Below the pieces are notes generated by a model. That model searched no databases, was not told the DNA's origin, and saw only the letters and a list, made by a program, of their open reading frames with translations. Source: Nitrosomonas eutropha (GTDB lineage: Bacteria > Pseudomonadota > Gammaproteobacteria > Burkholderiales > Nitrosomonadaceae). Taken from it: 64,000 nt of DNA. Numbering within the stretch: the stretch's first letter is position 1; each line of letters opens with the position of its first letter. The translations under genes and the position numbers were made by a program. The stretch covers positions 434,001 through 498,000 of the forward strand of contig NZ_FPBL01000001.1 in the NCBI RefSeq assembly GCF_900116685.1, written 5' to 3'. This document shows, piece by piece, positions 1 to 64,000 of the stretch.

Positions 1-560
1 CGCAGAACGATGATTTTATCGTGCTTGGCCGTATCTACCGGGCGACCCGCATATTTACCGTTACGCCGCGCCAGTTCTATTCCTTGTTTCTGCCGCTCCC
101 GGCGCGTCTCAAAGTCATCGCGAGCCATTTGTAGCGCAAGTTTCAAAAGCATATCCTGTACTGCCTCCAGAACGATACGGGCACTACCTTTGTACGTTTC
201 CGCCAGTTCAGACAGATCAACCACACCAGGCACAGACAGCCGAGCACCTTTAGCGCGGATCGCAGCCACCAGCTTCTCAGCCTCATCAAGCGGCAATCGG
301 CTGATCCGATCCATACGCTCGGCAATGACGGTATCTCCGGGTTGAAGCTCGTCGATCATGCGTAGCAGTTCGGGCCGGTCAGCCCGCGCACCGGATGCTT
401 TCTCACGATAGGTGCCAGCAATGTAGAAACCTTCCGCCTTTGCCTGGTCAATGATGGTTTCCTGGCGCTTCAAATCCTGCTCATTAGTCGAAACCCGCAG
501 ATAAATGCGAGCAATCTTAAGGATTGCAGCGTTATCAACTGTTAGCATCTTGCCAGCCAT
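1..560 (-). CDS. Serine recombinase (resolvase/ParA type), 3' end cut by window
   Basis: Reads from an ATG at 560 down to base 1 with no stop, so the C-terminal end lies outside the window. About 186 residues are visible. The N-terminal catalytic domain of a small serine recombinase is clear: IYLRVSTNEQD with the nucleophile at about Ser24, then YREKASGARADRPEL and AERMDRISRLPL, the Arg-rich active-site segment. The E-helix region (RRERQKQGIELARR) leads towards the C-terminal DNA-binding part. Resolvases of this type resolve plasmid multimers or transposon cointegrates at a nearby res site; a repeat-rich stretch upstream at 887-1000 is a candidate. An alternative ATG at 548 exists. Family assignment is firm; the parent element is unknown. 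Confidence 0.85.
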   Translation of the reverse strand, partial: MAGKMLTVDNAAILKIARIYLRVSTNEQDLKRQETIIDQAKAEGFYIAGTYREKASGARADRPELLRMIDELQPGDTVIAERMDRISRLPLDEAEKLVAAIRAKGARLSVPGVVDLSELAETYKGSARIVLEAVQDMLLKLALQMARDDFETRRERQKQGIELARRNGKYAGRPVDTAKHDKIIVL

Positions 561-613
561 GATTCATCCTCAGCCTATTCGTGACCCAACGATCAAAACA
601 AGTTGTGTGTAAG

Positions 614-829
614 TCAGCGGCGGCTGCAAAAACATCGATCATAGAGCCAAAGTAGCAGGGGGGTACCGAGAACATACAAAACAAGTGCCTTCCAAGTGAT
701 TGAACTTTGGTCGATCAAATGGAAGATCCCAACGCACAGCAGCGCGATGCAGCAGCGCACAAGGAAAAGCCTTGCTGATGACTCAATCCGTTGTTCTTGC
801 AGTCGTTGTAATTTGCGGTTGTCGATCAT
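614..829 (-). CDS. Small two-helix membrane protein, unknown function
   Basis: A 71-residue protein with a charged N-terminus (MIDNRKLQRLQEQRIESS) followed by two hydrophobic segments at about residues 21-40 and 46-63, and an Arg-rich C-terminus. The start has a good ribosome site (AGGAAA about 6 bases before the ATG), which supports it as a real gene. It lies upstream of the serine recombinase on the same strand, 53 bp away, so the two may be cotranscribed. I do not recognise the family. It looks like a cargo or maintenance gene of the mobile element to which the recombinase belongs. Confidence 0.55.
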   Translation of the reverse strand: MIDNRKLQRLQEQRIESSARLFLVRCCIALLCVGIFHLIDQSSITWKALVLYVLGTPLLLWLYDRCFCSRR

Positions 830-886
830 ATGGTTTCCTAGCCAATTTGGGGTAGCACCGATGCGCCGTAGTGCTTGGTTAGTTGG

Positions 887-1000
887 GGTATACCTTAATT
901 GGCCATTTTGTCATAAGTAGCCAAAAATACGCAAGCGTAATCTATTTTGGCTACCTTGTTGTTAGCCACTTAAATTGGCCTATGTCATTTTCAGAAGATG
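887..1000. promoter_or_regulatory. Candidate res/recombination site with nested repeats
   Basis: A non-coding stretch between the small membrane gene and the mer element. It holds an inverted repeat, TAGCCAAAAAT at 918-928 against ATTTTGGCTA at 944-953, and a direct repeat of AATTGGCC at 897-904 and 973-980. Paired dyads and repeats upstream of a resolvase gene are the usual layout of a res site. The link to the recombinase at 1-560 is by position only. Confidence 0.4.
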
Positions 1001-1061
1001 ATTGCACTAAATATCAGAAGTCAGTAACACATGACTACAATTCTTTTGGTGTTTTGATATA

Positions 1062-1099
1062 GGGGTCGTCTCAGAATTCGGAAAATAAAGCACGCTAAG
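1062..1099. repeat. 38-bp terminal inverted repeat of a Tn21-family transposon
   Basis: Starts GGGGTCGTCTCAGAA and ends GGAAAATAAAGCACGCTAAG, the known mer-side terminal repeat of Tn21/Tn501-type elements as I recall it, exactly 38 bp. It differs at the centre, where an EcoRI-like GAATTC replaces the usual run of A. It marks the left boundary of the mercury element; no matching second end was found in the window. The last five bases overlap the 3' end of merR, including its stop codon. Confidence 0.9.
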
Positions 1100-1550
1100 G
1101 CGTAGTCACCCCGTGACTCCCCCGCGCCGATGCAGCGAGCTTCGTTCCGTCTTGCAGTGACGCAATCAGCGGGCAGGAAACGTTCCCTTTCCGCGCATGG
1201 CAGGCGCACACCAGTTCAGACAGCACGGCCTCCATGCGTGCCAAGTCGGCCATCTTCTCGCGCACATCCTTGAGCTTGTGCTCGGCCAGGCCGCTGGCTT
1301 CCTCGCAATGGGTGCCATCCTCCAGCCGCAGTAGCTCGGCGATTTCGTCCAGGCTAAAGCCCAGCCGCTGGGCCGATTTCACGAACCGCACTCGTGTTAC
1401 ATCCGCCTCGCCATAGCGGCGAATGCTGCCATAGGGCTTGTCTGGCTCCGGCAGCAGGCCCTTGCGCTGGTAGAACCGGATGGTCTCCACATTGACCCCG
1501 GCCGCCTTGGCAAAAACGCCAATGGTCAGATTCTCAAAATTAATTTGCAT
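1095..1550 (-). CDS. merR: MerR, mercury-responsive repressor/activator
   Basis: A 151-residue MerR regulator. The N-terminal winged helix-turn-helix ([20 protein letters not shown]) and long dimerisation helix are typical, and the three Hg(II) ligands Cys82, Cys117 and Cys126 sit exactly at the Tn501 positions, with Cys115 as an extra. It binds the dyad between merR and merT, represses without mercury, and underwinds the 19-bp spacer when Hg(II) binds. The protein is a few residues longer than the usual 144; its last residues differ from the Tn501 tail because the reading frame runs into the transposon end, and the TAG stop lies inside the terminal repeat. Divergent from merTPCADE. Confidence 0.97.
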
Positions 1551-1590
1551 ATCGCTTGACTCCGTACATAACTACGGAAGTAAGCTTAAG
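1551..1590 (+). promoter_or_regulatory. mer operator/promoter (MerR site)
   Basis: The -35 box TTGACT is at 1556-1561 and the -10 box TAAGCT at 1581-1586, a 19-bp spacer that is the hallmark of MerR-controlled promoters. The dyad TCCGTA-N6-TACGGA (1561-1578) fills the spacer. Compared with Tn501 the dyad centre and the -10 (TAAGGT there) differ slightly. It drives merTPCADE to the right; the divergent merR promoter overlaps it. Confidence 0.93.
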
Positions 1591-1621
1591 CTATCCAAAC
1601 CAAATTTGAAAGGACAAGCGT

Positions 1622-1972
1622 ATGTCTGAACCACAAAACGGGCGCGGCGCGCTCTTCGCCGGTGGGCTGGCCGCCATTCTTGCGTCGGCCTGCTGCCTGG
1701 GGCCGCTGGTTTTGATCGCCTTGGGGTTCAGCGGGGCATGGATCGGCAACCTGACGGTGCTGGAACCCTATCGCCCGATCTTCATCGGCGCAGCGCTGGT
1801 CGCGCTGTTTTTCGCCTGGCGGCGCATCTACCGCCCGGCGCAAGCCTGCAAACCGGGTGAGGTCTGCGCGATTCCCCAAGTGCGAGCTACTTACAAGCTC
1901 ATTTTCTGGATCGTGGCCGCGCTGGTCCTGGTCGCGCTCGGATTTCCCTACGTCATGCCATTTTTCTATTAA
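1622..1972 (+). CDS. merT: MerT, inner-membrane mercuric ion transporter
   Basis: A 116-residue inner-membrane protein with three hydrophobic segments. Cys24-Cys25 in the first helix (LASACCLGPL) and Cys76/Cys82 in the cytoplasmic loop are the known Hg(II) relay ligands of the family. It takes Hg(II) from periplasmic MerP and passes it inward to MerA. First gene of the operon, with an AAGGA ribosome site seven bases before the ATG, 36 bp after the -10 box. Length and sequence match the family fully. Confidence 0.97.
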   Translation: MSEPQNGRGALFAGGLAAILASACCLGPLVLIALGFSGAWIGNLTVLEPYRPIFIGAALVALFFAWRRIYRPAQACKPGEVCAIPQVRATYKLIFWIVAALVLVALGFPYVMPFFY

Positions 1973-1987
1973 TCACAGGAGTTCATC

Positions 1988-2263
1988 ATGAAAAAACTGT
2001 TTGCCGCCCTCGCCCTCGCTGCCGTTGTTGCCCCCGTGTGGGCCGCCACCCAGACCGTCACGCTGTCCGTACCGGGCATGACCTGCTCCACCTGCCCGAT
2101 CACCGTCAAGAAGGCGATTTCCAAGGTCGAAGGCGTCAGCAAAATTGACGTGACCTTCGAGACACGCGAAGCGGTTGTCACGTTCGATGATGCCAAGACC
2201 AGCGTGCAGAAGCTGACCAAGGCAACCGGAGACGCGGGCTATCCGTCCAGCGTCAAGCAGTGA
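1988..2263 (+). CDS. merP: MerP, periplasmic mercury-binding protein
   Basis: A 91-residue protein with a Sec signal peptide (Lys-Lys then a hydrophobic run, cleavage expected after VWA at about residue 19) and one HMA domain carrying GMTCSTCP, with Cys33 and Cys36 as the Hg(II) pair. It scavenges Hg(II) in the periplasm and delivers it to MerT. Starts 15 bp after merT with an AGGAG ribosome site. Canonical in length and motif. Confidence 0.97.
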   Translation: MKKLFAALALAAVVAPVWAATQTVTLSVPGMTCSTCPITVKKAISKVEGVSKIDVTFETREAVVTFDDAKTSVQKLTKATGDAGYPSSVKQ

Positions 2264-2271
2264 GCCACTGA

Positions 2272-4419
<2,148 letters not shown>

Positions 4420-4436
4420 GGAAAAGGAGGTGTTCA

Positions 4437-4802
4437 ATGAGCGCCTACACAGTGTCCCGGCTGGCCCTTGATGCCGGGGTGAGCGTGCATATCGTGCGCG
4501 ACTACCTGCTGCGCGGATTGCTACGGCCGGTCGCGTGCACCACGGGCGGCTACGGCTTGTTCGATGACACCGCGTTGCAACGGCTGCGCTTTGTACGGGC
4601 TGCCTTCGAAGCGGGTATCGGCCTGGACGCACTGGCGCGGCTGTGCCGGGCGCTGGATGCTGCGGACGGTGACGGTGCGTCTGCGCAGCTTGCCGTGTTG
4701 CGGCAACTCGTCGAGCGTCGGCGCGAGGCCCTGGCCAGCCTCGAAATGCAACTGGCCGCCATGCCAACCGAACCGGCACAGCACGCGGAGAGTCTGCCAT
4801 GA
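4437..4802 (+). CDS. merD: MerD, mer operon co-regulator
   Basis: A 121-residue MerR-like protein with a helix-turn-helix at its N-terminus ([17 protein letters not shown]) but without the MerR cysteine set. In the family it displaces MerR-Hg(II) from the operator and returns the operon to the repressed state. The start at 4437 follows a strong AAAGGAGG site; an in-frame upstream ATG-containing extension overlaps the merA tail and is rejected. Its 3' end overlaps merE by 4 bp (ATGA). Confidence 0.95.
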
Positions 4803-5035
4803 ACAGCCCAGAGCACTTGCCGTCTGAGACGCACAAACCGATCACCGGCTACTTGTGGGGCGCGCTGGCCGTGCTCACCTGTCCCTGCCATTTGCCGATT
4901 CTCGCCATTGTGCTAGCCGGCACGACGGCCGGCGCGTTCATCGGGGAGCACTGGGGTATTGCAGCCCTCACGCTGACCGGCTTGTTTGTCCTGTCTGTGA
5001 CGCGGCTGCTGCGGGCCTTCAAGGGAAGATCATGA
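4799..5035 (+). CDS. merE: MerE, inner-membrane mercury/methylmercury transporter
   Basis: A 78-residue protein with two membrane helices; the first carries Cys28-Pro-Cys30 (LTCPCHLP), the metal-binding motif of the family. It is a broad mercury uptake protein. The start overlaps the merD stop (ATGA), implying translational coupling. Length and sequence match Tn21/Tn501 MerE. Confidence 0.95.
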
Positions 5036-5100
5036 CCGCTTCCCAGCCAGCCGAGAGTGGGCAGCTTTGAGCTTCGCTACCAATCTGGAGGAGTACCACC

Positions 5101-5313
5101 ATGAACGCAAACGCCCCGAACACTGCCAGTTGCACCACCTGCTGCGTATGCTGCAAAGAAATTCCGCTCGATGCCGCCTTCACCCCGGAAGGCGCGGAAT
5201 ACGTCGAACATTTCTGCGGGCTGGATTGCTATGAACGCTTCCAGGCACGCGCCAAGGCCGCGACAGAATCTGACATTGCGCCTGTCCCTGGCGGTTCGCA
5301 GCCGTCAGATTGA
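5101..5313 (+). CDS. DUF3330 Cys-rich protein of mer elements
   Basis: A 70-residue protein of the DUF3330 type often found just after merE in mercury transposons. It has a Cys-dense N-terminus ([11 protein letters not shown]) and a second pair FCGLDC about 25 residues later, a C-X2-C ... C-X3-C layout like the TRASH metal-binding fold. GGAGGA sits before the start. The spacing of 65 bp after merE on the same strand suggests it belongs to the mer transcript. A role in metal handling is inference; no function is established that I know of. Confidence 0.8.
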
Positions 5314-5443
5314 GGCATACCCTAACCTGATGTCAGGATACATCGCGCACAAGCGTCAGAATAGGGTGCCAATCAAATTTTATTGACATTTCTAATCAAA
5401 GGTAATAGATTTCACTCTGACATATATTACTTTTGGAGTTAAT
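5314..5443. promoter_or_regulatory. Candidate res site and promoter region of tnpR
   Basis: The 130 bp between the DUF3330 stop and tnpR are A+T-richer than the mer genes. An outer dyad pairs GGCATACCCTA (from 5314) with TAGGGTGCC (to 5370), and TGTCAGGATACAT (5331-5343) and CTGACATATATTAC (5417-5430) form a second inverted pair. Tn3-family resolvases act on three such subsites directly upstream of tnpR, so this is the expected place. GGAG at 5435-5438 serves as the ribosome site for the TTG start. Confidence 0.6.
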
Positions 5444-6004
5444 TTGTCAGGTAAGCGCATTGGTTACGTTCGAGTCAGCAGCTTTGACCAAAATCCGGAA
5501 CGACAACTGGAAGGTATTCAGGTAGATCGTGTATTTACTGATAAGGCATCGGGTAAAGATACCCAGCGACCACAACTTGATATGTTGCTAGATTTTGTAC
5601 GTGAAGACGATACAGTCGTCGTCCATAGCATGGATCGTCTGGCACGTAACCTGGATAATTTGCGCAAGCTGGTACAAGATCTTACCGGGCGAGGTATCCA
5701 GGTTGAGTTTGTCAAAGAACGATTGATCTTTACTGGTGAGGATTCACCGATGGCCAACCTGATGTTGTCGGTGATGGGATCTTTTGCGGAGTTTGAACGT
5801 GCCCTGATCCGCGAGCGGCAGCGAGAAGGCATTACACTTGCCAAACAACGTGGAGCCTACCGGGGACGCAAGAAAATGCTCAATAGTGAGCAGGTAGCAG
5901 AATTAAAGCGAAGAGTTATGGCAGGGGAACAAAAAACGTTAATTGCCCGCAACTTTGGTATCAGCCGTGAGACGCTATACCAGTATCTGAAAATGGTGGA
6001 TTGA
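5444..6004 (+). CDS. tnpR: TnpR, Tn3/Tn21-family resolvase
   Basis: A 186-residue serine resolvase starting at TTG (5444) with a GGAG site. The catalytic domain shows GYVRVSSFDQNPERQ with Ser12 as nucleophile, VVVHSMDRLARNLDNL, and EFERALIRERQREGI; the C-terminal helix-turn-helix is ARNFGISRETLYQYL. It resolves transposition cointegrates at res. Similar to Tn21 TnpR over the whole length but clearly diverged, and its codon use is A+T-richer than the mer genes, so it comes from another lineage. No tnpA follows it, which leaves the resolvase orphaned. Confidence 0.93.
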   Translation: MSGKRIGYVRVSSFDQNPERQLEGIQVDRVFTDKASGKDTQRPQLDMLLDFVREDDTVVVHSMDRLARNLDNLRKLVQDLTGRGIQVEFVKERLIFTGEDSPMANLMLSVMGSFAEFERALIRERQREGITLAKQRGAYRGRKKMLNSEQVAELKRRVMAGEQKTLIARNFGISRETLYQYLKMVD

Positions 6005-6063
6005 CATATCAGTCAACATGTTTTGGTTTTACACTTGACGCTTAAGTCATTCTTGATAGAGTT

Positions 6064-6091
6064 CCTGAATTCTTAGTTGAATTTATTCAGG
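6064..6091. repeat. Short inverted repeat between tnpR and the MNT/HEPN pair
   Basis: CCTGAAT (6064-6070) pairs with ATTCAGG (6085-6091) around a 14-base loop. It lies 60 bp after tnpR and about 50 bp before the MNT gene, so it could be a weak terminator or an operator for the toxin-antitoxin pair. No T-tract follows. Low certainty. Confidence 0.3.
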
Positions 6092-6142
6092 TACCAGCTT
6101 GAATAGAAAACCAGAAAATTCGGATTTCATTGTGGGATTTAT

Positions 6143-6481
6143 ATGAATCGCATTGATCATGACACAGAGGAAGCAGTTCGTCTCTTCCTCACCTTGATCG
6201 GTAATCGCTACGACATAGCTGAAGCTATTGTCTATGGCAGTCGTGCGCGTGGCACGCACCGCCCAGACAGCGATGCGGACGTTGCTGTGCTCTTGCGCGG
6301 CGAGCATCAACGCCTCCTGGTCGCCAAGCTGGATATGGCCGATGTTGCTTTTGATGTATTACTCGAAACTGGCATTCTCATCTCACCGCTTCCAATCTGG
6401 CTTAACGAGTGGGAGCAGCCGGAGAATTACGCGAACCCCGCCTTGCTACACAACATCATCCGGGAGGGAGTTAGATTATGA
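6143..6481 (+). CDS. MNT-domain nucleotidyltransferase (MntA-like antitoxin)
   Basis: A 112-residue minimal nucleotidyltransferase. The polymerase-beta-type signature is present: GSRARGTHRPDSDADVAVLL gives G-S and the D-X-D metal ligands, and VAFDVLLE supplies the third carboxylate. In MntA/HepT systems this enzyme AMPylates the HEPN toxin and so silences it. The stop overlaps the start of the HEPN gene by 4 bp (ATGA), the usual operon architecture. It lies in the scar region behind tnpR and has higher G+C than tnpR. Confidence 0.82.
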   Translation: MNRIDHDTEEAVRLFLTLIGNRYDIAEAIVYGSRARGTHRPDSDADVAVLLRGEHQRLLVAKLDMADVAFDVLLETGILISPLPIWLNEWEQPENYANPALLHNIIREGVRL

Positions 6482-6891
6482 GCAATCGACAACTGACATC
6501 AGGCATCTTGATGGCAAAGGCTAACACGGCCTGTTTGCCCGCGCGAGCCTTGCTCAATCTTGGTGACGTGGATGGCGCAACCAACCGTGCTTACTACGCT
6601 ATGTTCGACGCTGCCCGCGCAGCGTTACTGGCATCGGGTGCACCGGTAGAGTCAAATATTGGTCGCACCCATAGCGGCCTGATCGGGGCTTTCAGCAATT
6701 TTTTGGTCAAGAACGGCCCGGTATCGAAAGAGGTGGGGCGCCTTCTGAACCGAGCGCATGAAATCCGGCTGGTAGCCGACTACAAAGGTGATTCCGTCGA
6801 GCCTGCCGATGCGCGGGAGATAGTAGAACAAGCTGAAATTTTCGTTACCAGTTACCACTATACGGGCCAATTTCATGCTAGAAGAGTCTGA
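6478..6891 (+). CDS. HEPN-domain protein (UPF0332/HepT-like toxin)
   Basis: A 137-residue all-helical HEPN protein with features of the UPF0332 group: NRAYYAMFDAARAALL and a later EIRLVADYKG. An R-X5-H stretch (RLLNRAH) could be the catalytic RNase motif, though it does not exactly match the R-X4-6-H plus Tyr form of characterised HepT, so the activity is uncertain. Coupled to the MNT gene by a 4-bp overlap. The likely role is a ribonuclease toxin of a type VII MNT/HEPN module that stabilises the mobile region. Confidence 0.75.
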   Translation: MSNRQLTSGILMAKANTACLPARALLNLGDVDGATNRAYYAMFDAARAALLASGAPVESNIGRTHSGLIGAFSNFLVKNGPVSKEVGRLLNRAHEIRLVADYKGDSVEPADAREIVEQAEIFVTSYHYTGQFHARRV

Positions 6892-6999
6892 CAACAACGA
6901 CAGCGGGATGACGCCATTATAAATCGCATCAACAAGCATGTGAGTACTCCGCAATGGAATACAAACCAGTGTGAATAAATGTAAGCCGTTACAATTAGG

Positions 7000-7350
7000 C
7001 TACAATTTAATATCAAAGTACTTCAGAATAAATATCATTATAAAATAACAGCCAGCTGTCGCTGATAGGGAAAAACCCATGCTCAGATAGAAGTTAATTC
7101 CTGCTTTAAGCAACAATGGCAAGCTGACAAAGAAGACCAGAGAGGGAATAACCATCCAAAAAATACCAGTTGCCAGATCTGCTACTTTCCCTACATCTTG
7201 GGTATCAATATAAAGCCAGAACATCGCCAAAACGGAGGTAAGTGGCAGAGAAGCCAGTAAAGCGCCAATCAATGAACTGCGTTTCGAGAGCTCAGCTATT
7301 GAAACTATCAACAGACTGGTAATGACCACTTTGATAAAAATGTAGATCAT
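7000..7350 (-). CDS. DUF3147 membrane protein, last gene of metal efflux operon
   Basis: A 116-residue very hydrophobic protein with four predicted membrane helices and a RRSSLIGALLASLPL-like segment near residue 23 that is typical of DUF3147 (here KRSSLIGALLASLP). Its start overlaps the RND pump stop by 4 bp, so the two are translated together. DUF3147 proteins are often found at the end of heavy-metal RND operons; their function is unknown to me. Being tightly coupled, it may assist pump assembly or metal entry. Confidence 0.75.
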   Translation of the reverse strand: MIYIFIKVVITSLLIVSIAELSKRSSLIGALLASLPLTSVLAMFWLYIDTQDVGKVADLATGIFWMVIPSLVFFVSLPLLLKAGINFYLSMGFSLSATAGCYFIMIFILKYFDIKL

Positions 7351-10300
7351 TCTGTGGAACTGTTATTGGTTAATACTTTCCGCAAAGAACCGAAGCGTAA
7401 GTACAAGGATGGGATTACCAACATGTTAAGAGTAGTCGATGTCACTAGCCCAAACAGAATGACAATGGCCATTGGCGCCTGAATTTCACTACCAGGTTCT
7501 CCACCCGCCAATGCCAGAGGAATCAGTGCAATACCTGTCGCCAAGGCAGTCATCAGAATAGGTGACAAGCGCTCAAGAGCACCCTGTTTAACAACCTGGT
7601 ATAAATCACGCATACCTTCTTCCTGGACGAGATGGTGAATATGGCTGACCATCATGACGCCGTTGCGTGTGGCGATACCAAACAGGGTAATAAAGCCAAT
7701 AATAGAAGCTACAGATAATATACCGCCCGAAATATAAATACCTATCACGCCCCCAATCAGCGCGAGTGGTAAATTCAACATCACCAATAACGCATCGCCC
7801 ACCGAATGAAAGGCAACAAACAGCAGCAGAAAGATACCTGTAATAACAATAAAACCGACAATGGATAATGTTTGAGTGGCTTGCTCAGCGCTTTCAAACT
7901 GTCCCCCATACTCAACATGATAGCCGCTAGGGAGGCTGACATTTTGTTCTATACTGGTACGAATATCCTTGACTACGCCAGCCAGGTCACGTTCGGCAAC
8001 ATTAGCCATAACCACAATCTTGCGCTGCGTATTTTCACGGTTGATGGTGTTCGGATTTCGTGTTTTGCGGATATCAGCCAAGGCATGTAAAGGTAATTGA
8101 GCACCAGAAACGGTCATGATAAGTGTGGAACGGATGATGTCTAAATCTTCCGGTGTGCCAGCGCCATAACGGACAACCAGGTCAAAACTACCAACATCTT
8201 CCATTATTCTTGACACAGCCTGACCGGCAAAAGCCGTTTCGATCGCTGTCGATACGGTATCGATCGTCAAACCATAGCGGGCAATCGCTTTTCTGTCGAA
8301 TTTGATATCCAGAAATGGTACATCGGCGGGATTGTCGATTGATACATCTACCGCTCCACTCACTTTGGCCGTCAGACCCTTGATCTGGTTAGCTAATCTC
8401 CGCAGTTCAGTCAAACCCTGACCAAAAATCTTGATGGCAATATTAGCGCGTGTGCCGGACAGCATGTGGTCGATACGATGGGAAATAGGCTGACCAATGA
8501 CGATTGTCATGCCAGGCACGGCAGTCAAAGATGTCCTTAAGTCAGACAAGAATTCACTTTTACCGCGATCTTGCATCTTTAAACTAACATCAATTTCTGA
8601 AGCAAAAACCTGCTGCGCATGTGGATCCAATTCCGCACGCCCAGTACGCCGAGCTGTTGAGATCACTTCCGGATGCTGCAAAATGATTTCTTCCACACGT
8701 TGCGCGAGCTGGTCTGACTGCTGCAAGGAAGTTCCTGGAAGAGTAACTGCGCTAATGGTCAAGCTGCCTTCATTGAACTCTGGCAAAAAGGCCCGTCCAG
8801 AAAATGCTAATGCAATCAAAGCTACGGTAAGACCCGCTGCTGAAAGCATACTGATTAACTTCCACCGTTTAAGAGTATGCTCCAGCAAGAATAGATACTG
8901 TTGCTTTAGCCAAGTCACTAAACGGCCTTCCTTATCTTCACGAATTGCATGGGAAGCAGGTAATAGAAGGCTACAAAGTGCCGGAGTGATGGTTACTGCA
9001 ACTAATAATGAAGCGGCGATGGCTACGATATAAGCAAAGCCTAATGGCTGTAATAAACGGCCTTCTATTCCACTAAGAAAAAATAGCGGCAAAAAAACCA
9101 GGATAATAATCAGAGTAGCAAAGACGATTGAACCCAGAATTTCATGACTCGCTTTGAACACCAGAGTAATCACCGGGAGACGTTTTTCTTCTGGCAAACG
9201 GCTGTTTTCCCGCATACGCCTGACCGTATTTTCGACAACAATGATGGCATCATCGACTAAAGCACCTAGCGCGATAGCCAGACCACCCAAGGTCATCGTA
9301 TTAATGGTCGCGCCCATGGCTTTCATTGTCAGAATCGCAGCAATCATGGATAGTGGAATGGCAAGCAAAGTAATTAATGTTGCCTGTCCACTCATCAGGA
9401 ATATAAAAATAATCAGAACTACCAGAACTGCACCATCCCGTAATGCATTAAATAAATTATGAATTGAAACTTCGATAAAATCAGCTTGCCTGAAGATATT
9501 TGCATCAAGTGTCATGCCTTTTGGAAAAGAGCTTTGAATATTCGTCAATACTTCATCCAGACGCTGGGTGAGCTCTAAAGTGTTTACACTCGGTTGTTTG
9601 AGCACGCCCAGGATGACAGCTGATTTACCATTATGCGAACCGGTACCGCGTTTAAGTGCCGCACCTATCTTAATGTCGGCAACATGCCGAATAAGTACGG
9701 GCTGACCGTTGCGCTCGGCGACAACAATTTCATTGATGTCATCCAGATGGAGAATTCTACCGATGCCCTGAATTAAATACTCCAGGCCTGAAACAGTGTA
9801 AAAGCCGGCAGAAGCATTGCGGTTACTGTCCCGGACAGCATTGACTACCTCAGCTAAAGTAAGCTTATACGCGGCTAGACGCTCAGGTCTGACTTGGACT
9901 TGATATTGTTTGGTGTCCCCTCCTATCGGAATCACTTCCGCAACACCTGGTACTGACAGCAATCGCCGCCTGACAATCCAGTCCGCCGTGGTTTTTAGCG
10001 TTAGGCTGTCATGCTGATCTGATTGCAAGGCAATAAACAAGATCTCTCCCATCACGGAAGCGATCGGTGCTAGCACTGGACTTGCGATGTTAGGTGGCAG
10101 ACTGCTACGAGCCAGCTGCAGTTTCTCCGCGACTATCTGGCGAGCTTGGTAAATATCAGTATTCCAGTCGAATTCGACGATAATTACTGCCAGACCCATA
10201 CCAGAATTGGATCGCACGCGACGTACTCCGGTCGCGCCGTTCAAAGCAGTTTCGATAGGAAAGGTAATCAGCCGTTCGACTTCGCTAGGTGCCATGCCGC

Positions 10301-10460
10301 GCACTTCGCTGATGACAGTGACAGTAGGAGCCGTTAGATCTGGCAAAACATCTACAGCCATACGCTGAGCTTCATAAATACCCCATAACAACAGGAGAGC
10401 AGAGCCGACTAATACAAACAAACGATTTTTTAATGACCAGGCGATAGCTTGTGCAATCAT
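7347..10460 (-). CDS. Heavy-metal RND efflux pump (CusA/CzcA family)
   Basis: A 1037-residue inner-membrane RND pump of the HME subgroup. It has the usual duplicated layout: TM1 at about 12-30, a large periplasmic porter loop, TM2-6 at about 340-490, then the second half. The proton-relay helix reads GGLAIALGALVDDAIIVVEN with Asp403/Asp404 and Glu410. The cleft segment RIDHMLSGTRANIAIKIFG matches the CusA region around its metal-binding methionines. It exports metal cations from the periplasm or cytosol through the adaptor and outer-membrane channel encoded upstream. Sequence alone does not settle the substrate among Cu/Ag, Zn/Cd/Co or Ni; the double Asp differs from typical CusA (VDAAI) and CzcA (VDGAV). 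Confidence 0.93.
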   Translation of the reverse strand: MIAQAIAWSLKNRLFVLVGSALLLLWGIYEAQRMAVDVLPDLTAPTVTVISEVRGMAPSEVERLITFPIETALNGATGVRRVRSNSGMGLAVIIVEFDWNTDIYQARQIVAEKLQLARSSLPPNIASPVLAPIASVMGEILFIALQSDQHDSLTLKTTADWIVRRRLLSVPGVAEVIPIGGDTKQYQVQVRPERLAAYKLTLAEVVNAVRDSNRNASAGFYTVSGLEYLIQGIGRILHLDDINEIVVAERNGQPVLIRHVADIKIGAALKRGTGSHNGKSAVILGVLKQPSVNTLELTQRLDEVLTNIQSSFPKGMTLDANIFRQADFIEVSIHNLFNALRDGAVLVVLIIFIFLMSGQATLITLLAIPLSMIAAILTMKAMGATINTMTLGGLAIALGALVDDAIIVVENTVRRMRENSRLPEEKRLPVITLVFKASHEILGSIVFATLIIILVFLPLFFLSGIEGRLLQPLGFAYIVAIAASLLVAVTITPALCSLLLPASHAIREDKEGRLVTWLKQQYLFLLEHTLKRWKLISMLSAAGLTVALIALAFSGRAFLPEFNEGSLTISAVTLPGTSLQQSDQLAQRVEEIILQHPEVISTARRTGRAELDPHAQQVFASEIDVSLKMQDRGKSEFLSDLRTSLTAVPGMTIVIGQPISHRIDHMLSGTRANIAIKIFGQGLTELRRLANQIKGLTAKVSGAVDVSIDNPADVPFLDIKFDRKAIARYGLTIDTVSTAIETAFAGQAVSRIMEDVGSFDLVVRYGAGTPEDLDIIRSTLIMTVSGAQLPLHALADIRKTRNPNTINRENTQRKIVVMANVAERDLAGVVKDIRTSIEQNVSLPSGYHVEYGGQFESAEQATQTLSIVGFIVITGIFLLLFVAFHSVGDALLVMLNLPLALIGGVIGIYISGGILSVASIIGFITLFGIATRNGVMMVSHIHHLVQEEGMRDLYQVVKQGALERLSPILMTALATGIALIPLALAGGEPGSEIQAPMAIVILFGLVTSTTLNMLVIPSLYLRFGSLRKVLTNNSSTE

Positions 10461-10472
10461 AATTAGTAACCG

Positions 10473-12026
10473 CTAGTGTGCATGGCCATGAGCACCTGAT
10501 TGCGCAGGCGATGAAGCAGCCAGAAAAACCAGATAGGCACCTTTTGTTACGACACGTTCCCCTTCATTTAAGCCACTGAGTACCTGCACAAAATCACGAT
10601 CCCTAAGTCCTAACCGCAACACCCGGCGTTGAAATGACTCCCCTCCTGACTGTACGAAAGCTACATCCTGGCCGTTATCATCAATGAGTGCCGTCTCAGG
10701 TACGGCAATTGATGCTATTTTCTCGCCTGTATAGATGCGTGTCTGCACTAATGAACCGACTGATAATTGCCTCTGTGGATTTTGGAACTCGACAACCATA
10801 GGCACCGTGCGTGTGACTGAATCAATTACTTGACCGTAAGAAATAAGTTTGCCGTTTTCGCCTAACTGAATCTGGAATTCGCTAGTGAAGCCGTCCACTT
10901 TAAAGCCAACTCGCTCAGGTTTTTTCAGTTGTGCAACATCGGATTCGGCAATTCTCACTTCCAACCATAAGGTATCGGGGTTGATGATGTGGAACAGTTC
11001 TTTACCTTCCTCGACATAGCTGCCAGAAGCAACAGTTACTTGTGCCAGAATACCGCTGATCGGTGCGTAAACAGGCACTCCGGAAGCACGTCCAATAGTT
11101 TGGTTACACGTTTGCTCCAGGCGTTTCCTTGCGGCGTTCAACTGGGCTTTCGTAACTTCAGCTCTACTTTGTGCTTCGACAACCCTGCGCTTGGCAACCG
11201 CCTCGATCTCAAAGAGCGGTTGTAGACGATTCAATTCACTGCGAGCCAGTTGATCTTCCGCTTGTGCTTTTTGAACCTCAAACTCCAGTTGTGCCATATC
11301 AGTGGCACCACTGAGGCGTGCCACCAATGAAGCCAGTATTTGTCCCTGTTTCACTGGCATGCCCACTTTCGGCAATACGTCAGCCTGTGTCAGTAAGTGC
11401 CCACTGGTTGGGGCACTGACATAGGCTTCATTTCCGGCAGAAGCTTTTAGGAAACCTAGTGCCTGTACTGATTGTTGCAATTCATGTTGATCAATAATTT
11501 CGGTGGCAAAATCTATTTTCCATTGTTGTTCCTTGAGGAAGGGAATATCGCCGCTGTCTTCTTCTTGTTCAGCATCTGCTGCAGCAAGAGCTGCCGCGAG
11601 ATCCGGGTAAACTGGCACTTCACCTAATTCGTGGCGGACCGTAAATGCCTTCGATGCCAATTCAATAGTAAGTTGTCGCTGACCCGCATAGCGAGGCTCC
11701 ACCTTGATGACGAAGATACCGGGTACTGAAGGTGAGTTAATTGAGAATCGCTCTGCAGGATAATCTTTACTGCTCAAAATAACTGTGGCCGTGCCTTCTG
11801 TAACAGGATGAAAGTCACTGAGCCTGGAAAAATGCGCCGCAAACAGGGATGCCTGCCCGACTGTTAATGCCCGGAATTCGACAAACAGTTCAGTTTTATC
11901 ACTGTAGTGAGTAAAATCATATGCTGTAGGCTTTGATAATTGGCTATCAATGTTTGTATTCTGTCTGCTACAGGCTGTCAGAAGTATCAGGAAAAGTAGA
12001 GTGAGGATTCTCATTACATTATTCAT
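10473..12026 (-). CDS. Periplasmic adaptor (membrane fusion) lipoprotein of the RND pump
   Basis: A 517-residue adaptor with a lipoprotein signal (hydrophobic run ending LLTAC, Cys19). An N-terminal beta-rich region of about 160 residues precedes a barrel-sandwich part (YVSAPTSGHLLTQADVLPKVG), a long alpha-helical hairpin (QLEFEVQKAQAEDQLARSEL ...), a second lipoyl half (GVPVYAPISGILAQV) and a beta-barrel. The tail is His-rich (GAHGHAH), a plausible metal-binding end. It bridges the RND pump and outer-membrane factor; the start overlaps the outer-membrane factor stop by 4 bp. The extra N-terminal domain makes it longer than CusB and resembles CzcB-like variants. Confidence 0.88.
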   Translation of the reverse strand: MNNVMRILTLLFLILLTACSRQNTNIDSQLSKPTAYDFTHYSDKTELFVEFRALTVGQASLFAAHFSRLSDFHPVTEGTATVILSSKDYPAERFSINSPSVPGIFVIKVEPRYAGQRQLTIELASKAFTVRHELGEVPVYPDLAAALAAADAEQEEDSGDIPFLKEQQWKIDFATEIIDQHELQQSVQALGFLKASAGNEAYVSAPTSGHLLTQADVLPKVGMPVKQGQILASLVARLSGATDMAQLEFEVQKAQAEDQLARSELNRLQPLFEIEAVAKRRVVEAQSRAEVTKAQLNAARKRLEQTCNQTIGRASGVPVYAPISGILAQVTVASGSYVEEGKELFHIINPDTLWLEVRIAESDVAQLKKPERVGFKVDGFTSEFQIQLGENGKLISYGQVIDSVTRTVPMVVEFQNPQRQLSVGSLVQTRIYTGEKIASIAVPETALIDDNGQDVAFVQSGGESFQRRVLRLGLRDRDFVQVLSGLNEGERVVTKGAYLVFLAASSPAQSGAHGHAH

Positions 12027-13309
12027 GGAATGATCCCAGTGTCTGTCAATCGATCCAGTTCAATACTTGCAGTGCGGGCCTTACGCATAAGATCTAATCT
12101 GTCCAGATCATAGGCCCATCGTTCACGATAGGCATCCAGTAGCTCAAAAACTCCAATTTCACCAGCTTGATACGAAATGCTAGCGATATTGATAAGTTCG
12201 TCCGAGACAGTTTGACCTCGTTGCTCAAAGGTCTGTATCGCTTGTAACAGACCTGTCAATTCTTGCCATGAGCCGCGAATTTCACCATATGTTTTTTGAT
12301 GCTCCAGGCGGTACTTGCCGTCAACCTTTTGCGCCTGCGCACGATAGCGTATTCGCTCGGCATTATTCTGACTCCAGAGTGGTAATGGTATTTCTATGCT
12401 GACCAGTAACGCTGTATCGGAATAGTTGGTGGCATTAAACGTTTTGGCACCAACACCAAGATTGAATTTGGGAATTTTCCAGCGCTCAGCTGCTTCTGAA
12501 TTTAAGTTAAGAGCGGATTTTTGTTTGGCGAGGCTTTGCAAAGCCGGATTCTGTTCCAGTGCTGCCAAGAGCTGATCTAAAGCCACAGGTGCTGCTGGCA
12601 AGAGCTCGCCTGAGACGCCAGACCCAAAATCCACTGTGTCATAGTCTCCCCACAAAGCATTTAGTAGCTCCCAGCTGTGATGCAGCGCTGCTTGCTCAGC
12701 TTGTTGGTGTGTCACAGCAGAAGCATGTTCGCGCTGCAAACGTTTTAAATCATAACCGGGTACGTCGCCCGCAAAAGCCCGTTTGCGGATAATTTTCTCT
12801 AGTTCAACGAGGTGTTGTAACCAGGTACTAATAGCCTGCAACCGCAGTTGCTTATACAACACGTCAAAGAAATACAGGCGAGTTTTAGCTTTGAATAAGG
12901 CAAGACGGGATTGTGTTGCATCTGTGGCAGACAGCAGGCGAAATTCGGCTGCTGATTGTCTTAATTTACGTCGCCCGCTTAAATCAATACTCTGCTTGAT
13001 CATGTAAGATTGTTCAGTTGCATTTTGGTCTCGCAAGCGAGGGTTATCCAGCAAATAATAGATCGTTGGGTTTTCCCAGTGCGAATATTCTTCAATATCA
13101 CTTTGCGCCTCGTTGATAGTACCTTTGATCCAATCTTGGATACTGGCCTGTTGCAAAACCTTTTCTACCGTCTGTGCTTCAGTTAAAAATGCAGCCTTTT
13201 GTGCATATGCTGGTACAAAAAGCATTAGCAGAGCCATAAATAAAGTGTTTGTCACAAAATACCGATTATTAATCGGTATTTTTGGTAGATGATTTTTGAA
13301 CTGAGCCAT
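12023..13309 (-). CDS. TolC-family outer-membrane factor of the RND pump
   Basis: A 428-residue outer-membrane channel protein of the CzcC/CusC type. A hydrophobic segment ending VPAYAQ at about residue 36 is the signal peptide; the rest is helical with two repeats, each with a long coiled-coil region, and motifs such as WENPTIYYLLDNPR and LPLWSQNNAERIRYRAQ. It completes the tripartite pump. The gene starts 21 bp after the M56 gene. An internal Met at 13237 could be an alternative start, and a striking palindrome lies between the two starts; neither start has a good ribosome site. Confidence 0.85.
   Translation of the reverse strand: MAQFKNHLPKIPINNRYFVTNTLFMALLMLFVPAYAQKAAFLTEAQTVEKVLQQASIQDWIKGTINEAQSDIEEYSHWENPTIYYLLDNPRLRDQNATEQSYMIKQSIDLSGRRKLRQSAAEFRLLSATDATQSRLALFKAKTRLYFFDVLYKQLRLQAISTWLQHLVELEKIIRKRAFAGDVPGYDLKRLQREHASAVTHQQAEQAALHHSWELLNALWGDYDTVDFGSGVSGELLPAAPVALDQLLAALEQNPALQSLAKQKSALNLNSEAAERWKIPKFNLGVGAKTFNATNYSDTALLVSIEIPLPLWSQNNAERIRYRAQAQKVDGKYRLEHQKTYGEIRGSWQELTGLLQAIQTFEQRGQTVSDELINIASISYQAGEIGVFELLDAYRERWAYDLDRLDLMRKARTASIELDRLTDTGIIP
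13256..13282. promoter_or_regulatory. 27-bp perfect palindrome, candidate operator at the start of the pump genes
   Basis: AAAATACCGATT (13256-13267) and AATCGGTATTTT (13271-13282) are perfect complements around a 3-base centre. Its 17-bp core 13261-13277 matches the palindrome upstream of the blaI-type gene (14918-14934) at 14 of 17 positions. It lies 27-53 bases inside the annotated outer-membrane factor frame, so it could mark a second repressed promoter for the pump genes. Confidence 0.6.
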
Positions 13310-13330
13310 TCTATAGATTGCTCATGAGAG

Positions 13331-14296
13331 TTAGATTAAGTGATGCAAAGGCATAGTTACCGCCAGCATGCCACTAAACAAAATACTAAAAAATAGTACT
13401 GTATAAAATATACTGCTACGACTTACTGGTTTGGGTGGCTCCAGCAGTTGTTGAATCCTGACATCAATATGACTGCCATTGAACGCAGTGGTACCTATAT
13501 CCTGTTCCGGAATCCGTGTATTTAATTGGCGAGCCAGATTAACGATGGTTTCTGCCACAAAAATACGATCCCTGACCTTCAGCACAGCAGTTTCATCGCA
13601 GATTTGTTCCTGTGACAATGCCAAATCAGCCAGTAAATGTCGACGTAGAGCAGGAAAATGAAACAGAGCTGCCAAATTCATTAATAAGCGATGTAACACA
13701 TCGCGTCGTCGGCAATGTGCTTGCTCATGCGCCAGTACTACATCCAACTGTTTAACCGATAACTGATCCATGAGCTGTGTGGAAATAAAAATACGAGGTG
13801 TAAACAGGCCACAAGAGAAAACAAATAAATACTTACTGGCAATGCGATAAACACCAGCTTTATGATCCAGTCGGCTGACCATCCGGAGTGCTGCTTGAAA
13901 ATTTTGATGCCTGGTCAGTAACTGGATACCTTTATATATATTAAACAACATGATCATCGCTAGCAGGCTGCTTCCACCTTGCCATAACACATTAGGTAGA
14001 TGAACAATTGGATCAAACCAGCAAAAATGTGCTATGCCATTAGTATGGCTGGCACAGTGTTTTGTTGCTATTTCATGACTATCTGTCCAGGAAGGAAATA
14101 ATCCGCCTAAAGCCAATAGCATCCCTATTAAAACGGGGCTCAGCAGCCACAACGTCAATAAATTAAACCGTATATAGCAAGGCAGTTGAATCAGTTTGTC
14201 CTTCGTCCATGAATACAAAGGTATAGATAGTAATGCCGCTGAACCCGTAAAAAAGAGTAGCGCTAAAAAGCCTGACTGGATTAAATGTAGGGTCAC
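13331..14296 (-). CDS. M56-family membrane metallopeptidase (BlaR1-like), candidate metal sensor
   Basis: A 321-residue integral membrane protease with the BlaR1/MecR1 plan: TM1 at about 7-29, TM2 at 43-65, an outer loop at 66-105, TM3 at 106-124, a cytoplasmic zinc protease domain with HEQAH (His190, Glu191, His194) and SQEQICDE as the third-ligand region, and TM4 at about 298-318. It lacks the penicillin-binding sensor domain of BlaR1. The outer loop is instead rich in His and Cys (His74, His80, Cys81, His84, His90, Cys92, His99), which suggests a metal sensor. It would cleave the BlaI-type repressor encoded just upstream. Start is GTG at 14296 without a clear ribosome site, so the start is tentative. 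Confidence 0.82.
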   Translation of the reverse strand: MTLHLIQSGFLALLFFTGSAALLSIPLYSWTKDKLIQLPCYIRFNLLTLWLLSPVLIGMLLALGGLFPSWTDSHEIATKHCASHTNGIAHFCWFDPIVHLPNVLWQGGSSLLAMIMLFNIYKGIQLLTRHQNFQAALRMVSRLDHKAGVYRIASKYLFVFSCGLFTPRIFISTQLMDQLSVKQLDVVLAHEQAHCRRRDVLHRLLMNLAALFHFPALRRHLLADLALSQEQICDETAVLKVRDRIFVAETIVNLARQLNTRIPEQDIGTTAFNGSHIDVRIQQLLEPPKPVSRSSIFYTVLFFSILFSGMLAVTMPLHHLI

Positions 14297-14465
14297 AGTA
14301 AGCTTTTAGTATCGTATTCCAGGGAGGTACTAACTAAACCAATAAATGTCATTGCAACTTCAAATGTAATAAAGCAGGTAACAATCCAGATGATTTTTAT
14401 AATCAATTTTCTGGATCACCATGTCGCTATATTTCTTGGCAATGACAACATAAATTAGCGTTTCC
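14297..14465. other. 169-bp gap between repressor and M56 gene, no gene seen
   Basis: No coding frame and no copy of the 17-bp palindrome is visible here. The gap is A+T-rich. It may hold the leader of the M56 gene or a separate promoter. Confidence 0.4.
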
Positions 14466-14858
14466 CTAATTCTTTAAGCGATATTCATTAATCAACTGCT
14501 CTAGTTTATCCAACCGAGAATCATCAGTATGATGAGCCGCAATATCGATGAAAGCAGCCAACATACTATCGGTGTCTTCTTTAGAGATGACCTTAACAAC
14601 ATCCTTGATCATGCGGCCCATAAGTTCATCACGGCTTACGGCAGCGTGATAAATATAAGCATGACTGATTTTTTGACGCATCAATAGCTTCTTCTTGAAT
14701 AAGCGTTCAAGTGTAGATTGAATGGTATTGTGTGAAATGCCACGCATTTTCCCCAAAGTGTTATAAACGCCTTTGGCATCGAAGTCGCCGTTGCTCCATA
14801 GATATTCGAGAACTGCCAATTCCAGCTCGCCTAAATGAAAACGCTTTGAACCATACAT
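14466..14858 (-). CDS. BlaI/MecI/CopY-family repressor
   Basis: A 130-residue repressor with the BlaI winged helix: LGELELAVLEYLWSNGDFDAKGVYNTLG, then SHNTIQSTLERLFKKKLL as the recognition helix region and the wing ISHAYIYHAAVSRDE. The C-terminal half is the helical dimerisation domain. BlaI-type proteins are cleaved by BlaR1-like M56 proteases, and such a protease is encoded next on the same strand. In this setting it most likely represses itself and the metal RND operon. Candidate operators lie at 14918-14934 and 13261-13277. Confidence 0.88.
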   Translation of the reverse strand: MYGSKRFHLGELELAVLEYLWSNGDFDAKGVYNTLGKMRGISHNTIQSTLERLFKKKLLMRQKISHAYIYHAAVSRDELMGRMIKDVVKVISKEDTDSMLAAFIDIAAHHTDDSRLDKLEQLINEYRLKN

Positions 14859-14917
14859 AAAGCAATCAACTACGCAAGTAGCCTGACAATTAAAAAGATA
14901 AGTTTAGGCATCAATAA

Positions 14918-14934
14918 ACCGACTGTCAATCGGT
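14918..14934. promoter_or_regulatory. Candidate BlaI-type operator (ACCGA-N7-TCGGT)
   Basis: ACCGACTGTCAATCGGT, with 5-bp arms, lies 60 bases upstream of the repressor start, where its promoter should be. The same spacing and arms recur in the palindrome at the start of the outer-membrane factor gene. It does not resemble the TACA-N2-TGTA operator of classical BlaI/CopY, so the pairing is by context and repetition. Confidence 0.55.
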
Positions 14935-14947
14935 GTTTTATAGACCT

Positions 14948-14966
14948 AACCTATAAAATATAGGTT
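14948..14966. promoter_or_regulatory. 19-bp perfect palindrome AACCTATA-N3-TATAGGTT
   Basis: Perfect 8-bp arms around AAA, only 13 bp from the ACCGA palindrome. It may be a second operator half for the same promoter, or the site of another regulator. No other copy was found. Confidence 0.4.
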
Positions 14967-15372
14967 TTGAGCCTTGCCGAGCAAGTCGGATCAGAACGTA
15001 TATCTGTCACCGAGAAATACCCAGCACTTGAGCAGCAACATCAGCAATTCTGATAGTCGACCACACTTTGAGCGCTGCCAGTAGTCTACCCTGTGGCGGT
15101 GATCAAGAGAACAGCCAGTTACACCCAGTCAACTGATGCAATTATCTTCTGAAAATTACAGATTGAGTCCAATAAATGGACGTTTTTTGCACCAACGTCT
15201 GTGCCCCGATTTGCACTTCCTATTTTTCTTTTTAGTCTGTTCTTGTTTTTTCCAACAATAAAAATTAACATTGCACCCTAAAATTTGGGGATTTAGCAGC
15301 CTCCCCACTCAAGACGCTCGCGTCCAAGGCTTGCTCCAATCTTAAGGTTAAATTCCCTATAGAGGAGAACGC
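14967..15372. other. About 400 bp without a convincing gene
   Basis: Separates the repressor and chrA, which are divergent. I see no RNA gene or complete coding frame. A short minus-strand frame at about 15002-15075 reads as a protein tail (WSTIRIADVAAQVLGISR then stop) and may be a gene remnant, but I cannot name it. A small GACGC-TC-GCGTC hairpin sits at 15313-15324. The chrA promoter should lie in the last 150 bp. Confidence 0.35.
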
Positions 15373-16647
15373 ATGGACGCTTCAAACCAAGGTACCAAAG
15401 TACCGAATTCAGATACATCCCCTATTTCGCTGAATGAGAGCGCGGTACGCGTACCACACGAGTCGCTTGGTCGTCTCTTTTTGCGCTTTTTGAAGTTCGG
15501 TTCACTGGCGTGGGGTGGGCCCGTTGCGCAGATCGCGATGATCCAGCACGAACTGGTCGAGGAAGAGAAATGGGTGAGTCGGCAGCACTTCAACCGGGTA
15601 TTAGCAATGTATCAGGTGCTGCCAGGCCCTGAGGCACATGAGTTGTGCGTATATTTCGGCATGCTGGCGCGTGGGCGCATCGGTGGTATTCTGGCAGGAT
15701 TGGGCTTCATGCTGCCTGGCTTTATACTCATGATGACTCTGTCGTGTCTGTATATTCGTTATGGACTACAGACGACAGGCACTTTTGCAACCATTTTCGC
15801 AGTCGTGCAAGCGTCTGTTGCAGCACTCATCGTACGCGCAGTCCATCGTATCGGCAGTCATGTATTGATCGATCGATGGTTATGGCTTATCGCGATCATT
15901 GCGACGGCTGCTCAGCTCACAGGCGTTCACTTCACAATCATACTCATTGCAGGAGGCGTAATTTACGTATTGGCGAAGCGAGATAAAACGTCGCTTGCCA
16001 TCTCCTTGATGATCCTGTGCGCCCTTGGAGTAATCGGCGTGCTTGTTTCTAACGACTTCCATCTCGTCGGTATGGGTAATGTGGCGGTTCAACAGGGCCA
16101 AAGCGAGGCCCAGCGGTCGCTATGGGAGCTGTTCATCTCAGGACTAAAGGCAGGGATGCTCACATTTGGCGGTGCCTACACCGTTATACCGTTCCTACAG
16201 GAGGATGCTGTTACCGACGGTGCCTGGATGACGAATACCGAATTCCTCGATGGCCTGGCGCTATCCGGTTTGCTGCCCGCACCACTGATTATCTTTGCGA
16301 CGTTTGTCGGTTACCTTGGCGACGGAGCTATGGGAGCAATCATACTGACAGCAGGCATCTTCCTGCCTGCCTTTGCCTTCACGCTCCTTGCGCACGATCC
16401 TCTGGAGAAATTGGTCAGCGAACCGCGTGTACGTGAGTTCCTCGAAGGCATCACGTCAGGTGTCGTCGGTCTGATCGCAGGGACAAGCATCGCCCTGGTG
16501 GTGGTGAGTGTTGTGAACATCATAACCGTGATTATCTTTACTGTAGCACTCGCCGCACTTTTTTATTTCAAATCCAAGCTGATTATCCCACTCGTTGTTG
16601 TAGGCGCTGCGTTTGCGGGTTTTGCGGCGAGCTTTGTATCGGTGTAG
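15373..16647 (+). CDS. chrA: ChrA, chromate efflux transporter
   Basis: A 424-residue long-chain CHR-family transporter with two homologous halves. Each half has its signature: FGSLAWGGPVAQIAMIQHEL near residue 43 and LTFGGAYTVIPFLQEDAV near residue 267, followed by PGPEAHELCVYFG and LLPAPLIIFATFVGYL. About 10-12 membrane helices. It expels chromate from the cytoplasm. AGAGGAGA sits before the ATG. It adds chromate to the mercury and divalent-metal resistances of the island. No chrB regulator is next to it. Confidence 0.93.
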   Translation: MDASNQGTKVPNSDTSPISLNESAVRVPHESLGRLFLRFLKFGSLAWGGPVAQIAMIQHELVEEEKWVSRQHFNRVLAMYQVLPGPEAHELCVYFGMLARGRIGGILAGLGFMLPGFILMMTLSCLYIRYGLQTTGTFATIFAVVQASVAALIVRAVHRIGSHVLIDRWLWLIAIIATAAQLTGVHFTIILIAGGVIYVLAKRDKTSLAISLMILCALGVIGVLVSNDFHLVGMGNVAVQQGQSEAQRSLWELFISGLKAGMLTFGGAYTVIPFLQEDAVTDGAWMTNTEFLDGLALSGLLPAPLIIFATFVGYLGDGAMGAIILTAGIFLPAFAFTLLAHDPLEKLVSEPRVREFLEGITSGVVGLIAGTSIALVVVSVVNIITVIIFTVALAALFYFKSKLIIPLVVVGAAFAGFAASFVSV

Positions 16648-16654
16648 TGGGTAA

Positions 16655-16683
16655 GCGGGGTAGACGAAGACTCGTTTACTCCG
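16655..16683 (+). terminator. Possible hairpin after chrA
   Basis: GCGGGGTA shortly after the chrA stop pairs with TACTCCGC (one G-T pair) across a loop of roughly 14 bases. No clear T-tract follows. It may end the chrA transcript before the IS element. Confidence 0.3.
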
Positions 16684-16702
16684 CAGGAAAGCTAGCGATG
16701 TA

Positions 16703-17527
16703 AGAACCTGTTTACAATCTGTTTCTCACCCCTGATAATAAATAGGTGAAGAGACCAAAATACGCCAGCGACATCAGCCGAGAGAAGTTTGCCGAGATAG
16801 AGCCATTACTGCGCAGTGTACGCTGCCGCACCAAGCCTGCGACAGTGGATCTGTACGAGGTGTTTTGCGCGGTGTTGTATCTGCTGCGCACTGGCTGTCA
16901 ATGGAGATACCTGCCCGACAAGTTTCCCAAGTGGCAGAGCGTATATGCCTATTGGCGCAAATGGAGCGAGCCCGACCAGAATGGCGTCAGCCTGTTGGAG
17001 CGGCCCGAGAGAAGTTGGGGCGCAACGCTTGTAGCACGTTCCTGATCGTGGACGCGCAGAGCGTGAAGAACATGGACACGGCGGGCCAGAAGGGCTATGA
17101 CGCAGGCAAGAAGGTATCAGGCATCAAGCGTCATATCGCGGTAGATACCCAGGGTTTGCTACATACTATTGCGGTAACCACTGCGGAAGTGACCGATCGC
17201 AAAGGAGCTTTGCAGGCTCTCAAGCGCTGCAAACCGAACTTGAAGCAAGTCCAAAGTCTGCTGTGTGATAGCGGCTACATCGGTCAGCCTTTTGCCCAGG
17301 ACGTCAAGGACATCCTGGACGAGCACGTGACAGTGCAGATTGCCAAGCGTAGTGAATTGCACACGTTCAAGGTTATCCCCAAGCGCTGGATCGTCGAGCG
17401 CAGCTTTGCCTGGCTGGAGAAGAACCGACGGCTGTGGAAAAACTGCGAGCGCAAACTTAACACCAGCTTGCAGTTTATTCATCTGGCCTTCATGGCACTG
17501 ATACTCAGAAGATCATAAACAGGCTCT
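16703..17527 (+). mobile_element. IS5-family insertion sequence (IS427-like group)
   Basis: About 825 bp. The imperfect ends are AGAACCTGTTTACAATCT at 16703-16720 and, on the other strand, AGAGCCTGTTTATGATCT at 17510-17527, flanked by a TA on both sides that fits a 2-bp target duplication. Inside lies one transposase in two frames. The element interrupts the 3' part of the higA remnant. Size, ends and transposase agree with the IS5 family. Confidence 0.8.
16746..17518 (+). pseudogene. IS5-family transposase, frame broken near 16998-17010
   Basis: The N-terminal part (GTG at 16746; RPKYASDISREKFAEIEPLL, TGCQWRYLPDKFPKW) is in one frame and the DDE core is in another: TFLIVDAQSVKN (first Asp), GLLHTIAVTTAEVTDRKG, LLCDSGYIGQPFA (second Asp) and RWIVERSFAWLEKNRRL (Glu). 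Together they form a normal transposase of roughly 255 residues. The frames would join if one G were added in GAGCGGCCCGAGAG. Some IS5 subgroups use programmed frameshifting, but no classical slippery site is visible, so I favour a single-base loss. Confidence 0.7.
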
Positions 17528-17529
17528 TA

Positions 17530-17865
17530 GGATGTCGGAAATGCGGCCCTGTGGAGCACAGTCCGCAAGGTCTTCCTGCTTCAGCCCGTGCTGCTGCTCT
17601 ATCAGGAAGCGTAACACTTCCTTTGGCTCAACCTTGGGAATCGGGTAATGCTCATCCTCATAGGCCGCCACTTGATCGGCAAGGTAGTCGAGAACATCAG
17701 ATTCTCATCGTCTCCAATCTCATCCAGGAGGGCTTCGATAGTTATCCGTGCTTGGGCATAATCCTCCTCAGTGCGAACCGAGGTCACGCCGACCGCTTCC
17801 TTGAACAGCGGCCAAACCCGAAGAATTGCTTGCGGTTCGGGCGCCACTTTGTGGGTATGGGCCAT
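17530..17865 (-). pseudogene. higA antitoxin remnant, frameshifted and cut by the IS
   Basis: From the ATG at 17865 it reads an HigA N-terminus (APEPQAILRVWPLFKEAVGV ... ALLDEIGDDENL), then the frame breaks at about 17698-17701, where one missing G restores DVLDYLADQVAAYEDEHYP and LIEQQHGLKQEDLADCAPQ, the start of the helix-turn-helix. The gene stops at the IS end after RISDIL, losing roughly 30-40 residues. Its start codon shares one base with the higB stop (TGATG), the standard higBA layout. Not functional as antitoxin. Confidence 0.75.
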
Positions 17866-18098
17866 CAGTTTCTCCTTGTCTGCTTCCATTCATCCCGATC
17901 GTACTCTTCGTGGGTGAGCACGGCGCGGATGTAGACCTTGTGCCGGTTGTAGTGGATCGAGGCGATCAACCGGTACTTGTTGCCGCCGATGTTGAACACC
18001 GTAAGCCCATCCACATAGTCGGCGCTGGCGAACGTTCCGCGCAAATCGTTGAAGTCGGCGAACATCTCCGCCCTCATGGTCCGATACCAAGCTTCGAG
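17865..18098 (-). pseudogene. higB toxin remnant lacking its N-terminus
   Basis: A HigB-type mRNA interferase fragment: EAWYRTMRAEMFADFNDLRG, VFNIGGNKYRLIASIHYN, VYIRAVLTHEEYDRDEWK. The family protein is about 95-100 residues; the first 20-25 are missing, and upstream of codon LEAWYR an in-frame stop is reached at 18101-18099, just 17 bp from the nadB stop codon. An ATG at 18077 would give 70 residues but without the family N-terminus. Probably dead and a marker of the island edge. Confidence 0.75.
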
Positions 18099-18117
18099 TC
18101 ACTTCTCATTTTCGTCG

Positions 18118-19701
18118 CTATCGTGACAAGATCGTATCAGTGGCTCGTGGCAAGGCTTCCGAATAGTCCTGGCTGTAGTGCAATCCGCGACTTTCATGCC
18201 GCAGCATGGCGCTGCGAACGATTAGGTCTGAAGTACACACGAGATTACGCAGTTCAAGCAAATCGCTGGTTACCCGGAAATTGGAATAGTATTCATCAAT
18301 TTCCCCGCTCAGCAGTCTGATGCGGTGTTGCGCCCGCTGCAATCGCTTGTTGGTGCGCACGATACCGACATAATTCCACATGAAACGGCGCAATTCATCC
18401 CAGTTATGGGAGATGACGACTTCTTCATCCGCATCCGTTACACGGCTTTCATCCCAGTCAGGCAATGGCAAATCCGGCGCGGGCGATCGGGCAAGGATAT
18501 CTTCAACCGCTGAAAGACCGGTTACCAGGCATTCCAGCAAGGAGTTACTGGCCAGCCGGTTGGCACCATGCAGTCCAGTATGCGCAGTTTCACCAATCGC
18601 GTACAGATTGTCGAGATCCGTTCTTCCACGCTGATCGATCACGATACCGCCACAGGTATAGTGCGCTGCGGGAACCACCGGAATGGGTTCACGTGTAATG
18701 TCGATGCCCAGCTCCAGGCAACGCTTATAGATTGTCGGAAAATGCTGCACCAGAAAATCGGCGGGCTGGTGCGATATATCCAGAAACACGCAATCCAGTC
18801 CGCGTTTTTTCATTTCAAAATCGATTGCGCGCGCCACGATATCACGCGGAGCAAGTTCAGCCCGTTCATCATGCTTGAGCATGAAACGCTCGCCATCAGG
18901 TAATTTCAGCACTCCGCCCTCACCTCTCACTGCTTCAGTGATCAAAAAGGATTTTGCATGCGGGTGATACAGACAGGTGGGATGAAACTGGACAAACTCC
19001 ATGTTGGCAACCCGGCAACCTGCACGCCACCCCATGGCAATGCCATCCCCGGTTGCCACATCCGGATTGGTAGTGTACAGATAGACCTTGCCTGCCCCGC
19101 CAGTGGCCAGAATTGTATTCTGTGCCGCTATCGTGCGTACTTTCCCGGCATGAATATCAAGCACGTAAGCGCCATAACAGCGGTTACTACCTCGGGCATG
19201 AGGCAGTTTTTCGCTGGTGATCAGATCCACTGCAATATGGTGTTCCAGCACGGTAATGTTCGGGTGCTGAGCTGCCTGCCTGGTGAGTGTGAGCTGTACT
19301 ACCTTGCCGGTCGCATCATCAGAATGGATGATACGGCGGACACTATGACCGCCTTCACGTGTCAGGTGATAACCGGTTTCATTGTGATCATCGCGCGTAA
19401 AATTAACCCCTCGTTCGATCAGCCACCTGACCGCTCGCGGGCCGTTTTCTACAATATGACGGGTCATGGCTTCGTTACACAGCCCCGCGCCGGCAATCAG
19501 CGTATCGTTGATATGTGCTTCCAGCGAGTCTTCCATCGACAGTACAGCTGCAATTCCCCCTTGCGCCCAGGCACTGGAGCTGTTGTACAGCGTTCGCTTG
19601 GTAATCAGTGCGACCTTTTGGGTTTCTGCCAGATTCAGAGCAAGTGTCAACCCGGCCAGGCCGCTACCGATAATCAGTGCATCGAAACGAGGTGATTGCA
19701 T
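18118..19701 (-). CDS. nadB: L-aspartate oxidase NadB
   Basis: A 527-residue flavoprotein for the first step of NAD synthesis from aspartate, making iminoaspartate. The FAD-binding start is [39 protein letters not shown], and [18 protein letters not shown] are typical of the family, and the C-terminal helical domain ends in LHYSQDYSE. Full length. It is the first core gene next to the metal island, and nadE lies 3 kb further on, so two NAD-synthesis genes are near each other. Transcribed towards the island. Confidence 0.96.
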
Positions 19702-19950
19702 GGATAGTGATAATTACTCAGAAATAATTGAAGGTGAAAATACTTCCTGAAATTACCACATTTTTTACCATGATTTCGAATCCATCAAACTGTGCTGGCG
19801 TTCCCGTCAGCAAAAATACGCTAGAATACAAATAAAGGTTTCAGGGAAAGCTTAACCGGTCAAAATTCCGGCAGATTCAAAAAAAACAATGACCCGACGT
19901 CGGTACTTTCCGTCGTCCAATTTACAGATCTAATACAGGAGAGTTTCAGC
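19702..19950. other. Intergenic region between divergent nadB and ilvE
   Basis: Holds the promoters of both genes. I see no clear operator or riboswitch fold. An AGGAGAG ribosome site for ilvE is at 19937-19943. Confidence 0.4.
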
Positions 19951-20871
19951 ATGTCGATGGCGGACCGTGACGGGGTTATCTGGTATGACGGAAAACTGGT
20001 TCCGTGGCGCAACGCCACGACACATGTGCTCACCCATACCCTGCATTATGGAATGGGAGTATTCGAAGGATTGCGCGCCTACCAGACACCCCGGGGAACA
20101 GCTATTTTCCGCTTGCCCGAGCATACAGAACGCCTGTTTAATTCGGCACATGTTTTCAGAATGAAAATCCCTTTTGATCAAGCCACGCTGACACAGGCGC
20201 AACTGGATGTTGTTCGACAAAACGGGCTGGTTTCCGGCTATATTCGCCCGATCGTCTTTTATGGTTCGGAAGCTATGGGGTTGTCTGCCAAAAACCTGTC
20301 TGTCCATATTGCAATCGCTGCCTGGTCATGGGGAACCTATCTGGGTGACGATGCACTGGAAAACGGTATCCGCGTGAAGACATCCTCGTTCACCCGGCAT
20401 CACGTCAATATCAATATGTGTCGTGCCAAATCAGTATCTACCTATACCAATTCAATTCTGGCGCATCAGGAAGTGGCGCAGGATGGCTATCAGGAAGCCC
20501 TGTTGCTGGATGTAGATGGTTATGTCGCAGAAGGGTCTGGTGAAAATATTTTTATCATCAAGAAAGGTAGGATTTATACGCCTGATCTGACATCCTGCCT
20601 GGAAGGTATCACGCGCGCGACGGTCATTCAGTTGGCAGAGGAAGCCGGCATGGAAGTGGTTCAGAAGCGGATTACGCGCGATGAAGTCTATTGTGCAGAT
20701 GAAGCATTCTTTACCGGCACGGCGGCAGAAATTACACCGATTCGTGAACTGGATTGCCGCATGATCGGTAATGGCAAACGCGGCCCGATTACCGAGCAGT
20801 TGCAAACCTCATTTTTTGATTGTGTCAACGGCAAATCAGATAAACATGCCGATTGGCTGCATTACGTTTAA
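19951..20871 (+). CDS. ilvE: Branched-chain amino acid aminotransferase IlvE
   Basis: A 306-residue fold-type IV PLP aminotransferase. It performs the last step of Val, Leu and Ile synthesis, transferring the amino group from glutamate. The PLP lysine is Lys160 in MCRAKSVSTYTNS; HYGMGVFEGLRAY at 32-44 and EGSGENIFII with the following TPDLTSCLEGITR are the family signatures. Start ATG at 19951 with AGGAGAG upstream. Followed after 24 bp by a small zinc-finger gene, probably cotranscribed. Confidence 0.96.
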   Translation: MSMADRDGVIWYDGKLVPWRNATTHVLTHTLHYGMGVFEGLRAYQTPRGTAIFRLPEHTERLFNSAHVFRMKIPFDQATLTQAQLDVVRQNGLVSGYIRPIVFYGSEAMGLSAKNLSVHIAIAAWSWGTYLGDDALENGIRVKTSSFTRHHVNINMCRAKSVSTYTNSILAHQEVAQDGYQEALLLDVDGYVAEGSGENIFIIKKGRIYTPDLTSCLEGITRATVIQLAEEAGMEVVQKRITRDEVYCADEAFFTGTAAEITPIRELDCRMIGNGKRGPITEQLQTSFFDCVNGKSDKHADWLHYV

Positions 20872-20895
20872 TTGTTAAACCAGACGGAATTCCCT

Positions 20896-21108
20896 ATGAG
20901 CACTCCTGCTACAGTCACCTACCCACAAGCAATTGAAATCCATCCGGATGATTTACCACTGTACTGCCCCAACCCGGCTATGGATACAAAAAGCTGGCAT
21001 CCACGTGTTTTTCTCGAAATAGAAGCAACTGGTAAAGCCATGTGTCCTTACTGCGGTACACGCTACACCCTGATCGGCACGCCGGATCCGGATCATCATC
21101 ACGCATAA
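20896..21108 (+). CDS. Zinc-finger domain protein (NDUFS6/YheV-like size, PF10276 type)
   Basis: A 70-residue protein with one zinc site: LYCPNP (Cys), WHPRVFL (His) and MCPYCGTRYTL (two Cys), the pattern of the zinc-finger domain related to mitochondrial NDUFS6. The tail is His-rich (DPDHHHA). I choose the ATG at 20896 with GGAATT upstream; the frame also opens at a TTG at 20872 that touches the ilvE stop. Such proteins commonly sit beside ilvE in betaproteobacteria. Function is unknown. Confidence 0.85.
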   Translation: MSTPATVTYPQAIEIHPDDLPLYCPNPAMDTKSWHPRVFLEIEATGKAMCPYCGTRYTLIGTPDPDHHHA

Positions 21109-21170
21109 CACGGCAAAAGACCGGCTTTCCAATCATTCATCATTTACCGGAATCAAGGAATCATCACTGC

Positions 21171-22547
21171 ATGAGCACACTTCCACGCGAAATCTTCAAG
21201 GCTTACGACATACGCGGCATCGTAGAAACCGCACTGACTCCGGAAGTAGTGGAACAGATCGGCCATGCCATTGGCTCCGAGGCACGCACACGTCAGCTGA
21301 CAGCCGTTGCAGTGGGTCGCGATGGCCGTCTATCCGGCCCCAAACTGGTGCAAGCCCTGACGAACGGTATCCGTAAAAGTGGAATTGATGTCATTGATGT
21401 TGGTATGGTCGCCACCCCGGTGCTGTATTACGCTGCGCACGAACTCTGTAATTATTCGGGGGTAATGGTGACCGGTAGCCACAACCCGCCAGAATATAAC
21501 GGTCTCAAGATCGTGCTGGGAGGTGAAACGCTGGCAGCCGAGACCATTCAATCATTACGGTTGCGTATTGAGCAAAATAACCTGACGCATGGACAAGGTG
21601 GCTATCGCCAGCACGACATCGTTCCCGCTTATTTGCAACGCATCGTGGAGGATGTCAAGCTGGCGCGGCCAATCAAAATTGTGGTGGACAGCGGCAATGG
21701 CGTAACTGGTATTCTGGCGCCGGAACTGTATCGTCGCCTGGGCTGTGAAGTGATCGAGCTGTTTTGTGAAGTGGATGGTACTTTCCCGAATCATCATCCT
21801 GATCCTTCAGTACCGGAGAATTTGCAGGATGTCATCCGCACACTTGCTACTACCGATGCTGAAATCGGTTTTGCCTTTGATGGCGATGGTGACCGACTGG
21901 GCGTTGTCACCAAGGATGGAAGCATCATTTTCCCGGATCGTCAGCTCATGCTGTTTGCAGCCGATGTGCTATCCAGAAACCCTGGCAGCCAAATCATTTA
22001 CGATGTTAAATGCACTCGCACATTGGCACCATGGATCACGCAACACGGTGGCAAACCTGTTATGTGGAAAACGGGGCACTCCTTCATCAAAGCCAAGTTA
22101 AAGGAAACCGGTGCACTGCTGGCAGGCGAGATGAGTGGTCATATCTTCTTCAAGGAACGCTGGTACGGATTCGACGATGGTCTGTACGCAGGGGCGCGTC
22201 TGCTGGAACTGTTGAGCAAACAAGCCGACCCGGATGCAGTGTTGCACGCCCTGCCTGACACAATCAACACCCCGGAGTTGCAAATCAGGCTCAAGGAAGG
22301 AGAAAACCACGCTTTAATTGCGCAGCTCCAGCAAGAGGCCGATTTTCCCGAGGCTGATCAGGTGATTACGATTGACGGCCTGCGGGTAGAATACAAAGAT
22401 GGATTTGGCCTGATCCGGGCGTCCAATACCACCCCGGTCGCGGTGCTGCGTTTTGAAGCAGATAACCAGGATGCGCTGAAACGTATTCAGCAAGATTTTC
22501 GCCGAATCATTCTGCAAGCCAGACCGGATGCAAATCTGCCTTTCTGA
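21171..22547 (+). CDS. algC: Phosphomannomutase/phosphoglucomutase
   Basis: A 458-residue alpha-D-phosphohexomutase. It interconverts the 1- and 6-phosphates of mannose or glucose for sugar nucleotide and polysaccharide synthesis. The phosphoserine is Ser103 in VMVTGSHNPPEYNG; the Mg site is AFDGDGDRLGVV; the sugar-specificity loop is GEMSGHIFF; the phosphate site RASNTTP is near the C-terminus. The start at 21171 gives the family N-terminus (EIFKAYDIRG); the open frame extends upstream over the zinc-finger gene but without homology. AAGGA precedes the start by about 11 bases. Confidence 0.93.
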   Translation: MSTLPREIFKAYDIRGIVETALTPEVVEQIGHAIGSEARTRQLTAVAVGRDGRLSGPKLVQALTNGIRKSGIDVIDVGMVATPVLYYAAHELCNYSGVMVTGSHNPPEYNGLKIVLGGETLAAETIQSLRLRIEQNNLTHGQGGYRQHDIVPAYLQRIVEDVKLARPIKIVVDSGNGVTGILAPELYRRLGCEVIELFCEVDGTFPNHHPDPSVPENLQDVIRTLATTDAEIGFAFDGDGDRLGVVTKDGSIIFPDRQLMLFAADVLSRNPGSQIIYDVKCTRTLAPWITQHGGKPVMWKTGHSFIKAKLKETGALLAGEMSGHIFFKERWYGFDDGLYAGARLLELLSKQADPDAVLHALPDTINTPELQIRLKEGENHALIAQLQQEADFPEADQVITIDGLRVEYKDGFGLIRASNTTPVAVLRFEADNQDALKRIQQDFRRIILQARPDANLPF

Positions 22548-22583
22548 CCGGATCTTAACTGCCGGCCCGCATATCCTCCCACA

Positions 22584-24191
22584 GTGAAAATCGCACTTGC
22601 TCAGATCAACTGCACGGCAGGTGATCTGAACGGTAACTCACTCAAAATACTGCACGCCTGCCAGCAGGCCCGGGAAGCCGGCGCCGAGCTGATCATCACC
22701 CCTGAAATGGCGCTATGTGGCCACCTACCGGAAGACTGGTTGCTGCGCCCAGCGTTTGTACAAGCCTGCCATCAGACTTTGATGGATCTGGCCACGCAGA
22801 TACATGACGTAACATTGGTAATCGGGCATCCACACCGCATGGACGGTAATCTGCTCAATGCTGTTTCTGTTATTCGGGATGGCCGCCTGCTTATCACTTA
22901 TGGTAAAAATCATTTGTTCACCAATCTGCTGCTGGATGAACGCCGTTATTTCACTCCTGGCAACCGGCCTTGTACGTTTGAGTGTAGCGGTACACTTTTC
23001 GGATTGACCACTTTTTCTGATTACCAGCATCCGGCACACTTGCAGGCTTTGCGTTCTGCTGGCGCGCAGGTTTTACTGACGCTGGATGCATCACCTTATA
23101 CTATTGATGGCCAGACCGAACGCTATCGGGCGCTGCGTGAAGGTATTACTCAGACCGGCCTGCCAACTGTTTACATCAATCCGGTCGGCGGGCAGGACGA
23201 ACTGGTTTTCGATGGTGCTTCATTCGCGATGGATCACAGTGGCCAACTCGTTTGCCAGTTGGCAGCTTTCCAGGAAACACTCGGCCTGATTGAACTTCAT
23301 AATCATCAACTGATGCCCGGACAATGTTCTCCGCTGCCGGATCGGATCGAAGGCGTATACTCGGCACTATGTCTAGGCTTGTACGATTTTATTAAAAAAA
23401 ACAGAATCTCCGGGGTAGTGATTGGCCTGTCAGGTGGTATTGATTCAGCGCTGGTACTGGCGATTGCGGTGGATGCACTTGGAGCAGATCGAGTCAACAG
23501 CGTGATGATGCCCTCCCCTTATACAGCCGACATCAGCCTGCAAGATGCACAAATCATGGCAGGCAACCTGAACGTGCATTACACCAAGATATCTATTACC
23601 GGGCTGTTTGAGCAATTCAGACAAACATTACACACTGAATTGCAAACCTGGCCGACTACCGGCCCCCAAACCACCCTGGAAAATCTGCAGGCCCGTATCC
23701 GTGGAACCTTGCTGATGGCATTAGCCAATCAATCCGGAAAACTGGTACTGACAACGAGTAACAAATCTGAAACTGCGGTGGGCTACAGTACACTATACGG
23801 TGATATGGCTGGTGGGTTTTCGATCCTCAAGGATGTCAGTAAAACACTGGTTTACCAGCTTTGCCACTACCGCAACGGAATTTCACCCATTATCCCGGAG
23901 CGCATCCTGCAGCGCCCGCCCTCGGCTGAACTGCGCCCCGATCAAACCGATCAGGACAACCTCCCGCCGTATGCCGTACTGGATGCCATCATTACAGCCC
24001 ATGTGGAAAACAACCTGTCATCCACAGAAATTATTGCTATGAATTATCCGGAGGAAACCGTCCGGCAAGTGCTGCGCATGATCCACTCCTGCGAGTACAA
24101 ACGCAGACAGGCAGCTCCCGGCATCCGCATTACCCGACGTGATTTTGGCCGATCCTGGCGCTTCCCGATCACGTCTGGTTTCTGGCAATGA
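22584..24191 (+). CDS. nadE: NAD synthetase NadE, two-domain type, glutaminase Cys missing
   Basis: A 535-residue protein starting at GTG (22584). The N-terminal CN-hydrolase domain normally takes ammonia from glutamine; the C-terminal domain makes NAD from deamido-NAD, ATP and ammonia. The ATP site SGGIDSAL (283-290), TTSNKSETAVGY and the remaining synthetase motifs are intact. In the glutaminase domain Glu41 (TPEMALCG) and Lys108 (YGKNHL) are present, but the nucleophile segment, normally of the form FGV-I-C-x-D-x-W, reads FGLTTFSDYQ, with Phe144 in place of Cys. Glutamine use is therefore probably lost and free ammonia used. The stop overlaps the next open frame by 4 bp. Confidence 0.93.
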   Translation: MKIALAQINCTAGDLNGNSLKILHACQQAREAGAELIITPEMALCGHLPEDWLLRPAFVQACHQTLMDLATQIHDVTLVIGHPHRMDGNLLNAVSVIRDGRLLITYGKNHLFTNLLLDERRYFTPGNRPCTFECSGTLFGLTTFSDYQHPAHLQALRSAGAQVLLTLDASPYTIDGQTERYRALREGITQTGLPTVYINPVGGQDELVFDGASFAMDHSGQLVCQLAAFQETLGLIELHNHQLMPGQCSPLPDRIEGVYSALCLGLYDFIKKNRISGVVIGLSGGIDSALVLAIAVDALGADRVNSVMMPSPYTADISLQDAQIMAGNLNVHYTKISITGLFEQFRQTLHTELQTWPTTGPQTTLENLQARIRGTLLMALANQSGKLVLTTSNKSETAVGYSTLYGDMAGGFSILKDVSKTLVYQLCHYRNGISPIIPERILQRPPSAELRPDQTDQDNLPPYAVLDAIITAHVENNLSSTEIIAMNYPEETVRQVLRMIHSCEYKRRQAAPGIRITRRDFGRSWRFPITSGFWQ

Positions 24192-24340
24192 TCATCCCCA
24201 GTAATATGCTGCTGTTCCTCAATTCAACAGTTGTTGCGCGATTTCGTCTACAACAGGTGTTATCGTACTGGTGGCTGGAATCACGGCCTGCTGTAATACA
24301 GGAGCAGGAACTCGGTCTGTCAGCGTTCGTCAAACACAGC

Positions 24341-25855
24341 ATGAAATTTCACTACCTTATCATCATCGTGCCCTTGCTATTTCCAGCCCATATTTTTGGA
24401 CAGGAGCTGCCTGATCTGGGGGATGTCTCGCAAGCTACGGTAACATCTCATCAGGAGCGGCAAATCGGGATGCAGATCATGCGTGAAATCCGCGCTGATG
24501 CCAGTTATCTGGATGATCCTGAAATCACTGACTATCTTGCCAGATTGGGCTATCGGCTGATTGCTGCTGCCGGCCAGACAAATTCAGATAATCCATTTGA
24601 ATTTTTTGCCATTGATGATTCCTCAATCAATGCTTTTGCACTTCCCGGTGGATTCGTAGGATTTCATAGCGGCCTAATCACCGCTGCACAAAATGAATCC
24701 GAGCTGGCAGGCGTCATGGCACATGAAATTGCACACGTCACCCAAAAACACCTGGCCAGAATGCTCTCCGGAAGCTCATATCTGGGCATCATTGGTTCGA
24801 TCGCAGCGCTGGCCATTGCGATTCTTGCTTCACGCTCCAATCCCCAGGCAGGCCAGGCGGTGCTGGCCACCGCCCAAGCCAGCGCGATTCAATCCCAACT
24901 GAACTTCACTCGCAAACACGAAAAGGAGGCAGACCGTGTCGGGTTCGGCATGCTTGTCAAGGCAGGATTCGATCCACACGGCATGTCATCCTTCTTTGAG
25001 CGCATGCAACACGCCAGTCGCTACTATGAAAATGGAATTCCTTCGTACCTTATGACTCACCCGGTTACCCATGAGCGTATCGCTGACATTCAGAATCGCA
25101 CCCGGGAGCTGGGCTACCGGCAAGTTCCGGACAGCCTGGAATTTCATCTGGTGCGCGCCAAAATCCGCGCCTCTCGGGGTAACCCGGCTTCAATTGTCAG
25201 TGAATTCAAGGCACGTCTGCAGGATAAACGCTATATTAATGAAATTGCTGAGCGCTACGGCCTGATTCAAGCGCTATTGCGCGCCAAGCAGTTCAAACAG
25301 GCAGACGAGGAGTTAAATACACTTTACCGGACTATCCAATCCGATTCTTCTGCGCAGCCCCTAAGAAATCACCGCCTTGGAAAATCCATTCAGGTGGAGG
25401 GCGATTATCTGCAATCGGCTGCCATGATTGAAACACTTGCTGCACGCGTTAAGCTTGCTGACGGGCAAATCGACGATGCATTCAGACTGTACCAGGCTGC
25501 GTTACAATCTTTTCCGCATTATCGTGCGCTTGTTTATGATTATGCTGATGCACTACTGGAACACAAAGATGCACAGACCGCGCTGAATTTCATCGATGGA
25601 CAATCTCGCTTTATTCATGATGATATCCGGCTTTACCGGCTGACGGCACAATGTCATGCTGCACTGGGAAACGCCCTGCTGCAACACCAGGCTGAAGCTG
25701 AAGCACTGATCCGCGAGGGAAATCTCCGGGCAGCAATTGAACAACTCCAGGTTGCGCTACGCCATAAGCATGATAATTTTTACCAGCTCTCCAGCGTAGA
25801 GGCCCGTCTGCGCCAAATCAAGGAATTCGTGGCTGCTGAAGAGAAAAACAAATAA
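24341..25855 (+). CDS. M48 zinc metallopeptidase with TPR-like C-terminus (BepA-like)
   Basis: About 504 residues from the ATG at 24341, chosen because it begins a signal peptide (MKFHYLIIIVPLLFPAHIFG). The frame is open from 24188, overlapping the nadE stop, but the extra 51 residues do not look like protein of this family. The M48 core has MAHEIAHVTQKHLARM (HEIAH zinc motif) and EKEADRVGFGML with the third ligand. The C-terminal half (about 310-500) is helical with repeats such as ADGQIDDAFRLYQAALQSFP, like the TPR part of BepA. Expected role: periplasmic quality control of outer-membrane proteins. Confidence 0.88.
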   Translation: MKFHYLIIIVPLLFPAHIFGQELPDLGDVSQATVTSHQERQIGMQIMREIRADASYLDDPEITDYLARLGYRLIAAAGQTNSDNPFEFFAIDDSSINAFALPGGFVGFHSGLITAAQNESELAGVMAHEIAHVTQKHLARMLSGSSYLGIIGSIAALAIAILASRSNPQAGQAVLATAQASAIQSQLNFTRKHEKEADRVGFGMLVKAGFDPHGMSSFFERMQHASRYYENGIPSYLMTHPVTHERIADIQNRTRELGYRQVPDSLEFHLVRAKIRASRGNPASIVSEFKARLQDKRYINEIAERYGLIQALLRAKQFKQADEELNTLYRTIQSDSSAQPLRNHRLGKSIQVEGDYLQSAAMIETLAARVKLADGQIDDAFRLYQAALQSFPHYRALVYDYADALLEHKDAQTALNFIDGQSRFIHDDIRLYRLTAQCHAALGNALLQHQAEAEALIREGNLRAAIEQLQVALRHKHDNFYQLSSVEARLRQIKEFVAAEEKNK

Positions 25856-25932
25856 ATACCTTTCAATGGTTTTCATCTTCTGCTAAAACTCAGCCACCTG
25901 ATACTTCTCATACGATAAAGATATTGCCCCCT

Positions 25933-27078
25933 ATGTTTAACTCACGCGGAAAAATCATCTTTTCCCTGATCATCCTGTTAGCTGCCGCACTCTATGGATA
26001 CTTCTCACTCCGGGATGAATCCGGCAAAGTGCACTACAAAACACATACTGTTGATCACGGAGATATTGCACGCACGATTTCCGCCAATGGCACACTCACC
26101 CCACTGGAACTGGTTGATGTCGGCACACAGATTTCCGGCAGAGTGATCCAGCTGTTTGTAGATTTCAATGATCTGGTGAAAACCGGCCAAATCCTGGCAA
26201 AACTGGATCCCGCATTGCTTGATGCACAACTGCAACAATCCGAGGCTAACCTGAAAAGTGCACAGACTGCATTATCCGTAGCCACTAATAAAGCCAGGCG
26301 CAGCCGTGATCTGGTTGAAAGAGGTTTTATCTCCAGAGAAGCGATGGATGAAACAAAAGAACTGCTCGATTCAGCGCGGGCACAGGTTGTCGTCAGTCAG
26401 GCGCAGATTGCCCGTGACCGTACCAATCTGGATTACAGCATCATCCGTTCACCTGTTTCCGGTGTTGTCATTGCCCGTAACGTCAACATTGGGCAAACCG
26501 TTGCTGCTAACTTCCAGACACCTATCCTGTTCCAGATTGCGCGTGACCTGAAACAGATGCAAATTGAAATCAGCGTAGTGGAAGCGGACATTGGCCAGAT
26601 TCATGATGGTCAGACCATGGTATTCACGGTGGATGCCTTCCAGGACCGTGAATTTTCTGCTGTGGTTAAACAGATACGGCTCAATCCCACCATCCAGGAA
26701 AATGTAGTGACTTACAGCGTTATTGCGACAGTCATCAATGAAGATGGCAGCCTGCTGCCCGGCATGACCGCCAATGTACGTTTTATTGTCAATGAGAAAT
26801 CCGGCGTGCTGCGTGTATCCAATGCTGCCTTGCGTTATAAGCCCAGTCAGAAGGAACTTGCCAAGCCCACTGAAACACAGCCTGGCCAGCGGTTGCTCTA
26901 CCGGCTGGAAAACAACCGGCCAGTACCGGTCAAAGTGACAACAGGCATTACAGATGGCAGCTTCACTGAAATTCTTTCAGATGAGCTCAACGTAAATGAC
27001 GAACTGATCACCGAGGAAATTGATAGCAGCAAACAGGATAAATCGGGCGGCAGCAACTTCAAGTTCAGAATATTCTGA
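25933..27078 (+). CDS. macA: MacA-like periplasmic adaptor (membrane fusion protein)
   Basis: A 381-residue adaptor. An N-terminal membrane anchor (IIFSLIILLAAALYGYFSL), a lipoyl half DVGTQISGRVIQLFVDFND, a helical hairpin at about 95-155, the second half YSIIRSPVSGVVIARNVNIGQTV, and a beta-barrel domain. It pairs with the ABC genes that follow to form a MacAB-type exporter for peptides, lipopeptides or macrolides. An in-frame TTG at 25924 is possible, but ATG at 25933 is preferred. The ATPase gene starts 10 bp after the stop. Confidence 0.88.
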   Translation: MFNSRGKIIFSLIILLAAALYGYFSLRDESGKVHYKTHTVDHGDIARTISANGTLTPLELVDVGTQISGRVIQLFVDFNDLVKTGQILAKLDPALLDAQLQQSEANLKSAQTALSVATNKARRSRDLVERGFISREAMDETKELLDSARAQVVVSQAQIARDRTNLDYSIIRSPVSGVVIARNVNIGQTVAANFQTPILFQIARDLKQMQIEISVVEADIGQIHDGQTMVFTVDAFQDREFSAVVKQIRLNPTIQENVVTYSVIATVINEDGSLLPGMTANVRFIVNEKSGVLRVSNAALRYKPSQKELAKPTETQPGQRLLYRLENNRPVPVKVTTGITDGSFTEILSDELNVNDELITEEIDSSKQDKSGGSNFKFRIF

Positions 27079-27088
27079 TGAATCAACA

Positions 27089-27856
27089 ATGATGTTTGCA
27101 GATAATTCCCGTGGCCGTGCGGGTGGCCCTTTGATAGAGGTGGAAGAGCTCTCCAAGACTTACTATCTGGGCAATCCCGCCGATTCTGCCCTTAGCCTGC
27201 AAGTGCTGTTTGATATCAACCTGACAATACGGCAAGGGGAGTTTGTGGCGATCATGGGGCATTCCGGCTCCGGAAAATCCACCTTGATGAACATACTCGG
27301 TTGCCTGGATACCCCCACTAGCGGCCATTACCGACTGGCGGGACGTGATGTATCAGCACTTTCTGGTAACCAGCTGGCCAGCGTCCGCAACCAACTGATC
27401 GGCTTTGTTTTTCAGGGATTCAATCTGCTCAGGCGCATGACCGCACTGGATAACGTGGCCATCCCGTTACTGTACGCCGGACGCAGCCGTGCTGAAAGTC
27501 GCGAGCGAGCAATGTCATTGCTGCAGCAAACCGGGCTTGGCAATTTTGTCACACACCAGCCCAACCAGCTTTCCGGGGGGCAACAACAGCGTGTTGCCAT
27601 TAGCCGTGCACTAGTTAACCAGCCACAACTTATCCTCGCTGACGAACCTACCGGCAATCTGGATACACAAACCAGCTACGAAATCATGCAACTATTTGAT
27701 CGTCTCAATCGTGAAGAAGGCATGACCATCATTATTGTTACCCATGAAGAGGATATCGCTGCCTGGACACAACGTCTGATCCGGCTCAAGGACGGACGCA
27801 TCATTGAGGATCGTCCAATGGAAAAACTCGCCACCTCCCCCACTTCCTCATCATGA
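27089..27856 (+). CDS. MacB-type ABC transporter ATPase
   Basis: A 255-residue ATPase: Walker [11 protein letters not shown]-loop VFQGFNLL, signature [15 protein letters not shown], Walker [13 protein letters not shown] and switch VTHEED. In E. coli MacB the ATPase and permease are fused; here they are separate and overlap by 4 bp. The start is taken at 27089 (ATGATG), after the macA stop; the frame opens earlier inside macA. It energises export through the FtsX-like permease. Confidence 0.92.
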
Positions 27857-29076
27857 ATTTACTGACCATCATCGGTGAAGCCATGCGGGCACTGCAGACC
27901 AACCGCCTGCGCACCGCCCTCACCATGCTTGGCATGATCATCGGCGTGGCAGCAGTAGTGCTTATGCTTGCCGTAGGACAAGGTGCACAAACCAGCATCA
28001 ACAGCGCCATCGCCTCAATGGGTAGCCATTTGCTGATCATCATGCCGGGTGCGACTTCTTCCGGTGGCGTACGCTGGGGCATTGGTAGTGTTAAAACGCT
28101 GACAGTACAGGATGCGCAAGCCATTGCAGAATTACCCATGATCGATGCAACCGCCCCGGTCATTTCGGGCGCAGCACAACTCAACTACAGTGCAAACAAC
28201 TGGAGCACCATCTTGACAGGTGTTACGCCAGATTATTTCTCCGTAAACAACTGGGAAATTGCCAGCGGTACCATCTTTTCAGAAGGAGATTTACGCTCCG
28301 GCGCACGTATGGCTGTTCTGGGACATATCACCGCAACCAGCCTGTTTGGTGATGAAGATCCGGTGGGAAAAATCATCCGGATTACCAATCGGCCATTCAC
28401 GGTTGTTGGTGTACTGGCTGCTAAAGGCCAAAGTTTGTCGGGGCGCGATCAGGACGATAATGTGCTTATTCCGCTCACCACTGCGCAGCGACAGATTATT
28501 GGTAACCAGTTTCCCGGTTCCATCAATTTTATGATGGTTCGTGCCAAATCGGAGAACGACATGGAAGCTGCCGAAGCAGAGATCACACATCTGCTCCGGC
28601 AGCGCCACCGCATCAGCAACCATATGGAAAATGATTTTACTGTTCGTAACCTGACCGCACTGGCTTCTGTGGCCAGCAACACCGCTAAGATCATGGGCTG
28701 GATGCTGGGTGCAATTGCATCCGTCTCGCTACTGGTAGGCGGGATCGGCATCATGAATATCATGCTGGTCTCTGTTACAGAACGCACTCGTGAAATCGGA
28801 ATACGCATGGCAATCGGGGCCAATCAGCGCATGATCCTTACCCAATTTCTGCTGGAATCACTGATGATCTGTACTCTGGGTGGACTGACCGGTATCGCCC
28901 TGGGAATTGGCGGCGCGTGGCTCGCCAGCCAGATTGCCGGGATTGACATTGTCATTACATCCGGGACAATTGCTCTGGCCTTCTCATTTGCCTCCATCAC
29001 CGGTATTTTCTTCGGTCTCTACCCCGCCCGAAAAGCTGCTGCACTCAAACCTGTGGAAGCCCTGCGTCACGAATAA
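27853..29076 (+). CDS. MacB-type ABC permease (FtsX/MacB_PCD family)
   Basis: A 407-residue permease with one N-terminal helix (about 22-42), a periplasmic MacB_PCD domain of some 220 residues, and three C-terminal helices starting ASVSLLVGGIGIMNIMLVSV, followed by the typical TERTREIGIRMAIGA. The last helix region ends GLYPARKAAALKPVEALR, a family hallmark. Third gene of the adaptor-ATPase-permease set. No outer-membrane TolC homologue lies next to it, so a shared one is presumably used. Confidence 0.93.
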   Translation: MNLLTIIGEAMRALQTNRLRTALTMLGMIIGVAAVVLMLAVGQGAQTSINSAIASMGSHLLIIMPGATSSGGVRWGIGSVKTLTVQDAQAIAELPMIDATAPVISGAAQLNYSANNWSTILTGVTPDYFSVNNWEIASGTIFSEGDLRSGARMAVLGHITATSLFGDEDPVGKIIRITNRPFTVVGVLAAKGQSLSGRDQDDNVLIPLTTAQRQIIGNQFPGSINFMMVRAKSENDMEAAEAEITHLLRQRHRISNHMENDFTVRNLTALASVASNTAKIMGWMLGAIASVSLLVGGIGIMNIMLVSVTERTREIGIRMAIGANQRMILTQFLLESLMICTLGGLTGIALGIGGAWLASQIAGIDIVITSGTIALAFSFASITGIFFGLYPARKAAALKPVEALRHE

Positions 29077-29258
29077 TCCTGGATTCCCCCAAGTGGCGGC
29101 ACGTAGCACCCCATTCGCTTGAACAACTTGTCATGTTTTTCGAGCACGTTAACCCAAGTTTAACTTGACCAAAATACTTAGGACGTGACCAGGATATGTA
29201 ATAGAGATAGAATTTTTGTCGAAGGTGAAATCGTGATCTCATTTTTAACTGGAATTCT

Positions 29259-29939
29259 ATGCATTCTGTTGCCGCTTCCACCATTATCTTTGCCGCTATT
29301 ACTGTGGTCGCAACCGGAACGGCCGGATTGGTGTTGGCAGCTTCAGTAGAGGAGGCAGATAAGGTGAGCAGCCTGGGGTCAGATTGGACGGAGGTTTATC
29401 ACAAGCACGGCCTTGTCGTTTTTACGAAGAACGAAGTAGAGGGATACCGAGTAATCGCGATTTCCGAGATGGAGGCTCCACCCGAAGCTGTTTTCAATGT
29501 TCTCATTGACTTCGAGCATTACCCCGAGTTCATACCCTATGTGAAAGAATCGCAAGTGCTCAGCCGCGCCAGCAATAACGAGATGGTTACTTATGCACGT
29601 ATCGCGCCACCGTTTATTGATGAGCGTGACTATCCGCTCAAAGTCAGGCTAACGTACGGATCGACAGCAAACAACAGTACTTTCAAGGTTGAGTGGTCCA
29701 CCTTGCCCGAGGCGAGGCCTGAGATCGAAGGCGTGGTACGTATCAGGCTTAATGAGGGTTCATGGCTGGCAGCACCCCTGGATGGCGGCAAACACACGCA
29801 CCTCACTTATACATTGCTTACCAATCCAGGCGGGTTCATCCCGGATTTCGTGTTCAACTTTTCGAATACCATCGCAATACCCGAACTTTTCGAGGCAATT
29901 AAGAAACGTGTCGTTACGGCAATAGTCAGCAAAAACTGA
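29259..29939 (+). CDS. SRPBCC/START-domain protein with signal peptide
   Basis: A 226-residue protein with an N-terminal hydrophobic segment (about 5-28, ending VLAAS) that is likely a signal peptide or anchor. The rest has the START/SRPBCC pattern: DWTEVYHKHGLVVFTKNEVEG, AISEMEAPPEAVFNVLIDFE, YPEFIPYVKESQVL, PPFIDERDYPLKV, then GGFIPDFVFNFSN near the end. Such proteins bind lipids or other hydrophobic ligands in a cavity. It stands alone with 180 bp upstream. Ligand unknown. Confidence 0.8.
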   Translation: MHSVAASTIIFAAITVVATGTAGLVLAASVEEADKVSSLGSDWTEVYHKHGLVVFTKNEVEGYRVIAISEMEAPPEAVFNVLIDFEHYPEFIPYVKESQVLSRASNNEMVTYARIAPPFIDERDYPLKVRLTYGSTANNSTFKVEWSTLPEARPEIEGVVRIRLNEGSWLAAPLDGGKHTHLTYTLLTNPGGFIPDFVFNFSNTIAIPELFEAIKKRVVTAIVSKN

Positions 29940-30171
29940 ATACTGCAATTGTCGCACTCCACATGGTTGGTTATACCTTCTGGTAATGATCGGCGTTGAT
30001 ACTACTGGATTGCCCCATGCTTTCAATGTTTGCAAAGATGACGATTAATAATTTGTCTTTGTATACAAAGCCCTATCTTCCTATGCTTGAACCTTCGTCT
30101 GGAATAGGCGTATTTTAGTCGAGGATGAGAAGGAATAGAGACCGAATCCGTCTTTGGCCATTGAGGCTGTG
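29940..30171. other. 232 bp without recognised content
   Basis: No coding frame of note, RNA gene or terminator-like hairpin with T-tract was found between the START gene and the IS relic. Confidence 0.35.
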
Positions 30172-30385
30172 TGTAGTGGTCAAGTAATTTCAGACACTGT
30201 GATAGGTTGTTTTACTGCAGTGTGTAATTCGTAATCTACAGAACTGCTGGTTAAGTGGGTTTGGTGCCACTGGGTAGTTGTATTTGTTGTCGGTCGTCAT
30301 CCGAGCGCAACTGGCGGTTCTCCGCCTCTTGACCCCTGACCAGGTGAACAACATCCAATTTAAATTGAGTATCAAACCTCCTGTG
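30172..30385 (-). mobile_element. Internally deleted IS3-family relic
   Basis: One end reads TGTAGTGGTCAAGTAATTTC (from 30172), the kind of terminus seen in IS3-family elements. On the minus strand one frame gives TQFKLDVVHLVRGQ, like the start of OrfA, running directly into EAENRQLRSD, like an OrfA C-terminus; a shifted frame gives TTDNKYNYPVAPNPLNQQF, the stretch just before the DDE domain of OrfB, and then joins the element end. So most of the element is deleted. It borders the lipase/SDR block and hints at past insertion there. Confidence 0.55.
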
Positions 30386-30436
30386 TGCTTTCAACGCTTG
30401 AATCCAGCGGCACTCCGACAGGGGTGTTCGGTCCGT

Positions 30437-31654
30437 TCAGATCCCGCCATCCACTGAACAGACTGGCATCTCTTCCCCGTCGAGATACGCAAGAAATTGC
30501 TGCGCTACAGACTGACTCTGGCTCAAGGCATCGCGGTGGCTACCATTGGATATCGCGTGGTAAAAAGCTGTCTTGCCCGCTTTGCAGAGCTTTTGATAAT
30601 AGGCTCGAGTGCCGTGTGAGTTAATCAGCTTATCTGCCGTGCCTTGGATGAGCATCACGGGCACCGTCGGTGACATGTTTTCAATAGACTGGTGTGCGAG
30701 ATAGCCCAGTAAGGGCTTAACATCTGCGTTTTTCCTAAACACGCTGCTCGGACTTTTGGTGATTTCCTGGCGCAGCTCCGATAAACAGCGACTGCGTGCA
30801 AAATTCAGCAACGGCTGCATATCTGCACTGACAAGCTTGCCCACATCAAGCGATGGAGCCGCTGCCTCAGCGCCCAGCAAAACGATCGGCAAGAAGGCCG
30901 TTATACCAGGATCCAGACGAGGGTGCGCCAATACGTATTCTGCAATGTCGGCATACTGATAACCGCCAGGTGCTAGGGCGATAGCACCACGCAGATGCAT
31001 TTCGGGCATGTCAATCTGACCATGGGCGGCCACCTCCAGTGCGGCTGCGCCACCTTGGCTGTGCCCCATAACTACCCAATCCGGACTGATAGCGCTTGGG
31101 CGTAGCCAATGCAACGCACGCACCGCATCAACTACGGTGTGTAATTGGCTAGCCGCGTTCATGTAAGGATGACCGCCGGGTGTTCCCAACCCCTGGTAAT
31201 CTGGGGCGATCACCGCGTAGCCCTGGGCCAGCCACCAGTCCAGCACTGGGAGAACAATTTGATGATAGCTATCCTCCGGGCCACCTGGATAGATGGCCGA
31301 TGGTGCACAGATATCGGCGACCCCGGTCGTGCCGTGGGCCCATGCCAACACTGGCCAACCGCTGTTAGGTGGCTCGCCCTTCGGTAGCAACACGTAGCCA
31401 GACGCCACAATCGGCTCGCCAGCAACGCCACGGCTGCGGTAGGTAATCAGATAACGCTGCCCGGCATACGCGAGTGCCGCCTCCAGGGGCTGGGTTTGTA
31501 CCGATAACAAAGAACCGGGCGTGGTAGCAACAACCACCTCCATGCTCCCGGCACGGTTTGTGTTAGTGCCCATGACACACGCACCCAGCATGCCAGCAGC
31601 AAGTAACATCGCTATGATCTTGAGAAGACGACAAACGTACGTAAAATTAATCAA
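30437..31654 (-). CDS. Secretory-lipase-type alpha/beta hydrolase, lipoprotein
   Basis: A 405-residue hydrolase. The lipoprotein signal ends LGAC at about residue 26. The nucleophile elbow is VMGHSQGGAAALE (Ser), the acid is in IQGTADKLI and the His in NGSHRDAL; the oxyanion strand is VLAWAHGTTGV. This matches the LIP secretory lipase/esterase group. The start is TTG at 31654 with GGAGGAG upstream, and it overlaps the SDR stop by 8 bp, so the two are translated together. An ATG at 31609 would remove the basic part of the signal. Substrate unknown. Confidence 0.82.
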   Translation of the reverse strand: MINFTYVCRLLKIIAMLLAAGMLGACVMGTNTNRAGSMEVVVATTPGSLLSVQTQPLEAALAYAGQRYLITYRSRGVAGEPIVASGYVLLPKGEPPNSGWPVLAWAHGTTGVADICAPSAIYPGGPEDSYHQIVLPVLDWWLAQGYAVIAPDYQGLGTPGGHPYMNAASQLHTVVDAVRALHWLRPSAISPDWVVMGHSQGGAAALEVAAHGQIDMPEMHLRGAIALAPGGYQYADIAEYVLAHPRLDPGITAFLPIVLLGAEAAAPSLDVGKLVSADMQPLLNFARSRCLSELRQEITKSPSSVFRKNADVKPLLGYLAHQSIENMSPTVPVMLIQGTADKLINSHGTRAYYQKLCKAGKTAFYHAISNGSHRDALSQSQSVAQQFLAYLDGEEMPVCSVDGGI

Positions 31655-32420
31655 GAGTCTGTACTCCTCCGCCGTTCACGAACAGCGTCTGACCACTCAC
31701 CCAAGAAGAGATCGGGGCCGCAAAATAAAGTACTGCACCAGCAATATCCTCGGGTTCACCGAGCCGCTTGATGGGTGTGTGTGCGAGCATGCGTTTCTCG
31801 ATTTCTGGCGTCAGTACTGTCTTCAATGCTGCGGTGCGGGTGGCACCTGGGCCAACCGCGTTGATGCGTACGATAGGACCATAATCGAAGGCAAGGTTGG
31901 CACCCATGTGATTGAGAGCGGCCTTGGAAGCAGCATAGCCACTCATCGCCGGGCTCTTATTGATGGATGACATGGACGTTATGTTAATGATCGAGCCATA
32001 GCCATCTTTAGTCATATGTGGTGCGACCAACTGTGCCAACCGCCAGGCAGCAAACACATTGAGCTGAAAATCGCGGGCGAACACTTCAACCGTGATGTCT
32101 TGTGGTGATTCGCGTCCAGCCCCTCCACCACCGGCATTGTTGACCAAAATGTTGATACGGTTAAACGCTTCCAGCGTTGCGTCCACCGCTGCGACCAATT
32201 GTGTATCTTCGAGGATATTACAGGCCACGCCGCGTACGTCACCACCCGTGGCGACAGCGGTTTCCTGTGCCGTTTCTCGCGCCACCTTTTCATTCAGATC
32301 GGCAATCATCACGCTCGCACCAGCGCGGGCTAAGGCTTGCACACAGGCTCGACCGATTCCTGCAGCACCACCAGTAACGATAGCTGTCTTACCGGTTAAA
32401 TCCCATAATGATTGATTCAT
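31647..32420 (-). CDS. Short-chain dehydrogenase/reductase (SDR)
   Basis: A 257-residue classical SDR. Cofactor site TGGAAGIGRA, NNAGG motif, catalytic Ser in INITSMSS, YAASK with Tyr and Lys, and PGATRT after the active site. Asp in ADLN after beta2 suggests NAD(H) preference. It most resembles the 7-alpha-hydroxysteroid dehydrogenase-like group, but the substrate cannot be told. First gene of a two-gene unit with the lipase; together they could hydrolyse an ester and oxidise the released alcohol. Confidence 0.85.
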   Translation of the reverse strand: MNQSLWDLTGKTAIVTGGAAGIGRACVQALARAGASVMIADLNEKVARETAQETAVATGGDVRGVACNILEDTQLVAAVDATLEAFNRINILVNNAGGGGAGRESPQDITVEVFARDFQLNVFAAWRLAQLVAPHMTKDGYGSIINITSMSSINKSPAMSGYAASKAALNHMGANLAFDYGPIVRINAVGPGATRTAALKTVLTPEIEKRMLAHTPIKRLGEPEDIAGAVLYFAAPISSWVSGQTLFVNGGGVQTLD

Positions 32421-32559
32421 AATGATTACCCTTTCTGAATTAGCAGAAAACCCAACCTACTCTCTCACGTCACCCACAAAAACCAGCCTCTTGACTGCCT
32501 AACCTCCCGAGTTCAACCACCGCCGCAGGTGATCAACTGCGACGAACAGTGAGCATGCT

Positions 32560-32910
32560 TTAGAAAATCATCACGTGGTCAACAAGATACTTGCCGTCTT
32601 GTTGGACTAAAACCATCTCTGCCACAAAATCGCCGGGTTGTTTGCTAAAACCCTGTTTCCAGACGACGGCTACTGATTCAGGGCGCCGAAAGATAGCAAC
32701 AAATTCTCGCTTAGTGAAGAAACCCTTTGTGCTTTGATAGTCTTGGCATATCCACTCCAGTCGTTCTTTTGATAGGACGCTTTTCAAGCGGCCTGTAAAG
32801 TCCCTAACGTGTCTTTCATAGTCGATTGCCGTTGAAGCATCCATTAAATTATCCATAATCGGATCGGCAATCGAAAGGATTTCAGCGTCTGATTTCTTGG
32901 CTAGTTTCAT
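32560..32910 (-). CDS. Conserved-looking small protein, unknown function
   Basis: A 116-residue soluble protein with an alpha-helical N-terminal half (DAEILSIADPIMDNLMDAS) and a beta-rich C-terminal half (FVAIFRRPESVAVVWKQGF, GKYLVDHVMIF) that suggests a cystatin/NTF2-like sheet. AGGAGA precedes the ATG by about 9 bases, so it is probably expressed. No signal peptide. It lies upstream of the SDR gene on the same strand, 139 bp away. I do not recognise the family. Confidence 0.65.
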   Translation of the reverse strand: MKLAKKSDAEILSIADPIMDNLMDASTAIDYERHVRDFTGRLKSVLSKERLEWICQDYQSTKGFFTKREFVAIFRRPESVAVVWKQGFSKQPGDFVAEMVLVQQDGKYLVDHVMIF

Positions 32911-33447
32911 GCAGGCTTCTCCTGAGGTGATCGGTGCAAAGACCGCGTAGCGGGGTTTGTGTCCGGTTGACTGAATTATTAGGCAGCACTCTGGCTACCC
33001 TCACTCAAATGTAGCAGCGGGAAAGGCACTCCTTGAGAATCAGTTGGTGAGCGGCCAGATGTACAAATCCATTGGATAAACAAAATACTACTGCACGCGG
33101 ATTCTACTCATTTACATCTACTTGTAGTTCACCTTTCAATTTTGTGCCTCAGCATTGATACTTTCTGCATAAACTGGCCAGATAAAAATAAAACTGAATC
33201 GGGAAGTTATTTTTAATCTGGCAAGTGTTATCAGATTATCACCAGTATAATTTCCGGAAACTTGTGGCCATCGCGGTGCCTCTATCTGCGATACTGCTAA
33301 CAATTTCCAGCATATCTGATGTTTGTTCCCCAGTTGCCGCATACAGTTGTCTTATTAGATACCGATCAACGAGCCATCCGGTAACTGGTCATCATATTTA
33401 ATTCTGCCGGCATTCCCGGCAGTACCATTTACATTGTTTACCTGAAA
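32911..33447. other. 537-bp intergenic region before the Mrp operon
   Basis: No convincing gene; a 68-codon minus-strand frame at 33136-33342 has no ribosome site or family pattern. A compact hairpin (CTGCCGG at 33404-33410, CCGGCAG at 33416-33422) sits 26 bases before the mrpA start and might affect its translation. The Mrp promoter must lie here. Confidence 0.4.
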
Positions 33448-36366
33448 ATGAACAGCGAGAATCTCCTTCTTCTCCTGATACTGTTGCCATTTGCTGGAAG
33501 CGCTCTGGCAGCCCTGTTACCAGCCAATGCCCGCAATACAGAAGCATGGTTGTCAGGGTGCATAACGATCACCGCATTTGCAATTGTTGTCTACCTTTAT
33601 CCATCTATTTCAGCGGGAGAAATACTCCGTAACGAAATCGAATGGCTGCCCGGATCGGATTTGAATTTCACACTCAGGATGGATGGTTTCGCCTGGATGT
33701 TTTCAATACTGGTTACCGGTATCGGTTTTCTCGTAGTGCTCTACGCACGCTATTACATGTCCCCCGAGGATCCGGTGCCGCGTTTTTTCTCCTTTTTGCT
33801 GGCTTTTGCGGGTGCCATGCAAGGGATCGTCATCTCAGGTAACCTGATCCTGCTGGCGATCTTCTGGGAACTCACCAGCATTTTTTCATTTTTGCTGATT
33901 GGTTACTGGCATCACAATACAGCAGCGCGTGACGGTGCACGCATGTCACTAATCGTCACCGGAACCGGCGGGCTTTGTCTGCTTGCCGGGTTAGTTCTCC
34001 TTGGTTACATCACCGACAGTTACGATCTCGATCATGTACTGGCTGCGGGCAACACCATCCGGGAACATGAACTCTATGTCCCCGTGCTGGTGCTTATTCT
34101 GCTGGGCGCGCTGACCAAAAGTGCACAGTTTCCATTCCATTTTTGGCTGCCTAATGCAATGGCCGCACCCACGCCGGTATCGGCCTACCTGCATTCGGCA
34201 ACCATGGTAAAAGCCGGTGTATTTCTGCTGACTCGGCTATGGCCGGTACTATCCGGCACGGATGAATGGTTTTTATTGCTCGGATTAGCCGGTATGAGTT
34301 CGTTACTGCTCAGTGCTTACTTCGCTATTTTCCAGCAAGACCTCAAAGGATTGCTGGCCTATTCGACCATCAGCCATCTTGGCTTGATTACGACCTTGCT
34401 GAGCTTTGGCAGTCCGCTGGCTGCAGTGGCGGCGATTTTTCACATGCTGAACCATGCTACATTCAAAGCCTCTCTGTTCATGGCCGCCGGTATCATCGAC
34501 CATGAAGCGGGAACACGCGACATGCGCAAACTCAGCGGGCTCTTCAGCTTTATGCCGATTACCGCCACGCTTGCCATGGTAGCCAGCGCAGCCATGGCAG
34601 GCGTACCGCTTCTCAACGGCTTTTTATCAAAAGAAATGTTTTTTTCTGAAACACTCGGGCAACACTCCGGTTCTGTACTGGATAGCGTATTACCTTATGC
34701 CGCCACGCTTGCCGGTGCCTTTTCAGTAACCTACTCCATACGTTTTATTCATACCGTCTTTTTCGGACCCAAACCTCTGGGGCTTCCCCGAGAACCTCAC
34801 GAACCTCCTCACTGGATGCGACGGCCAATCGAATTTCTGGTACTGGCCTGTCTCATCATCGGTATTGTCCCTGGTATAACCATTGGCCCTTATCTGCATA
34901 CCGCTGTAACTTCGGTATTGCGCGAATACACACCACTCTACAGCCTTGCCGTGTGGCATGGGATTAACACACCTCTGATCATGAGTATGACAGCACTCAT
35001 TGGCGGTGCATTGCTCTATCTGATGCTGCAGAATTATCTCGCCCAAAGCGAGGATGGACCGCCTGGTATACGGCAACTCAAGGGCCAGCGAATTTTTGAG
35101 CGATCACTGGTTACGCTCTCCTGGCGTTGGGCACGCTGGATGGAGGACACATTCGGCACACAACGTTTGCAGCCACAGTTGTTTCTGGTCATTTTCATCG
35201 CGTTGATCGCGGGGTGCTGGCCATTTCTCGGAACAGATCCTGCTTTCAACCTGGAATCGACCACCGGAATGGATCCCGCCTTTGCTGTGCTCTGGGGGAT
35301 TGGCATCGCTTGTGCACTTGGAGCTGCGTATCAGGCTAAATATCACCGGCTGGCTGCACTGATCCTGATGGGAGGGGCGGGTCTTGTCACCTGTATCACC
35401 TTTGTCTGGTTTTCCGCACCTGATCTGGCGGTTACTCAACTGCTGGTTGAAATCGTTACCACTGTGCTGATCCTGCTTGGCCTGCGCTGGCTGCCAAAAA
35501 GGATGGAACAAATTGATGACGCCACGACACTGATTGCACGCACACGCCGGCTGCGTGATTTCGTGCTTGCCGTCAGCTGCGGAGGGGGAATGACACTGAT
35601 TGCCTATACAATAATGACCAACGCTGAGCTGCCGGAAACCATTGCCGGATTCTTCCTGGAACGGGCCTATTCGGAAGGCGGCGGCAGCAATGTTGTTAAC
35701 GTTATCCTGGTTGATTTCCGTGGTTTTGATACGTTTGGAGAAATCACAGTACTGGGTATTGTGGCACTGACCGTTTATGCGCTGCTGAGGCGCTTTCGCC
35801 CCGCACCGGACAGTATTGAAATTCCGGAGCAGCAGCGTATACAAAATGACTTTGATGACCGCCATCCCAATCGTAAGGTTGGGGAAACAGTGCATGATTA
35901 CCTGATGGTGCCCGCCGTTCTCATGCAGTGGATGTTTCCGTTCATTATTCTGCTGGCTGTCTATTTCTTTCTGCGTGGTCATGATCTGCCAGGAGGTGGA
36001 TTCGCCGCCGGCATTACCTTGGCAATCGGCTTATTACTGCAATATCTTGCCAGTGACACCCGCTGGGTGGAAGATCGCTTGCGTATCTTGCCAGTTCGTT
36101 GGATTGGCCTTGGCCTGTTGCTGGCAGCATTAACTGGAATGGGATCCTGGCTATTTGGATTCCCGTTCCTGACCTCTCATTCCACTTACCTGGAGATACC
36201 GCTGATCGGCAAAATACCTGTAGCTACCGCATTATTCTTTGATCTTGGTGTCCTCTTGCTGGTGGTCGGCGCAACCGCTCTGATGTTGATCGCTATCGCA
36301 CACCAGTCGATCCGCAGCCACCGCGCACGTGCCATTGAATCTGCCAAAACCCAGGAGGACGACTGA
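33448..36366 (+). CDS. mrpA: MrpA-MrpB fusion, Na+/H+ antiporter subunit
   Basis: A 972-residue membrane protein. The first part is the NuoL-like MrpA: WELTSIFSFLLIGYWHH with the key Glu, and LTKSAQFPFHFWLPNAM with the key Lys, plus HSATMVKAGVFLL. Then comes the MbhE/DUF4040-like section (FSAPDLAVTQLLVEIVTTVL), and the last roughly 140 residues are MrpB (FFLRGHDLPGGGFAAGITLA). So subunits A and B are fused, as in group 2 Mrp systems. The complex exchanges Na+ for H+ and supports pH and Na+ homeostasis. Its stop shares one base with the mrpC start. Confidence 0.95.
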   Translation: MNSENLLLLLILLPFAGSALAALLPANARNTEAWLSGCITITAFAIVVYLYPSISAGEILRNEIEWLPGSDLNFTLRMDGFAWMFSILVTGIGFLVVLYARYYMSPEDPVPRFFSFLLAFAGAMQGIVISGNLILLAIFWELTSIFSFLLIGYWHHNTAARDGARMSLIVTGTGGLCLLAGLVLLGYITDSYDLDHVLAAGNTIREHELYVPVLVLILLGALTKSAQFPFHFWLPNAMAAPTPVSAYLHSATMVKAGVFLLTRLWPVLSGTDEWFLLLGLAGMSSLLLSAYFAIFQQDLKGLLAYSTISHLGLITTLLSFGSPLAAVAAIFHMLNHATFKASLFMAAGIIDHEAGTRDMRKLSGLFSFMPITATLAMVASAAMAGVPLLNGFLSKEMFFSETLGQHSGSVLDSVLPYAATLAGAFSVTYSIRFIHTVFFGPKPLGLPREPHEPPHWMRRPIEFLVLACLIIGIVPGITIGPYLHTAVTSVLREYTPLYSLAVWHGINTPLIMSMTALIGGALLYLMLQNYLAQSEDGPPGIRQLKGQRIFERSLVTLSWRWARWMEDTFGTQRLQPQLFLVIFIALIAGCWPFLGTDPAFNLESTTGMDPAFAVLWGIGIACALGAAYQAKYHRLAALILMGGAGLVTCITFVWFSAPDLAVTQLLVEIVTTVLILLGLRWLPKRMEQIDDATTLIARTRRLRDFVLAVSCGGGMTLIAYTIMTNAELPETIAGFFLERAYSEGGGSNVVNVILVDFRGFDTFGEITVLGIVALTVYALLRRFRPAPDSIEIPEQQRIQNDFDDRHPNRKVGETVHDYLMVPAVLMQWMFPFIILLAVYFFLRGHDLPGGGFAAGITLAIGLLLQYLASDTRWVEDRLRILPVRWIGLGLLLAALTGMGSWLFGFPFLTSHSTYLEIPLIGKIPVATALFFDLGVLLLVVGATALMLIAIAHQSIRSHRARAIESAKTQEDD

Positions 36367-36710
36367 TGGAGCTGATTCTGTCGCTTGGTATCGGAATACT
36401 GGTTGGATCAGGTGTTTGGCTACTGCTACGCCCCCGTACTTATCAGATCATTATCGGACTGGGATTACTCTCTTATGCGGTCAATCTGTTTATCTTCAGT
36501 GTCGGCCGACTGGTAATGGACAGGCCACCCGTTACACAGGCCGGTGTCCGGGTTGATCCGGCTGCCTTCGCCGATCCGGTGCCTCAAGCACTGATATTGA
36601 CAGCGATTGTCATTGGCTTTGCCACAACAGCGCTGTTTCTGGTTATTCTGCTGGCCGCGCGCGGTTTGACAGGTACCGATCATGTAGATGGCGAGGAACC
36701 GGACCGATGA
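36366..36710 (+). CDS. mrpC: MrpC, Na+/H+ antiporter subunit (NuoK-like)
   Basis: A 114-residue protein with three membrane helices, related to NuoK. Signature: GIGILVGSGVWLLLRPRTYQ near the N-terminus and DPVPQALILTAIVIGFATTA near residue 73. Start overlaps the mrpA stop (TGATG) and its stop overlaps mrpD by 4 bp. It helps form the proton path of the Mrp complex. Confidence 0.95.
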   Translation: MELILSLGIGILVGSGVWLLLRPRTYQIIIGLGLLSYAVNLFIFSVGRLVMDRPPVTQAGVRVDPAAFADPVPQALILTAIVIGFATTALFLVILLAARGLTGTDHVDGEEPDR

Positions 36711-38356
36711 AATTGTCTCCGGAACATCTTGTTATTGCCCCCATTCTGATTCCACTCATCGCTGGTGCACTACAACTTTTCCTGGATGATCGCGGACGCA
36801 AGCTGAAAGCTTCCCTATCCATTCTGTCAACGGTTGCTCTGCTGGCAGTCTCGGTTCTGTTGCTGCGTTTGACTCATACAGATAATGAAGCAACTGGAGG
36901 CAGAATTGCTGTCTATCTGCTCGGTAACTGGCCACCCCCATTCGCTATCAATCTGGTGCTGGATCGCTTATCCGCTATGATGCTGGTTTTGACAGCCACA
37001 CTCGCCCTGTCCGCCTTGATATTTTCACTGGGACGCTGGCACAAGGCCGGAGTACATTTCCATACGTTGTTTCTGTTGCTGCTGATGGGATTGAATGGTG
37101 CGTTCCTGACTGGAGATCTATTCAATCTATTTGTATTTTTTGAAGTCATGCTGGCTGCTTCCTACGGGCTGGTATTGCATGGATCGGGCTTACTCCGGAT
37201 AAAAGCAGGGTTACACTACATTGCCATCAATCTTGTCGCTTCACTACTGTTCCTGGTCGGAGTAGCCCTGATTTATGGTGTTACCGGCACGCTTAATATG
37301 GCTGATCTTGCCATACGTATCTCGCAGATCAGTGAAGCAAACCACATGATGCTGGAATCCGGAGCGGCCATTCTGAGTGTGGCTTTTCTGATCAAGGCTG
37401 GCATGTGGCCCTTGAGTTTCTGGTTGCCGGCTACCTATGCCGCAGCGCCAGCACCCTCCGCCGCTATCTTTGCCATCATGAGTAAAGTTGGCATCTACGT
37501 ATTGTTACGCCTGGCGCTGCTTTTCTTTGGAAATGATCCCGATTTTCCGGATAGTCCAGGCGCACAGATACTGCTATACGGCGGCCTGGCAACCATTGGC
37601 TTCGGGACTGTCGGCGTCCTCGCTTCACAGACTTTGGGACGGTTTGCTGGTTTTTCGGTACTGATCTCATCCGGTACACTGCTGACAAGCATAGGCCTGG
37701 TGCAAACCGAAGTGACCGCCGGTGCCCTGTTTTATCTTGTAAGCTCCACGCTGGCAATCAGTGCACTATTCATGCTCATCGAGCTGGTTGAAAGGGGACA
37801 AAATATGGCAGCCAGCGTGCTGGCCGTTACCATGGAGGCTTTCGGTTATCAGGATGAAGAAATGGAAGATGAAGAAATCGTAGGCGTAGCCATCCCCCGA
37901 ACGATTGCTGTGCTTGGCACCTGCTTTGCAGCTTGTGCCATTTTATTAATTGGCCTGCCACCCCTTTCGGGCTTTGTTGCTAAATTTGTCATCCTTTCCG
38001 CGCTATTCAGTCCTGATATAACAAGCCAGATGGATATTATCCCGGCAACGTCCTGGTGGTTCATGGCACTGTTGATTCTTTCCGGGCTGGCTACGCTGAT
38101 TGCCATGAGTCGTTCCGGTATTCACACCTTCTGGGTACTTCCAGTCGATACCATGCTGCCACGAGTACTATTTATCGAAATCCTGCCAATTGCCGCCTTG
38201 CTGTGCGCAACACTGGTATTGACGATACAGGCGGGGCCAGTGATGCGCTTCATGGAAGCAACAGCAACCAGCCTGCATACGCCGCAACCTTATATTGAAG
38301 GTGTGATGAATGCGCCCCGTGCTGCGCCGCCACAATCGATAGAGGTGGCAGAATGA
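36707..38356 (+). CDS. mrpD: MrpD, Na+/H+ antiporter subunit (NuoM/N-like)
   Basis: A 549-residue membrane subunit of the complex I antiporter-like family. FVFFEVMLAASYGLVLHG carries the conserved Glu, and FLIKAGMWPLSFWLPATYAA the Lys, with a further SKVGIYVLLRLALL. About 14 helices. An acidic loop around residues 382-390 (YQDEEMEDEEIVG) is notable. Overlaps both neighbours by 4 bp. With MrpA it forms the ion-translocating core. Confidence 0.95.
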   Translation: MKLSPEHLVIAPILIPLIAGALQLFLDDRGRKLKASLSILSTVALLAVSVLLLRLTHTDNEATGGRIAVYLLGNWPPPFAINLVLDRLSAMMLVLTATLALSALIFSLGRWHKAGVHFHTLFLLLLMGLNGAFLTGDLFNLFVFFEVMLAASYGLVLHGSGLLRIKAGLHYIAINLVASLLFLVGVALIYGVTGTLNMADLAIRISQISEANHMMLESGAAILSVAFLIKAGMWPLSFWLPATYAAAPAPSAAIFAIMSKVGIYVLLRLALLFFGNDPDFPDSPGAQILLYGGLATIGFGTVGVLASQTLGRFAGFSVLISSGTLLTSIGLVQTEVTAGALFYLVSSTLAISALFMLIELVERGQNMAASVLAVTMEAFGYQDEEMEDEEIVGVAIPRTIAVLGTCFAACAILLIGLPPLSGFVAKFVILSALFSPDITSQMDIIPATSWWFMALLILSGLATLIAMSRSGIHTFWVLPVDTMLPRVLFIEILPIAALLCATLVLTIQAGPVMRFMEATATSLHTPQPYIEGVMNAPRAAPPQSIEVAE

Positions 38357-38838
38357 GTAAGCTCTTTCCTTATCCGCTGCTTGTTGTTTCGCTGGTTGTC
38401 ACCTGGCTGCTACTGGCCGGTTTCTCACTCAATCAATTTTTACTTGGCTCAATCACCGCCATTGTTGCAGCCTGGGGATTCGCGGCTTTGGGCCCAGCAA
38501 AACCACGACTCAGGCGCTGGGATCTGTTACTTAAACTATTTGCAATCGTGTTTTACGATATTGTACGTTCCAATATTGCCGTCGCCAGCATTATTCTGCA
38601 TGGCGGCAAACGGATTGGAAAATCGAATTTCATGGCTATTCCGCTTGATTTACGCGATCCCACTGGGCTAGCTTGTCTGGCTATCATCATCACGAGCACC
38701 CCCGGTACAGCCTGGATCGACTACAACTCGGCGCGCAGCGTGCTGATACTGCATATCTTTGATCTGGTTGATGAAGACGCCTGGTTGAATTTGATCAAAA
38801 ATCGCTATGAATACTTGCTACGGGAGATATTTGAATGA
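38353..38838 (+). CDS. mrpE: MrpE, Na+/H+ antiporter subunit
   Basis: A 161-residue protein with two N-terminal helices (LLVVSLVVTWLLLAGFSLNQ) and the MrpE signatures LFAIVFYDIVRSNIAVA and TSTPGTAWIDYN. The C-terminal part is cytoplasmic. Overlaps mrpD and mrpF by 4 bp each. Structural subunit of the Mrp complex. Confidence 0.93.
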   Translation: MSKLFPYPLLVVSLVVTWLLLAGFSLNQFLLGSITAIVAAWGFAALGPAKPRLRRWDLLLKLFAIVFYDIVRSNIAVASIILHGGKRIGKSNFMAIPLDLRDPTGLACLAIIITSTPGTAWIDYNSARSVLILHIFDLVDEDAWLNLIKNRYEYLLREIFE

Positions 38839-39116
38839 GCGCCGCTATCCTTTCTTGGGCTGTCACCATCGCACAGATCGCGCTGGCAATTGCCATGGCG
38901 CTGGCACTGGTTCGCATGATCAAGGGGCCACGCGCCCAGGATCGTGTACTGGGGCTGGATGCACTTTACGGCAATGCGATGCTACTGATGCTTGTTTTTG
39001 GCATACGCACCGGAAATTCACTGTACTTCGAAACTTCACTGATTATCGGGGCGCTGGGTTTTGTGGCAACCGTGGCGCTTGCTAAATTCCTGATGCGTGG
39101 GGAGGTCATCGAATGA
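38835..39116 (+). CDS. mrpF: MrpF, Na+/H+ antiporter subunit
   Basis: A 93-residue protein with three helices. The family motif RMIKGPRAQDRVLGLDAL lies between helices one and two; the protein ends KFLMRGEVIE. Overlaps both neighbours by 4 bp (ATGA). Known in other bacteria to take part in ion and bile-salt efflux. Confidence 0.93.
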   Translation: MSAAILSWAVTIAQIALAIAMALALVRMIKGPRAQDRVLGLDALYGNAMLLMLVFGIRTGNSLYFETSLIIGALGFVATVALAKFLMRGEVIE

Positions 39117-39538
39117 ATCAGGCTGCTGATTTACCCATATGGGCCGCATTACTCATCGCTCTCTTTCTGCTCATTGGCGCCGGATTAACGCTGATTGGTT
39201 CTTTCGGGCTCTATCGTTTACGCAGTTTCTATGATCGTATTCATGCACCGACACTGGGAACCAGCTGGGGGACAGCCGGTATCATTACCGCTTCAATTAT
39301 CTATTTCAGTGTAATGGAATCACGGCTTGTGCTGCACCAATTGCTGATCGGCGCATTTGTTATCGTCACCACACCAGTAACACTTATATTATTGAGCCGT
39401 GCCGCACTGTATCGTGATCGTGCAAAAAATGACCCTGGTGTCCCCCCCTTGGATCCGCCTAACAATACATCTGAAATCTCAAATCCAGAGAAGGAACCAA
39501 CACCCACCCACAACAATACGCATACCGGGGAAGTGTAA
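39113..39538 (+). CDS. mrpG: MrpG, Na+/H+ antiporter subunit
   Basis: A 141-residue protein with three helices and the MrpG motif GSFGLYRLRSFYDRIHAPTLG. The last 40 residues are a hydrophilic, Pro/Asn-rich tail (DPGVPPLDPPNNTSE and more) that is longer than usual. Last gene of the seven-function operon; it faces the ABC permease gene end to end, 28 bp apart, with no evident terminator. Confidence 0.93.
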   Translation: MNQAADLPIWAALLIALFLLIGAGLTLIGSFGLYRLRSFYDRIHAPTLGTSWGTAGIITASIIYFSVMESRLVLHQLLIGAFVIVTTPVTLILLSRAALYRDRAKNDPGVPPLDPPNNTSEISNPEKEPTPTHNNTHTGEV

Positions 39539-39566
39539 TCTTGGTTCCCCCCGATAAATAACTGCT

Positions 39567-42071
39567 TTACTTCCTCAGTACCTGTAACGGCGGTTGGGAT
39601 AAGGTTACACGTGTTCCGATCAAGCCAAACGCTGTTACGCCGATCACGCTGACCAGTATGCCGATTACCCCAATCCATGGACTGGGTGAATAAGTAATGT
39701 GTAGTGCGTATTTGCCAATCAGATAGCCAAGTACGCTTGCCCCTGCTGCCGCAAAAGAACCTGCCAATGCCCCGAGTACTGCAAATTCCACCGCCCACGC
39801 ACGTGCAAGCTGCTGTTTTTTTGCTCCGAGTGTGCGAAAAATTGCGGCTTCATAAATTCTCTCATCCTGAGTCGAGGCAATCGCAGCGTACATCACAGCA
39901 AATCCCGCCAGCAACGTAAACAGAAAGACAAATTCGATCGCGTGTGTCACTTGCCCAATCATACTTTGCACACGTTCGATCACGCTTGCCACATCAATAA
40001 CCAGAAAATTAGGAAAAATACGGGTCAGCTCCTGCATGATATGAATCTTGTCAGGTGGTAAGTAAAAACTGGTGATATAACTAGCAGGGTAATTGTCGAG
40101 TAACCCGGGGCGAACCACTGCAAAGAAATTTACATGGAACGTATCCCAGTCCACCGTACGCAAACTCGTAATCGTTGCCGAAAAACTCCCTCCCCCCGTA
40201 TAAAAACTCAGACGATCTCCCAGTTTGAGGCCAAGTGTTTCAGCAAACCCTTCCTCCATCGACAGCTCATGTTCGGAAGAGACAGCTTCCTCGCGCCACC
40301 AATGTCCGGCCACAATTTCATTGTCCGCTTGCAGCGTATCTGTCCAGGATAAATTAAATTCACGATTAATCAGCTGCTTCGCCCGTGGATCAGGATAATC
40401 TTCGAGACTTACCGCCCGATCATTGATCTTCAACAGCCGACCGCGCACCATCGGAAAAACTTTTGGTCGCGGGATAGCGTACCCATCGAAAAATACCATC
40501 AGCTTCTCCTGCTGATCCGGCTGAACATTAACCAGAAACCGATTAGGCGCATTCTCCGGCAGACGCGCTTGCCAGTCCTGAAGCAGATCATTGCGGGTCA
40601 AAGTCAATGTCAGCAATGCCATTAACCCCAGCCCCAGCGCAGTCGCCTGTACCAGACTGGGAATGGCCCGCCTGCGGATATTGGCCAGCCCATAGCTCCA
40701 CGGGCCGGAGCCAGGTGAACGTGTCAGCAGAAACAGCCTGATCAGTAGCCAGCCGAACAGGCCAAAGAAGATGACCGCCAGCAAAAAACCCAGCATGATC
40801 ATTATTCCCAGCTTGAATGACCCGGCTTTCCATATAAATAATATGGATAGTATGCCTACCCCAAATCCATAGCCAGCCAGGCTGTGCATATTGACTAATT
40901 CCAGATCCCTCCGGATCACCCGCAACGCAGGCACTTGCCGCAAATTTAGAAGAGGTGGCAAGGCAAAACCCAAGAGCAGCACCATACCGGTCAACATTCC
41001 CTGAATAGCGGGCAGCGAGCTTGGCAAGGGCAATGTCACCCCAATCAGCTCCTCCAGCCAGTACGACAAAAACTCCTGGGTAAGCACGGCAAGTACACAC
41101 CCTGATAGGCTCGCAACCAAACCCAACACAATGAAGTAGTACGAATACAGGCGCAGCAGATCCGATTCGGTTGCACCCAGGCAGCGCATGACCGCGCAAC
41201 CATCCAGATGGCGTTGAATAAAACGACGAATAGCCAGTGCAATAGCAGCCGCTGCCACTACCACGCTGGCCAGGGCTGCCAGATTCAGAAATTTGCCAGC
41301 GCGATCAAGTGCTGAACGGATTTCCGGGCGTGCTTCCTGAATACTCACTACGCGCTCACCTGGAGACAATCTGTCTTTGATCCAGTATCTGAATTCTTTT
41401 ACCTGCGGCTCCTCTCCTGCCACCAGAAGCTGATAACTAATCCGACTGCCAGGCTGGATTAACCGGGTAGCAGCCAGATCTTTCTCATTCATCAGCAATC
41501 TGGGATTCATACTGACAAAACCGACAGAATGATCCGGCTCGCTTTCTACTATGGACACAACCGTTAATTCGGCAGCGCCTACCTCAACCTTGTCGCCCAG
41601 GGTCACCTTTAATGCATCTATCACCTTCTCACCCACCCAGACTGTTCCAGGCTTAGGAATTCCCTGGGCAATCCTGACGGATTGAGCAACATTTTCTTCC
41701 GTTGGCGGGTTAGTCAGCTTCAACTCTCCCCGCAATGGATAACCAGGTGCGACTGCCTTGATACTCGTCAAAAGACTGTTGTCACCAAAACTGACCATAC
41801 TGGGAAATTTAGCCAGATGAGTAGTCCTCAACCCGATCTGATTTGCGTGCTCGGCATAAGAGGGCGGCACCGGATTATCGGAAGTTATCAGCAGATCCCC
41901 ACCCAATAACTGATTGCTTTCCAGCACCAGTGCTTTTTGCACCCGATCTGAAAAGAAACTGACGGTTGCTACACTACTCACCGCTATAACGAGCGCAAGC
42001 GTAAGAATATACAACTCTCCCGCCCGCCAATCCCGCAGCAGCATGCGTAGAGAAAGCCTGATCATATTCAT
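39567..42071 (-). CDS. FtsX-family ABC permease (YbbP-like)
   Basis: An 834-residue permease of the large FtsX type with duplicated transmembrane parts. N-terminal helix (LYILTLALVIAVSSVATVSF), first soluble domain, three helices at about 255-370, a middle single helix pair at about 405-450, a second soluble domain, and three final helices with ASTQDERIYEAAIFRTLGAKK. E. coli YbbP is about 804 residues. With the YbbA-type ATPase it forms an exporter of unknown substrate, next to tesA as in E. coli. Confidence 0.9.
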   Translation of the reverse strand: MNMIRLSLRMLLRDWRAGELYILTLALVIAVSSVATVSFFSDRVQKALVLESNQLLGGDLLITSDNPVPPSYAEHANQIGLRTTHLAKFPSMVSFGDNSLLTSIKAVAPGYPLRGELKLTNPPTEENVAQSVRIAQGIPKPGTVWVGEKVIDALKVTLGDKVEVGAAELTVVSIVESEPDHSVGFVSMNPRLLMNEKDLAATRLIQPGSRISYQLLVAGEEPQVKEFRYWIKDRLSPGERVVSIQEARPEIRSALDRAGKFLNLAALASVVVAAAAIALAIRRFIQRHLDGCAVMRCLGATESDLLRLYSYYFIVLGLVASLSGCVLAVLTQEFLSYWLEELIGVTLPLPSSLPAIQGMLTGMVLLLGFALPPLLNLRQVPALRVIRRDLELVNMHSLAGYGFGVGILSILFIWKAGSFKLGIMIMLGFLLAVIFFGLFGWLLIRLFLLTRSPGSGPWSYGLANIRRRAIPSLVQATALGLGLMALLTLTLTRNDLLQDWQARLPENAPNRFLVNVQPDQQEKLMVFFDGYAIPRPKVFPMVRGRLLKINDRAVSLEDYPDPRAKQLINREFNLSWTDTLQADNEIVAGHWWREEAVSSEHELSMEEGFAETLGLKLGDRLSFYTGGGSFSATITSLRTVDWDTFHVNFFAVVRPGLLDNYPASYITSFYLPPDKIHIMQELTRIFPNFLVIDVASVIERVQSMIGQVTHAIEFVFLFTLLAGFAVMYAAIASTQDERIYEAAIFRTLGAKKQQLARAWAVEFAVLGALAGSFAAAGASVLGYLIGKYALHITYSPSPWIGVIGILVSVIGVTAFGLIGTRVTLSQPPLQVLRK

Positions 42072-42194
42072 TTCAGGATGACCTTGGACAGATGATTCGA
42101 AACAAGAATGACTGGAAACCAGGAAGGCCGATTCATATCAGAGCACTTCTAAAAATCAGTCTTTCAGGAAAATCTAGGGGATGTGTGGTGCCCA

Positions 42195-42911
42195 TCAATC
42201 AACAGCCCGGCCGGCAACCAGCTCGATAACCCGGGAGCACCGGGCAGAAAGGCTTTTATCATGCGTCACCAGAACAAGTGTGGTTCCCTGCTCTCGATTA
42301 ATCTGGAACATCAGATCAATAATCTGGGCTCCGGTTGTCGCGTCCAGATTGCCGGTTGGCTCATCAGCAAACAACATTTTAGGATGTGTGACAAAAGCCC
42401 GTGCAATCGCCACACGCTGTTGCTCCCCCCCAGAAAGCTGCCTGGGGTAATGCCTAACCCTTTTTTCTAACCCTACCCGTGCCAACCAGTTATGTGCAAC
42501 ATCACGGGCATTGTCAGCACCTGACAGCTCCAGCGGCAGCATGACATTTTCAAGCGCGGTCAGTGACGGCAGCAACTGGAATGACTGAAACATAAACCCC
42601 AGTAGCCTGCCACGCAAACTGGCGCGTTCATCCTCATCCAGCTTAAAAATATCTTCTCCATCCAGAAAAACAGTACCACGGGTCGGCACATCCAGCCCTG
42701 CCAGCAAACCCAGCAAGGTCGATTTTCCCGAGCCGGAAGCGCCAACCACAGCAATTGATTCTCCCGCGCTGACTTGTAGATTAATATCCTGCAAAATAGT
42801 CAGCCGCTCTCCCCCTGTTTCCACTTCTCTGGTTAAATTGCTGGCCTGTATGATAGGCTGATCATTACCATTTACGGGAATCAATTGTTCAACAGTCAAT
42901 TTTCTTGCCAT
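42195..42911 (-). CDS. ABC transporter ATPase (YbbA-like)
   Basis: A 238-residue ATPase from the ATG at 42911 (MARKLTVEQL). Walker A GASGSGKST, signature LSGGEQQRVAIARAF, Walker [13 protein letters not shown], switch VTHD. The frame is open further upstream (to 42995) inside tesA, with another ATG at 42932; none has a strong ribosome site. It lies 123 bp before the permease gene. Its start codon overlaps that of divergent tesA in a CATG. Confidence 0.88.
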   Translation of the reverse strand: MARKLTVEQLIPVNGNDQPIIQASNLTREVETGGERLTILQDINLQVSAGESIAVVGASGSGKSTLLGLLAGLDVPTRGTVFLDGEDIFKLDEDERASLRGRLLGFMFQSFQLLPSLTALENVMLPLELSGADNARDVAHNWLARVGLEKRVRHYPRQLSGGEQQRVAIARAFVTHPKMLFADEPTGNLDATTGAQIIDLMFQINREQGTTLVLVTHDKSLSARCSRVIELVAGRAVD

Positions 42912-43605
42912 GAAAAAACTATTGTTTGTCATATTATGTTTATTCGGTACCTTCCCATTCAATTCAGCCTGGTCGGGAACAGACACCAAAATCATGGTGC
43001 TGGGAGACAGCCTATCCGCAGGATACGGGCTGCCACCGGAATCCGGATGGGTGAATCTACTGGAACGGCGATTACAAAGCCAGCCCGCTAATTACAAGGT
43101 GATAAACGCCAGTATCAGTGGAGAAATTACCTTAGGCGGGCGCAAACGGATAGAGCAAGCACTTAAAAACAACGAACCGGATATCGTCATCGTTGCACTG
43201 GGAGCAAATGACGGTTTGCAAGGCCGTTCAATCTCATCCATTTACGAAAATCTGGAAGCAATTATCCTGATCTGCAAACAACACAACGTCACCCCGTTCC
43301 TGATCAGCATGCAATTACCGCCCAATTATGGCATAAGTTATACACAAAAGTTTCGTGATATCTACCCGCGTTTGGCAAAGGATCAGCAATTACAACTGGC
43401 TCCATTCCTGATGGAAGGTTTTGGTGATCAAACTGGATTCTTTCAGGCAGACGGCATACATCCCACTGCCCAGGCTCAGGAAAAAATGCTTGATAATATT
43501 TGGCCTGCACTGGTTTCCGTGTTGAAGTTACGACAAACACAGGCACCTGCCACTAACAAAAACCCGAGTGATGAAATTGATACAACCACCGGATTGCTAC
43601 AATAA
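42910..43605 (+). CDS. tesA: TesA-like lysophospholipase/arylesterase (SGNH hydrolase)
   Basis: A 231-residue secreted SGNH esterase. Signal peptide MKKLLFVILCLFGTF with cleavage near residue 20-22. Block I MVLGDSLSAGYG with Ser34, block III ALGANDGL, and block V DGIHPTAQ with the catalytic Asp and His. It hydrolyses acyl-CoA, lysophospholipid or aryl esters in the periplasm. Divergent from the YbbA-type gene, as in E. coli, here with overlapping start codons. The C-terminal tail after residue 205 is extended and polar. Confidence 0.9.
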   Translation: MKKLLFVILCLFGTFPFNSAWSGTDTKIMVLGDSLSAGYGLPPESGWVNLLERRLQSQPANYKVINASISGEITLGGRKRIEQALKNNEPDIVIVALGANDGLQGRSISSIYENLEAIILICKQHNVTPFLISMQLPPNYGISYTQKFRDIYPRLAKDQQLQLAPFLMEGFGDQTGFFQADGIHPTAQAQEKMLDNIWPALVSVLKLRQTQAPATNKNPSDEIDTTTGLLQ

Positions 43606-43644
43606 ATTTGTATGGGTGTACCCTCCAACTTCTTGATAAAAATA

Positions 43645-44631
43645 TCAAGGTATCTTGAAATACGGATCCAGATTTCTCAAAAACATCCGTAACTCATCTG
43701 GAAGGGGCGCTTCCAGGCGCAAAAGTTCGCCGGTTACCGGGTGTGTGCAGATAAATACCGAGGCATGCAGAAACATACGTCTTAATACCAAACCGCTTCC
43801 ATCATCCTTCTGCAATTGCCTGTTCAATCCGAAATCACCATATTTATCATCCCCGGCAATGGGAAAGCCAAGATGCGCCAGATGCACCCGAATCTGGTGG
43901 GTACGTCCGGTTTTAAGCTCGGCATCCAGCAGACTGAAAGCTTCCCAGGTTTTTTGTAAAGCAAATAGTGTATGGGCCTGCTGCACTTTGTCATGATCAT
44001 TCCTGCCGGTAGCTATTGCCACGCGCCGCTCTCCTTCTGCAGTCAGATATTTAAGCAAAGGTAAGCGGATATTTTGTAACGAATTTTTCCATTCCCCGCG
44101 AACCAGTGTCAGGTAATGTTTACGGACTGTCCCTTCGCGGATCTGTTTATGCAGCTCCAGTAAAGCTTGCCGTTTTCGGGCAAGCAGCAGCACACCCGAC
44201 GTTTCACGATCAAGGCGGTGCACCAGTTCCAGAAATTTCCAGTCCGGGTGTTGTTTACGCAACTGCTCGATCACACCATAGCTGATGCCACTGCCCCCAT
44301 GAACTGCTGTTCCGGCTGGTTTATTGATTACCAGCAGATGATCATCCTGATACAGAGCATCGAATTGCTCTGCCCGGTACGGTGCCTGCCGGGATATTGG
44401 CTTTGCCAACTTGAGAACAGGTGGAATGCGCACCTTGTCATTCAGCAGCAAACGATAGCTTGCATTAATGCGCTTGCTGTTAACACGCACCTGTCCACTG
44501 CGAAGCAATTGATAAATATGACGTCTAGGTATATCTTTGAGGGCTTTGACGAGAAAGTTGTCAATACGTTGGCCTTCAGCTGTTTCATCAACCTGTTTAA
44601 CTACCGCATGTTCCGATATAATGCCCGGCAT
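43645..44631 (-). CDS. rluC: RluC, 23S rRNA pseudouridine synthase
   Basis: About 328 residues from the ATG at 44631, with AAAGAGA upstream; the frame is open to 44709, which would add 26 basic residues. N-terminal S4 RNA-binding domain (RIDNFLVKALKDIPRRHIYQLL), then the RluA-type catalytic domain with LELVHRLDRETSGVLL holding the catalytic Asp, and TGRTHQIRVHLAHLGFPIAGD. It modifies U955, U2504 and U2580 of 23S rRNA in E. coli. Divergent from rne, the common arrangement. Confidence 0.93.
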   Translation of the reverse strand: MPGIISEHAVVKQVDETAEGQRIDNFLVKALKDIPRRHIYQLLRSGQVRVNSKRINASYRLLLNDKVRIPPVLKLAKPISRQAPYRAEQFDALYQDDHLLVINKPAGTAVHGGSGISYGVIEQLRKQHPDWKFLELVHRLDRETSGVLLLARKRQALLELHKQIREGTVRKHYLTLVRGEWKNSLQNIRLPLLKYLTAEGERRVAIATGRNDHDKVQQAHTLFALQKTWEAFSLLDAELKTGRTHQIRVHLAHLGFPIAGDDKYGDFGLNRQLQKDDGSGLVLRRMFLHASVFICTHPVTGELLRLEAPLPDELRMFLRNLDPYFKIP

Positions 44632-45118
44632 AATTTTCTCTTTACCGGGTGCCCTGCTTTTACCTATACTTTTCAAACCCGAATTCCTGTAAATCTGTTT
44701 TTTCACCATGAAGCGATTGCGTGGTCTATTAAGAAGTCATATATCCGGAGTTTCATTTTCATACTCTGGATGAATCCAGTTTCTGGCTGGTTAATGTCGC
44801 TCACCATATTAAAAAGTAGCGATGGTAATTAATTTACGCGCTCGACATATACATAGATTCAAGTTCCTGATCCCATACCCGGCCATACAGGGTATGTTCT
44901 CTGCCGGCCCTGTGTCTCACTCATTTTTGACCCGGTCAGCCGGGGATCGAAATGCCGAGTGACAGTTATCGATTAGTCTATTTCACCAGGATATCGAAAC
45001 CATTATCCGTACCATGGCCAACATTCTGGCCACAGACAGATCTGTGTAAAAAATACCAGGATGCCACACTGACAGTGAACGAAAGGTTTACCCGTACACC
45101 GAGCGCGGGAGACACTAA
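44632..45118 (+). promoter_or_regulatory. Long leader region upstream of rne
   Basis: 487 bp separate the rluC and rne starts. Two hairpins stand side by side: TGGCCA-N6-TGGCCA at 45015-45032 and CACAGA-N4-TCTGTG at 45031-45046, followed by an A-rich stretch. A further CCCGG-N4-CCGGG lies near 44935. In other bacteria RNase E binds hairpins in its own long leader and cuts its mRNA; a similar control here is plausible but not shown. No gene seen. Confidence 0.45.
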
Positions 45119-47668
45119 ATGAAACGCATGTTATTCAATGCGACCCAGCCCGAAGAGCTGCGTGTCGCTATTGTAGATGGGCAGAAGCTCATTGATATAG
45201 ATATTGAAACCTTGGGCAAGGAACAACGCAAAAGTAATATTTATAAAGCTGCTGTTACCCGCCTTGAACCAAGCCTTGAAGCAGCTTTTGTTGATTATGG
45301 CGCCGGACGCCACGGTTTTTTACCCTATAAGGAGATCGCCCCCACCTGTTTTGACAAAAATACTGAGCGATCCAGTCACCGTATCGGTGAACTGCTGCGC
45401 GAAGGTCAGGAGCTGATTGTACAGGTTGACAAGGATGAACGCGGCAATAAAGGTGCTGCACTCACCACCTATATCTCACTGGCTGGTCGTTACCTTGTTC
45501 TGATGCCCAACAACCCGCAGGGAGGAGGTATTTCACGCCGTGTCAGCGCGGAAGAACGGGCAGAGCTGCGTGAAGTAATCAACCATCTTCAGGTACCCGA
45601 CGGCATGAGTATCATTGCGCGTACTGCTGGCATCGGGCGCAACGAAGAGGAATTGCAGTGGGATCTGAACTATCTGGTGCAACTCTGGCGTGCAATCGAG
45701 GAAGCAGCCAATAGTGAGAGCGGTGTCTTTCTGATTTATCAGGAAAGCAGTCTCGTAATTCGCGCCATTCGTGATTATTTCCATGCGGAAATCGGCGAAA
45801 TTCTGATCGACAACCCTGAGATATATGAGCAGGCATACCAGTTCATGGCCAATGTCATGCCGGCGAACGTTGACCGGTTAAAGCTCTACCAGGACGATAT
45901 TCCTCTGTTTTCCCGTTTTCAGATTGAGCACCAGATTGAAACGGCCTATTCTCGCCAGGTTACACTGCCTTCCGGTGGTTCGATTGTGATTGATCATACC
46001 GAGGCACTGGTTTCAATTGACGTCAACTCGGCGCGTGCCATACGGGGCTCTGATATAGAAACCACTGCACTCAACACCAATCTTGAAGCCGCTGACGAAA
46101 TCGCCAGACAATTGCGTTTGCGCGATCTGGGAGGCTTGGTGGTCGTTGATTTTATCGATATGGAAGTCACCCGCAATCAGCGGGAAGTGGAAACCAATCT
46201 GCTGAAGGCATTGCGCCTGGATCGTGCACGCGTCCAGATCGGCAAAATTTCCCGTTTTGGATTGCTGGAATTATCCCGCCAGCGTCTGCGGCCCTCCCTC
46301 GGGGAAGGCAACTACATCCCCTGTCCTCGCTGTCACGGCACCGGCCATATCCGGGGAACAGATTCATCTGCGCTACACATACTCAGAATTATCCAGGAAG
46401 AAGCCATGAAAGAGCAGACTAGCATGCTGCAGGTGCAGTTGCCGGTTGATGTTGCCACATTCCTGCTGAATGAAAAACGATCAGAAATATACCGGCTTGA
46501 AGCACGTCTGAAAGTTGGCATCATCCTGATCCCCAATATCTATATGGAGACACCCAACTACACGATAAACCGGCTGCGTCATGAGGATGTCAAATCAACA
46601 GAATTGCCGCCAAGCTACGGAATGGTGGAGAAAATCACTGAAGAAATCACGCTGCCATCTACTTCACAAGAACCCAAGGCAATCCGGCCAAAAGCTGCAG
46701 TCACTGGTATCAAGCCCGAACAACCCGCACCAGTTCCAGAAGAAAAACCCAGAGAACAACTTTCATTCCTGGATAAATTTTTCAGTCTGTTCAGACCGGC
46801 AAGCAGCAGTCGGATAGAACCTAAGCAGGCGGCGGAGGAGTCCCAAGCAAGACCTCCTCGTGGCGAACGAGGCCGAAACAGGCGCGATCGAGGTCGCAAC
46901 AAGCGTACAAGAAACAATATCCCAGAAACAACAGCAAGCGAGACATTACAGGAAACAGGTAATCTGCTGTCACTTGAGCAATCAACCGAACATCCCGTTG
47001 AAGGCACGAGCAGCGATGATCACCATCATCACAAAGCCGGCCAACAAGATCAGTTACAAGCATCGGGAGTGGAAAATAATCTGCCTGATGCAACGGCAAC
47101 CGGAGAAGACACAACGCCGGCAGAGGATTCTATCAGTGAAAGAAAAACAGATAAACGAGGAGGCCGTTCACGCCGTCGTCGCGGAGGTCTGCATCGTGAC
47201 CGAGAAGAGCGGGCAGATGCAAATAAAACCACTGAACAGGCAGAGGTAGCTCAGATTACAGACAGCGAAAATATTGAGCCAGCTGTACCTTCTGCTGATG
47301 GCAAGGAAGATAGGGAACTTTCATTCCTGCCTCCCATAGAACCGATTCAGTATATTATGCCAATAACATCAGCCGATGATATTACAGCAGAGCAGGAAGC
47401 AGCCTCTGCCAAGGTAGTCGAGCCAATAAATATTGACGCTGAATCAGATACTGAATCACAGGCCGCTTCTGAACCCCGCCAGCCAATCGAACTACCCGAT
47501 CTCACCCAGAGTGGACTGGTCATGATAGAAACAGCTCCAGATAAAATAGCCGAAGCACCAGAGGAATCCTTGGCGCCAGCTAAAAGGCCGCGTATTAGAT
47601 CCAGCTACTTAGCAGAGCCGGATGCAACAAGTTCTGAACCTCTGGTACAAATAGAAACCAGAGATTGA
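45119..47668 (+). CDS. rne: Ribonuclease E
   Basis: An 849-residue endoribonuclease, core of RNA decay and rRNA/tRNA processing. The S1 domain (about 37-125) begins AAVTRLEPSLEAAFVDYGAG; the DNase-I-like catalytic part has VSIDVNSARAIRG and VVVDFIDM with the two metal-binding Asp; the Zn-link is CPRCHGTG with Cys402 and Cys405. From about residue 540 the sequence becomes low-complexity: Arg-rich RNA-binding patches (RGERGRNRRDRGRNKRTR, RGGRSRRRRGG) in an acidic, disordered tail. So it is an E-type rather than a short RNase G. GGGAG is at 45108-45112. Confidence 0.96.
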   Translation: MKRMLFNATQPEELRVAIVDGQKLIDIDIETLGKEQRKSNIYKAAVTRLEPSLEAAFVDYGAGRHGFLPYKEIAPTCFDKNTERSSHRIGELLREGQELIVQVDKDERGNKGAALTTYISLAGRYLVLMPNNPQGGGISRRVSAEERAELREVINHLQVPDGMSIIARTAGIGRNEEELQWDLNYLVQLWRAIEEAANSESGVFLIYQESSLVIRAIRDYFHAEIGEILIDNPEIYEQAYQFMANVMPANVDRLKLYQDDIPLFSRFQIEHQIETAYSRQVTLPSGGSIVIDHTEALVSIDVNSARAIRGSDIETTALNTNLEAADEIARQLRLRDLGGLVVVDFIDMEVTRNQREVETNLLKALRLDRARVQIGKISRFGLLELSRQRLRPSLGEGNYIPCPRCHGTGHIRGTDSSALHILRIIQEEAMKEQTSMLQVQLPVDVATFLLNEKRSEIYRLEARLKVGIILIPNIYMETPNYTINRLRHEDVKSTELPPSYGMVEKITEEITLPSTSQEPKAIRPKAAVTGIKPEQPAPVPEEKPREQLSFLDKFFSLFRPASSSRIEPKQAAEESQARPPRGERGRNRRDRGRNKRTRNNIPETTASETLQETGNLLSLEQSTEHPVEGTSSDDHHHHKAGQQDQLQASGVENNLPDATATGEDTTPAEDSISERKTDKRGGRSRRRRGGLHRDREERADANKTTEQAEVAQITDSENIEPAVPSADGKEDRELSFLPPIEPIQYIMPITSADDITAEQEAASAKVVEPINIDAESDTESQAASEPRQPIELPDLTQSGLVMIETAPDKIAEAPEESLAPAKRPRIRSSYLAEPDATSSEPLVQIETRD

Positions 47669-47708
47669 TACGCAACAGCTAAATGGCACTTCTAAAATAA
47701 ATGTGTCT

Positions 47709-47749
47709 ATAACGGACGCGCCGACTATAATAGTTAGCGTGTCCGTTAT
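47709..47749. terminator. Imperfect 41-bp palindrome between convergent rne and xerD
   Basis: ATAACGGAC (47709-47717) pairs with GTCCGTTAT (47741-47749); inside, CGC/GCG and ACTAT/ATAGT continue the stem with two mismatches. It lies in the 118-bp gap between the 3' ends of rne and xerD, where a two-way transcription stop is expected, but no T-tract is present. Confidence 0.45.
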
Positions 47750-47786
47750 TGCGCGGCCCATAATAGATTGATGAATACCATTGTCG

Positions 47787-48704
47787 CTACAGTTTTCCTC
47801 TTGGATGATGGTGGGCATGCAATTGTTTGAGTCGTTCACGTGCAACATGCGTATAAATCTGTGTGGTAGAAATATCGCTGTGACCTAACAGCAACTGCAC
47901 CACGCGCAAATCAGCACCATGATTCAGTAAATGGGTAGCAAATGCATGGCGCAACGTATGTGGCGACAGTTGCTTTACAATCCCTGCCTGTTGCGCATGA
48001 CGCTTGATCAGATACCAGAACGCCTGGCGAGTCATAGCATCTCCCCGTGTTGTAATAAACAGCTTATTGCTGTGTTTACCGGCCAGCAGTATCGGACGCG
48101 CTTCCCGCAGATATAAATCCAACCAGTACAACGCCTCATCCCCCAAAGGAATCAGGCGTTCCTTGTTGCCTTTACCCAGAATACGCACTACTCCCATATC
48201 CTGGCGGACTTGAGAAATAGCCAGACCAACCAACTCGGAAACACGTAACCCTGCAGCATAAAGTATCTCCAGCATGGCGCGATCTCGCAATCCGAGTGAT
48301 TGCTTGATATCCGGGGCTGCCAATAGCGCCTCTACTTCAGATTCAGTCAGGCTCACAGGGAGATGACGGGAGACTTTCGGGCTATCTATATTTACAGCAG
48401 GGTCGATAAGAATCTTCCCCTGGCGCAGCAAATACCGGTAAAACCGTTTGATACAGGCTAATGCCCTGCTGGCAGTGCTTGCTTTCTTCCCTTGCGTAAT
48501 CCTGTCGGACAAAAATACCAATAGATCAGCCTGCGTTACGTCGCTCAATAGCCCATTTGTCCGTTCCTGCCGACCGAGCCATTCAATCAGCTGCATCAGA
48601 TCAGATCGATAACTGGCTAGTGTATTACGGGACAAACCATCTTCCAGCCACAAGACATCCGTAAACTCATCCAGCATCCGGATATTGGCTTCAAAGGTAT
48701 TCAC
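47787..48704 (-). CDS. xerD: XerD tyrosine recombinase
   Basis: A 305-residue site-specific recombinase that with XerC resolves chromosome dimers at dif. N-terminal SAM-like core-binding domain (LSRNTLASYRSDLMQLIEWL), then the catalytic domain with all ligands: LRVSELVGL (Arg), GKGNKERLIPL (Lys), HTLRHAFATHLL (His, Arg), LLGHSDISTTQIYTHV (His and the nucleophile Tyr). Length is that of XerD. No dif site was recognised in the window. Confidence 0.94.
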   Translation of the reverse strand: MNTFEANIRMLDEFTDVLWLEDGLSRNTLASYRSDLMQLIEWLGRQERTNGLLSDVTQADLLVFLSDRITQGKKASTASRALACIKRFYRYLLRQGKILIDPAVNIDSPKVSRHLPVSLTESEVEALLAAPDIKQSLGLRDRAMLEILYAAGLRVSELVGLAISQVRQDMGVVRILGKGNKERLIPLGDEALYWLDLYLREARPILLAGKHSNKLFITTRGDAMTRQAFWYLIKRHAQQAGIVKQLSPHTLRHAFATHLLNHGADLRVVQLLLGHSDISTTQIYTHVARERLKQLHAHHHPRGKL

Positions 48705-48809
48705 AGTGGTTTTATTGACAAGCTCCGGATACGAGCAAGTTCGGTTAATTGATAATTTTTGTCAATAACGGCAGAGCAGGAATTTTTTCAGACTATTCCA
48801 CAAACCCGA

Positions 48810-49655
48810 TCAGCGATTGAGGATGATTTCCAGCACAAACTTGCTGCCAATATAGGATAGAACAAGCGCAACAAATCCAGCCAACATCCAGCGAATGGCA
48901 GTACGCCCGCGCCATCCGTACAGATGTCTGCCAGCCAGCAGAGCTGCGAATATCCCCCAGGAAATAAAACCAAACAATGACTTGTGCGTAAACGGCACCG
49001 ACTTGCCAAACAATTCCTCTGAAAATACGATACCGCTGAGCAAAGTGAGACTAAGCAGAATAAACCCGATCCATACCAGGCGGAAAAGCATTTTATCCAT
49101 CACCAGCAGCGGTGGCAGCTGTACAAAGAGCGAGGACACAACAGAATGATGCAGGCGACGCTCAAGAAGTGTCATAAGAGCTGCATGCAGAGCGGCAATC
49201 GTAAACAGACTGTAAGCAAGCATTGCTGTCAGCAAATGTGCCTTGAAAGCTGTCATCCCGGCATGTGCCAGCGGATGGACGGAAGGCAGTAACAGTGGAA
49301 TCAGAACTGCGATCGCCGCTATGGCAGAAATCGGTGCGATGAGATTTTGTAATCCCTGTAGCGAGGATAAAAAACCTGATATCCAATAAATCAGGGCAGT
49401 CAGCCATACAATGGCTGAAATGGCATTGCCAACACCAAAGCTCAGCATATCATCCATAAACACCGAACGGTAAAGCACCACGCCATGCATCACCAGAGGG
49501 ATAAGCATCATAAACTGCTGTAACTTCACATTCGGTGCCGTTCCTGCAGTATTCGCCTGCAACGCTGGTACAACTGTGCGCAAGGTTCGCCAGAAATACC
49601 ATCCGGAAATCCCGTAAAGCAATGAAGTACTGAGATAAGTTAGAATACTGGGCAT
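48810..49655 (-). CDS. YpjD/HemX-like inner-membrane protein (CcsA family)
   Basis: About 281 residues with eight predicted membrane helices. It belongs to the cytochrome c assembly-like family but keeps the YpjD pattern, with GRHLYGWRGRTA near the C-terminus instead of the WGxxW haem-handling motif of CcsA. ATG at 49655; an in-frame TTG at 49661 is also possible. Divergent from ffh, the typical place of ypjD. Role unknown. Confidence 0.85.
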   Translation of the reverse strand: MPSILTYLSTSLLYGISGWYFWRTLRTVVPALQANTAGTAPNVKLQQFMMLIPLVMHGVVLYRSVFMDDMLSFGVGNAISAIVWLTALIYWISGFLSSLQGLQNLIAPISAIAAIAVLIPLLLPSVHPLAHAGMTAFKAHLLTAMLAYSLFTIAALHAALMTLLERRLHHSVVSSLFVQLPPLLVMDKMLFRLVWIGFILLSLTLLSGIVFSEELFGKSVPFTHKSLFGFISWGIFAALLAGRHLYGWRGRTAIRWMLAGFVALVLSYIGSKFVLEIILNR

Positions 49656-49797
49656 TGGCAATCAATCTGAACAATTGGTGGGAAACAACCAGTCTACCCT
49701 TCGTCCGGATAAAGCTGAAGTGCTGTTTGACAGTTTTCATGAAGTTTAACACAGGGAATAACTCTCACCAGCGGATACCGTTTCAACAGGAGCCTAC

Positions 49798-51147
49798 ATG
49801 TTTGACAATTTAACTGAACGACTTTCCGGCGTTATCAAAACTCTGCGTGGTGAAGCACGCCTGACCGAAAGCAATATCCAGGAAGCTCTGCGTGAGGTGC
49901 GCATAGCCTTGATTGAGGCTGATGTCGCCCTGCCTGCAATTAAAGTGTTTATTGAACAGGTCAAACAACGCGCCATCGGCCACGAAGTACTGGGCAAACT
50001 CTCTCCCGGGCAGGCTTTTATCGGCGTTGTCCACGAAGAACTGATGGCCATCATGGGTGGAGATAAAGCGGATATCAATCTGAATGTTGCTCCACCTGCC
50101 GTCATTTTAATGGCGGGTCTACAAGGTGCTGGTAAGACCACCAGCAGCGGCAAGCTGGCAAAGTGGTTGATGGAGCAGAAAAAAAAGAAAGTGCTGCTGG
50201 TATCTTGTGACATTTACCGTCCGGCTGCAATTGAACAACTGGCACTTCTGGCCGAGCAAACCGGAGCCGATTTCTTTCCGGTAAAAACCGGCCAGCAACC
50301 AGCCGAAATTAGCACTGCTGCTCTGGATTTCGCACGCAAGCATCATCATGATGTAGTAATCGTTGATACCGCCGGAAGACTGGGTATCGATGAGGCCATG
50401 ATGCAGGAAATCAGCCAGCTGGAACAATTGCTGAAACCGGTTGAAACATTATTTGTTGCCGATGCCATGCAGGGGCAGGATGCAGTCAATACCGCCAAAG
50501 CCTTTTCTGAAGCACTGCCGTTGACCGGGGTGATTCTTACCAAACTCGATGGTGATGCACGCGGAGGAGCGGCACTGTCCGTCCGGCACATCACTGGCAA
50601 ACCGATCAAATTTGCTGGTGTTGCTGAAAAACTTACCGGATTGGAGCCGTTTTATCCTGATCGCATGGCCTCGCGTATCCTTGGTATGGGGGATGTGCTT
50701 GGACTGATTGAGGAAGCACAACGCACCACCGATCAGCAAGAAGCAGAACGCCTGATGAAAAAAATGAAATCAGGTAAAGGCTTCGATCTGAATGATTTCC
50801 AGCAGCAATTTCAGCAAATGAAAAAAATGGGAGGCATGAGCGCCATGCTGGATAAATTACCGCATCAGCTCAGCCAAGCCGCCCAGAACATGAATGTGGA
50901 TGAGAAAGTTATCAATCGTACCGAAGGCATTATTAACTCTATGACGCCTCAGGAACGAGCCAAACCGGAAATCATCAAAGCCTCCCGCAAACGCCGAATT
51001 GCTGCAGGTTCCGGCGCTTCTGTACAGGAAGTCAATCGTCTGCTTACACAGTTTGAGCAGGCACGCAAGATGATGAAAATGATGAATAAGGGGGGAATGG
51101 CAAAAATGATGCGCGCAGTCAAGGGAATGCTCCCCGGTATGCGGTAG
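49798..51147 (+). CDS. ffh: Ffh, signal recognition particle GTPase
   Basis: A 449-residue SRP54 homologue. N domain, then G domain with GLQGAGKTT (P-loop), DTAGRLGID, TKLDGDARGGAALS and closing GMGDVLGLIEEAQ; the Met-rich M domain (about 320-449) has QMKKMGGMSAMLDKLP and ends KGMLPGMR. It binds 4.5S RNA and brings nascent membrane proteins to FtsY. CAGGAG precedes the ATG by five bases. Confidence 0.97.
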   Translation: MFDNLTERLSGVIKTLRGEARLTESNIQEALREVRIALIEADVALPAIKVFIEQVKQRAIGHEVLGKLSPGQAFIGVVHEELMAIMGGDKADINLNVAPPAVILMAGLQGAGKTTSSGKLAKWLMEQKKKKVLLVSCDIYRPAAIEQLALLAEQTGADFFPVKTGQQPAEISTAALDFARKHHHDVVIVDTAGRLGIDEAMMQEISQLEQLLKPVETLFVADAMQGQDAVNTAKAFSEALPLTGVILTKLDGDARGGAALSVRHITGKPIKFAGVAEKLTGLEPFYPDRMASRILGMGDVLGLIEEAQRTTDQQEAERLMKKMKSGKGFDLNDFQQQFQQMKKMGGMSAMLDKLPHQLSQAAQNMNVDEKVINRTEGIINSMTPQERAKPEIIKASRKRRIAAGSGASVQEVNRLLTQFEQARKMMKMMNKGGMAKMMRAVKGMLPGMR

Positions 51148-51241
51148 GTGTTCACATTAATATAAATTACACCAGAGTTATCTGGTAGCAGATACAGCAT
51201 TTATCAGACGAAATATTGTAGGCACTATGGCATGCTATCTA

Positions 51242-51289
51242 CCCGGGCTGGTTGACACACCGACGCAAGACGGACTCAACCAACCCGGG
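51242..51289 (+). repeat. Strong hairpin downstream of ffh
   Basis: CCCGGG-C-TGGTTGA (51242-51255) pairs with TCAACCA-A-CCCGGG (51276-51289), with one mismatch and a 20-base loop. It could be a terminator of the ffh transcript, though there is no T-tract, or part of a small structured RNA. It lies 94 bp after ffh. Confidence 0.5.
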
Positions 51290-51312
51290 AGCCAGTAAAA
51301 TCGGACAAGGTC

Positions 51313-51564
51313 GTGGTTGATGAAGAAAACCTCACACTCAAGATACAAGAAGAACTGTATGAGCCCGCGAAGAAAAATTGGCAAGCTCGCTACCAGGAGT
51401 TCATTGACGCCATTCTTTCAAACTCACGTGGCGTTCTTGAAAGAATGGCGCTGGACTCTGTGCCGAGCGATAACATCAGGAGTAGTAACCAAAAGGATAT
51501 TGATGCATGCACTACTACATACCACCCATATCCGGAATTCCCGCGACCTGATCTCCTGCCCTGA
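51313..51564 (+). CDS. Uncertain small ORF downstream of ffh
   Basis: GTG start at 51313; 83 codons. The first 50 residues look protein-like and helical (EENLTLKIQEELYEPAKKNW, ARYQEFIDAILSNSRGVLE), while the last 30 overlap the antisense end of the DUF192 gene and look like noise. There is no good ribosome site. It contains a 14-bp perfect hairpin. It could be the remnant of a larger gene. No family recognised. Confidence 0.3.
   Translation: MVDEENLTLKIQEELYEPAKKNWQARYQEFIDAILSNSRGVLERMALDSVPSDNIRSSNQKDIDACTTTYHPYPEFPRPDLLP
51408..51450. repeat. Perfect 14-bp inverted repeat with 15-base loop
   Basis: CGCCATTCTTTCAA (51408-51421) and TTGAAAGAATGGCG (51437-51450) are exact complements. It lies inside the uncertain ORF at 51313 and is unlike a terminator (no T-tract). 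Confidence 0.6.
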
Positions 51565-51958
51565 TTTCTCGTTCTTCAAACCAGCCAGAGTTCATTTCAA
51601 GTGCATATCGAGCTGCACTGGCCGGGCAGTGTGGAGTGAGTGTTTCGGGTGCCATTTCAGCAAGATTGATGATCTTCCCTGTTTCATCCAGGAAGGCAAC
51701 ACTCAAAGGGATAATGGTATCTTCCATCCACATGCAGTGGATACCAGGAGCTGGAAAAACAAAAAGCATGCCATCATTTTCCGGTAGGCTATGTCGATAC
51801 ATCAGTCCAATCATACGAGCTGAAGTGGTATCCGCCAGCTCAATGGTGATTACGTGATCCAAAATACTAAGCTTCATGATTGGTAACTGTTGGTTTTCGG
51901 CATCAGCCGTACTCAACCCGCTGATTACCAACAGTACGACAAAACAGGCTCTCAGCAT
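51515..51958 (-). CDS. DUF192 secreted protein
   Basis: A 147-residue protein with a signal peptide ([17 protein letters not shown]). The DUF192 signatures are present: [43 protein letters not shown], and [12 protein letters not shown]. Function unknown; family members are small periplasmic beta-barrel proteins. The start overlaps the dut stop by 7 bp, so it is in the coaBC-dut-DUF192 unit. Confidence 0.88.
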
Positions 51959-52401
51959 TTGCCGGTACTGCCGAATCCCTGCTCTCCACGCTGACTCTGC
52001 TGAAAATCATTCACCACATTGAAGCTGGCTTGTATTACCGGGACGATGACCAGTTGCGCAATTCGTTCCAATGGCGCCAGTGCAAATGTAGTCTGCCCCC
52101 GATTCCAGCAGGAAACCAGGATTTGTCCCTGATAATCCGAATCGATCAGCCCTACCAGATTGCCCAGCACGATTCCATACTTATGCCCCAAGCCAGAGCG
52201 TGGCAGAACCACGGCGGCGAAACCGGGGTCAGCCAGATGAATAGCTATTCCGGAGGGAATCAGAAGTGTCTCACCCGGGTGAATCTCGGTGCGCTCATCA
52301 ATGCAGGCGCGTAAATCCAGGCCAGCTGATCCGGGCGTGGCATAACCGGGAAAGCAATCTTTCAGACGGGGATCGAGCAATTTGATGTCAACTTGTTTCA
52401 T
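51952..52401 (-). CDS. dut: dUTP diphosphatase
   Basis: A 149-residue trimeric dUTPase that hydrolyses dUTP to dUMP and keeps uracil out of DNA. The conserved motifs are all present: GSAGLDLRA (I), [20 protein letters not shown] (II-III region), and the C-terminal [11 protein letters not shown] (V) that closes on the substrate. It follows coaBC by 9 bp, a very common arrangement. Confidence 0.96.
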
Positions 52402-52410
52402 TGTGATGAT

Positions 52411-53616
52411 TCATCCTTTGTGTTTATTGTAGAGACCAGCGATGTGCGCCATCACTAGCCTTGCTTGTGCGTTCTTGTCAGTTCTTGGCAAGTAATGTGA
52501 TCCGTTCTCATCCAACAGAATCAGTGCGCTCTCATTTGCGCCAATGGCTTCAACAGCATTGTTAGCAACAATCAGTGGTAATTTTTTACTTTTTCTTTTT
52601 TCTTCCGCATATTGTTCAATACTATCCGTTTCCGCCGCAAACCCAACACAAAACGGAGGATTGGTCAGGCCGGCCACATATTGCAAAATATCTGGATTAG
52701 GAATCAGCGCCAGCGTAATATCCGCTGCTGTCTTTTTCAGTTTGAAAGAATGTTGTTCAACCGGACGATAATCCGCAACTGCTGCCACACTGATAAAGAT
52801 ATCACTGCTGCTCACCTCATCTTTTACAGCAGCAAACATTGCCTCAGCACTAACAACACGAATAAGTTTGTGGACAGCCGGAAATGGTAGGCAGATTGGG
52901 CCGCATACAAGCGTCGCTTGCGCTCCAGCCGCAAGCGCAGCTTGCGCAATTGCCAATCCCATTTTTCCGGAACTCCGATTAGTTAACCCCCTGACCGCAT
53001 CAATCGCCTCAAAAGTAGGTCCGGCTGTAATCAGTACTCGCCTGCCATCAAGATATTTAGGCTGAAAGAAACTGCGCACTGCATCCAGCAAATTTATCGG
53101 CTCCAGCATGCGCCCTGCCCCGGTTTCTCCACATGCCTGATAACCGCTATCCGGGCCGAGTACTGTAATCTCATCCTGTTGCAAGGTAGTCAGATTACGT
53201 CGAGTTGCAGCGTTTTCCCACATTTGTAAGTTCATGGCTGGAGCGATCAGCAAAGGACAGTTTCGCGCTAAACAAAGCGTAGAAAGCAAATCATCAGCCA
53301 AGCCATGCGCGATTTTGGCAATGAAATCTGCACTCGCTGGCGCAATCAAAATCGCATCTGCCTCCCGGGAAAGATTGATATGCGCCATGCTGTTTAGCAC
53401 ACCTGCATCCCAAAGCTCAGTAAATACTTTCCTGCCTGTCAGCGCCTGAAATGTAGGTGCACCGACAAACCGGCAAGCAGATTCAGTCATTACAACCTGT
53501 ACCTCCACTCCTTCCTGCATCAGCAACCGGGTCAGTTCCGCCACCTTATAGGCAGCAATACCGCCTGTTACTCCCAATAACAGGCGCTTTCCTGCAAGCG
53601 AGCAAGCTGAAATCAT
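52411..53616 (-). CDS. coaBC: CoaBC, phosphopantothenoylcysteine synthetase/decarboxylase
   Basis: A 401-residue bifunctional enzyme of coenzyme A synthesis. N-terminal flavoprotein decarboxylase CoaC: GVTGGIAAYK, MAHINLS with the catalytic His, APAMNLQMW, ACGETGAGRM with the catalytic Cys. C-terminal CoaB synthetase: VLITAGPTFEAIDAVRGLTN, AAVADYRP and LKKTAADITLALIPNPDIL with the active-site Lys. Complete and canonical; divergent from radC. Confidence 0.95.
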   Translation of the reverse strand: MISACSLAGKRLLLGVTGGIAAYKVAELTRLLMQEGVEVQVVMTESACRFVGAPTFQALTGRKVFTELWDAGVLNSMAHINLSREADAILIAPASADFIAKIAHGLADDLLSTLCLARNCPLLIAPAMNLQMWENAATRRNLTTLQQDEITVLGPDSGYQACGETGAGRMLEPINLLDAVRSFFQPKYLDGRRVLITAGPTFEAIDAVRGLTNRSSGKMGLAIAQAALAAGAQATLVCGPICLPFPAVHKLIRVVSAEAMFAAVKDEVSSSDIFISVAAVADYRPVEQHSFKLKKTAADITLALIPNPDILQYVAGLTNPPFCVGFAAETDSIEQYAEEKRKSKKLPLIVANNAVEAIGANESALILLDENGSHYLPRTDKNAQARLVMAHIAGLYNKHKG

Positions 53617-53749
53617 GACAATAAATCTATATTCAGTTGGTTAGACATATTTTTGAATAAAAACAAATAGCTATTCATTTTTACCCACAATGACCGTTCA
53701 TTCGTATTACTAAATTAAACACACTCATTTTTACAGGATTCATTTAAAT

Positions 53750-54424
53750 ATGGCAATTTCAGACTGGCCGGAAGCCGAACGTCCACGGGAAAAGTTAATC
53801 CAGAAAGGCGCAACCGTACTTTCCGATGCGGAATTACTAGCTATTTTTCTGCGTACTGGAATTACCGGAAAAAGTGCAGTTGAGCTGGCACGTAATCTGT
53901 TAACTCATTTTGGCAGCCTGACAAAACTATGTGCAGCGAATTTACACGAATTTAGTAAATTGCCTGGAATGGGGCCGGCAAAATTTGCACAATTGCAGGC
54001 AGTTATGGAAATGGCAAGACGTGCACTGGCAGAAGAGCTCAAAAGCGGTGATATTATGGATTCACCACAGTCTGTGCGCAGTTATCTCCGTCTTAGCCTG
54101 GGAGGAAAGCCACATGAAGTTTTTGTCGGTATTTTTCTGGATGCCAGACACCGAACCATAATGATCGAAGAACTATTTCGTGGCACACTCACCCAAGCCA
54201 GTGTTTATCCACGTGAAGTAGTCAAGCGCGCCCTGTATCATAACGCAGCTGCCATGATTTTCGCGCATAATCACCCTTCCGGAGTCGCCGAACCCAGCAG
54301 GGCAGATGAAATGTTGACCCAATCTCTCAAACAGGCGCTTGCGCTGGTAGATGTGAAAGTGCTTGATCACTTTGTAATTGGTAACAATGAAACCGTATCA
54401 TTTGCAGAACGGGGCTTGATTTAA
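53750..54424 (+). CDS. radC: RadC-family JAB/MPN protein
   Basis: A 224-residue protein. N-terminal helix-hairpin-helix ([14 protein letters not shown]) and a C-terminal JAB metallo-domain with [18 protein letters not shown] and [19 protein letters not shown], the zinc motif H-x-H-x10-D. Once linked to DNA repair, its molecular role is not settled. Sits before rpmB-rpmG and divergent from coaBC, as in many proteobacteria. Confidence 0.93.
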
Positions 54425-54492
54425 ATTGAAAAAACATATCTCTACAAGCTATAATGCAAGGCTTCAGTATTTTAATGACAGGAGTTAGTAAC

Positions 54493-54729
54493 ATGGCGCG
54501 TGTATGTCAAGTCACGGGAAAGCGTCCCATGAGCGGCCATCATGTCTCTCATGCAAACAACAAAACCAAACGCCGCTTTCTACCCAACCTTCAATCACAC
54601 CGCTTTTGGTTAGAAAGTGAAAATCGCTGGATACGTTTACGTCTTACCAATGCCGCGTTACGTACCATAGATAAAAACGGCATCGATGCAGTAATTGCCG
54701 ACATGCGTTCGCGCGGAGAACGTATCTGA
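54493..54729 (+). CDS. rpmB: Ribosomal protein bL28
   Basis: A 78-residue protein starting [20 protein letters not shown], the full family length. The start at 54493 has GGAG about 8 bases upstream; the frame extends to 54454 but that is not conserved. A large-subunit protein. Followed by rpmG after 40 bp. Confidence 0.96.
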
Positions 54730-54769
54730 TTGACACTCGGCAAGACGACGAACCAAGAAAGGTGTATTT

Positions 54770-54925
54770 ATGCGTGAAAAAATAAAACTGGAATCCTCAG
54801 CAGGTACAGGTCACTTTTATACCACGACCAAAAACAAGCGCGCCAACCCGGAAAAATTGGAGCTCAAAAAATTTGATCCGGTAGCGAGAAAACATGTTAT
54901 GTACAAAGAAACAAAACTAAAATAA
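54770..54925 (+). CDS. rpmG: Ribosomal protein bL33, Cys-free type
   Basis: A 51-residue large-subunit protein, too short for usual ORF cut-offs: starts [20 protein letters not shown] and ends MYKETKLK. It has no Cys, so it is the zinc-free C-minus form. AGAAAGG lies about 8 bases before the ATG. Cotranscribed with rpmB and followed by a strong terminator. Confidence 0.95.
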
Positions 54926-54959
54926 ATGCATTTTGTTCTTTTAATTTGTTACCAGCAAT

Positions 54960-54986
54960 AAAAAACCCGCTTTTAGCGGGTTTTTT
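54960..54986 (+). terminator. Rho-independent terminator after rpmG (two-way)
   Basis: ACCCGCT-TTT-AGCGGGT stem with flanking A-tract and T-tract (54961-54986), 35 bp after the rpmG stop. The A-tract on the left makes it usable for the convergent desaturase gene as well. Confidence 0.93.
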
Positions 54987-55025
54987 ATTGCTTAACTTAC
55001 TTCCTTCCGAAGCAGAAAGAAGATG

Positions 55026-56213
55026 TTACGCATAGCATCTTAGTCTGCGTGAAAAATTCTCCAACAGCTCAATACCACTTTCTTCTGCGCGACGACACCA
55101 GTCTTCAAGTTGCTTGAGCAACTCATCCTTGGTTGCCGCCGACCGTTCCCATATCGCGGACAGCTCTTCTCTCATACGGTAAAGCGTATCCAGCTTCTGA
55201 GTATGGCTCAATACTTGATCCAGCTTGGTACGCTCCTCTTCCTTCAAGGTTTTTGCGTCAGCCAGTACCCAGTTTTTCAGAGTCGAGCCATCCACTCCAA
55301 GCTCAACTGCTGCTTGCTGTAGAGATGACAGTTCATTCTTGAATGCAATTTTCAATGATTTGGTATATTTCGCCAACACCTCATATCGATGGGAAATAAC
55401 CGCCTGCAATGTCTCCAGATCACACTGGGTTTTGGCTTTATTAAGTTGCAGCTTGGGAGCTGTTTTTTTCACCTTTGCCAATCCCATCATCTCCAGTATC
55501 CGGATATACATCCAGCCGATATCAAACTCATACCATTTGTTAGACAATCTGGCGGAGGTCGGATAGGCATGGTGATTATTATGCAGCTCTTCCCCGCCAA
55601 TCAGTATCCCCCATGGACTAATATTGCGACTCGCATCCCCTGGACGGAAGTTGCGATAACCCCAGTAGTGACCAATACCGTTGATGACACCCGCTGCAAA
55701 TACCGGCGTCCACATCATTTGTACAGCCCAGATCGATAAACCGATCGGACCGAACAATACCACATTGATAATTAGCATTGACACGATGCCAGCCACACTG
55801 TGTTTGGAATATACATGGCGCTCCATCCAATCATCCGGGGTGCCATGTCCATAGCGATCAAGCGTTTCCTGATTCTTGGCTTCGATCTTGTAGAGCTCAG
55901 CTCCTTCGCTCAATACCTTTCTGATCCCAAAAATTTGCGGGCTGTGGGGATCATCCACGGTTTCACATTTTGCATGATGCTTCCGATGGATTGCCGCCCA
56001 CTCCTTAGTTACCATGCCAGATGACAACCACAACCAAAAACGGAAAAAATGGCTAGGTATGGGATGTAGATCTAATGCTCGATGTGCCTGATGACGATGC
56101 AAAAAGATAGTAATGCTGGCAATCGTTATGTGGGTAAACACCAACGTCACGATAATATATCCCCACCACGGCAAATCAATAAGTCCGGTTAACAATACCG
56201 ATGCGATATCCAT
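55026..56213 (-). CDS. Membrane fatty acid desaturase (delta-9 type) with C-terminal extension
   Basis: A 395-residue di-iron desaturase that puts a double bond into acyl chains. The three His boxes are HRHQAHR (39-45), HRKHH (76-80) and HNNHH near 215, with four hydrophobic segments around them. After about residue 255 the protein continues for some 140 residues as a charged, helical, soluble domain (KNELSSLQQAAVELGVDGST, MREELSAIWERSAATKDELL, ending in ENFSRRLRCYA) that ordinary desaturases lack and that resembles the C-terminal part of some transposases. The extension is unexplained. Confidence 0.9.
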   Translation of the reverse strand: MDIASVLLTGLIDLPWWGYIIVTLVFTHITIASITIFLHRHQAHRALDLHPIPSHFFRFWLWLSSGMVTKEWAAIHRKHHAKCETVDDPHSPQIFGIRKVLSEGAELYKIEAKNQETLDRYGHGTPDDWMERHVYSKHSVAGIVSMLIINVVLFGPIGLSIWAVQMMWTPVFAAGVINGIGHYWGYRNFRPGDASRNISPWGILIGGEELHNNHHAYPTSARLSNKWYEFDIGWMYIRILEMMGLAKVKKTAPKLQLNKAKTQCDLETLQAVISHRYEVLAKYTKSLKIAFKNELSSLQQAAVELGVDGSTLKNWVLADAKTLKEEERTKLDQVLSHTQKLDTLYRMREELSAIWERSAATKDELLKQLEDWCRRAEESGIELLENFSRRLRCYA

Positions 56214-56335
56214 ATCTGTAAATATCCTCCTTTATAATCATAAATTATTCTATAACAGCTCAATCTAAATAGATGCCACTTATTAGTCAAGAAATTTCAC
56301 AAGATTCTCGAAAAGAAGGTGGATCAGATAGAAAG

Positions 56336-59056
56336 TTAATGCGCCTGATCCCAATTTTTTCCAACCCCGATCTCAACCTTCAATGGCACATCCAGCTTAA
56401 ACGTATTTTCCATCAATCCCCTTAGATTTTCCTTAACTACAAATAGTTCATCCTCAATCACCTCTAACACCAATTCATCATGTACCTGCATGATCAATTT
56501 ACTTTGAAGTTGCGCTTTTGCCAGCCATTGATGTACAGAAATCATTGCCAATTTAATAATATCAGCCGCCGTACCTTGCATGGGGGCATTAATTGCCGCC
56601 CGTTCGGCTCCCATCCGGCGATTATGCTGGCTACTGCGAATATCGGGTAACTGCAACCTTCTTCCCAGCACGGTTTCAACATATCCATTCTGCCTCGCAA
56701 ACTCTCTTGTACGTTGCATGTAATCTGCCACTCCTGGGTAGCGCGCAAAATAACGATTAATAAACGTTCGCGCAGCACTACGATCAATACCCAGTTGTGT
56801 AGCCAGCCCAAATTCCGACATGCCATAAATCAGACCAAAATTGATGACTTTAGCGTAGCGGCGCTGCTCCGCATTCACCTGATCAACAGAAGTGCCAAAT
56901 ACCTCGGAAGCAGTAGCACTATGGATGTCCTGCCCTCCTAAAAATGCCCGTATTAATCCAGCATCCTGGGAAATATGCGCCATGATACGCAACTCAATCT
57001 GGGAATAATCTGCTGAAACAATGTACCAGCCATCCGGAGCAATAAATGCCTCACGGATACGCCTGCCCTCCGGCGTGCGTACCGGAATATTCTGCAGATT
57101 GGGATCGTTACTCGCCAGGCGACCAGTAACCGCCACAGCCTGTGCGTAATTCGTATGGACACGACCGGTCTGTCTATTCACCATTTGTGGTAGCTTATCG
57201 ATATAAGTCGATATGAGCTTGGCAAGACTTCGGTAATCCAGTAAGACCTTGGGTAACGGATAATCCAGAGCCAGCTGTTGTAAAACAGCTTCATCAGTGG
57301 ATGGCACACCTTTTGGTGTTTTTTTGATGACTGGCAACTTATGCTGCCCAAATAAAATCTCTTGTATCTGTTTAGTCGAGTTCAGATTAAAAGCATGGCC
57401 AGCCAGGGAATGGGCCTGCTGCTCAAGTATGACCAATTGCTGTGCCAGTTCACCACTTTGCTCCCGCAGAAGATCGGTATCCAACAACACGCCATTACGC
57501 TCTATCTGGAACAGAACTTCCAGCAATGGCATTTCAATCTGCTGATAAACATGCCCAAGGTGAGCATCTTTACTGATGATCGGATATAAAAAATGATGCA
57601 GACGCAAGGAAATATCAGCATCTTCAGCAGCATAAATCCCCGCTTGTTGAATTTCCACCTGTTCAAATCCGATACGCTTTGCGCCCCTCCCGGTTACATC
57701 ATCATAGCTGATGGTCTGGATATCCAAGTGTCGGCGGGCCAGGCTATCCAGATCATGTGACAGATGGGACTCCAGCACATACGATTGCAGCAGTGTATCG
57801 TGTGCGATTCCGTTCAGCATGACCCCATGGTTAGCAAATACATGCCGATCGTATTTCAGATTCTGACCTACCTTGGGTATATCACTATTCTCCAGCCAGG
57901 GCTTCAACCGTTGCAGTACCTGTTCACGATTCAGCTGTGAGGGCATACCCTGGTAATGATGTGCCAGCGGTATGTAAGCCGCGTGGCCCGGTTCCATACA
58001 TAACGAAAGCCCCACCAGTTCTGCTTCCATTGGATTTAGGCTGGTTGTTTCAGTATCAATCGAAACCAGTTCAGCTGACTCGCATTGCTGGATCCATTCT
58101 TCAAACTGAAAATCAGTCAAGATGATTTGATAATCCCGGCTATCCCTGTTTCTTTCTCCCTGCACTAATGGATCATATATAGGTATAGCTGCTGTGTTTG
58201 TTTCAGGATCTGATTGCCTGAGTTCGCGTAACCAGCTCCGGAATTCAAGATGCTCATAAAGCTCTATCAACCGGGCAGCATCAAGAGGAGCAGCAACCAG
58301 ATCCGGCCAACCCATTGTAAGCGGAACATCGCATTTGATTGTCAGCAGCTCTCTTGAAACCCGTAACCAGTCTAGTGCCCTGCGCAAATTCTCACCTACC
58401 ACACCCTTTATTTCATGTGCATGTGCGACCAGGTTATTCAATGAGCCATATTGATTAAGCCATTTCACCGCAGTTTTAGGGCCTACTTTTTCTACTCCGG
58501 GAATGTTATCTACACTATCCCCCACCAATGCCAGAAAATCGATAATTTGCGCAGGCATCACACCGAATTTTTGTAGAACACCCGCCTCATCCAGTGATTC
58601 ACTATTCATAGTATTTACCAGTCGTATACCTGGCTCAACCAATTGCGCAATATCCTTGTCACCCGTCGATATAACACATTGTATCTGCTCACCTGCCGCA
58701 CGTCTGGCCAGCGTACCGATGACATCATCCGCCTCAACCCGCTCTTCCACCAGCAGCGGCCATCCCATTGCCCGGATACAGGCATACAAGGGATCTATCT
58801 GGCTAGCCAGATCTGCCGGCATCGGCGGACGGTTTGCTTTATATTGTGGATAGATATCTTCCCGGAATGTTTTACCTTTTGCGTCAAACACACACGCGCT
58901 ATAATCTGGTTGATATTCTTTATACAGGCGACGCAACATATTCAGTACGCCATAAATTGCACCAGTAGGTTCATTCAGGCGATTACGCAAATCGGGCAAT
59001 GCATGAAAGGCACGATACAGGTAAGAAGAACCATCGACCAGCACGAGTGTTTTCAT
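56336..59056 (-). CDS. polA: DNA polymerase I
   Basis: A 906-residue three-domain polymerase from the ATG at 59056. 5'-3' exonuclease domain (LVDGSSYLYRAFHAL, EERVEADDVIGTLA, VGDSVDNIPGVEKVGPKTA); an intact 3'-5' proofreading domain (SIDTETTSL, NLKYDRHVF, YAAEDADIS); and the polymerase domain with DYSQIELR, AKVINFGLIYGMSEFGLA and QVHDELVLEV. It works in Okazaki fragment maturation and repair. It is divergent from the LOG-family gene with only 15 bp between starts. Confidence 0.97.
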   Translation of the reverse strand: MKTLVLVDGSSYLYRAFHALPDLRNRLNEPTGAIYGVLNMLRRLYKEYQPDYSACVFDAKGKTFREDIYPQYKANRPPMPADLASQIDPLYACIRAMGWPLLVEERVEADDVIGTLARRAAGEQIQCVISTGDKDIAQLVEPGIRLVNTMNSESLDEAGVLQKFGVMPAQIIDFLALVGDSVDNIPGVEKVGPKTAVKWLNQYGSLNNLVAHAHEIKGVVGENLRRALDWLRVSRELLTIKCDVPLTMGWPDLVAAPLDAARLIELYEHLEFRSWLRELRQSDPETNTAAIPIYDPLVQGERNRDSRDYQIILTDFQFEEWIQQCESAELVSIDTETTSLNPMEAELVGLSLCMEPGHAAYIPLAHHYQGMPSQLNREQVLQRLKPWLENSDIPKVGQNLKYDRHVFANHGVMLNGIAHDTLLQSYVLESHLSHDLDSLARRHLDIQTISYDDVTGRGAKRIGFEQVEIQQAGIYAAEDADISLRLHHFLYPIISKDAHLGHVYQQIEMPLLEVLFQIERNGVLLDTDLLREQSGELAQQLVILEQQAHSLAGHAFNLNSTKQIQEILFGQHKLPVIKKTPKGVPSTDEAVLQQLALDYPLPKVLLDYRSLAKLISTYIDKLPQMVNRQTGRVHTNYAQAVAVTGRLASNDPNLQNIPVRTPEGRRIREAFIAPDGWYIVSADYSQIELRIMAHISQDAGLIRAFLGGQDIHSATASEVFGTSVDQVNAEQRRYAKVINFGLIYGMSEFGLATQLGIDRSAARTFINRYFARYPGVADYMQRTREFARQNGYVETVLGRRLQLPDIRSSQHNRRMGAERAAINAPMQGTAADIIKLAMISVHQWLAKAQLQSKLIMQVHDELVLEVIEDELFVVKENLRGLMENTFKLDVPLKVEIGVGKNWDQAH

Positions 59057-59071
59057 CAAATAAGGACCTTT

Positions 59072-59791
59072 ATGAGTTTACAAGCAAAGTTGGGGGATGC
59101 TCTTACCCTGGAAAAACCCTGGTCAGCCAGAGAATCATGGCGAGTTTTCGGTATTGTGGCAGAATTTGTTGAAGGCACGGAGCGACTTGAATGTATCCAG
59201 CCTGCCATCAGTATTTTTGGCAGCGCCAGAACTCATCCCGACCACCCGCATTATAAATTAACCGAAGCAATCGCAAGACAATTGTCGGATGCCGGATTCT
59301 CAGTCATATCCGGTGGAGGGCCAGGCATTATGGAAGCCGCCAACAAAGGCGCTTTTTATGGTAAATCTCCCAGTGTAGGGCTAAATATTCAGCTACCTCA
59401 CGAACAACGTCGTAACGTCTATCAAGATATCAGTCAGACCTTCCGCCACTTCTTTGCTCGCAAATATATGTTCATCAAGTTTGCAACCGCCTACGTCGTT
59501 ATGCCAGGTGGATTTGGCACACTGGATGAGTTGATGGAAGCGCTGACCCTGGTCCAGACTGGAAAGACCCGCAAGATGCCGATCATTCTGGTCTGTTCAG
59601 ATTTCTGGCAGGGAATGATTGACTGGTTTCGCCAGGTACTCGTCCAGGATAATTTCATCTCCCCAGAGGATATGGATCTTATTCAAATCGTTGATGAACC
59701 CGCTCAAGTCGTAGACGCAATTTTCCGCTACTACGAAACCTCCGGGTTTGAGCCTTCAGCTGCTGAACGTAACATACAACTCAATCTTTGA
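59072..59791 (+). CDS. LOG-family protein (TIGR00730 Rossmann fold)
   Basis: A 239-residue protein from the ATG at 59072 with AAGGA upstream; the open frame reaches back into polA but that part is antisense noise. Motifs: ISIFGSART, ISGGGPGIMEAANKGA, and PGGFGTLDELMEALTLVQ, the PGGxGTxxE active site of cytokinin riboside monophosphate phosphoribohydrolases. In bacteria such enzymes release the base from AMP-like nucleotides. Divergent from polA. Confidence 0.9.
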   Translation: MSLQAKLGDALTLEKPWSARESWRVFGIVAEFVEGTERLECIQPAISIFGSARTHPDHPHYKLTEAIARQLSDAGFSVISGGGPGIMEAANKGAFYGKSPSVGLNIQLPHEQRRNVYQDISQTFRHFFARKYMFIKFATAYVVMPGGFGTLDELMEALTLVQTGKTRKMPIILVCSDFWQGMIDWFRQVLVQDNFISPEDMDLIQIVDEPAQVVDAIFRYYETSGFEPSAAERNIQLNL

Positions 59792-59854
59792 CATCGACAG
59801 ATTCATTTCTGTCAGGAAAATACCAGAATATTCCAACTATCCGGATACATCAGC

Positions 59855-60235
59855 ATGAGGTCAGTAACTATTTTATTTTTCTGCAGCAATCTGGTCTGGA
59901 TGTCCCCTTTGGTATTCGCACAAAGTAAACCGCAACCGGATAACCTGATTCCATTACCGGAAATTCCGGAGCCTCCTTCTAGTCGCGAAGAGAGCGCTCT
60001 TCCCCCCGAACTGGATCTGGATCCATCCCTAGAGCCAGAAATAACAATCCACGAAGGAAAAGACAAAACAATCGAGGAATATCGTGTTAATGGCGAGTTA
60101 TACATGATCAAAATTACCCCTCGAATCGGAAAACCTTATTACCTCCTGAACCGGCGCAGTGCTGCCGGAATGACTCACCGGGGGGATATGGGGTCTGGTG
60201 TAAGTGTCCCAATGTGGGAGATTTATCGCTTTTGA
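59855..60235 (+). CDS. DUF2782 protein with signal peptide
   Basis: A 126-residue protein with a signal peptide (SVTILFFCSNLVWMSPLVFAQ), a Pro/Glu-rich linker (LPEIPEPPSSREESALPPEL), and the DUF2782 core: IEEYRVNGELYMIKITPRIG, KPYYLLNR. Regularly found between polA and thrB in beta- and gammaproteobacteria. Function unknown. Followed by thrB 93 bp on. Confidence 0.85.
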   Translation: MRSVTILFFCSNLVWMSPLVFAQSKPQPDNLIPLPEIPEPPSSREESALPPELDLDPSLEPEITIHEGKDKTIEEYRVNGELYMIKITPRIGKPYYLLNRRSAAGMTHRGDMGSGVSVPMWEIYRF

Positions 60236-60328
60236 GCAAGATTCACCGGGACCTGAGCAATCTCCAGTAAATTCGCCAATTTATTTGCCACCTTACCCTT
60301 TACAAACCATCTTTTCAGCGCTTCATTC

Positions 60329-61279
60329 ATGTCCGTCTTCACTCCGGTTACTAAAGAACAACTTGCCGTCTGGCTACAGAATTACTCACTTGGATTACTG
60401 ATTGATTTGCAGGGTATTTCATCCGGAATCGAAAATACCAATTATTTTGTTACCACGACACAAGGTAAATTTATTCTTACCCTGTTCGAGAAGCTGACCA
60501 GCACTGAACTGCCCTTTTATCTCAATCTAATGGCATATCTCTCCGGGCAGGGTATTCCCTGCCCCAAACCTGTTGAATCACAAGATCACGCTTTGCTAGG
60601 TATGCTCAATGGTAAACCAGCCTCTATCGTGACCTTCCTACCTGGGCAATCCATGACACAAATCAGGGAAGAACAATGTGCACAGGTCGGAAAAACACTC
60701 GCCAAAATGCACCTGGCAGGACTGAACTACTCTGGCAAAAACAGAAACCCACGCGGACTGGACTGGTGGCAAACTGCTGCCGGAACAGTCATGCCCTTCC
60801 TTTCCCGCTCGGAGCAAAGCCTGCTTGATGAGGAATTGCAATTCCAGATAAAACAGCACACAACCAACCTTCCTCAAGGCATTATCCATGCCGATCTTTT
60901 CCGTGATAACGTTTTATTTACATCCACCGGCATTGGCGGAATTATCGACTTCTACTTTGCCTGTAACGATGCTTTACTATACGATCTGGCTATTACTGCA
61001 AACGACTGGTGTACGCTTGAGGATGGGGTAACGGACAAAGCGCGCATGCATGCCCTCGTGAAGGCCTACCAGGCCGCCCGGCCATTAACAGCGGAAGAAC
61101 ACCCTGCCTGGCCCACTATGCTGCGAGCGGGTGCGCTGCGTTTTTGGTTATCGCGTCTGTATGACTATTATCTGCCTCGCCCGGGCGAGCTGACACATAA
61201 AAAGGATCCAGAACACTTCAGAAGAATTTTGGAATACCATCTGACCAATCCGAGTGTGCTCCCTTCTCTTCAGGTCTGA
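60329..61279 (+). CDS. thrB: Homoserine kinase ThrB (APH-fold type)
   Basis: A 316-residue kinase of threonine synthesis, of the aminoglycoside phosphotransferase fold used by many betaproteobacteria, not the GHMP type. Motifs: [20 protein letters not shown] for nucleotide binding, [12 protein letters not shown] with the catalytic Asp, and [19 protein letters not shown] with the Mg ligand. Start MSVFTPVT is the usual N-terminus. Full length. Confidence 0.94.
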
Positions 61280-61370
61280 AGCCAGGCAGATTATCGTCAC
61301 CCTTTTCACATACGCTCTATAAACAATTAAAATTCTGGCCGAGCGTACTTTAAATACTGGAGAAATTACG

Positions 61371-62162
61371 ATGGAAGCACGATATGTACGCGGCAAACAG
61401 GGATTACAGTGGATTTTGAGCGGCTTTTATTTTTTCCGCCAGACGCCTCTTAACTGGATCTTTTTGTGTTTTACTTATTTACTGATCGGAACGACACTGG
61501 GGCTTATCCCCTATCTGGGAAGTCTCATCGGCATATTGACCGTACCTGTCTTTGTAGCTGGTATTATGGCTGGATGCAGGCAGCTGGATTTAAACGGCAA
61601 ACTCGAACTGGAATATCTGTTTTACGGATTCAAGAAATATACCGTATCCCTTATCACGATCGGTGGAATTTACCTGGTCGGTGATGTTCTAATTACCGGT
61701 TTCTTCATGCTGCGCGGAGGAGATGCCGCTATTGACATGTGGCTGCATGGCAAACGATTTGATGAAACCGAGCTGGCTGGGGTCATGAACGACATATTGT
61801 CGGCTACTTTATTTTCCCTGTTGCTAAGTATTCCACTGCTGATGGCAATCTGGTTTGCTCCCATGCTGGTGATCTTTGAGAAAATGCCTCCTCTCATCGC
61901 CATACGTAAAAGTTTTTTTGCGTGCCTAAAAAATCTCTTTGCTTTCCAGATTTATTTTATTGTCCTGTTTATTCTTGCCATGCTTTCAGCCATGCTCTAC
62001 GGACTCGGCTTCATCGTATGGTTCCCGGTTGCATTCGCCTCAGCATACGTCAGTTACAAGGATATTTTTCACTACGAACAAGATGAAAACACCAAGTCTG
62101 ATCAGGATACAAATGAAAACAAGGAAAATGCCAGCCAGATTGAGAACGATGAGCCAAAATAA
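61371..62162 (+). CDS. BPSS1780-family membrane protein
   Basis: A 263-residue inner-membrane protein with about six hydrophobic segments; begins EARYVRGKQGLQWILSGFYFF, typical of the family, with PLNWIFLCFTYLLIG after it. The C-terminal 30 residues are polar and disordered (Asn/Asp/Glu/Lys-rich). GGAG lies before the ATG. A betaproteobacterial family of unknown role, often beside thrB. Confidence 0.85.
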   Translation: MEARYVRGKQGLQWILSGFYFFRQTPLNWIFLCFTYLLIGTTLGLIPYLGSLIGILTVPVFVAGIMAGCRQLDLNGKLELEYLFYGFKKYTVSLITIGGIYLVGDVLITGFFMLRGGDAAIDMWLHGKRFDETELAGVMNDILSATLFSLLLSIPLLMAIWFAPMLVIFEKMPPLIAIRKSFFACLKNLFAFQIYFIVLFILAMLSAMLYGLGFIVWFPVAFASAYVSYKDIFHYEQDENTKSDQDTNENKENASQIENDEPK

Positions 62163-62168
62163 TCCAAT

Positions 62169-64000
62169 TTATAAAGGAACCAGTTTTGCATAGGTAAGTG
62201 AGAGCCATTTTGTACCCGCCTGGCGGAAATTCACCTGAACTCGTATATCAGATCCACTGCCCTCATAATTTACAATAGTGCCCGTACCAAATTTTGTGTG
62301 CGATACCTGCTGACCAATATGAAACCCTGCCGTATTCAATCCTTGCGAAGCCACCCCAGCTGTAGCGACGGGTATATTTTTCCCTCCTCCCTGGCGAGAA
62401 TAGGCAGAGCTGACAGTACTTTGTCCGGTTCCTGAAAATCCCTGCCGATACCCCGCCCCAGAAAAACCGGATGATCGTAACCTTTTCAGTAGTTCCTCCG
62501 GAATTTCATCAACAAACCTGGAAGGCACATTCACCCGTACCTGGCCGTGTAACATACGGCTCTCTGCATAACTCAGATACAAGCGCTGCCGTGCGCGCGT
62601 CATTGCCACATACATCAGGCGTCTTTCTTCTTCCAGCCCATTCGGCTCATTACGGCTGTTTTCATGAGGAAACAACCCCTCCTCCAGGCCACTGATAAAT
62701 ACTGAATGGAATTCCAATCCTTTTGCAGCATGCACCGTCATCAATTGAACCGCATCCTGATAGCCCTCCGCCTGGTGCTCACCACCTTCAAGTGAGGCAT
62801 GTGCCAAAAAAGCTGTGAGACTGTCATCTTCGGCTTCATGCACAAAACTGGTTGCAGCATTGACCAGCTCTTTAAGGTTTTCCAGGCGCTCATTGTTACC
62901 CTCACGCTCAGCCTGGTAATGTGCCACCAGCCCACTTTGATCCACTACACGCCGGATTATTTCCGGCAATGGCTGTCCTTCACATGCTTGCTGTATGGAT
63001 AGAACCAGATTAACAAAACCTGCTATCCCTCTTCCAGATTGACTACCCCTGGTAGAAACAACTTTCCCTTCCCCGCATGCCTTAAGTGCCGCCTGCCAAA
63101 GATTAATTCCAAGTATTCCCGCCTGGTCCTGCAATTGCTCCAATGTGCGTGCACCAATTCCTCTGGGAGGGAAATTGATGATCCGCAGCAGGGCATTGTC
63201 ATCATCCGGCGAAGCAGCCAGTCGCAAATAAGCCAGTGCATGCTTTACTTCCTGCCGATCGAAAAAACGCATACCACCGTAAACACGGTAAGAAATAGAT
63301 GCATTGAACAAACCATGTTCCAGCACCCGTGATTGCGCATTGGAACGATAAAGCAGAGCTATCTCGGAGAGGGATAATCCTTCAGCGTGTAGGGCCTTGA
63401 TTTCATCAACAATAAAGCTGGCTTCATCCATATCCGTAGCAGCGTAATAAACCCGCACAGATTCACCTTTCCCCACAGCAGTCCACAGATTCTTACCTAG
63501 GCGTCCTTCGTTGTTCTCGATCAGTGCATTGGCTGCGTCCAGAATATTGCCTTGTGAGCGATAATTCTGCTCCAGCCTGATAATTTTAGATACGCTGAAA
63601 TCTTTTTCAAGATCACGCATATTTCCAACATGCGCTCCCCGGAATGCATAAATGCTCTGGTCATCATCCCCGACAGCAAAAATGGCAGCATGTTGTTGTG
63701 AACCCGAGCCTGCCAGTAATTTGATCCATTTATATTGCAGCCGGTTAGTATCCTGAAATTCATCTACCAATATATGTTCAAAACGGCTACGATAATGGTT
63801 CCGCAGAATTTCATTACGACTTAACAATTCATAGCAACGCAGCAATAGCTCAGCAAAATCAACGGTACCTTCTCGCATACTGACAGCTTCGTACGCTTGG
63901 TAGCATTCAGCCAGAGTCCGATTGAAACCACCACGTGTATCAACCTGTGAGGCTCGTAATCCCTCTTCCTTGGCGTTATTGATAAACCATTGCAGTTGTC
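62169..64000 (-). CDS. uvrD: DNA helicase II UvrD/Rep family, N-terminus cut by window
   Basis: About 610 residues of an SF1A helicase are visible; the N-terminal part with the Walker A motif lies beyond base 64000. The readable frame continues upstream of Met 63878 (QWFINNAKEEGLRAS). Motifs: LVDEFQDTN (Walker B), AVGDDDQSIYAFRGA, LEQNYRSQGNIL, LMTVHAAKGLEFHSVFISG, and EERRLMYVAMTRARQRLYL. The tail has the UvrD-type C-terminal domain (GQQVSHTKFGTGTIVNYEG). It unwinds DNA in excision and mismatch repair. Convergent with the BPSS1780 gene, 6 bp apart. Confidence 0.94.
   Translation of the reverse strand, partial: QLQWFINNAKEEGLRASQVDTRGGFNRTLAECYQAYEAVSMREGTVDFAELLLRCYELLSRNEILRNHYRSRFEHILVDEFQDTNRLQYKWIKLLAGSGSQQHAAIFAVGDDDQSIYAFRGAHVGNMRDLEKDFSVSKIIRLEQNYRSQGNILDAANALIENNEGRLGKNLWTAVGKGESVRVYYAATDMDEASFIVDEIKALHAEGLSLSEIALLYRSNAQSRVLEHGLFNASISYRVYGGMRFFDRQEVKHALAYLRLAASPDDDNALLRIINFPPRGIGARTLEQLQDQAGILGINLWQAALKACGEGKVVSTRGSQSGRGIAGFVNLVLSIQQACEGQPLPEIIRRVVDQSGLVAHYQAEREGNNERLENLKELVNAATSFVHEAEDDSLTAFLAHASLEGGEHQAEGYQDAVQLMTVHAAKGLEFHSVFISGLEEGLFPHENSRNEPNGLEEERRLMYVAMTRARQRLYLSYAESRMLHGQVRVNVPSRFVDEIPEELLKRLRSSGFSGAGYRQGFSGTGQSTVSSAYSRQGGGKNIPVATAGVASQGLNTAGFHIGQQVSHTKFGTGTIVNYEGSGSDIRVQVNFRQAGTKWLSLTYAKLVPL

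Follow-up and report, generated by a model that had tools for sequence, protein, structure and literature searches.

A BlaI/M56 repressor-protease pair as a probable periplasmic metal switch for an HME-RND efflux operon in Nitrosomonas eutropha

Which signal does a BlaI-type repressor answer to when it stands, together with a membrane protease, in front of a metal efflux pump? This question is raised by a locus of Nitrosomonas eutropha within a window of 64,000 nucleotides (contig NZ_FPBL01000001.1, positions 434,001 to 498,000; coordinates below are those of the window). The original prediction placed the pair directly upstream of, and in line with, genes for an outer-membrane factor, an adaptor, an HME-RND pump and a DUF3147 protein. 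All six genes were found, co-directional on the minus strand between positions 7000 and 14858:

14466 to 14858, minus strand: BlaI/MecI/CopY-type repressor gene, 130 aa, no Cys
14306 to 14452, no strand: palindromic repeat between blaI and the M56 gene
13331 to 14296, minus strand: M56 membrane metalloprotease gene, 321 aa, without C-terminal sensor domain
12023 to 13309, minus strand: outer-membrane factor, TolC/CzcC type, Pfam OEP 7.7e-13
10473 to 12026, minus strand: periplasmic adaptor, CusB/HlyD type, with profile matches
7347 to 10460, minus strand: HME-RND pump, TIGR00914, TMH4 signature GALVDDAIIVVEN
7000 to 7350, minus strand: DUF3147-type small membrane protein, NCBIfam PRK09272-type

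From the M56 gene onward, neighbouring genes overlap or are separated by gaps of 12-21 nt. The gap between the BlaI and M56 genes is 169 nt, because the palindromic repeat has been inserted there. In the Methylobacter copies the two genes overlap by 4 nt, an overlap that the repeat eliminates in the window; the repeat is missing in Methylobacter L005 and L006. It has a fold z of -2.88 and a second, partial copy on contig C22. The DUF3147-type protein shows a 36-39% match to DUF3147 proteins adjoining blaI in Shewanella and Salmonella.

The RND protein scores 847 bits with the CusA/CzcA family model TIGR00914 (cut-off 701) and is assigned to the HME-RND pumps. Compared with reference pumps, it reaches 508 bits with CusA and 476 bits with ZneA. 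In the alignment, the positions of the CusA three-Met site, which we take to be M573, M623 and M672, read Ser, Ala and His. On this ground a CusA-type Cu(I)/Ag(I) pump was set aside, and a divalent or broad substrate range (Zn, Cd, Co, Ni) seems more probable than Cu(I)/Ag(I). Some pumps that accompany such a gene pair lie on plasmids, with records from Pseudomonas aeruginosa, Shewanella and Salmonella; a search of plasmid DNA with the operon gave no match at megablast level.

The M56 protein is recognized by Pfam Peptidase_M56 (E = 4.3e-13, 49.5 bits, curated cut-off 31). No penicillin-binding domain was detected in Pfam or NCBIfam scans, and the protein stops 7 residues past TM4, so that the sensor domain is absent as proposed. 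Hydropathy places TM2 at residues 46-64 and TM3 at 110-128. The loop between them corresponds to EL1, the outer loop of BlaR1 between helices 2 and 3, and Ala271-Phe272 aligns with the BlaR1 autocleavage site, Ser283-Phe284 (PMC9834060). The features of the protein are:

13970 to 14104, minus strand: periplasmic TM2-TM3 loop, residues 65-109, from hydropathy; counterpart of BlaR1 EL1
14021 to 14059, minus strand: core H80-C81-x2-H84-x5-H90-x-C92, metal site predicted from conservation
13715 to 13729, minus strand: catalytic zinc motif HEQAH, residues 190-194, invariant in alignment A2, aligned to BlaR1 H201ExxH
13595 to 13609, minus strand: E230-x3-D234, second gluzincin motif, invariant in alignment A2
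13481 to 13486, minus strand: Ala271-Phe272, autocleavage-site equivalent by alignment
13340 to 13345, minus strand: His318-His319 past TM4, predicted periplasmic, from conservation

The Asp aligned to BlaR1 D210 is also invariant. Tyr261, which lies near the active site of BlaR1 and is nearly strictly conserved there, is replaced by Val247, invariant in a 16-member alignment. AlphaFold2, run on three sequences only (window, L005 and L006), returned a pLDDT of 37.6, and nothing said here about structure draws on that model.

The candidate sensor is the TM2-TM3 loop, for which H74, H80, C81, H84, H90, C92 and H99 had been named, with lack of conservation among homologues as the refuting outcome. 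All seven residues are present. Five of them form the core of a divergent family (H80 in 18, C81 in 21, H84 in 22, H90 in 16 and C92 in 21 of 27 members), and the idea survives in this form; H74 and H99 are limited to the window and Methylobacter and are not conserved in the family. The core motif [DE]HCxxH..HxH[LF]CxxHP is retained at about 28-30% identity, and at two further columns, corresponding to window positions 88 and 95, the family has His where the window has none. When His and Cys were counted over a fixed 45-residue stretch, all 27 family proteases carried 4-9 (mean 6.48), whereas 26 M56 proteins from outside the family had 0-3 (mean 0.81); the cluster therefore exceeds chance. Beyond the catalytic motif, conserved His/Cys columns are confined to this loop, a single Cys close to the active site and the tail after TM4 (H318 in 26/27, H319 in 21/27). 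This His-His tail adds to what the original prediction had observed, and it is possibly part of the sensor site.

Pairing of M56-BlaI genes with HME-RND operons recurs: of the 22 loci with a readable neighbourhood, 17 have HME-RND genes downstream of the pair, 16 besides the window having the order repressor, protease, pump. In the other five it lies beside a divergent TonB receptor and not a pump; the inducing signal may thus be something other than a surplus of the metal that is exported. The HME-RND partners of the 17 loci belong to at least four TMH4 classes; a single metal for all of them is therefore unlikely.

The repressor scores 80.4 bits with Pfam Penicillinase_R (PF03965, E = 1.6e-22, cut-off 22.6), and its structural kin in the PDB are 2g9w, 1sd4 (BlaI) and 1okr (MecI). 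It might be argued that this protein itself senses cytoplasmic metal in the manner of CopY, leaving the M56 protein as a turnover protease only, since its top curated NCBIfam model is CopY_TcrY. The score of 53 bits, however, is far below the cut-off of 122, and the repressor contains neither Cys nor a CxC motif (24 readable family members have 0-1 Cys). Lacking Cys, it is therefore not a CopY-type sensor, and we set this explanation aside as very unlikely. By alignment with BlaI and MecI of S. aureus, Ala102-Phe103 is equivalent to the BlaI cleavage site, Asn101-Phe102 (PMC9834060). Among the 24 family repressors that could be read at this position, 23 have the Phe. A Phe is retained at the cleavage-site equivalents of both repressor and protease, as in BlaI and BlaR1. 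This site and the elements upstream of the repressor gene are:

14550 to 14555, minus strand: Ala102-Phe103 of the repressor
14918 to 14934, minus strand: operator dyad ACCGATTGACAGTCGGT, 17 bp, ACCGA-N7-TCGGT, predicted BlaI binding site
14924 to 14929, minus strand: -35 box TTGACA, within the operator, 17 nt from TAAACT
14901 to 14906, minus strand: -10 box TAAACT, part of a block kept in Methylobacter

The promoter scores 10/12 matches, with one such site expected by chance in that stretch. ACCGA-N7-TCGGT was recovered at 9-10 of 10 positions in 25 of 26 regions upstream of family members; among shuffled controls, 9 of 2600 reached 9 and none of 2600 reached 10. In a pattern search of the genome, the only perfect copy was the one upstream of blaI. 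The overlap of the dyad with the -35 box is a further addition to the original prediction. On either strand the dyad also receives a terminator-like score (3 found against 0.5 expected), as it should if it were an intrinsic terminator or attenuator. Against this, the letters of the arms, beyond mere pairing, are identical across systems of ~30% identity, the -35 box lies inside the dyad, and in five loci the dyad sits between divergent genes. We set the terminator reading aside on these three points as highly improbable; the dyad over the -35 box is predicted from sequence to be a family-specific operator linking the repressor to the operon.

Two further explanations concern the loop itself. 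It could be a sensor of redox or envelope stress, in which a C81-C92 disulfide, with the His residues in a structural role, answers to oxidation or copper-catalysed disulfide stress. The two Cys are indeed jointly present in 21 of 27 members and jointly missing in the other 6 (L007, L009, L010, L073, L077 and L090). This subfamily, however, has HWHH...SWH in their place and thus retains a His cluster; a disulfide needs neither the 4-5 conserved loop His nor the conserved His-His tail, and the partners are mostly metal pumps. We consider a redox sensor unlikely. Alternatively, the His/Cys cluster may be a structural zinc site that shapes the loop for another periplasmic ligand, e.g. a metal chelate, a peptidoglycan fragment or a TonB substrate. 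The five loci with a TonB receptor and the difficulty of one common metal for several pump classes would fit such a ligand. On the other hand, a structural site should show less variation in its ligands, the majority of partners are metal pumps, and a ligand-binding domain outside the membrane is absent, and we regard this explanation as rather improbable.

The original reading, that metal in the periplasm triggers the protease, which cleaves the repressor and turns on efflux, is supported at the level of sequence because five loop residues are conserved, 17 of 22 loci have pump neighbours, an operator is predicted and the repressor lacks Cys. A BlaI/M56 proteolytic switch with periplasmic metal as input and derepression of efflux as output is thus the probable explanation, in which we infer metal binding, the identity of the metal and repressor cleavage. 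At rest, a Cys-less BlaI dimer on the dyad would repress the blaI-M56-OMF-adaptor-pump-DUF3147 operon. Periplasmic metal would bind the TM2-TM3 His/Cys cluster, perhaps together with the His-His tail, at a site suggested by conservation. In BlaR1, displacing the corresponding loop bends helix 3 and switches on the cytoplasmic protease; by homology, metal binding would alter the protease here. The protease would then cut BlaI ahead of the conserved Phe, the operon would be derepressed, and export of the metal by the pump would end the signal. Weighing against this explanation are the subfamily that lacks both loop Cys, Val247 at the place of BlaR1 Tyr261, and the five loci with a TonB receptor in place of a pump. 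The broader claim is evenly balanced: sensor-less M56 proteases may form a branch widespread among Proteobacteria, in which metal bound directly to the EL1 loop and the post-TM4 tail gates, through the membrane, a protease on the cytoplasmic side, and which, with one conserved operator, has come to serve HME-RND pumps of several kinds as well as a TonB receptor. With its predicted ligands, cleavage site and 17-bp operator, the model is open to direct testing; a real sensor of this kind would show how a small loop is able to gate an M56 protease that has no sensor domain.

Periplasmic metal stress in Gram-negatives is usually ascribed to two-component or ECF systems, and HME-RND pumps can be under two-component control of the CzcRS and CusRS type, which answers to a periplasmic signal. 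The system proposed here shares the periplasmic signal and the HME-RND output with CzcRS/CusRS, whereas repressor proteolysis would take the place of phosphotransfer to an activator. If true, this is a further route of periplasmic metal signalling besides two-component and ECF/anti-sigma systems. CopY/TcrY belongs to the same repressor superfamily and also has a metal-resistance target, but CopY itself senses metal via a Cys motif that is absent from the window repressor. A search of a literature collection with few subscription papers found no description of an HME-RND pump governed by a BlaI/M56 pair. BlaR1/BlaI and MecR1/MecI of Staphylococcus share a four-TM M56 protease with HExxH and ExxxD motifs, EL1 between helices 2 and 3, a cytoplasmic protease, a Phe after the cut in both the repressor and the self-cleavage site, and a winged-helix repressor over its own promoter (PMC9834060). 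They differ from the window system, which has no penicillin-binding domain, a His/Cys-rich loop, a His-His tail, Val for Tyr261, another operator and a metal pump as target. The automatic annotation 'M56 family metallopeptidase, BlaI/MecI/CopY regulator' is open to misreading as a beta-lactam response. A copper-responsive pair is already known in cyanobacteria and is the only known parallel found: in PetR/PetP of Synechocystis (Garcia-Canas et al. 2021, as summarised in PMC7896320), a BlaI-family factor adjoins a BlaR1-family protease, as in the window, and PetP removes PetR when copper is present, so that a BlaI/M56 pair is able to answer to copper. By the same description, PetR/PetP governs the plastocyanin/cytochrome c6 swap and not metal efflux, and PetR both represses and activates. 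In the Nitrosomonas locus and its relatives, the beta-lactam switch of the textbooks appears to have been remade into a metal sensor for efflux pumps.

The original prediction placed a BlaI-type repressor and an M56 protease upstream of, and in line with, an outer-membrane factor, an adaptor, an HME-RND pump and a DUF3147 gene. All six genes were found on the minus strand, listed here in transcription order (window positions):

14466-14858, minus, BlaI-type repressor
13331-14296, minus, M56 protease
12023-13309, minus, outer-membrane factor
10473-12026, minus, adaptor
7347-10460, minus, HME-RND pump
7000-7350, minus, DUF3147-type protein

Genome-wide, there is a single BlaI-family gene, and a single M56 match exceeds the family cut-off. 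A chromate transporter gene flanks the operon on one side and a nucleotidyltransferase/HEPN pair on the other, with a merA-like reductase and a resolvase close by. The gene set at 2356-6891, next to the operon (merA-like reductase with HMA domain, MerR-type regulator, resolvase and nucleotidyltransferase/HEPN pair), suggests a mobile metal-resistance island. At 15373-17518, an IS-type transposase comes after the divergent chromate transporter (ChrA family). The stretch separating blaI from the M56 gene holds a palindromic repeat (14306-14452, ends TTGTCATTGC...GCAATGACA; one further, partial copy in the genome) that disrupts the 4-nt blaI/M56 overlap found in the Methylobacter copies, shortens the repressor tail and leaves the protease with a GTG start.

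Hydropathy places TM helices of the protease at residues 46-64 (TM2), 110-128 (TM3) and 296-314 (TM4). BlaR1 is N-out, C-out (PMC9834060), and by homology the TM2-TM3 loop and the C-terminus would be periplasmic. In an alignment of the 27 family proteases, His or Cys reaches 45% or more in seven columns of this loop (window residues 80, 81, 84, 88, 90, 92 and 95). Outside the loop, this threshold is reached only by the pair of catalytic His, by Cys233, which adjoins the second catalytic motif, and by His318-His319, which follow TM4. Of the seven loop residues originally named, H80, C81, H84, H90 and C92 are family columns, and H74 and H99 are shared with Methylobacter only; the window protease lacks His at columns 88 and 95. 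The loop holds 4-9 His/Cys in the family versus 0-3 in 26 other M56 proteins, without overlap; this is a strong contrast and not a calibrated probability, because the controls are longer proteins and the family includes several near-copies. One subfamily carries HWHH...SWH in place of the Cys motif. C233, inside the ExxxD motif (13598-13600), is Cys in 18 members and Ala in the other nine.

M56-BlaI pairs next to HME-RND pumps also occur elsewhere: the pump lies downstream on the same strand at 17 of 27 loci, the window counted. A divergent TonB receptor adjoins five pairs, and five loci are on contigs too short to assign a partner. Two Methylobacter genomes carry the closest copies, with 77-78% identity for M56 and 92% for the pump. 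Remoter copies, mostly 22-37% identical, are found on plasmids of Glaciecola, P. aeruginosa, Shewanella and Salmonella and in further genomes of the same class and phylum. At least four TMH4 signatures are represented among the partner pumps (GALVDDAIIVVEN, DFGLxVDGAxIIVEN, GMMVDGSVVMVEN, GILVDASVVVVEN). Partner types are clustered on the protease tree, many of whose inner forks are weak (9 label changes versus 15.9 in shuffles). Since 9 exceeds the minimum of 5, partners were probably exchanged. Most pump operons also have a gene of the HupE/UreJ type together with a small, conserved gene for a one-TM protein without Pfam family (L005:10817-12158, a Methylobacter copy; L009:9697-11296), and sometimes DUF6488; all three are missing from the window. 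At L078, L079, L080, L088 and L089, the gene divergent from the pair and operator encodes a member of a distinct family of TonB receptors (HGHGQGYTDLNF and GFHSNDARGTTI motifs).

The predicted operator, ACCGA-N7-TCGGT, matches 10/10 upstream of blaI in 20 of 26 loci and 9/10 in five, and is absent only at locus L082. Among 2600 dinucleotide shuffles, nine reached 9/10 and none 10/10, a control that accounts only in part for the motif having been spotted by eye in the same sequences. In all five TonB loci it occupies the divergent intergenic stretch. The genome has a single perfect copy, at 14918-14934, and the switch therefore appears dedicated to its own operon. TTGACA lies inside the dyad, 17 nt from TAAACT; this block is kept in Methylobacter and the surrounding sequence is not. 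Directly upstream of the operator, a second dyad (TTTTATAG-N7-CTATAAAA, 14945-14970, minus) is not in the Methylobacter copies.

In BlaR1, once beta-lactam acylates the sensor domain, EL1 (the loop joining helices 2 and 3) is displaced and helix 3 bends; the activated protease cuts BlaI between Asn101 and Phe102, and BlaR1 cleaves itself between Ser283 and Phe284 (PMC9834060). Phe is retained at both equivalents (repressor Ala102-Phe103, protease Ala271-Phe272). The window repressor has no Cys. Gene order, catalytic motifs, ligand set, operator, promoter and cleavage-site residues can be read from the sequence; we infer metal binding, metal identity, signal transfer, cleavage and derepression. 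In the simplest reading, metal binding at the EL1 His/Cys cluster would replace loop displacement as trigger, and the signal would pass from the metal-bound loop to the protease, so that the repressor is cleaved and the operon derepressed. Export of Cu(I)/Ag(I) is disfavoured because the CusA three-Met site is missing from the pump (Ser, Ala and His at these positions), an absence that does not fix the metal.

The literature searched, with most subscription papers outside its reach, held no account of HME-RND pumps under BlaI/M56 control, and none of the loop and tail ligands conserved here or of the ACCGA-N7-TCGGT operator. Metal control of a BlaI/M56 pair is not new in principle, since PetR/PetP of Synechocystis, a BlaI-family factor and a BlaR1-family protease, is copper-responsive (PMC7896320). 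The pair resembles BlaR1/BlaI in the position of EL1 and in Phe at both cut sites, and probably works similarly. However, as originally claimed, the protease has lost the penicillin-binding sensor domain and carries a His/Cys cluster in its EL1; because that domain is absent, the pair is not a beta-lactam sensor.
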